22,495 nucleotides of DNA from a virus: positions 1-22,495 of IMG/VR virus record IMGVR_UViG_3300037069_001481; one strand, 5' to 3'. This document shows, piece by piece, positions 1-22,495 of the stretch (the stretch's first letter is position 1; each line of letters starts with the position of its first letter). Both the position numbers and the translations under genes were made by a program. The notes under the pieces were generated by a model, which was not told where the DNA came from, did no database searches, and saw only the letters and a program-made list of their open reading frames with translations.

Positions 1-42
1 GGATGACTTCTCCCAAAAGGATACTATTGCTTCTGTTGCCAT
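1..42 (-). CDS. 5' end of a leftward gene (partial)
   Basis: An ATG at 42-40 on the minus strand opens a frame of 14 codons (MATEAIVSFWEKSS) that runs off the left edge. It starts 4 bases after the stop codon of the next gene upstream, the spacing expected for the following member of the leftward operon. Too little is visible to suggest a family or function. The call rests only on the start codon, the open frame and the operon spacing. Confidence 0.4.
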   Translation of the reverse strand, partial: MATEAIVSFWEKSS

Positions 43-46
43 AATT

Positions 47-247
47 TTATATCGTTTTTTTAGTTTTTGATACTGCGGGTTTATCAAGTAACTGAACTGA
101 TCCCCCTTCTGAAAGAGTAATTACTACTTGCTCTATAAAGGTTGCAAGCGGGGCTTTTTTTAGTTGCGCCTTAATTGCTTTCTTATACACTGAAGGTTTA
201 ACTTTGTACCCCTTCACTACTCTTTTTTCGTTTATTGTTGCTTTCAT
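47..247 (-). CDS. small basic protein, possibly ribbon-helix-helix
   Basis: Function unknown. The 66-residue product is basic at both ends. A short strand-like stretch (about 13-18) is followed by two amphipathic helices (about 20-30 and 34-46), a layout resembling Arc/CopG ribbon-helix-helix DNA-binding proteins. The segment FIEQVVIT (37-44) recalls YMEQVLIA in the small gene at 17962. I chose the ATG at 247; a TTG at 283 in the same frame would add 12 residues but is a poor start. It is divergent from the tnpB fragment at 309. There is no Shine-Dalgarno and no convincing -7 box. The DNA-binding role is an inference from shape only. Confidence 0.5.
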   Translation of the reverse strand: MKATINEKRVVKGYKVKPSVYKKAIKAQLKKAPLATFIEQVVITLSEGGSVQLLDKPAVSKTKKTI

Positions 248-308
248 AAATGCAACGTTAATACGTTTATACGAAATTACCAAATAAATGTTTTATATTT
301 GTGGAGAA

Positions 309-581
309 ATGCTTACCTACAAACGTAAACTAATATTAAACAAAGCGCAGCAGTCACGTATTGACAGTTGGTTAGGCTGCGCTCGTACAGTTTACAACCT
401 ATGTTTAGAAATTAGGAAAGAGGGATGGAAAAACAAACAAGAAACTATTCATAAATATGAATTAATTAAACAACTCCCACCACTTAGAAAGGAATACGAT
501 TGGATTGCAGATGTTCCGGCTGTCGCATTAGAGGATGTTGTTTTTCGATTAGACAAAAGTTATCAAAGTTTTTTTAATGGG
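309..581 (+). pseudogene. tnpB: 5' fragment of IS605-family tnpB
   Basis: The first 90 or so residues match the N-terminal helix-turn-helix part of TnpB/OrfB proteins of the IS200/IS605 group. The sequence opens LTYKRKLILNKAQQSRIDSW, then has CARTVYNLCLEIRKEGW, then a leucine-rich part ending KSYQSFFNG. TnpB is normally about 370-450 residues; the RuvC acidic residues and the zinc ribbon are absent. After about base 581 the frame continues for 33 codons without TnpB character and stops at 680. The start at 309 (residue 8 of the longest frame, which opens at 288) fits the usual TnpB N-terminus. A TATATTTG box lies at 294-301, 7 bases upstream. The 3' end, where the omega guide RNA would lie, is lost, so the fragment should be inactive as a nuclease. 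Confidence 0.7.
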
Positions 582-940
582 AACGGGTTTTGTAAATTAT
601 CTGAAAGTTCAAAGGCAACTTTCTCCCCATGTGCAGGCTTCATTAGGTCGGCAATATCAATACCTTTTGCTGAAAAATAGATATTTACTGCACTGAGTAC
701 AGCAACTACACTTTCAACTGATAACCACATTTTGTTTTGCGTATTTCTGCCAGAACTTTCAGGATTTTCTACCGATATGATCAATCCTCCGGACCTACTT
801 TCGGGCATTGTTTCATCTTCTGCTATTTCCATAACCGAAATTAACCTGTGATCTTTTGCTGTCACCCTTACAAAAGATAGGATGTCCAAATCTTTTTTTA
901 AGCCACCTTCACCGACTGTGGCTGTGCCGTAATTTTTCAT
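563..940 (-). CDS. phage protein of unknown function, 3' end rebuilt from IS DNA
   Basis: I do not recognise this 125-residue protein. Its N-terminus is glycine-rich (ATVGEGG, 7-13), its middle is acidic and polar, and it has a hydrophobic helix at about 72-90 (LSVESVVAVLSAVNIYF). The last five or so residues (PLKKL) and the stop codon at 563-565 lie inside the tnpB fragment, read on the opposite strand. The C-terminus was therefore probably altered when the tnpB remnant was joined here, and the two reading frames overlap tail to tail. The gene is part of the leftward operon, 47 bases from the next gene upstream. Start: ATG at 940. Confidence 0.55.
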   Translation of the reverse strand: MKNYGTATVGEGGLKKDLDILSFVRVTAKDHRLISVMEIAEDETMPESRSGGLIISVENPESSGRNTQNKMWLSVESVVAVLSAVNIYFSAKGIDIADLMKPAHGEKVAFELSDNLQNPFPLKKL

Positions 941-987
941 GTCGTATTTTATTTAAAGTTGTTTAGTGTACTAACCTTCGGTTTGCT

Positions 988-1479
988 TTAATCTTCCGGC
1001 GATATAGGTGGAGCGGGTAATGGTTTCCAATATGTTACATCTTTGTGAATGCCGCCGCCAGCTTCAGTCCAATCACCAAATTCATAATCATAACAACCGA
1101 TTCTTACTACACCTGCCTTACAGCAAAACATTACACGATCATTACACCATCCTAAATTTTCTGGAAGTTCTTTTTCTATACTTATCCATCCGTCTGATTG
1201 CTCTCTTGTTACGGGGGATAGTTGAGAGGCGGTTACTATGTATTCCGCAAGATCAATATGGTCTAATCCATTATCATCTATTGGCAAAGCCTTTAAGTAT
1301 TTACTTATAATATCTGATATTTCTTTTGCGCTTATTCTCCCCTGTGCTTCGGGCTGCGCTTTCAATTCGTTTACAACGTTTAAATAAGCATCATAAAGCC
1401 CTCTTTCGTAAGTATTGGGGTCTTCAGGCATTAGTTTCATTCGATCCTCAAACATTTTTATTATTTCTTCTATGCTCAT
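988..1479 (-). CDS. DUF551-domain phage protein
   Basis: The C-terminal part (about 97-160) has the DUF551 pattern: an opening GWISIEKELP, a beta-rich middle with paired Cys (C119-C120), and the closing TYWKPLPAPP. DUF551 is common in phages and its function is unknown. The N-terminal 95 residues are helical and carry a predicted helix pair of the kind often placed in front of DUF551. A second DUF551 gene sits in the rightward block at 19225. Start ATG at 1479. The upstream neighbour's end (1448) overlaps this start by about 32 bases, typical of the tight packing of this operon. Confidence 0.7.
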   Translation of the reverse strand: MSIEEIIKMFEDRMKLMPEDPNTYERGLYDAYLNVVNELKAQPEAQGRISAKEISDIISKYLKALPIDDNGLDHIDLAEYIVTASQLSPVTREQSDGWISIEKELPENLGWCNDRVMFCCKAGVVRIGCYDYEFGDWTEAGGGIHKDVTYWKPLPAPPISPED

Positions 1480-1774
1480 GGTGCTTTGTATTGGGGTTTA
1501 TAGGTTTACTGTTAGTTCTTCGCCGGTTAATGAGTGGTAAAGGTTTTGGAGGCTGTGCATGACCTTCTGCATCAAAATCCATTTCATCCTTTGCCGTCCA
1601 ACTATCCTCATAAGCAGAAAGTAAATCATCCATTAATTCGGCTTCCTTTGTGGATGTGAGGGATTGAGCGGCATTCCAAATTTGTTCAAACAATTCAATG
1701 CTTTCGTTTATATCAAGCCTGTTGCCTATGCTTCTTCTAAAAGATAATTCTGCATTATACTTTTTCTTCCGCAT
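1448..1774 (-). CDS. small hypothetical protein
   Basis: Function unknown. The product (108 residues from the ATG at 1774) has a very basic N-terminus (RKKKYNAELSFRRSIG), an acidic helical middle (about 22-75) with LFEQIWNAAQSL and ELMDDLLSAYEDSW, and a basic, Asn/Pro/His-rich disordered tail. An in-frame ATG at 1795 would add seven residues and lengthen the overlap with the upstream gene from about 20 to 41 bases, so I prefer 1774, but this is not certain. The 3' end overlaps the DUF551 gene start. Both ends overlap neighbours in other frames, so the coding call depends on operon continuity. Confidence 0.5.
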   Translation of the reverse strand: MRKKKYNAELSFRRSIGNRLDINESIELFEQIWNAAQSLTSTKEAELMDDLLSAYEDSWTAKDEMDFDAEGHAQPPKPLPLINRRRTNSKPINPNTKHHEHRRNNKNV

Positions 1775-2522
1775 CCTCTTTGCTTTGCGGAGCATTGATG
1801 TTTACGGCTTCCGTATTGCTATCTGCAAGGAGTTTTGTAATGTCATCTATTACCTTATTCCGCAATTCTTTTTCTCCTTTCGGCTCTTCATTGTTAAAAT
1901 ACCTTGCGATATAAGTTTGCTGCAAGTCGCTTAATGCTCTTCTTAAATCCATTTTTTGTGCTTTAAATTCTTTATTGAGCTTATCATTCCAATTTTCATC
2001 AACATTTAAAATATTCTGTAAAAGCTGTTTATCCATACGCTCTTTCTTTTGTTCCGCATCCTCCGGTAGTTTATCTGATGGGTTTACGGGAGTATCCCAA
2101 ATAATTTTAGCATTTTGTTCCTCGGCGCAAGCATTAACAGTATCTACAAAACATTTCTGTTCGATTTCATCCCTGCAAATCTCTGAAAACTCATATTTAC
2201 TACCTGTGGCTTTCAGGTACTTTTCATTAAATATCTTGTTGAAATAAAGCCCTGCCATGTTATATGACAAACCTTCAGCCCAAAACCATGAATCAACTTT
2301 TTTGCCTACAACAAATTGATTTGGTCTTGCATGAAATATTTCTCCCTCTTTGGTTGTGTTATCTACTGCATCAGGAACAGATTCATCGGGAATGTTTTTC
2401 GGACAAGAAGTATCAATATGCGTATCTGCGGAAATTCTATCGGTAAATACTTCATCACAATAAGGACAAGTGTAAACGCATCTATCTTCTTTATTTCCCT
2501 GTGGGGTTGCTTGCTCTTTCAT
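1755..2522 (-). CDS. zinc-finger-like phage protein
   Basis: A 255-residue protein of unknown function. Near the N-terminus it has a single C2HC finger-like motif: C19-x2-C22, then H35-x4-C40. The rest is helical and charged, with a motif-poor central domain (about 65-130; VDSWFWAEGLSYNMAGLYF) and a lysine/glutamate-rich C-terminal half. The longest frame starts at 2591 and overlaps the previous gene by 50 bases. The ATG at 2522 avoids the overlap and follows an ACACAAACCCCA leader resembling those of other starts in this window, so I chose it. A role in nucleic-acid or protein binding is suggested only by the finger. Confidence 0.6.
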   Translation of the reverse strand: MKEQATPQGNKEDRCVYTCPYCDEVFTDRISADTHIDTSCPKNIPDESVPDAVDNTTKEGEIFHARPNQFVVGKKVDSWFWAEGLSYNMAGLYFNKIFNEKYLKATGSKYEFSEICRDEIEQKCFVDTVNACAEEQNAKIIWDTPVNPSDKLPEDAEQKKERMDKQLLQNILNVDENWNDKLNKEFKAQKMDLRRALSDLQQTYIARYFNNEEPKGEKELRNKVIDDITKLLADSNTEAVNINAPQSKEDAEEKV

Positions 2523-2541
2523 GTTGTTGGGGTTTGTGTTT

Positions 2542-2898
2542 TTATAATTTTCTTCCGCATTGACAAATCCATTCTGTGTATGTATATCCATCTTCTTCTT
2601 TTTGTTTTACTGATTCGTAACGGTGCTTTCCTTTACAGATGAATTTCTTCCCTTCTTGTATCTGCGGTAAATCTTTATACGGGTTTTTAATAGTGAATGT
2701 TCGTTGCGGTGGTTCTTGAAATAAGCCTTTTGGAGCATCATCTACCACAACTACATCAATGCCGTTGTCTTTTGCTTGCTGAACAATCATATCACTTACT
2801 GGTGTATCACCTGATATAAGTACAGTTTTACCCGCCATATCTTCCATTGCCGCAACCGCTGTATTAAATCCTAAATGGTTAAAAAATTCCCTTCTCAT
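2542..2898 (-). CDS. hypothetical protein with Cys/His cluster
   Basis: A 118-residue protein that I cannot assign. The N-terminal half has a Rossmann-like rhythm: a strand KTVLISGD (24-31), a helix, and a strand DVVVVDD (48-54). The C-terminal part holds FICKGKHRY (C88, H92) and WICQCG (C112, C114), which could form one zinc site. It lies between the zinc-finger gene and the small gene at 2959 in the leftward operon, with 19 bases to the chosen start of the next gene. No catalytic motif is visible. Start ATG at 2898. Confidence 0.55.
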   Translation of the reverse strand: MRREFFNHLGFNTAVAAMEDMAGKTVLISGDTPVSDMIVQQAKDNGIDVVVVDDAPKGLFQEPPQRTFTIKNPYKDLPQIQEGKKFICKGKHRYESVKQKEEDGYTYTEWICQCGRKL

Positions 2899-2958
2899 GT
2901 TTACTTAATTTTTTGGATGATTAGTATCTTACCGGTTATTACTTTCCGAAAAGGTTTG

Positions 2959-3204
2959 TCATTTGTCTGTGGGTTTGTTAAGTTCTTCTATTAAAAAATC
3001 AGCCGCCTTTACCGCTAATTGTGCAGCATATTTTACGCCTTCCAAATTAGGACACCAATCTACCTCAGCACTTAAAGTGGATAGTAAACCCTGCATTGCT
3101 GATTCAGCGAATTTTTGCCTAATAGTCAAGCCGCCTGACGGTTGACTGATTGCTCCTGTATCAATGTAAACTCCTGCCGGTTCATCGCCCGTTATCTTAT
3201 CCAT
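2959..3204 (-). CDS. conserved small phage protein
   Basis: An 81-residue protein of a type I recognise from many tailed phages: a GLTIRQKFAESAMQGLL-like segment (25-41), then a helix AAQLAVKAADFLIEEL (60-75). The function of this family is not known to me. The ATG at 3204 is preceded by TAATC, and further upstream is an ACACTAAACCA leader (3211-3221, minus strand) that recurs before other genes here. The stop codon of the upstream gene ends only 2 bases away, so the two are probably translated from one mRNA. Confidence 0.65.
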   Translation of the reverse strand: MDKITGDEPAGVYIDTGAISQPSGGLTIRQKFAESAMQGLLSTLSAEVDWCPNLEGVKYAAQLAVKAADFLIEELNKPTDK

Positions 3205-3206
3205 GA

Positions 3207-3716
3207 TTATTGGTTTAGTGTTTTATCAATAGCGATTCCAAGTGAGATTGCATCCTGTCCGTTGCATGGATGATTGGGAGATATGAATAAGGGAACAGCG
3301 TAGCCTTTTGAAATTAAGTATTGAAATATCATTTCACGGTAATCTTCAAGTTCTCTTGCCGCAACACTTCTCTTTTCATTAAGCCCCCCATTGAGATAAT
3401 AATATTGTATAAAGTCTTTACCAATAGCACACTTCTCTTCATTACTTACAGCATCCGTAAAACCGAAGGAGGCTACCTCAATAGCATCCTCATCATTTAT
3501 CTTGCTTAGTGGGGAGAGAAGGAGTTTACAATCTGAATGATACTTGCCTTCCATCATTAAGTAATGAGGCAAAAACAGAGATACTTTTTTAGTGTAAGTA
3601 TTGGTACTCTCCATCCTGCTTCCGTCCTCGCTATATAACTCATGTTGATACTTTATATCTGCGCTCAAATACATTGCAAATATTCTTGCTGTCTCCTGTG
3701 TTGTAAGTTTATCCAT
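3207..3716 (-). CDS. conserved phage protein, function unknown
   Basis: A 169-residue soluble protein. Recognisable blocks are TTQETARIFAMYL (5-17), LLLSPLSKINDEDAIEVA (65-82) and FQYLISKGYAVPLF (131-144). I recall this combination from hypothetical proteins of Bacteroidetes prophages but know no function. The start context TAATCATGGATAA is shared with the next gene downstream (3204), so the two genes have nearly identical translation starts. It sits in the middle of the leftward operon, 47 bases after the gene at 3764. Start ATG at 3716. Confidence 0.6.
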   Translation of the reverse strand: MDKLTTQETARIFAMYLSADIKYQHELYSEDGSRMESTNTYTKKVSLFLPHYLMMEGKYHSDCKLLLSPLSKINDEDAIEVASFGFTDAVSNEEKCAIGKDFIQYYYLNGGLNEKRSVAARELEDYREMIFQYLISKGYAVPLFISPNHPCNGQDAISLGIAIDKTLNQ

Positions 3717-3763
3717 GATTATTTTAGTTTTAGTTGTAAGGTGTATGTTGGGGAGTTACTTGA

Positions 3764-4315
3764 TTATTCAGTAACGTACTTGTAAGTAGTTCTTATTTTA
3801 CCGGGGGCGTAACTTAGAATTTCTTTATTATTTTTTATGACTTCATTCAGTTTATCAAATGCTTCCTGCATTTCTTTTGGAAGTTCGCCGTCCCAATCTT
3901 CAGGTGATTCGCCTTCCCATATATCGGTGTCAATCGTATGATAATAATTAGGTTCGCAAAACAGCAATTCTAATTCTTCAATTTCATTTTCTTCGCAGTA
4001 TCCCCTTAAATCATCTTCATTGAAGAAATACTTGTCTCCGTCACGAGTGACTACCGCTGATCCGTCATACTCTTTAAATTCTTTTTTCAAGTATGCTTCC
4101 AAAGATTTTTTTGCGCCACACTCCTTACACATGGTGTACATCTTCTTGTGAATATTGCCACACTCACACTTTATATGAGTACACCCTGACCATCTAGCCA
4201 TGTGTTCGTCTTTATTCCAAAAACGTCTGTCATCACCTCCGCTAACCCACCCTGTTAATGTTTCCTGTGTAGCAGCTTCAGGACTATCGTACATTATTAT
4301 TTTTTCGTCTTTCAT
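3764..4315 (-). CDS. conserved phage protein with N-terminal zinc ribbon
   Basis: A 183-residue protein whose layout I know from many phage hypotheticals: MYDSPEAA and TGWVS near the N-terminus (8-25), then RFWNKDEHMARW (31-42), then a zinc-ribbon-like cluster (C45, C50, C52, C63, C66). It continues with an acidic domain containing DKYFFNEDDL (93-102) and CEPNYYHTI (120-128). The closing segment SYAPGK (168-173) is also typical. Function unknown; the metal site suggests nucleic-acid or protein binding. The gene is separated from its neighbour at 4325 by 9 bases. Start ATG at 4315. Confidence 0.65.
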   Translation of the reverse strand: MKDEKIIMYDSPEAATQETLTGWVSGGDDRRFWNKDEHMARWSGCTHIKCECGNIHKKMYTMCKECGAKKSLEAYLKKEFKEYDGSAVVTRDGDKYFFNEDDLRGYCEENEIEELELLFCEPNYYHTIDTDIWEGESPEDWDGELPKEMQEAFDKLNEVIKNNKEILSYAPGKIRTTYKYVTE

Positions 4316-4324
4316 ATTTTTATT

Positions 4325-4816
4325 TTATTCAATGATTAAATTACTTTCCTCAACTCCCATTTCTTTGGCTACTATTCTTTTAGCTTCAGAGAGTGTTACT
4401 TTTGTTTTGGGGATAGGGCGGCGGCAGAATGCGTGAGCGCAGAAATTATTGCCATTAGAAGTGGTTACAAACTTATTTTTCCTAACGCGATCAGGATTGA
4501 TACCAACAAACCATGACGGATGCCAATTCTTTTCATCATTACTAACCTCTAACCATTCCCCGTTTTTAAATTCTTCCTCCTCTCCCGGTAGTTGTTTAAG
4601 GAAGTCTTTTACTGATTGAGTGGGGAGTTTGTGATTATTGCATCCCCAATAATTGCCCGGTGCTTTGTAATATTCCTTATGTATTAAACCCCCGTCACTT
4701 GTAATATCAGTAGGGAAACAGAATTTAAGAACCTGTCTCAATTCATCTTCTCTCCCATCGTTTTTTACAGCTACATCACCGTTTGAAAGTTCTGCAAGCG
4801 TAAATATTTTTTCCAT
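4325..4816 (-). CDS. hypothetical protein
   Basis: A 163-residue protein with no family I can name. It is rich in aromatic residues and asparagine, with segments YWGCNNHKLPTQSVKDFL (56-73) and WHPSWFVGI (97-105), and ends in a helix TLSEAKRIVAKEMG (140-153). The ATG at 4816 is preceded on the minus strand by a run of A and T, the usual start context here. About 110 bases of gene-free, AT-rich DNA separate it from the first gene of the operon (4928); I see no gene, terminator or perfect promoter box in that gap. Confidence 0.6.
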   Translation of the reverse strand: MEKIFTLAELSNGDVAVKNDGREDELRQVLKFCFPTDITSDGGLIHKEYYKAPGNYWGCNNHKLPTQSVKDFLKQLPGEEEEFKNGEWLEVSNDEKNWHPSWFVGINPDRVRKNKFVTTSNGNNFCAHAFCRRPIPKTKVTLSEAKRIVAKEMGVEESNLIIE

Positions 4817-4927
4817 TTTTAAAATTTTAAATTATTGTATAAGAAAGGGGGATTAAGAACCGTAATTATTTTTTCAGTTACACAGCATAGGTACATCCTC
4901 TGCTATTTTTTCAAATGTCAAGACACT

Positions 4928-5230
4928 TTACTCTTTAACCATTTTTTTGTACAATGCCCAACCATTTGTACTTGTAAAATCCATATCAACATGAGACTTA
5001 GAATCTGCCGGGCAATTTTCTATCAAATCTCCCAAATAACTCAATAACATTCTCATTGCTTTTTCTTCATCACTTGTAACCGTAACTCTATTTTGAGATG
5101 CCCGTTTACTCTTCATATATTCTGCTTTACACTTTTTACAGTACCTTGAATTTGCAGAATCTAATGGGGCGGCACATTTGGAACAAGTACCCTTTCTTTC
5201 ACCCCTCGGTCTCCTTAATCTTGTATCCAT
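4928..5230 (-). CDS. first gene of leftward operon, zinc-ribbon protein
   Basis: A 100-residue basic protein with a four-cysteine zinc ribbon (C16-x2-C19 and C31-x2-C34) after an arginine-rich N-terminus (RLRRPRGERK, 4-13), then a helical C-terminal half. The Arg-rich start plus ribbon suggests nucleic-acid binding, perhaps a regulator, but I cannot name the family. It is the promoter-proximal gene of the leftward block, with a leader of about 65 bases from the predicted start site to the ATG at 5230. The same intergenic region drives the divergent HTH gene at 5394, a common arrangement for phage switch regions. Confidence 0.65.
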   Translation of the reverse strand: MDTRLRRPRGERKGTCSKCAAPLDSANSRYCKKCKAEYMKSKRASQNRVTVTSDEEKAMRMLLSYLGDLIENCPADSKSHVDMDFTSTNGWALYKKMVKE

Positions 5231-5303
5231 AATTAATGTTCTTGTTACTCTCTATGGTGAATCGTGAAACGTCTTTCCACCCCTTCATTCCCTTTAACTA
5301 TTG

Positions 5304-5334
5304 CAAACATAAAAACATTATTTCAGAAATAAAA
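5304..5334 (-). promoter_or_regulatory. leftward promoter, Bacteroidetes type
   Basis: On the minus strand the -7 box is TATGTTTG (5311-5304), a perfect fit to TAnnTTTG. Nineteen bases upstream lies TTTT (5334-5331), a three-of-four match to the TTTG -33 box. Transcription should begin near 5297-5299 and run into the gene at 5230. The -33 half lies next to that of the rightward promoter. Confidence 0.6.
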
Positions 5335-5335
5335 A

Positions 5336-5366
5336 TTTTTCTTTTGATTATTTTTATTTAGTTTTG
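5336..5366 (+). promoter_or_regulatory. rightward promoter, Bacteroidetes type
   Basis: The -7 box TAGTTTTG (5359-5366) matches TAnnTTTG fully. TTTT at 5336-5339 sits exactly 19 bases upstream in the -33 position. The predicted start near 5371 leaves a leader of about 23 bases before the ATG at 5394. The palindromic AAAAATTTTT (5331-5340) supplies both -33 boxes of the two divergent promoters. Confidence 0.6.
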
Positions 5367-5381
5367 TATCTCAATCAAAAG
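5341..5381. promoter_or_regulatory. operator-like inverted repeat around the rightward -7 box
   Basis: CTTTTGATT (5341-5349) and AATCAAAAG (5373-5381) are exact inverted 9-mers whose centres lie 32 bp apart, about three helical turns. They flank the rightward -7 box. Most of the left copy lies between the -33 and -7 boxes; the right copy lies just after the expected start site. This is the geometry of a repressor operator pair. The protein that would bind it, perhaps the HTH protein encoded at 5394, is an inference. Confidence 0.45.
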
Positions 5382-5393
5382 CATACTTAAAAA

Positions 5394-5606
5394 ATGACAA
5401 AAGTAACTTTAAGCATCGGAGAGCAAATAGATCGAGCAAGAGACGGTCGAACTCAAACATGGATAGTAGGTAAGATGAACGATATACTACCTGAAGGAAT
5501 GAAGATAAGCGAAGTTCAGTTTTCCCGTAAGAAAAAGGATAACGACCAATTCACTTCAGAAGAACTTTCAGCACTTAACACAATTTTAGGTACGGAACTT
5601 AAATAG
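5394..5606 (+). CDS. small HTH repressor-like protein
   Basis: A 70-residue protein in the position of a phage switch regulator: first gene of the rightward block, directly after the divergent promoters. The sequence reads like a compact Cro/XRE-type HTH: IGEQIDRARDG (8-18), TQTWIVGKMND (20-30) as the first HTH helices, KISEVQFSRKK (37-47) as the recognition helix region, and FTSEELSALNTIL (53-65) as the last helix. It lacks any cleavage or dimerisation domain, as Cro-like proteins do. A hairpin plus U-run at its stop codon may make it a one-gene transcript. The identification is by pattern only. Confidence 0.6.
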   Translation: MTKVTLSIGEQIDRARDGRTQTWIVGKMNDILPEGMKISEVQFSRKKKDNDQFTSEELSALNTILGTELK

Positions 5607-5623
5607 TTCACCGTACCTTTTTT
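5589..5623 (+). terminator. intrinsic terminator or attenuator
   Basis: GGTACGG (5589-5595) pairs with CCGTACC (5611-5617). Inside it AACT (5596-5599) can pair with AGTT (5605-5608) across a two-base bulge, leaving loop TAAAT. Six T follow (5618-5623). The hairpin contains the stop codon of the HTH gene. Because downstream genes are co-oriented and no clear promoter follows, it may act as an attenuator. Confidence 0.7.
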
Positions 5624-5646
5624 ATTTACCGAATTAAATTTTTAAC

Positions 5647-5655
5647 TGTGGATAA
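5647..5655 (-). promoter_or_regulatory. exact DnaA-box sequence
   Basis: TGTGGATAA is the complement of TTATCCACA, the consensus DnaA box. It overlaps the GTG start codon of the DUF4373 gene (5648-5650). A 9-mer match can occur by chance in 22 kb of AT-rich DNA, and GTG followed by the common codons for Asp-Lys gives most of it. The location beside replication genes still makes it worth noting. Confidence 0.35.
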
Positions 5656-6055
5656 AGGGAGTTGGTTTCCTCACGATGATCGTGCTTTTGAGGATGAAAA
5701 AATACAAGCTATGGTTGGAGATTATGGTGCTTCTGGCTATGGTCTTTATTGGAAAATTGTAGAGAGACTACACTATGAACCCATACATAAACTTTCCTAC
5801 AAGGAGGTTACGTTTTTATCTTTTTCAAAATTATTGTCAGCGACCGAAAAGAATAAGTTTAAACATTCAAATATTAAAAGTTCAGACGTTAAATCATTTA
5901 TTCAGGACTGTATTGAGAAATATGAATTATTTGAAACTGATACCAGTTTCTTTTGGTCAGGCAGGGCTATGAGAAATATAACAAGAAAGGTTTCTTTATC
6001 AGAAAAACGTGCTGAAATAGGCAGAAAAGGTGGTCAAGCAAACCGTAAGCAATAG
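5648..6055 (+). CDS. DUF4373 (Lin1244/Lin1753-like) replication-type protein
   Basis: A 135-residue protein starting with GTG. Residues 4-110 match the DUF4373 pattern: SWFPHDDRAFEDEKI (5-19), then GASGYGLYWKIVERLH (27-42), then alternating helices. In other phages and plasmids this domain begins replication-associated proteins and is winged-helix-like. The family usually continues into a long, low-complexity C-terminal tail after a segment like KRAEIGRKGGQA (120-131). Here a TAG follows only four codons later, so the tail is cut short; the DNA just after the stop still looks like degraded tail codons. The next gene starts 134 bases on, after a repeat-rich spacer that may be an origin. Confidence 0.65.
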   Translation: MDKGSWFPHDDRAFEDEKIQAMVGDYGASGYGLYWKIVERLHYEPIHKLSYKEVTFLSFSKLLSATEKNKFKHSNIKSSDVKSFIQDCIEKYELFETDTSFFWSGRAMRNITRKVSLSEKRAEIGRKGGQANRKQ

Positions 6056-6189
6056 CCAAGCATTTGCTTACCAATTAGTAAGCAAACCTAAGCATATTAA
6101 GATATAGATTAAGAATATAGATACCTATTACTAATACATTAACTAATTAAATAAGTCTTAGTTTAAATAACGAATAGAAAATAAAAAAA
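6045..6189 (+). other. repeat-rich AT-rich spacer, candidate replication origin
   Basis: The spacer holds AAGCA repeats at 6048-6052 (as GTAAGCAA from 6045), 6058-6062, 6080-6084 and 6090-6094. There is a 9-bp inverted repeat TTTGCTTAC (6063-6071) / GTAAGCAAA (6078-6086) and a smaller palindrome AAGCATTTGCTT (6058-6069). Next come tandem AAGATATAGAT (6099-6109) and AAGAATATAGAT (6111-6122), then about 65 bp of nearly pure A/T. Iteron-like repeats next to an easily melted stretch, between a DUF4373 gene and replication genes, fit an origin. They could also be remnants of the repetitive DUF4373 tail. Confidence 0.35.
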
Positions 6190-6681
6190 ATGGAAAACAA
6201 ATCAGCAAGGATTACAGGATACACGGCGGGGACAGATATTTCACTTTTAGATATTCCAAAAGAAAAAATAAGATTAAAGCCGCATCAGGAAATGATACTC
6301 AATGCAAGGGTAAAGAATTTGGCATTAATTCAAAACAACTCAGAAGAACTAACAGAAAAGTTTAATGACCTGCTTCCTAAAATCTGTATAATAACCGGAA
6401 TGAGTATGCCTGAAGGTCAAATGGCAGAACTTACAAAAGCCGAAATAATATCATTTCTTTTAGATTTCGGTTACAAGTTATTAAATGAGGATGAGGTTAT
6501 GTTGGCGTTTAGGATTAACGCACAAGGGAATGCCCGTTTTTCTGACGGTAGTTACTTAACTCCTATTTCGCCTATCGGAGAATATTTGAACGTGTTTTAC
6601 TGCGGGAGAGTTTTATCAAATTATATGATTTTAAGAAACACGTTTGATTCAGAAATTAGAAATATTATGAACGGTTATTAA
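6190..6681 (+). CDS. hypothetical protein, probably replication accessory
   Basis: A 163-residue protein without a family I can name. After an unstructured N-terminus, most of the chain is helical (about 30-75). Then come TKAEIISFLLDFGYKLLNEDEVMLAFRIN (about 82-110) and a C-terminal part with YLNVFYCGRVLSNYM (about 132-146). In Bacteroidetes phages, small helical proteins in this place, just before the helicase gene, are sometimes loaders or primosome components; here that is only context. Its ATG follows a run of seven A after the candidate origin. It ends 8 bases before the primase-helicase. Confidence 0.55.
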   Translation: MENKSARITGYTAGTDISLLDIPKEKIRLKPHQEMILNARVKNLALIQNNSEELTEKFNDLLPKICIITGMSMPEGQMAELTKAEIISFLLDFGYKLLNEDEVMLAFRINAQGNARFSDGSYLTPISPIGEYLNVFYCGRVLSNYMILRNTFDSEIRNIMNGY

Positions 6682-6689
6682 TTTTTTTT

Positions 6690-8771
6690 ATGGATAAGCA
6701 CGATTTTTCAGCACTTAATGATATACCTGGATTAAGATTTATTCCTTGTAAAGACACAAAACAACCTATACCAAAAAATTGGCAGACTCAAACTACTCCC
6801 CATGACCTTACTCAGTGCGTATATGTAGGTTTAGTTTGCGGAGAACCTTCGGGTGGTATTGAAGTTATTGATGTGGACGAAAAATATTCTTTAGATGGTA
6901 AACTGTTTGAAAACTACAAAAAGGCAATTCATCAAACAGATCCGATGCTTTTAAAGAAATTGGTCGTACAAAAAACAAAAAACGGTGGGTTCCATTTTAT
7001 TTACCGATGTGCCGTTATAGGCGGCAATTCCAAACTTGCAAATCGCCCTACTACCGATAGAGAAAAGAAAGAGACTTACGACAAGGCTTTTCAGGCAGAA
7101 CTTGTAAATCCTAAAAATGATAAAGGAGAGGAACAAGCTAAGAAGGTTGCTGAAAAGGCATACAAAAACGACAAAGTAAGAGTGCTATTAGAGACAAGGG
7201 GTACAGGTGGGCAAATCATAATTCACCCTTCACCGGGATATGAAATAATTCACGGTGATATTTACGGTATAAACCAAATAACGCTTGAAGAAAGAGAAAT
7301 ACTATTTTCAGTCGCAAGGTCATTTAACAAGGTTTTTGTAGAGAAGGAACAACCTAAACAAATAGGTGTTAAAAGAGAGGGTCTTTCAACTTTTGATGAT
7401 TACAATGAGCGTGGAGATGTTGTAGGGTTGCTTGAATCTAACGGGTGGAAATTTGTGGGCACAAAATCAGATAAGACAATATTTCTTCGCCCCGGTCAAA
7501 CTACATCACAAACAAGCGGCAACTACGACCATGCTAAAAAATGGTTTTCTGTATTTACCACAAGTACGGAGTTTGAACCTGAGACTGCTTACTTACCCTA
7601 TGCCGTTTATGCCATGCTTGAATGTAATGGTAACTTTTCCGAAGCAAGTAAAAAATTGTATGATTTAGGATATGGAGACAGGTATGAAGAAAAGAAAAAA
7701 AACACATACGAAAGTACAAGGGTAATAAAATCAAGAGTTGACCCTTTGGATGATGACTATTCATTTTTGGCTACAGGAGATGATTATAATGGTTATTTAG
7801 GTCAGGTTATTGACGGCACATTGCCTATGGGTTTAACTACGGGTAGCCCTGAGATGGATAAACACTTTCTTTTTAAAGAAGCAGAATTAATGATGTTCAA
7901 CGGACATGATAACGTAGGTAAGTCTGTCTTTGTTTGGTGGCTTTTAATGCTTTCTGCAATGTATCATGGATGGGTAGGAATAATTTTCTCTTCAGAAAAT
8001 ACATTGGGTGCATTTATGAGAAAAATGATACAGTTTTATTGGGGTAAACCTTTGCGTGGATTTGGCGCACAGACACCACAAGAATTTGAAACCGCAAAGG
8101 CGTTTGTAGAAAAGCACTTCATACTTATTAAAGCACAAGAGGACTTGTATAATTACAAGGATATTATGAACATGGTAAAAAAGGCAAGGATTAAATACCC
8201 GAACTTAAAATACGGCATGATTGACCCGTATAATAGTTTAAAAATGGATTTAAGCGGTTTTAGTAAATTGTCATCTCACGATTACCATTACGAAGCTATA
8301 AGCGAAATAAAATCTTACGGACAGACTACAAAGTTCGGATGGTTTATAAATCATCATTGCGTTACCGAAGCATTAAGAAAATTAGATAGTGACGGTTATC
8401 CTATTGCACCAAATAAAGCAGATACTGAAGGTGGTGGAAAGATGGCTAATAAGGGAGATGGGTTTGGTACTGTTCACAGAAAAGTTCAGCACCCTACAGA
8501 TTGGATGGTTACGGAGTTTCATATAAGAAAAGTTAAAGATACAGAGACAGGCGGTAAGCATACAGTAATAAACGACCCACTAAGGTTTGAAATGATAAAA
8601 AATGGATGTGGCTTTAGAGAACGTTTAGATGGTGGCAACCCGATAGATCCGATACGAGAATGGCATAAATCACAAGGTAGAAATTTAGACGAGCAATTAG
8701 TCCCCGGTGTAATTTGGAAACCATACCAAGATGACAAAGATGATGACCTAAAAGACTTTATCCCATTTTAA
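6690..8771 (+). CDS. primase-helicase fusion (Prim-Pol plus DnaB-like RecA domain)
   Basis: A 693-residue replication enzyme. The N-terminal domain (about 10-215) looks like a bifunctional primase-polymerase of the archaeo-eukaryotic type: acidic motif IDVD (60-63; D61, D63) after GLVCGEPSGGIEV, then the histidine motif GGFHFIY (99-105; H102), then RGTGGQIIIHPSPGY (170-184). A linker domain (about 232-330) precedes a RecA/DnaB-type ATPase. Its Walker A is GHDNVGKS (405-412, Lys411), Walker B is YGMID (508-512, Asp512), and FINHHCV-like residues follow near 550. It should unwind DNA and lay primers at the phage fork. A 2-base gap to the next gene suggests coupling. Which activities are retained cannot be judged by eye. 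Confidence 0.85.
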   Translation: MDKHDFSALNDIPGLRFIPCKDTKQPIPKNWQTQTTPHDLTQCVYVGLVCGEPSGGIEVIDVDEKYSLDGKLFENYKKAIHQTDPMLLKKLVVQKTKNGGFHFIYRCAVIGGNSKLANRPTTDREKKETYDKAFQAELVNPKNDKGEEQAKKVAEKAYKNDKVRVLLETRGTGGQIIIHPSPGYEIIHGDIYGINQITLEEREILFSVARSFNKVFVEKEQPKQIGVKREGLSTFDDYNERGDVVGLLESNGWKFVGTKSDKTIFLRPGQTTSQTSGNYDHAKKWFSVFTTSTEFEPETAYLPYAVYAMLECNGNFSEASKKLYDLGYGDRYEEKKKNTYESTRVIKSRVDPLDDDYSFLATGDDYNGYLGQVIDGTLPMGLTTGSPEMDKHFLFKEAELMMFNGHDNVGKSVFVWWLLMLSAMYHGWVGIIFSSENTLGAFMRKMIQFYWGKPLRGFGAQTPQEFETAKAFVEKHFILIKAQEDLYNYKDIMNMVKKARIKYPNLKYGMIDPYNSLKMDLSGFSKLSSHDYHYEAISEIKSYGQTTKFGWFINHHCVTEALRKLDSDGYPIAPNKADTEGGGKMANKGDGFGTVHRKVQHPTDWMVTEFHIRKVKDTETGGKHTVINDPLRFEMIKNGCGFRERLDGGNPIDPIREWHKSQGRNLDEQLVPGVIWKPYQDDKDDDLKDFIPF

Positions 8772-8773
8772 TT

Positions 8774-9004
8774 ATGAGCAACAAGACAGCAATAGTGCGA
8801 AATCCTGCCAATAATGAAATTTACAGGCATATATCGGGAACGACTTATAAAAACCTTCGGACGGGCGTGTCAGGAGATATACCTAATGAAATAGCAGGTA
8901 AGCACCTTGTTTTGAACGTAGAGTTAAGTACTATTTTAAACAAGGAAAATCAGATAGAGCGTCTTATAGAAGGGTTGGGATTACGTTATGAACCAATTAA
9001 ATAA
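8774..9004 (+). CDS. small conserved phage protein after the helicase
   Basis: A 76-residue protein with the segments IPNEIAGKHLVLN (36-48) and NKENQIERLIEGLGLRYE (56-73). Small proteins of this look often follow the replicative helicase in Bacteroidetes phages; I know no function. The first half is beta-like, the second half is one amphipathic helix. It starts 2 bases after the helicase stop codon, so expression is likely coupled, and a supporting role in replication is a reasonable but unproven guess. Confidence 0.55.
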   Translation: MSNKTAIVRNPANNEIYRHISGTTYKNLRTGVSGDIPNEIAGKHLVLNVELSTILNKENQIERLIEGLGLRYEPIK

Positions 9005-9012
9005 AATATATT

Positions 9013-9522
9013 ATGAAATTAGAACAACAAGTATGCTCTTTGGAGCAATCAAAGAAATTAAAGTCACTTGGAGTGAATGGTAAATCAATATTTTATTGGT
9101 GGGATTTTAATAAGGTTTCTAAGTCATTTTTTCATGGCAACCCAAAATTGCAATATGGCAATATTTGTCCGGGAGCGTCAGCAGAAGCAAAAGTAAACGC
9201 TGAGTTAAAAGAATGCTTTTCCCCTGCTTTTACAGCAGCAGAAATTGGAGTAATGCTTCCCTGTAGAGTTTGGGTAGGTGATGATATGTACCAACTGTCT
9301 TTAATGAAGTCTGATGAAACTTGGCATAAAAAACAATCGAGAACAAATACATCATTTCATTATGAATACGATTTTGTAAATAAAGAAAATCAAATTGAAG
9401 TTTTAGGAGGTGTTCAAGTAGGTAACATAAATGAGGCTGTATCCAGAGCAGAAATTCTTATATGGCTATTAGAAAATAAACATACTACCGCCGAAGAAGT
9501 AAACTCCCGTCTTAACTCCTAA
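9013..9522 (+). CDS. conserved phage protein, first of a tandem pair
   Basis: A 169-residue protein of a family common in phages of several phyla, function unknown. Typical marks are the N-terminal LEQQVCSLEQSKKLKSLGV (3-21), an FYWW segment (27-30), AFTAAEIGVMLP (73-84) and a C-terminal helix AEILIWLLENK (147-157). The next gene (9570) is a homologue with the same order of motifs, so the two arose by duplication or by acquisition of a related copy. A stretch KENQIE occurs here and in the preceding small protein. Start ATG at 9013. Confidence 0.65.
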   Translation: MKLEQQVCSLEQSKKLKSLGVNGKSIFYWWDFNKVSKSFFHGNPKLQYGNICPGASAEAKVNAELKECFSPAFTAAEIGVMLPCRVWVGDDMYQLSLMKSDETWHKKQSRTNTSFHYEYDFVNKENQIEVLGGVQVGNINEAVSRAEILIWLLENKHTTAEEVNSRLNS

Positions 9523-9569
9523 ACTCAAATAGAAATCACTTATCAGAAACAGTGTAAAAAATAAAAGAT

Positions 9570-10049
9570 ATGAAATTAGATAAACAAGTATGCACATTGG
9601 ATCAGTCAAAAAAGTTAGTTGAATTAGGGGTGAAGCAAGATGCTAATTTTTATTGGAAGGTAAACGAAATACAAACAGTTATTACAGACTTTGAAATGAA
9701 GCGGATGATTGAAAGAAGTTTACCGGGAATTAATGAATATTTTCCAGCTTATACAGAAGCAGAATTATTAAAAATGCTTCCATTTATTATCGGTTGTAAA
9801 AATGGATTGGATGATGATTATTTTCTTTCAATTCATGGGGGGCGTAATGGATGGCATATTCAGTACAAAACAAATAAAGGTGATGTTATTGTTAATTCTG
9901 ATGGGGATATTGATCGTGCTGTTGGCTATTTGCATAACACATACAGAGTTGCTTATGATTTGGCAGATTGTGCAGCACGTTATCTTATCATGCTTTTGGA
10001 ATCTAAAACACTCCCCGCCGAAGAGGTAAATAAACGTATCGCCGCTTAA
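9570..10049 (+). CDS. conserved phage protein, second of a tandem pair
   Basis: A 159-residue homologue of the preceding gene. Shared points are LDKQVCTLDQSKKLVELGV (3-21), FYW (27-29), FPAYTEAELLKMLP (56-69) and a C-terminal helix ending KTLPAEEVNKRI. The DNA of the first 50 bases is also clearly similar between the two genes, while the middles differ strongly. Function unknown. Two diverged copies side by side suggest dosage or partner divergence rather than a recent duplication. Start ATG at 9570, after an A/T-rich leader. Confidence 0.65.
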   Translation: MKLDKQVCTLDQSKKLVELGVKQDANFYWKVNEIQTVITDFEMKRMIERSLPGINEYFPAYTEAELLKMLPFIIGCKNGLDDDYFLSIHGGRNGWHIQYKTNKGDVIVNSDGDIDRAVGYLHNTYRVAYDLADCAARYLIMLLESKTLPAEEVNKRIAA

Positions 10050-10087
10050 CCGGATAGGATATTACACTAAACCATTAAAAAAAAATT

Positions 10088-10258
10088 ATGAACGAATTAG
10101 AAAAGGCGATAATCGCAGGAGAAGTACAAGTTGATTTGTATTTGGATGATGTAAGCACAAAAGATTTTATCAGAGATATAGAAGATATAAAAAGTAAGTA
10201 TTCCGATAAGGGTGCAATACAGCAAGCGATTGATAAATTAAAAGAACTTTTACCATAA
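10088..10258 (+). CDS. 56-residue acidic helical protein
   Basis: A short gene: ATG at 10088, TAA at 10256-10258. The product begins MNELEKAIIAGEVQVD and ends DKLKELLP; it is acidic and mostly helical, with no recognised family. Support for coding is its place in a tight same-strand run, the AAATT leader directly before the ATG, and an exact ACACTAAACCA motif at 10064-10074, the leader sequence seen before other starts here. The next gene begins 12 bases after the stop. Confidence 0.55.
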   Translation: MNELEKAIIAGEVQVDLYLDDVSTKDFIRDIEDIKSKYSDKGAIQQAIDKLKELLP

Positions 10259-10270
10259 CCCCTACTAACA

Positions 10271-10522
10271 ATGGCAGCAGATAATATGACCGAAATAGAA
10301 AATAGGTTATCAGATAATGTAAAGTACCTGATACTTTATTTAAACATGACACAAAGTAAATTCGCTGATTTTGTAAAAGTTGGATATAGAACTATAGATA
10401 CTTGGGAGAGTAAAAGAAACAGAATAAAGATTGCTCAGATAATAAAAATATCTACAGCTTCGGGCATATCAATAGACGATTTATGTAGGTCGGATTTGAG
10501 AAGTGTTTTAAAAATTAAGTAA
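10271..10522 (+). CDS. XRE-type HTH regulator
   Basis: An 83-residue DNA-binding protein. Residues 14-72 fit an XRE/Cro HTH: VKYLILYLNMTQSKFADFV (17-35) gives the first two helices with the conserved Gln, GYRTIDTWESKRNR (38-51) the recognition helix, and IAQIIKISTASGISIDDL (54-71) the closing helices. This is a typical small phage or chromosomal regulator, here inside the replication block, so it probably adjusts early gene expression. An ATG at residue 6 is an alternative start. No partner toxin is visible next to it. Confidence 0.65.
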   Translation: MAADNMTEIENRLSDNVKYLILYLNMTQSKFADFVKVGYRTIDTWESKRNRIKIAQIIKISTASGISIDDLCRSDLRSVLKIK

Positions 10523-10540
10523 CCAACTAAACTAAATAAT

Positions 10541-10750
10541 ATGATAACAACATTAGACGGAGTTAAATTAAAGAGAGGGGATATTGGATTTTTTATCGGA
10601 GTGACTATACAAGGAGAATATGTACCTGGCAGAGGTAAGGTTCACTCAAAAAGTCCTGATTATTCATTACCCAATGAGGATAGGGTTTATTCAACAAGAC
10701 AGGCTTGCCAAGAGGCTTGTGATATTAAAAACAAAAATAAAAACGACTAA
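10541..10750 (+). CDS. small hypothetical protein
   Basis: A 69-residue basic, beta-rich protein of unknown function. It has GVKLKRGDIGFFIG (7-20), a possible small barrel, and YSTRQACQEACDIKNKN (50-66), a C-terminal helix with two cysteines four residues apart. It sits between the HTH gene and the gene at 10753 with gaps of 18 and 2 bases, so it is part of the same transcript. The leader before the ATG (CCAACTAAACTAAATAAT) resembles the other A-rich leaders of the window. Confidence 0.5.
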   Translation: MITTLDGVKLKRGDIGFFIGVTIQGEYVPGRGKVHSKSPDYSLPNEDRVYSTRQACQEACDIKNKNKND

Positions 10751-10752
10751 TT

Positions 10753-11076
10753 ATGAAACACCAAAAACTTGAAAAACCATTAAACGATTGGGCTAAGTGC
10801 CTATGGATTTTGATTGACAGTTATCTACCGGGAGTAAGTATGGCTAAAGTGCTTACCGTTTACTCCCCTACCTTTTATAAGTGGCAAACTCGATTGTCAA
10901 ATATTTTAGAAGCGCACCCGAAGTTAAAAGTATCAAAGGTTACTATTCCTTACACCGATAAAATAACAGGTAAGAGTAAACACTACACTCAGTACACTTT
11001 ACTAAGTAACATTAAGCACTGTATAAATACCTACAACTTTATCAATAAGAACGGATGCCCAAAACCAAAAGAATAA
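10753..11076 (+). CDS. hypothetical basic protein
   Basis: A 107-residue, strongly basic protein that I do not recognise with certainty. A helical N-terminal part (DWAKCLWILIDSYLPGVSMAK, about 12-32) leads into a segment with YSPTFYKWQTRLSNILEAHP (about 37-56) and a beta part with KVSKVTIPYTDKITGKSKHYT (about 60-80). The charge and the helix-then-hairpin order would fit a winged helix, which is only a guess. It follows the gene at 10541 by 2 bases, and the next start comes 2 bases after its stop codon. Confidence 0.5.
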   Translation: MKHQKLEKPLNDWAKCLWILIDSYLPGVSMAKVLTVYSPTFYKWQTRLSNILEAHPKLKVSKVTIPYTDKITGKSKHYTQYTLLSNIKHCINTYNFINKNGCPKPKE

Positions 11077-11078
11077 TT

Positions 11079-11330
11079 ATGTCAGATACATACAAAGGCT
11101 TCAGAATAAAAAGGTATCAAGAGGCATATACTCCTGTTTATGATAATGGAATGCACAGTGCTATATTCTTAGGAAGTATGGGTGCTGCTAAAAGAGCGAT
11201 TGATGTTTATCTAAAAAGTAAAACCCAAACACCAATAGTAACACCTACTAAAAGAATACCTGAAGATTGGCTGAATAAAATTATTGATAGACCCGCAGCC
11301 ACTTACTCCAATAAAAACTTTAAACTATGA
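11079..11330 (+). CDS. small hypothetical protein
   Basis: An 83-residue protein. The longer frame begins at 11055 inside the previous gene; the ATG at 11079, 2 bases after that gene's stop and preceded by AATT, fits the local start style, so I use it. The product starts MSDTYKGFRIKRYQ and has a helix AAKRAIDVYLKSK (about 37-49). The YKGFRI beginning is seen in small phage proteins of unknown function. Its stop codon TGA overlaps the ATG of the DnaA-like gene (ATGA), implying translational coupling with it. Confidence 0.55.
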   Translation: MSDTYKGFRIKRYQEAYTPVYDNGMHSAIFLGSMGAAKRAIDVYLKSKTQTPIVTPTKRIPEDWLNKIIDRPAATYSNKNFKL

Positions 11331-11752
11331 CAGCAGATGAATTTTTAAAAGAAAGAGGAATAGATTGTGATAGCATACGGATAATGTCTCAAAACGGAGG
11401 ACTGTATAAAGTATCAACCTTAATGCACGAGTATAAGCACTCATTTGTAATAACCAATAAGATAAGCCCCGAAGAGATTATAAAGGCAGCTTGTTTATTC
11501 TTTGGGGTAAGTGAAAAGATAATTACCGGGCCGTGGAAGAATAGGGATGTTTGCGAACCCCGATATATGATTATGCTTTACCTAAAATTACACGGATATA
11601 ACATGACACATATCGCCCGGCTATTTCACAAGAGAGACCATACCTCAGTTGGATATTCAATAAGAACAATCCAAACGACAATGAATGAATCTCCCGAAAA
11701 GGAAAAATTATACAAAGACATGGAAACACATTTAATACCATACATAAACTAA
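11327..11752 (+). CDS. stand-alone DnaA C-terminal (domain IV) DNA-binding protein
   Basis: A 141-residue protein whose residues about 46-125 match the DNA-binding domain IV of the bacterial initiator DnaA: ISPEEIIKAACLFFGVS (46-62), PRYMIMLYLKLHGYNMTHIARLF (78-100) and the signature loop RDHTSV (103-108), which in DnaA contacts the DnaA box. The ATPase and oligomerisation domains of DnaA are missing, so it should bind boxes without opening DNA. Such proteins are known in phages and may recruit or compete with host DnaA. Residues 1-45 are unrelated to DnaA. An exact DnaA box occurs at 5647. It starts inside the stop of the previous gene (ATGA). Confidence 0.8.
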   Translation: MTADEFLKERGIDCDSIRIMSQNGGLYKVSTLMHEYKHSFVITNKISPEEIIKAACLFFGVSEKIITGPWKNRDVCEPRYMIMLYLKLHGYNMTHIARLFHKRDHTSVGYSIRTIQTTMNESPEKEKLYKDMETHLIPYIN

Positions 11753-11758
11753 TTAACC

Positions 11759-12004
11759 ATGACCGAAAATAACTTTCAACAAACAAACAAACAATACATA
11801 GACACAGAAGCCTACTTAAATACTAAAGGATATGCAGTAGCACCATGCTCAGAATCTTCAGGAGAAATAACTTCTCTTTATCTTCAGGACTCTATGACAA
11901 GATCGGATTTAATAATTTCTGATATAAAGTCATTATTGGGAGAAGAATACAAAGTTTACCGTCTGCCTAATTTGGGAAATATTTATATAGAATTAAAGAA
12001 ATGA
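11759..12004 (+). CDS. small hypothetical protein with a duplicated 3' end
   Basis: An 81-residue protein of unknown function. It contains DTEAYLNTKGYAVAPCSE (about 15-32), a helix SDLIISDIKSLLGEEY (about 49-64), and ends with EYKVYRLPNLGNIYIELKK. The last 19 codons are repeated, with synonymous changes, just downstream of the PP-loop gene (12863-12919), so a second relative of this gene once stood there. The stop codon TGA overlaps the ATG of the PP-loop gene (12001). Start ATG at 11759, 6 bases after the DnaA-like gene. Confidence 0.55.
   Translation: MTENNFQQTNKQYIDTEAYLNTKGYAVAPCSESSGEITSLYLQDSMTRSDLIISDIKSLLGEEYKVYRLPNLGNIYIELKK
11944..12000 (+). repeat. left copy of a 57-bp diverged direct repeat
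   Basis: This copy encodes the C-terminus of the gene at 11759. It aligns without gaps to 12863-12919. Many differences are silent, and the encoded peptides agree at 17 of 19 positions, so both copies evolved under coding constraint. The pair brackets the PP-loop gene. Confidence 0.7.
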
Positions 12005-12861
12005 AAAAACGCTTATTAATATCATTTAGCGGCGGTCGTACTTCAGCATACATGACTTGGTGGTTATTGAATGAGTGGCAGGACAGGGATAATTGGGAGA
12101 TTGTAGTGGTATTTGCTAACACAGGGAAAGAAGATGAAGGGACTTTATTTTTTGTGGATGAATGCGCCCAGGAATGGGGGATTGATATAGTTTGGATTGA
12201 GGCTAAGTGTATTGATGAAAACGGACAGCCATATTCTGAAAAAGGGTGGAAAGTTAAACACAGGATTGTTACTTACGAAACTGCATCCCGTAAAGGAGAA
12301 CCTTTTGAAGAAATGATTTCAATGCTTGGTATCCCTTCTACCAATGCTCCGTTTTGTTCTTACCAATTAAAAAGACTGCCGATTATTGATTTCGCAACTT
12401 CAATCGGTTGGGATGATTATCATACTGCAATAGGCATAAGAATAGATGAATCAAATAGGTTTAACCCGAAATGGGATGAATTGAAAATATTCTACCCTTT
12501 CGCAAGCGTACACCCTACAAATAAAAGCAGAGTAAACTTGTGGTGGAATAAACAGTCATTTGATTTGAATATACATCCTGATGATGGCAACTGTGACGGA
12601 TGTTGGAAGAAAGGGGATGAAACCCTTGCAAGAATAATGATAAGAAAACCCGAAGTTTTTATATGGTGGGAACAAATGACTGCAAAGTATGGTCAATCAA
12701 ATCCGAGATTATCTGAACTAAAGCCACCATTCCACTTTTACAGAAGAAATAAATCAGTTGAAGATATTCGGAGTCTGGCTAAACTATCACAAGCAGAATT
12801 AAAGCAATTAACAATGTTTGACGAAGCAAGCACTTGCTCTGAAAGCTGCGAAGTATTTTAA
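12001..12861 (+). CDS. PP-loop ATPase of the PAPS-reductase family
   Basis: A 286-residue protein with the PP-loop motif SFSGGRTSA (8-16) that binds ATP in adenylating enzymes. FCSYQLKRLPI (118-128; C119) matches the CT..LK-type block of the PAPS reductase/DndC-like group, and C198-x2-C201 and C279-x3-C283 could hold an Fe-S or zinc site. Family members reduce PAPS, thiolate tRNA, or put sulfur into DNA backbones (DndC). Phages often carry this branch and its substrate is not established. Next to a methyltransferase, a modification role is plausible. No dnd or ssp partner is visible, so phosphorothioation cannot be claimed. It overlaps the previous gene by ATGA and is flanked by a direct repeat, suggesting entry as a cassette. 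Confidence 0.75.
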   Translation: MKKRLLISFSGGRTSAYMTWWLLNEWQDRDNWEIVVVFANTGKEDEGTLFFVDECAQEWGIDIVWIEAKCIDENGQPYSEKGWKVKHRIVTYETASRKGEPFEEMISMLGIPSTNAPFCSYQLKRLPIIDFATSIGWDDYHTAIGIRIDESNRFNPKWDELKIFYPFASVHPTNKSRVNLWWNKQSFDLNIHPDDGNCDGCWKKGDETLARIMIRKPEVFIWWEQMTAKYGQSNPRLSELKPPFHFYRRNKSVEDIRSLAKLSQAELKQLTMFDEASTCSESCEVF

Positions 12862-12862
12862 A

Positions 12863-12926
12863 AGAATACAAAGTATATCGCTTACCTAATCTTGGGAGAA
12901 TATTTATTGAATTAAAGAAAGTATGA
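12863..12926 (+). pseudogene. 3' remnant of a paralogue of the gene at 11759 (right repeat copy)
   Basis: Directly after the stop codon of the PP-loop gene, a frame reads EYKVYRLPNLGRIFIELKKV and then TGA. It equals the C-terminus of the gene at 11759 except at two residues, with many silent changes. There is no start codon. The TGA overlaps the ATG of the methyltransferase (12923), just as the intact gene's stop overlaps the PP-loop start. The remnant shows that a relative once preceded the methyltransferase. Confidence 0.65.
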
Positions 12927-13396
12927 AAACAGACAAATTGATATTAGATGCTTGTTGTGGTAGTAGGATGTTTTGGTTTGATAAGACAAACCCTAATGTG
13001 CTGTTTGCTGATATTCGTAATGAAGATTATATTATGTGTAATGGGAAAGAATTAAATGTACGCCCTGATGTTGAACATGACTTTAGAGATATGCCTTATG
13101 AGGACAATACTTTTCAGATGGTAGTATTTGACCCGCCTCATTTAAAATCACTTGCCAAAGATACTTGGATGGCTCAGAAATATGGAACGCTATTACCTAC
13201 GTGGGAGCAAGATATAAAAGCGGGGTTTGATGAATGTATGAGAGTTCTAAAAAAACACGGCACACTTATCTTCAAATGGAATGAAGCTCAGGTAAAACTC
13301 AACCAAGTATTAGATGCAATAAAAGTGCAACCCCTTTTTGGTCATACCACAGGCAAGCATGGTAGAACAATTTGGATAGCATTTATGAAACTATAA
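12923..13396 (+). CDS. small class I SAM-dependent methyltransferase
   Basis: A 157-residue enzyme. ILDACCGSRMF (7-17) is the SAM-binding motif I, VLFADIR (26-32) the motif II strand, VVFDPPHL (67-74; D70-P71-P72-H73) the catalytic motif IV, and GTLIFKWNE near 113-121 a later core strand. I recognise the family from many phages, where it is listed as a putative DNA or unspecified methyltransferase. DPPH resembles the DPPY/DPPF of N6-adenine or N4-cytosine enzymes, but the short length leaves little room for target recognition. It may protect phage DNA or modify another substrate. Its ATG overlaps the end of the gene remnant upstream. Confidence 0.75.
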   Translation: MKTDKLILDACCGSRMFWFDKTNPNVLFADIRNEDYIMCNGKELNVRPDVEHDFRDMPYEDNTFQMVVFDPPHLKSLAKDTWMAQKYGTLLPTWEQDIKAGFDECMRVLKKHGTLIFKWNEAQVKLNQVLDAIKVQPLFGHTTGKHGRTIWIAFMKL

Positions 13397-13398
13397 TT

Positions 13399-13605
13399 AT
13401 GAATAAAGACAGCATAATAAATCAACTTAAAAGAATTGAAGCATCAATTTCAAGGGCAAAAGTTCCCTTTGAGATAGACTTAGTTCACCCCAATACAATA
13501 ACAGTAACCGTATGGGAACTTATGAAAGCAATTAAGCAAGCTGAGAACATTATATCTGAAATAACCATAGAATACCCTGAAATAAAACAATCCGTTCTAA
13601 AATGA
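13399..13605 (+). CDS. small hypothetical protein
   Basis: A 68-residue, mostly helical protein without a recognised family. The frame opens at 13372 inside the methyltransferase, but the ATG at 13399, 2 bases past that stop and preceded by AATT, is the likely start. Sequence marks are INQLKRIEASISRAKVPFEI (6-25) and a helix VWELMKAIKQAENIISEI (about 37-54). It overlaps the next gene by ATGA at 13602, so the two are probably coupled. Confidence 0.5.
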   Translation: MNKDSIINQLKRIEASISRAKVPFEIDLVHPNTITVTVWELMKAIKQAENIISEITIEYPEIKQSVLK

Positions 13606-13820
13606 CAGACCTCCAAGACCCATACACCTATCAAATACACCACCTAAACGAATACTACAAGTATCCCAGAAGTAATAAACGCTATAAACTAATAGAAGTA
13701 GATCGTTGGAGATACATATTTGAAGATGGTCATAGGGTAACTGATAATGTATTCTGTGATTTGATAAGATGCAAAACAGGTATTCAAGTATATAATGAGG
13801 TGCAGATGGAGATGTTTTAA
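13602..13820 (+). CDS. last gene of the rightward replication block, hypothetical
   Basis: A 72-residue protein, rich in Tyr, Arg and His, function unknown. RYKLIEVDRWRYIFEDGHRVTDNVF (about 27-51) looks like a beta-hairpin domain. The start overlaps the stop of the previous gene (ATGA). The stop codon TAA (13818-13820) overlaps the stop codon of the convergent methyltransferase gene, so the two blocks meet with no spacer and no room for a standard terminator. Confidence 0.5.
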   Translation: MTDLQDPYTYQIHHLNEYYKYPRSNKRYKLIEVDRWRYIFEDGHRVTDNVFCDLIRCKTGIQVYNEVQMEMF

Positions 13821-14461
13821 ATTGGGATAGCGTTAATTATTTCTTGGCAGAGTGCTTCTGGAATTACAGACCTCTCGTATGGATTGCTTTTACCTTGTGT
13901 ACCTGTCTGACTTCCTCTTGGTGCGGATTCATGTTGACAATGCTTGTTTCCATTGTAGCATTGTGGTCGGGGAGACCATCCTGTGTTGTTAAATAGGGAA
14001 TAGATATTATTGCTCCAAAAGTCAGTAGGCTTTGCTCTGCTATCACCGTAACGACAATACCATACAGTAGTTCTTGGGATACCACGCATAAAAGGCATCT
14101 TTCTCATCATTCCTCTCGGGTTCTCAATAGTGAATACCATTTTAGGATTTATCTTTAAGAAGTGACGGACAAGAGTCAAAGCATTCTCATTTACCCTGTC
14201 ACACTTCTTTGCGTATTCAGATACAGCTTTAGTGCCGTCTCTATGATGTGATATAGCCGCAATAGTATATGTTGTACAGTCAGGGGATAAATGAATAAAA
14301 TCGGGAATGAATGGTATATGTTGTGCGGTCAGAAATTCAATATCAATCGCTAAATCTATTCCTTCGTACTCCGTCCAATCAACAGAAAACACACGATGCC
14401 CTTTTGCTTCCGCTACTTTACCAAATGATCTGCTACCTGCAAAAAGTTCAAGTACATTCAT
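13817..14461 (-). CDS. cytosine-C5 DNA methyltransferase-like protein
   Basis: A 214-residue protein with C5-methyltransferase motifs: LELFAGSRSFG (4-14, SAM motif I), LSPDCTTYT (58-66, motif IV with the candidate catalytic Cys62), IENPRGMMRKMPFM (112-125, motif VI), and a C-terminal ERSVIPEALCQEII segment (about 197-210) that resembles motif X. RYGDSRAKPTDFW (137-149) and APRGSQTGTQG (180-190) are typical of the compact phage branch. That branch usually has SPPC, here SPDC. With a very small target-recognition region it may need a partner or have low specificity. Likely use: protecting phage DNA from restriction. It ends the leftward block of three ATGA-coupled genes. Confidence 0.75.
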   Translation of the reverse strand: MNVLELFAGSRSFGKVAEAKGHRVFSVDWTEYEGIDLAIDIEFLTAQHIPFIPDFIHLSPDCTTYTIAAISHHRDGTKAVSEYAKKCDRVNENALTLVRHFLKINPKMVFTIENPRGMMRKMPFMRGIPRTTVWYCRYGDSRAKPTDFWSNNIYSLFNNTGWSPRPQCYNGNKHCQHESAPRGSQTGTQGKSNPYERSVIPEALCQEIINAIPI

Positions 14462-14553
14462 AAATACGTATTTTCATTTCTCTCTACCCAACATAAATAT
14501 AAAGCAGCAAAAGGAAGAGAGGCGTAGACAAGTATAAGGCGTAGTGTTTTCAT
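14458..14553 (-). CDS. 31-residue single-pass membrane peptide
   Basis: A very short gene with ATG at 14553 and TGA at 14460-14458. The product is a basic MKTLR start, a hydrophobic stretch LILVYASLPFAALYLCWV (6-23), then a polar tail ERNENTYL. It should span the inner membrane once or lie in it. Both ends are coupled by ATGA: its start overlaps the stop of the gene at 14550, and its stop overlaps the ATG of the methyltransferase. This exact chaining is the main support for coding. Function unknown. Confidence 0.5.
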   Translation of the reverse strand: MKTLRLILVYASLPFAALYLCWVERNENTYL

Positions 14554-14702
14554 TTATCATTAGTTTGGGATGCGATAATTTTAAGTAGCCTTGCTTCAAG
14601 TTGTAAGAAATAAATAATCTGGTATTCATTCTTTGCTTTTCCCCTCATTTCAGAAAGGCACGATGCAATTAACATTAATTCTCCCTTTTGTTCTGTACTC
14701 AT
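14550..14702 (-). CDS. 50-residue helical protein
   Basis: A short gene with ATG at 14702 and TGA at 14552-14550. The product begins MSTEQKGELMLIASCLSEMR, continues into a long helix NEYQIIYFLQLEARLLKII (about 25-44), and ends SQTNDK. No family recognised. Its stop overlaps the start of the membrane peptide gene (ATGA). The open frame, usual codon choice and coupling make it a likely real gene of the leftward block. Confidence 0.5.
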   Translation of the reverse strand: MSTEQKGELMLIASCLSEMRGKAKNEYQIIYFLQLEARLLKIIASQTNDK

Positions 14703-14739
14703 AAAATAATATTTTTAATTTCTTGCTCTTGTATAGGGG

Positions 14740-14967
14740 TCATAGCTTTTCTATTTCTGATTTTACTTCGTCATAATATTTTTGATAATGGAGGGAAATA
14801 TCATCTGGCATACTGTTAATTAATCCGATAATTTCATTACAACAGTTTATAGCGCACCATTTAGCTAACGGCTTATCTATCCACGCTGCATTATCAATTC
14901 TCATTGCTTCGTCAGGCACTTTTATAAACCTACGAAATAAGTATTCGGCTTTTTCTTTTGCTGTCAT
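14740..14967 (-). CDS. conserved small phage protein
   Basis: A 75-residue helical protein: MTAKEKAEYLFRRFI (1-15), then AKWCAINCCNEIIGLI (35-50), then YYDEVKSEIEKL (64-75). I recognise the pattern from Bacteroidetes phage hypotheticals, where a helix with CA..AVDEI is followed by YW.EVK.EIE; function unknown. The cysteines (C38, C42, C43) are probably buried. The start at 14967 follows an ACTAAACACCA leader. It lies between YopX and the ATGA-coupled trio in the leftward block. Confidence 0.6.
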   Translation of the reverse strand: MTAKEKAEYLFRRFIKVPDEAMRIDNAAWIDKPLAKWCAINCCNEIIGLINSMPDDISLHYQKYYDEVKSEIEKL

Positions 14968-14998
14968 TGGTGTTTAGTTTATTTGTATTTATTATTGG

Positions 14999-15445
14999 TT
15001 AAGGTAGTAGGTTAGGGGATTCGTAAATGTTTCCGACTTTACTTATGGCATTAGATAGGATATACGGTTGTCCGTTACTTTTCATACAGAACTTACCTAT
15101 TCTAAAATTGTTATCGGACTTGACGCAAAAAAGCCCCCACATTGAATAATCATTATTCCAACGGACTTCATAAATATCGTTCATATCTCCAAGTCCTGAG
15201 TTTGCTTTTTTAGCAATAACTAAATCTGATTCGTATATCTCAGATTGATCTTTATAAAGTCTGCCTGTAAATTGCATAAGTGTAAAGTCGCTTTTATAAG
15301 ATATAAAATCCCTTAGAGGCAAAGATTCATCAGTTTTAGTAAACTCCATATCTGCATCCTCGCCCGTTATAAACCAATCAAGTGACATCCCAATACTCAT
15401 TAATTTCTCTTTTTTGTCCCAAGCTCTAAACTTATACTCTCTCAT
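14999..15445 (-). CDS. YopX-family protein
   Basis: A 148-residue protein of the YopX family, named after a gene of phage SPbeta and widespread in phages of Firmicutes and Bacteroidetes. Diagnostic parts are the N-terminal YKFRAWD (4-10), the central LMQFTGRLYKDQSEIYESDL (56-75), WNNDYSMWGL near 96-105, and the closing VGNIYESPNLL (137-147). YopX proteins are small beta-rich proteins of unknown function. It is the second gene of the leftward block, 37 bases after the basic protein at 15483. Start ATG at 15445. Confidence 0.85.
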   Translation of the reverse strand: MREYKFRAWDKKEKLMSIGMSLDWFITGEDADMEFTKTDESLPLRDFISYKSDFTLMQFTGRLYKDQSEIYESDLVIAKKANSGLGDMNDIYEVRWNNDYSMWGLFCVKSDNNFRIGKFCMKSNGQPYILSNAISKVGNIYESPNLLP

Positions 15446-15482
15446 AATTATTCAATTTAATAGTGATAGGTGTTATTATTTT

Positions 15483-15965
15483 TTAAAAGTCAAATTCTTT
15501 ACTTTTTTCAACCGCTGTAATTTTAAGTTTAGTTTTTTGCTGCGGAGTTAAACTCATATCCTTTTCAATTTCCCTAACCATTGGCTCAAACTGAGATACC
15601 TGAGTTGCGGAATTTATTTCGTTAATGTAGGCATCGTATTGAGAAACCCTCTTTACAACATCCTCTTTCAACTTTTCAAATGATAGCGGTTCGTCTGAGG
15701 CGATTACAGGCGATTTAACGGCATTTAACCCGTTAGGCGCAGAAATATCCGCTTCTGTCAATAAAATAGGTTTATGGGCAACTTCTGAAGGGATTTCTGC
15801 TATCTGCCGACTGTTTATGAAGTCATACAACGCCGATTTCAACTTTTCTTCATTTCCGAATGCCCATATTTTCTTTTTTTCAACATAAAGCGTAATTGTT
15901 TGCTTTGGATTATCGGTCGGTTTTCTTCCCGCACCTTTTCTTAATCCACCTCTTTTGTTTTCCAT
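15483..15965 (-). CDS. basic DNA-binding-type protein, first gene of leftward block
   Basis: A 160-residue protein. Its N-terminus RGGLRKGAGRKPTDNPKQ (5-22) is the Gly/Arg/Lys start that precedes small ribbon-helix-helix or AT-hook-like DNA-binding domains in phage proteins. TITLYVEKKKIWAFG (23-37) and a helix LKSALYDFINSR (42-53) could form such a fold. The rest is helical and charged (SLTPQQKTKLKITAVEKSKE at the end). A perfect Bacteroidetes promoter ends four bases before its ATG, so the mRNA may be leaderless. As first gene of the block it might regulate it; that is an inference. Confidence 0.6.
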   Translation of the reverse strand: MENKRGGLRKGAGRKPTDNPKQTITLYVEKKKIWAFGNEEKLKSALYDFINSRQIAEIPSEVAHKPILLTEADISAPNGLNAVKSPVIASDEPLSFEKLKEDVVKRVSQYDAYINEINSATQVSQFEPMVREIEKDMSLTPQQKTKLKITAVEKSKEFDF

Positions 15966-15969
15966 TTCT

Positions 15970-16001
15970 CAAAGATATGAAATAGCAGTGATTAAATCAA
16001 A
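15970..16001 (-). promoter_or_regulatory. strong leftward Bacteroidetes promoter
   Basis: On the minus strand TTTG (16001-15998), a 20-base spacer and TATCTTTG (15977-15970) match the -33/-7 consensus at every defined base. Only four bases (AGAA) separate the box from the ATG at 15965, so transcription should start at or next to the start codon and give a leaderless or nearly leaderless mRNA. Confidence 0.7.
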
Positions 16002-16669
16002 TACTTTTTCTATAGTAATTCATTTAACCTGTACTTTCCACCAAATAATAACGTTACTTTTTATATCATCACTACCAAATTCCCCATCCCACACATACCC
16101 CTATAACTAATATAACCCACCCCTAAATCTCAATTAAAATGACAGTATTGTGTAGTTATATAAGGCAGAAGTATTAAAAGTTAAATATCCCCCTTAAAAT
16201 CAGTTTCGTAACGTATAGGCATATATAAGAACAGTTTAACCCACTTTACTTCAGATCCAAATCCGAAAGTCAAAAGTTAAACCCTAGGCATCAATATCAG
16301 CCCATTTCCACAGCGCAAGCCCTGCCCCCTTAATGTAGCGTACAACACACAAAGACACAGATACGCATCTGTTTACCTGATTACAATAGCAATGAGAAGC
16401 CAAATAAGCCCCAAATTCCCCTTTACCCTATGTTAGAGATAGAATGTATAGCCCCACAATAAATAAAGCCCTAAAACAGCCGTTAAAATAAATTCAATCA
16501 CTTAACCAATTCCCTAAAGACCAAATGAGTAAAAATAAATCAGCATGGGCAGCAATCCCGAAAAGTTTAAGTGGGCGTACTCGGTTTTATTTATTGACTT
16601 ACCCTTTGCAAGTGTACCCTTTCAGAGAGGTGGGGAGGTCTAAGGGAGGGTGGATACAGATAATTCCAT
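16002..16669. other. long gene-free region
   Basis: No convincing gene is visible in either strand up to the homing endonuclease. Frames are broken by frequent stops; the longest short frames in 16002-16524 are about 10-15 codons. The plus strand is rich in A and C with few G and repeated CCC or CCCC runs, unlike neighbouring coding strands. One clear hairpin is ACAGAT (16357-16362) / ATCTGT (16367-16372). A frame does run from 16525 into the endonuclease gene, and a 33-codon frame lies at 16545-16646, but neither looks like a known protein. It may hold regulatory sites, an RNA, or the remains of an exchanged segment. Confidence 0.5.
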
Positions 16670-16677
16670 TACCTTTG
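16670..16677 (+). promoter_or_regulatory. -7 promoter box before the homing endonuclease
   Basis: TACCTTTG fits TAnnTTTG fully and lies 21 bases before the ATG at 16699. No TTTG is found at the right distance for a -33 box (AGGG or GAGG there), so this is weaker than the other promoters. It supports 16699 rather than 16525 as the true start. Confidence 0.35.
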
Positions 16678-16698
16678 ATTTTACAAAAATTTAAAAAT

Positions 16699-17787
16699 AT
16701 GTCATACAGAAAATGGTTTGAAATTCCGGGGTTCTCAAAATACCAAATAAGTAACTTGTTTGAAGTTAGAAATAAGGAACTTAACCTAATTAAGAAATTC
16801 TACGTTGATAGAGGATACCCAAAGAGTAACTTGGTAGATGATTCGGGAAACAGAAAGAAGCCTTATTTGCATAGGCTTGTAGCAATGGTATTTGTACCTA
16901 ACCCTGACAATAAACCAGAGGTACATCACATTGATGAAGATACTTTGAATTTCCACCCTTCAAATTTGCAGTGGGTAACAAACAAAGAACATAAGGAAAT
17001 ATCAAGATTAAATGAGCAGGTTTCTCACAAAATAAAAAGAAAAGAAGTTGTATTTATACGAGATAATTACTCAGTAGAAAAGGAGTTGCAATTAGCTATG
17101 ATGTTTAAAGTGAAACCTACTACAATTAGGAGTATCGCAACCGGTAGGAGCAGATCAGATATAAAAGAAGGTAAAATACACCCGCTGAATGACGGATTGA
17201 AAAAGGTAATTAATATTTTGACAGGGGAGCGGTTTAATTCCGCAGAAGAAGTTAGCAAATCGCTTGGGTTATCTCTAAAAAATATTCGCAGACAGTTAAG
17301 CGGGGAAAGGTATTGCAGCATACCGTTTAGATATATCGGTGCAGAAGATAAAGTAAAATTTAGACCTAAAGTTCCTATAGGGATATTTGATATGGAGTGG
17401 AATTTAATAAAAGTATTCGACTACCCTGACGATTTGGCCAGATTTCTTAAAACCGAAAATTGCTCGGGGGTTTATGATTTTATAAAGGGGAGGTCATCTA
17501 TGCACAAGGGCTTCAAGTTTAAATTTGTTGGTGCTGATGGTGCTTTTTTAGAGCCGATACCATTTATTTCAAAAAAGCCGCCGCTGAAGCCTAAAAAGTT
17601 AAGAGGATTACCTACCCCAAAAAAGGCTGTAAATCAGTATGATTTAAATAACAACCTAATAAAAATGTATGACTCTATGGGAGATGCAGCCAGAAGTGTT
17701 AATTACAAGACTACTGATTTTAGGAAAGCCGTAATTCGCAGTCCCCGAAATTTTCTTAGGGGCTTTATATGGAAGATACAGGACTAA
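16699..17787 (+). CDS. free-standing HNH homing endonuclease with NUMOD repeats
   Basis: A 362-residue mobile endonuclease. In order: a NUMOD4 start (RKWFEIPGFSKYQISNLFEV, 4-23), an HNH domain (LHRLVAMVFVPN 57-68, HHID 76-79, PSNLQWV 87-93, giving H58, H76, H77, N89), an HTH-like segment (about 117-155), and three NUMOD1-like units (about 168-213, 226-277, 311-360), each opening with a short strand followed by a helix. Such enzymes cut an intronless or vacant allele so that their own gene is copied in. The frame is open back to 16525, but those 58 residues show no domain, whereas NUMOD4 begins exactly at the internal ATG; I use 16699. It sits alone between two blocks, with a terminator after it. 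Confidence 0.8.
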   Translation: MSYRKWFEIPGFSKYQISNLFEVRNKELNLIKKFYVDRGYPKSNLVDDSGNRKKPYLHRLVAMVFVPNPDNKPEVHHIDEDTLNFHPSNLQWVTNKEHKEISRLNEQVSHKIKRKEVVFIRDNYSVEKELQLAMMFKVKPTTIRSIATGRSRSDIKEGKIHPLNDGLKKVINILTGERFNSAEEVSKSLGLSLKNIRRQLSGERYCSIPFRYIGAEDKVKFRPKVPIGIFDMEWNLIKVFDYPDDLARFLKTENCSGVYDFIKGRSSMHKGFKFKFVGADGAFLEPIPFISKKPPLKPKKLRGLPTPKKAVNQYDLNNNLIKMYDSMGDAARSVNYKTTDFRKAVIRSPRNFLRGFIWKIQD

Positions 17788-17845
17788 TCTTTACATTTGG
17801 TGTAGAGCAGTCTTTTTTCATAAGCAGTTTTTTTAGTTATTGGTT

Positions 17846-17880
17846 AATGCCCCGTTTTTATAGCGGGGTATTTTTATTTT
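17846..17880 (+). terminator. intrinsic terminator
   Basis: AATGCCCCG (17846-17854) pairs with CGGGGTATT (17864-17872) with one G-U pair, leaving a nine-base loop, followed by a T-rich tail (TTTATTTT, to 17880). It lies about 60 bases after the homing endonuclease and isolates it from the next operon. Confidence 0.75.
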
Positions 17881-17924
17881 ATAGCCTTTGTGGTATTGAG
17901 TTTCAGCGGTTTCTTGAAAATATA

Positions 17925-17957
17925 TTTGGCGAAGTGAAGTATATATATGTATATTTG
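17925..17957 (+). promoter_or_regulatory. rightward promoter of the recombination block
   Basis: TTTG (17925-17928), a 21-base spacer and TATATTTG (17950-17957) fit the Bacteroidetes consensus. The -33 TTTG is itself the end of another TATATTTG (17921-17928). The ATG at 17962 comes four bases after the -7 box, so the transcript should be nearly leaderless. Confidence 0.65.
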
Positions 17958-17961
17958 ACGT

Positions 17962-18132
17962 ATGAAAAAACAAATTACAACCCACACTCCAAACACAATT
18001 AAGAAACTTGTAGAGTTGCCAACGGAGACAGCCGAAGGACTGCAAGACTTAGCTAAGAAAAAAGGTACTACCACCAAACCTTATATGGAACAAGTACTTA
18101 TTGCTCACGAACAAAAAAATAATAAAAAGTAA
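17962..18132 (+). CDS. ribbon-helix-helix-like small regulator
   Basis: A 56-residue basic protein: ATG at 17962, TAA at 18130-18132. KKLVELPTETAEGLQDLAKK (14-33) then PYMEQVLIAHEQ (40-51) gives a strand, a helix, a short turn and a second helix, the order of CopG/Arc ribbon-helix-helix proteins, which bind DNA as dimers. It is the first gene of the rightward recombination block and has its promoter directly at the start codon, so it may regulate that promoter. The next gene starts 3 bases after its stop. Assigned from the pattern only. Confidence 0.6.
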   Translation: MKKQITTHTPNTIKKLVELPTETAEGLQDLAKKKGTTTKPYMEQVLIAHEQKNNKK

Positions 18133-18135
18133 ATC

Positions 18136-18660
18136 ATGTATTACAAAGTAACCAACAACAAAAGCCAAGTTTATAAAGACTTGTTTGCGATGCGTACCAA
18201 AGAGTACAAAATGCAAGAAGATAATTATAACGCAGTCGTTAAGAAATCAGGTTCTACATTCACTACATTTTTAGGGGGTAGTGGGCAACAAAACTTCCGA
18301 AGAGTAAGGCAGTATTGCGGGTTCTTGTTTGAGCAACCCGAAAAGTTAGACATGACTGCGTGGAAGAAAGATAAAGTACACCCTGAAATATTTATCCCAA
18401 ACAGAAGAACTAAATCCGGCAGAGAAATGAATGAGTTTCTATTGAACGGTCTAAAAGGAAATTTGTACACTAATGTTTTTGACATACTCAGCATAACAGA
18501 ACACTTCAGGAAATTCACTTTACCATACGTTGAAATATTCGGTAAGCAAATTTTAGTGTTTCTCGGTAACGATGTAGAACCAAAAGACAAAAACCTAATT
18601 GAGATAACCAAGAAAGAGTTTGAAGCAATTATTGAAAAAGAAAATAATAAAACCAAGTAG
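18136..18660 (+). CDS. conserved Bacteroidetes-phage protein, function unknown
   Basis: A 174-residue protein with a pattern I recall from many phage hypotheticals: MYYKVTNNKSQVYKDLFAMR (1-20), FLGGSGQQNFRRVRQYCGFLF (about 45-65), IFIPNRRTKSGREMNEFL (about 85-102), and a closing EITKKEFEAII (158-168). The FLG.SG..NFRR and PNRRT.GREM blocks are the hallmark. No function is known to me; the basic character would fit nucleic-acid binding. It follows the ribbon-helix-helix gene by 3 bases, so the two are probably co-translated. Confidence 0.65.
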   Translation: MYYKVTNNKSQVYKDLFAMRTKEYKMQEDNYNAVVKKSGSTFTTFLGGSGQQNFRRVRQYCGFLFEQPEKLDMTAWKKDKVHPEIFIPNRRTKSGREMNEFLLNGLKGNLYTNVFDILSITEHFRKFTLPYVEIFGKQILVFLGNDVEPKDKNLIEITKKEFEAIIEKENNKTK

Positions 18661-18698
18661 CACATCTCTCCTATACACTAAACATTTAAAAAATAATT

Positions 18699-18884
18699 AT
18701 GAAGCAGGGGATATTTTTTTGGGATAAAAACGGGGAGCATTCATTTGTTGACTTTCTGGGAATGTTAATAGAAAATGGTGACAGCATACATCAAATTATT
18801 CCGTGCGCTTATAATTATCCATCATTAGTATCAGGAGGTGATGCGCCACTTACAAAAGCTGTAATTATCGTAAATAAAAAATAA
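18699..18884 (+). CDS. small hypothetical protein
   Basis: A 61-residue protein with no recognised family. It has an aromatic N-terminus (GIFFWDKNGEHSFVDFLGML, 4-23) and a beta-like C-terminus (TKAVIIVNKK). The ATG is preceded by a long A-rich leader with an ACACTAAACA motif (18675-18684), as at several other genes. It is part of the rightward recombination block, between the conserved protein at 18136 and the gene at 18899. Confidence 0.5.
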   Translation: MKQGIFFWDKNGEHSFVDFLGMLIENGDSIHQIIPCAYNYPSLVSGGDAPLTKAVIIVNKK

Positions 18885-18898
18885 AACTCTAATTACCA

Positions 18899-19213
18899 AT
18901 GGAAGATAATATAGCAACGAACAATATGCTTATTGCAAAGTTCATGGGGATAAAAGTAGAACCTATGACATGGAAGGGGAGGCACACGATGCTTGCTATA
19001 TGTGATGATGACGGTAGCGTATCCCTTAGTGATTGTGATTTCTACTACCCAGATTCAATGTGGGGAGATTTAATACCTGTTGTATCTAAAATTAATAATA
19101 CAACAGTTAGGGATTTTTATAGAAAAGAAAAAGTAATGAATACACTATTGTCATTAGATATAAAAAAGATTTGGCAATCAGTAGTTGATTTTATCCAATG
19201 GTATAACTCATAA
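18899..19213 (+). CDS. small hypothetical protein
   Basis: A 104-residue acidic protein of unknown function. Segments WKGRHTMLAICDDDG (about 25-39) and DCDFYYPDSMWGDLIPVVSKI (about 45-65) are rich in Asp and aromatic residues, the style of phage accessory proteins. The C-terminal helix (KKIWQSVVDFIQWYN) could bind a partner. It starts within ACCAATG, a start context shared with the next three genes. Gap to the DUF551 gene is 11 bases. Confidence 0.5.
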   Translation: MEDNIATNNMLIAKFMGIKVEPMTWKGRHTMLAICDDDGSVSLSDCDFYYPDSMWGDLIPVVSKINNTTVRDFYRKEKVMNTLLSLDIKKIWQSVVDFIQWYNS

Positions 19214-19224
19214 AACACAAACCA

Positions 19225-19554
19225 ATGAACAAAAGCAATAACATACAAGAGACAGCAGAAGAAATACTTTTAAAGTACGATTACATTGCTCCTGATGGCT
19301 TTGTAGATTCTAAAGAAATCCACAAAGCAATGGAAGAATACGCTGCACAAACATCTAATTGGATAAGTGTAGATACGCTACCTGATGAACACGTAAAAGT
19401 CCAAGTTCATTTAGAGGGAGGTACAGTATTGCAGGGAATAATTGATAGCAATAATGTTTGGGCTGTTTATTACCACGATGGTTGTCACGGCGAAGACCCT
19501 GAAAGAAGAATTACCCATTGGCAACCACTCCCCGCCACACCCAACACACTTTAA
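19225..19554 (+). CDS. DUF551-domain phage protein
   Basis: A 109-residue protein. The N-terminal half is a helix pair (ETAEEILLKYDY, 9-20, and SKEIHKAMEEYAAQ, 29-42). The C-terminal half is DUF551: NWISVDTLP (45-53), a beta-rich centre, and THWQPLPATP (97-106). DUF551 function is unknown. A longer relative with the same order lies in the leftward block at 988-1479. ATG follows the ACACAAACCA leader (19215-19224) directly. Confidence 0.7.
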   Translation: MNKSNNIQETAEEILLKYDYIAPDGFVDSKEIHKAMEEYAAQTSNWISVDTLPDEHVKVQVHLEGGTVLQGIIDSNNVWAVYYHDGCHGEDPERRITHWQPLPATPNTL

Positions 19555-19584
19555 TAAATAAAAAACACATAAACAGTATAACCA

Positions 19585-19770
19585 ATGACACAAGTAACAT
19601 TCATTAATGATTGCGCCGTAGATGGCTGCTACAAGAAAAATATAGGTAAAGGAAGACAGATGTGTAAAGATCATCAAGCACAATATGAAAGTGGTATGGT
19701 ACTTAAAGCATTTTACGGGAAACTAGTTCAAAAAAAGAACCATCTAAATCCATTGAAAACAAAAAAATAA
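19585..19770 (+). CDS. small zinc-binding phage protein
   Basis: A 61-residue basic protein. C10, C15, C27 and H30 (in CAVDGCYKKNIGKGRQMCKDHQ, written here as residues 10-31) form a compact CCCH zinc site of a kind I have seen in phage HNH-like and hypothetical proteins, here without any nuclease residues. It is probably a small nucleic-acid or protein binder. The ATG lies in an ACCAATG context. It sits between the DUF551 gene and the gene at 19792 in one co-oriented run. Confidence 0.55.
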   Translation: MTQVTFINDCAVDGCYKKNIGKGRQMCKDHQAQYESGMVLKAFYGKLVQKKNHLNPLKTKK

Positions 19771-19791
19771 CACATAAAAAATCTATAACCA

Positions 19792-20151
19792 ATGGAATTT
19801 AAGACAGTAAAATTTACCCAAGAGTTATCAATAAACGGTCTATCATGTTGGCCTTCTTTAGAAATGGATATGCAACCGGACGAAGATCCACAGGAAGCGT
19901 TCACAAAGATAATAGCGGAAATCCAAAAGCTAAACACAACTCTACTAAAAACACCCGCCGTAGAGCCTGAGCCTATTATACAGGTAGAGAAGAAAAACCC
20001 ATCACAACTTGAAAAACTAATTGAGGCAATAAGAGGGTCATCAGACCTAAAGGTACTTGACTCATTCAAGATTCTTATAAAGGGGAAGCCAGAAGCAGAA
20101 GCGGCATATTCAGAAACAGAAAAAAAACTAATAAACGATGCAACAAGATAA
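19792..20151 (+). CDS. hypothetical protein before the nuclease genes
   Basis: A 119-residue protein of unknown function. An N-terminal beta part (FKTVKFTQELSINGLSC, 3-19) is followed by a helix DPQEAFTKIIAEIQKLNTTLL (about 32-52), a proline/glutamate-rich linker and a C-terminal helical part. Proteins with this position and shape often precede the exonuclease in phage recombination modules, which may point to a partner role; that is context only. Its 3' end overlaps the nuclease start by 14 bases. Start ATG in ACCAATG. Confidence 0.5.
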   Translation: MEFKTVKFTQELSINGLSCWPSLEMDMQPDEDPQEAFTKIIAEIQKLNTTLLKTPAVEPEPIIQVEKKNPSQLEKLIEAIRGSSDLKVLDSFKILIKGKPEAEAAYSETEKKLINDATR

Positions 20152-20905
20152 CATCAACTTCGACAATATAAAGTTCAGGGCATCTTCATGGGGCAATTTA
20201 CTCAGCGAACCACAAGCAAAAGCAGATAAAGAAGCCGGTAAACTTGGACTAAGCTGCCAAAAGGAACTGCTGAAAATATACCGCAAAGAGATATGGCAAT
20301 GGGATGAAGATGATGTGTACACAGTACCAATGGAGAAGGGTACATTAGTCCAAACAGACAGCATATTCATGTACAGCAAGGTACAGGGACAGTTATTTAC
20401 AGAAAACAGCGAACATTTAGAGAACGAATGGTTCAAAGGAACACCCGATGTTTTCTTAGGAGAAACAATCCGCACCGCTACACAGGTAGATGACATGAAG
20501 AATAGTTGCCTTTTAAGCAATTACACTGACAAGATGGTAGAAACTGTCACTCCTGCCCAGAAATGCCAATTAAACTGCTACTACGACCTCACAGGAGCAT
20601 CAGGAGGCAACATTGTACACGCATTAATGTCCTTACCACAAGAAATGTTTGAAAAAGAGTGCGAAAAAGTACTTTGGAGAATGACAAACAACGGAGAGGC
20701 AGCTACAGAATACTCTCCGGCATATCTGGAAGAAGTAGAACGCCTGAAAAAGAAATGGATATACGATCATATCCCTGAAGAAGAGAGAATTTTCATCCAA
20801 CCTGTACCCAAAGACGAAGAATTAATCGAAAAAATGAAGCAAAAAGTACCAAGATTAAGAGAATGGTTGTATGAATTTCATAAAAAACGCTTAAATTTAC
20901 AATGA
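20138..20905 (+). CDS. YqaJ-like PD-(D/E)XK nuclease, first of two
   Basis: A 255-residue exonuclease-type protein. The core reads FRASSWGNLLS (13-23), KGTL (67-70), FKGTPDV (99-105, D104), DDMK (118-121; the D119-x-K121 pair), then QLNCYYDLTG (144-153), which fits the Q and YM.LT part of YqaJ/lambda-exo-like nucleases. Such enzymes degrade one strand for recombination, usually with a single-strand annealing protein. The Glu that follows KGTL in the second copy (KGTLCE) is not evident here (KGTLVQ), so activity is uncertain. C-terminal PEEERIFIQPVPKDEEL (214-230) matches the next gene's PEENRIIRFPVIRNEEQ. It overlaps the gene before it by 14 bases. Confidence 0.7.
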   Translation: MQQDNINFDNIKFRASSWGNLLSEPQAKADKEAGKLGLSCQKELLKIYRKEIWQWDEDDVYTVPMEKGTLVQTDSIFMYSKVQGQLFTENSEHLENEWFKGTPDVFLGETIRTATQVDDMKNSCLLSNYTDKMVETVTPAQKCQLNCYYDLTGASGGNIVHALMSLPQEMFEKECEKVLWRMTNNGEAATEYSPAYLEEVERLKKKWIYDHIPEEERIFIQPVPKDEELIEKMKQKVPRLREWLYEFHKKRLNLQ

Positions 20906-20953
20906 AAATACTACTGAAGTAGAAAGCAGATAGTTAATATCAATAAAAGAACT

Positions 20954-21055
20954 TCCTTAGAGGGAGGTTTCGGTCTGAACGCCGTAAAATACCCATCAAA
21001 GTGTGGTTGTTAGCCGTTCACTTTCTACCCGAAGCCAATCTCTAAGGATTTTTTT
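20954..21055 (+). promoter_or_regulatory. structured leader that sequesters a Shine-Dalgarno
   Basis: TCCTTAGAG (20954-20962) pairs exactly with CTCTAAGGA (21040-21048), whose AAGGA (21044-21048) is a good Shine-Dalgarno seven bases before the ATG at 21056. Inside it GGTTTCGG (20966-20973) pairs with CCGAAGCC (21029-21036) with one G-U, and TGAACG (20976-20981) with CGTTCA (21015-21020). AAAGTG (20998-21003) could instead pair with CACTTT (21019-21024), competing with the last helix. Seven U (21049-21055) follow the outer helix, so it might also terminate. No known riboswitch class is recognised. Confidence 0.55.
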
Positions 21056-21922
21056 ATGTCAGTAAATTTTAAAAAAGTAAGATTTGGTTGTTATGCTCTT
21101 GGAAAAATTGTTGGACTTGACCAGGGCGAAAAAATCCCTGCTAGAGAACTCCGAATATTAGAAAAACTAGAAAGTCAAGAAACTCCTCTAACTGATATTG
21201 AGCAGGAGTACATGATAGACTTAAAAAGGCAGAGGGGGTTAGCAGAAAAAACATTATCCAAGACTTGCATTAATTACCTAAGAGAAGAATTATTTATTTA
21301 TCACACATACGGTCAGCGAATACGTCCCGGCGGGGAATCCATGTCAGAGTCTAATTCAAGGATAATGAAAGGGACACTTTGCGAAAGTTTTGCCGTTGAG
21401 TTGCTTTCAAGGCATGATGGTATAAATTATAAAAAGAATGAAAAAAAGTATAGGAATAAATGGGTAGTTGGGATACCAGATATTAATCACAAAAAAAGGC
21501 TTGGAGATAGAACGGTAATTGACATAAAATCAAGTTGGGATATGTATACCTTTATGAACAATTTACCAAAGAAGTTAGCCCCGACACATAACCATCAAGT
21601 TCAAGGATATATCTCATTAACAAAAGCTGATGTTGGCGAAGTTTGCCATGTACTAGTAAGCGCACCAGAAGAACTTATTGAAAAACAAGTTGCTAAACTT
21701 AGGTATAAAAATGTTTTTGCAACAAGAGAAGAATTAGAAATTGCAGAGGAAATGACAAGGCGAAGCATGAGATTTGATGATATTCCTGAAGAAAACAGAA
21801 TAATCAGATTCCCAGTAATTAGGAATGAAGAACAGCAACAAGAACTGTTTGAAAGGGTAGATTTATGCAGAGAGTGGTTAGTGGAGTACCAGAAAACACA
21901 TAATGAATATTTTAAAAAGTAG
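21056..21922 (+). CDS. YqaJ-like PD-(D/E)XK nuclease, second of two
   Basis: A 288-residue homologue of the preceding nuclease with a fuller catalytic set: KGTLCE (105-110, E110), VVGIPDI (137-143, D142), VIDIKSSWDMYTF (154-166; D156, K158), and NHQVQGYISLTKA (179-191; Q181). The N-terminal extension (about 1-95, helical, charged) has no clear counterpart in the first copy. It should act in phage recombination as a nuclease trimming DNA ends. It is separated from the first copy by a 150-base structured leader and uses a clear AAGGA Shine-Dalgarno, unlike other genes here. It looks more A/T-rich at third positions than the first copy, which may mean a different origin. Confidence 0.75.
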   Translation: MSVNFKKVRFGCYALGKIVGLDQGEKIPARELRILEKLESQETPLTDIEQEYMIDLKRQRGLAEKTLSKTCINYLREELFIYHTYGQRIRPGGESMSESNSRIMKGTLCESFAVELLSRHDGINYKKNEKKYRNKWVVGIPDINHKKRLGDRTVIDIKSSWDMYTFMNNLPKKLAPTHNHQVQGYISLTKADVGEVCHVLVSAPEELIEKQVAKLRYKNVFATREELEIAEEMTRRSMRFDDIPEENRIIRFPVIRNEEQQQELFERVDLCREWLVEYQKTHNEYFKK

Positions 21923-21952
21923 TAACTTGCTGCAAACCAAACGGCAGGTTTA

Positions 21953-22432
21953 TTGAAAAATAAAATTTACAGGTTCAACATTACACCCCAAACCCATGTC
22001 AGAGCGACACAGGGCGACCGCATCTTTTTCCGTATTCCAAGAGAAAAATTATTGCCATCAGGGCTTCGCAGATTAATGCGGTTGGAAAGATACAATCAAT
22101 ATAAGGAGGATGTAAGGGCAATCGCCAAGCAGATTAAATTTGACTTCCCGATGGAGGGAGCGCAGATTCGATTCTATTTGCCATGCCCTAAATCTTGGAG
22201 CAAGAAAAAAAGGATACGTTACCACGGTACTTTACACGCCTCTCGGCCTGATCTTGACAACTGTTTGAAATCCCTGATTGACAGTTTATTCACCGAAGAT
22301 AAAACGGTAGGTCACTTAGAGGTTTCTAAGCATTGGGTAGACAGCCCATCAGGATGGATAGACATTTCAATTAAAGAAGCCATATTCCCTGTAATACCCC
22401 ATCCTTCTAAGGAGCAGTTTGTGCTTCAATAA
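21953..22432 (+). CDS. rusA: RusA-family Holliday junction resolvase
   Basis: A 159-residue endonuclease. The RusA hallmark is RPDLDNCLKSLIDSL (98-112; D100, D102, D110), followed by TEDKTVGHLEVSKHW and a beta strand GWIDISI (134-140). RusA enzymes cut four-way junctions as dimers, resolving recombination and replication intermediates, which fits its place after two recombination nucleases. There is no ATG; the only start after the in-frame stop at 21923 is TTG at 21953. The upstream gap of 30 bases has no promoter box, so it is probably co-transcribed with the nuclease. Confidence 0.85.
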   Translation: MKNKIYRFNITPQTHVRATQGDRIFFRIPREKLLPSGLRRLMRLERYNQYKEDVRAIAKQIKFDFPMEGAQIRFYLPCPKSWSKKKRIRYHGTLHASRPDLDNCLKSLIDSLFTEDKTVGHLEVSKHWVDSPSGWIDISIKEAIFPVIPHPSKEQFVLQ

Positions 22433-22495
22433 GCCTCTTATAGCCTTACAGGCATATTATATACGCCAAATGTCAATATTTTTGAGACATATAGA

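Follow-up and report, generated by a model that had tools for sequence, protein, structure and literature searches.

The window analysed here, that is the whole stretch of DNA under study, is IMG/VR record IMGVR_UViG_3300037069_001481 (22,495 nt, positions 1 to 22,495). We infer a Bacteroidetes host, because the nearest annotated relatives are phages of Flavobacterium, Riemerella and Leeuwenhoekiella and the gene starts are SD-less and A-rich. The region of interest lies on the plus strand and carries a nuclease gene, yqaJ1 (20138..20905), a second lambda-exonuclease/YqaJ-like nuclease gene, yqaJ2 (21056..21922), which we propose to be controlled by the leader preceding it, and, downstream, a gene for a RusA-like resolvase (21953..22432; Pfam RusA, 9.3e-14). 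YqaJ2 matches the exonuclease family PHROG 5715 (4.9e-26), and a profile of four YqaJ2 homologs recovers the phage exonuclease of PDB entry 3k93 (3.1e-22); PHROG 5715 and 3k93 are also matched by YqaJ1. The two adjacent paralogs, whose profiles thus both reach 3k93, are strongly diverged (25% identical), and the same pair is present in three other phage contigs (L002, L010 and L014), which share with the window the order of yqaJ2 followed by rusA. Elsewhere in the window we noticed the N-terminus of an IS605 OrfB/TnpB-like protein (288-680, plus strand; Pfam HTH_OrfB_IS605, 4e-10), truncated and apparently a remnant, and an HNH/NUMOD homing-endonuclease-like gene in the early region of the phage (16525-17787, plus strand).

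The leader of yqaJ2 was originally predicted to fold into three nested helices of 9, 8 and 6 bp, and all three are present, each exactly where it had been placed. The outer helix P1 (9 bp, 20954-20962/21040-21048) joins the 5' strand UCCUUAGAG to the 3' strand CUCUAAGGA, which contains AAGGA; P2 (8 bp, 20966-20973/21029-21036) pairs GGUUUCGG with CCGAAGCC; and after the junction J2/3 (20974..20975) P3 (6 bp, 20976-20981/21015-21020) pairs UGAACG with CGUUCA. The run of seven U that had also been predicted is found directly after P1 (21049..21055). Folding of the 126-nt leader gave -40.9 kcal/mol compared with -23.4 +/- 3.5 kcal/mol for dinucleotide shuffles (z -4.95, 0/200), so that the leader folds more than expected by chance, and the rods alone reached z values from -3.6 to -5.2 in all four members of the family described below. 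A pairing of an upstream A-tract with the U run, which appears in the minimum-energy fold of the window, is not shared with L002 and L014 and was discarded.

The family comprises four members in four phage contigs. Besides the window, L002 was found by a DNA pattern over P1 and P2 in IMG/VR (the same contig recurs as L012), and L010 and L014 by a search with the upstream nuclease YqaJ1. In all homologs the RNA adjoins the ATG of the second YqaJ-like nuclease, which is followed by RusA. In L010 the RNA still adjoins yqaJ2 even though an additional ORF lies between it and YqaJ1, and in L019 and L020, where YqaJ1 is present and YqaJ2 absent, no RNA was found; therefore, the RNA belongs to yqaJ2 and is independent of YqaJ1. 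Identity among the RNAs is 70-85%, compared with 27-53% for the adjoining YqaJ2 proteins. The family is rare in the IMG/VR collection, since a loose DNA pattern for the 3' end (ACCCNAAN{1,3}CAN{7,10}GGATTTTTT) returned 99 IMG/VR stretches, among which the covariance model matched only the known members. The pattern matches L003-L007 proved to be unrelated sequence. Other routes were searched as well: BLASTN with the leader as query gave only chance-level pieces in phages and plasmids, protein searches starting from YqaJ2, either alone or as the L014/L002 pair, recovered no relatives or distant ones only, which have no leader of this type, and scans of genome contigs with YqaJ1 and YqaJ2 gave nothing. 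The nuclease relatives in Riemerella and Flavobacterium phages follow recT without a leader gap, and no convincing RNA match was seen there.

Comparison of the four members showed that the element is longer than first reported, its covarying part starting at 20910 and its length being roughly 150 nt. The original prediction had P1 to P3 right and missed a first hairpin (H0), a kissing helix, a promoter and a hairpin that would compete with P1 (PA). H0 (20910..20934) has a 7-bp stem, ACUA-CUG/CAG-A-UAGU, with one bulged A and a 10-nt loop, AAGUAGAAAG; in the three homologs the stem is 8 bp long, with three pairs changed on both sides. Within this loop, kissing strand A (GUAGAAAG, 20919..20926) is perfectly complementary to kissing strand B (CUUUCUAC, 21021..21028), which runs straight on from the 3' strand of P3 into that of P2 with no linker on either side. 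The resulting helix of 8 bp is paired in 32 of 32 cells of the alignment, and six of its eight pairs are changed on both sides. As the covariance model behind this alignment (A8) was built without the kissing helix, these six covarying pairs are not a product of the fitting. The pair GUAGAAAG/CUUUCUAC of the window is replaced in the other members by GUAGUAAG/CUUACUAC, GUAGAAGU/ACUUCUAC (L010, extendable to 9 bp) and GUGACGUU/AACGUCAC, and such loop complementarity arises in only 0 to 1.2% of the shuffles made from each leader. The spacers are exact as well: the H0 loop leaves 2 nt on the 5' side and 0 nt on the 3' side of the kissing strand, and the other partner has 2 nt (J2/3, exactly 2 nt in 4/4 members of A8; UC, or CC in L014) and 0 nt. 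Judging by pseudoknot geometry, two nucleotides suffice to span the deep groove of a helix like this one, which would allow P2, the kissing helix and P3 to stack in one line.

Taking all helices jointly (H0, P1, P2, P3 and the kissing helix), 98.1% of the cells of 39 pairs are paired, and every shift of the register brings this figure down to at most 46%. Changes on both sides affect 18 of these 39 pairs, against 7.5 +/- 1.9 in shuffles (0/500), much of this covariation being supplied by L014 in a family of four members in total. As the original prediction would have it, homologous leaders carry compensatory changes in P1 and P2, and P3 does likewise, with four of its six pairs changed on both sides. 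We regard the conserved RNA fold as real with near certainty.

A fifth leader, in contig L011, provides the same plan in unrelated sequence. The YqaJ1 of L011 is 96.8% identical to that of L002, while its YqaJ2 and leader are different; this leader is unlike the other four in sequence, has the same geometry and precedes the same kind of nuclease gene. Its upstream hairpin has the stem CUGAAUUAUUU/AAGUAAUUCAG and a loop of CU plus AUGGUAGGA, and its second hairpin is a plain intrinsic-terminator hairpin, CCGCAAC/GUUGCGG, with a loop of CC plus UCCUACCAU followed by U6, the ATG lying 12 nt after the terminator stem. The U tract is thus U7 in the window and U6 in the other three members and in L011. 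A blind scan for a stem, T6 and ATG with a kissing upstream hairpin, over 2.17 Mb of collected DNA with both strands counted, returned five matches, four of which were yqaJ2 leaders, while the fifth, in L032, lay antisense inside an ORF and was attributed to chance. The bulge in its H0 stem kept the leader of the window out of these matches. The comparison of L002 with L011 suggests that the leader is exchanged together with yqaJ2, as a single cassette. We also observed that in L011 (6121-8739) the YqaJ2 ORF is truncated, with a DUF6731 gene and an IS1595-type transposase on the opposite strand coming after it, which points to an insertion in the nuclease gene.

Could the conserved block be a DNA element, such as a recombination or exchange site, an origin or a packaging signal, and not an RNA? 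It does border a cassette that phages exchange, as L002 and L011 have YqaJ1 in common (96.8% identity) but neither the leader nor YqaJ2. However, compensatory changes in four nested or hairpin helices and in a pseudoknotted one, with loops and spacers in register, are those of a folded single strand, and L011 keeps the plan without the sequence, so we consider a DNA element very improbable.

We also looked at the sequences upstream of H0. The Bacteroidetes promoter consensus has -33 and -7 elements TTTG/TAnnTTTG (PMC6847099, PMC7366714), and in all five leaders a match to it ends 2-10 nt before H0 or the corresponding first hairpin. In the window, the -7-like box TAAATTTA (20892..20899) lies 10 nt before H0 with no good -33 TTTG; it is weak when taken alone (shuffle p 0.12), as is the poor match of L014. 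The match of L011 is perfect (TTTG-N19-TATTTTTG), and that of L002 reads TTTG-N20-TAATTTAG. Summed over the five leaders, the promoter score is 41, compared with 28.0 +/- 2.4 in shuffles (0/3000), which gives statistical support to a putative Bacteroidetes-type promoter just 5' of H0. From this position, H0 would be the 5' end of the transcript.

Promoter-like boxes, a compact fold and a U tract are also the parts of a small RNA gene, and the element might be a stand-alone RNA of 140-160 nt acting in trans, with yqaJ2 expressed by read-through. We find this improbable, as in 4/4 members the U tract of the element leads directly into the ATG of yqaJ2, and contigs lacking yqaJ2 also lack the element; moreover, the same plan in the unrelated sequence of L011 fits a role in cis better than one in trans. 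The element is very probably a cis-acting leader of yqaJ2. The original idea of a new structured, probably cis-acting RNA is supported by the compensatory changes in homologs and the absence of a match in Rfam, detailed below.

The way in which this leader was first thought to act has fared less well. According to the original prediction, P1 hides an SD sequence, and a competing helix AAAGTG/CACTTT works as in switches. Indeed, P1 does pair AAGGA, which stands at a suitable distance of 7 nt from the ATG, and an SD-like motif is missing from all 39 other likely genes, both as predicted. The 3' strand of P1 is CUCUAAGGA in the window and in L010, UUCUAAGGA in L002 and CUCCGUGGA in L014; hence, AAGGA is found in three members and is replaced in L014 by GUGGA, with the P1 pairing kept by compensation. 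In addition, SDs are not recognised by the ribosomes of Bacteroidia (PMC9976891). The alternative helix is present in the window and is not conserved, the AAAGTG strand being absent from the leaders of L002, L010 and L014, and the CACTTT strand is part of the 3' strand of P3 and of the kissing helix. With the SD lost in L014 where the pairing is retained, AAGGA is best read as simply the 3' strand of P1, and a switch that hides an SD is hardly credible.

In Flavobacterium, A at -3 and -6 favours initiation (PMC6847099). Upstream of the yqaJ2 start codon stands U6-7, so that positions -3 and -6 lack A, while among the other genes of the window A stands at -3 in 25/39 and T6 precedes the start in 1/39. 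A U tract in place of the favoured A's is expected if the tract serves something else. Among the likely genes, the only other T6 followed by ATG is at 6682-6690, where T8 directly precedes the ATG of the primase-helicase gene.

Across the five leaders the plan is constant: a promoter, then a first hairpin, then a stem that this hairpin kisses in its loop or internal loop, with U6-7 directly behind it, and an ATG. The helices, the kissing pair, the U tract and their position are evident from sequence and covariation, and the simplest reading of this constancy is a cis-acting transcription attenuator. We give about an even chance to a kissing-loop attenuator of this kind, acting in cis and mainly through termination. 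Transcription of the leader would start at a promoter of its own, immediately 5' of H0; this hairpin would fold first and then the rod P1-P2-P3, the H0 loop kissing the strand between the 3' strands of P3 and P2, so that P1 and U6-7 would form an intrinsic-terminator-like 3' end abutting the ATG. If the kissing complex and P1 formed in time, RNA polymerase would stop at the U tract; if P1 were pre-empted, for example by the hairpin PA, or the complex disturbed, transcription would continue into yqaJ2 and rusA. Here we infer the termination itself, the direction of the switch and the role of PA. Termination control, which the original prediction had named as an option, is still a live one, while the SD and the AAAGTG/CACTTT helix of that reading fall.

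PA (ACUUCCU/GGGAGGU, 20951..20968) would use the 5' strand of P1 and may be an antiterminator or a folding intermediate. This CC-N5-GGG hairpin can form in all the prefixes; when folding the unfinished transcript it comes out as favoured in the window, L014 and L010 and is weak in L012 (the L002 contig); RNAalifold on the prefix gave -2.8 compared with -0.3 +/- 0.65 for shuffled columns (5/300). PA is a candidate antiterminator. The P1 stem closes around 75-90 nt, which is unusual for a terminator, and a simple terminator scan with a loop limit of 8 found no terminator in the leader.

The 3' strand of P1 is also within the ribosome landing zone and could equally act on translation. In such a translation-level leader, the folded P1 and the kissing complex (-40 to -7) would block the 30S subunit or, in an IRES-like manner, position it at the AUG, U6-7 being only a single-stranded spacer and no SD being involved. 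Consistent with this, only 6-7 nt lie between the end of P1 and the AUG in 4/4 members, and structure near the start codon lowers initiation in Flavobacterium (PMC6847099). However, in L011 the distance from stem to AUG is 12 nt and not 6-7, yet U6 is kept directly after the stem, and a spacer need not be all U; furthermore, SD pairing is unused in Bacteroidia (PMC9976891) and AAGGA is lost in L014. We consider control at the level of translation possible, although rather unlikely. As for what an attenuator would respond to, few unpaired positions are invariant among the four members of A8; this tips the balance slightly away from a small-molecule pocket and towards a protein or a competing RNA.

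The timing of gene expression in phages of SD-less hosts is little known, and here a fold is pinned down by covariation, kissing helix included, and is directly testable. If attenuation is confirmed, a recombination nuclease would be gated in an unusual manner, by kissing with the terminator hairpin, and loops that vary like labels suggest a means by which phages might sense or exclude each other. On both partners the kissing geometry is a 2-nt spacer, 8-9 bp and no 3' spacer. We tentatively propose, as an idea still rather doubtful, that such leaders form a class in phages, with the terminator hairpin itself being kissed by a hairpin upstream of it and with kissing sequences that vary like address labels from one phage to another. 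Were this true, competition for the kissing loops could set termination without a small-molecule ligand, possible competitors being the RNA of a co-infecting phage or a protein reading the kissing helix. All members, as well as the L011 look-alike, come from uncultured phages.

The original prediction recognised no known class, and in agreement with this the comparison with Rfam 15 gave 0 gathering hits in the whole window; only chance matches were obtained for the region at E <= 10, and in the loci around the four members nothing was found at the RNA. The element constitutes a new RNA family, although its general kind is known. In the plasmid attenuators of the pT181/pIP501 type, the kissing partner is a separate antisense RNA. 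Our leader resembles them in that loop-loop kissing would decide terminator formation just before the first gene, and differs in having both partners in the same leader, though a second RNA could compete. The kissing complexes of HIV-1 DIS and ColE1 RNAI/RNAII, which are intermolecular, likewise have loops that leave about 2 bases on the 5' side of the kissing bases and at most one on the 3' side; here the complex is intramolecular and of 8-9 bp, and P3 is inserted as a hairpin in the second loop. The AAGGA of P1, which in the window phage stands 7 nt from the ATG, is reminiscent of SD-sequestering riboswitches and RNA thermometers, but this sequence is not conserved and SDs are unused by Bacteroidia ribosomes. 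Finally, in the fluoride (crcB) riboswitch a pseudoknotted domain at the 5' end of the mRNA is coupled directly to an intrinsic terminator (PMC11077080). This riboswitch and other pseudoknotted transcriptional riboswitches share this layout with the leader of yqaJ2 and its putative terminator, whereas our leader, with no Rfam match and no evident small-molecule pocket, has its kissing partner inside the terminator-like rod itself.
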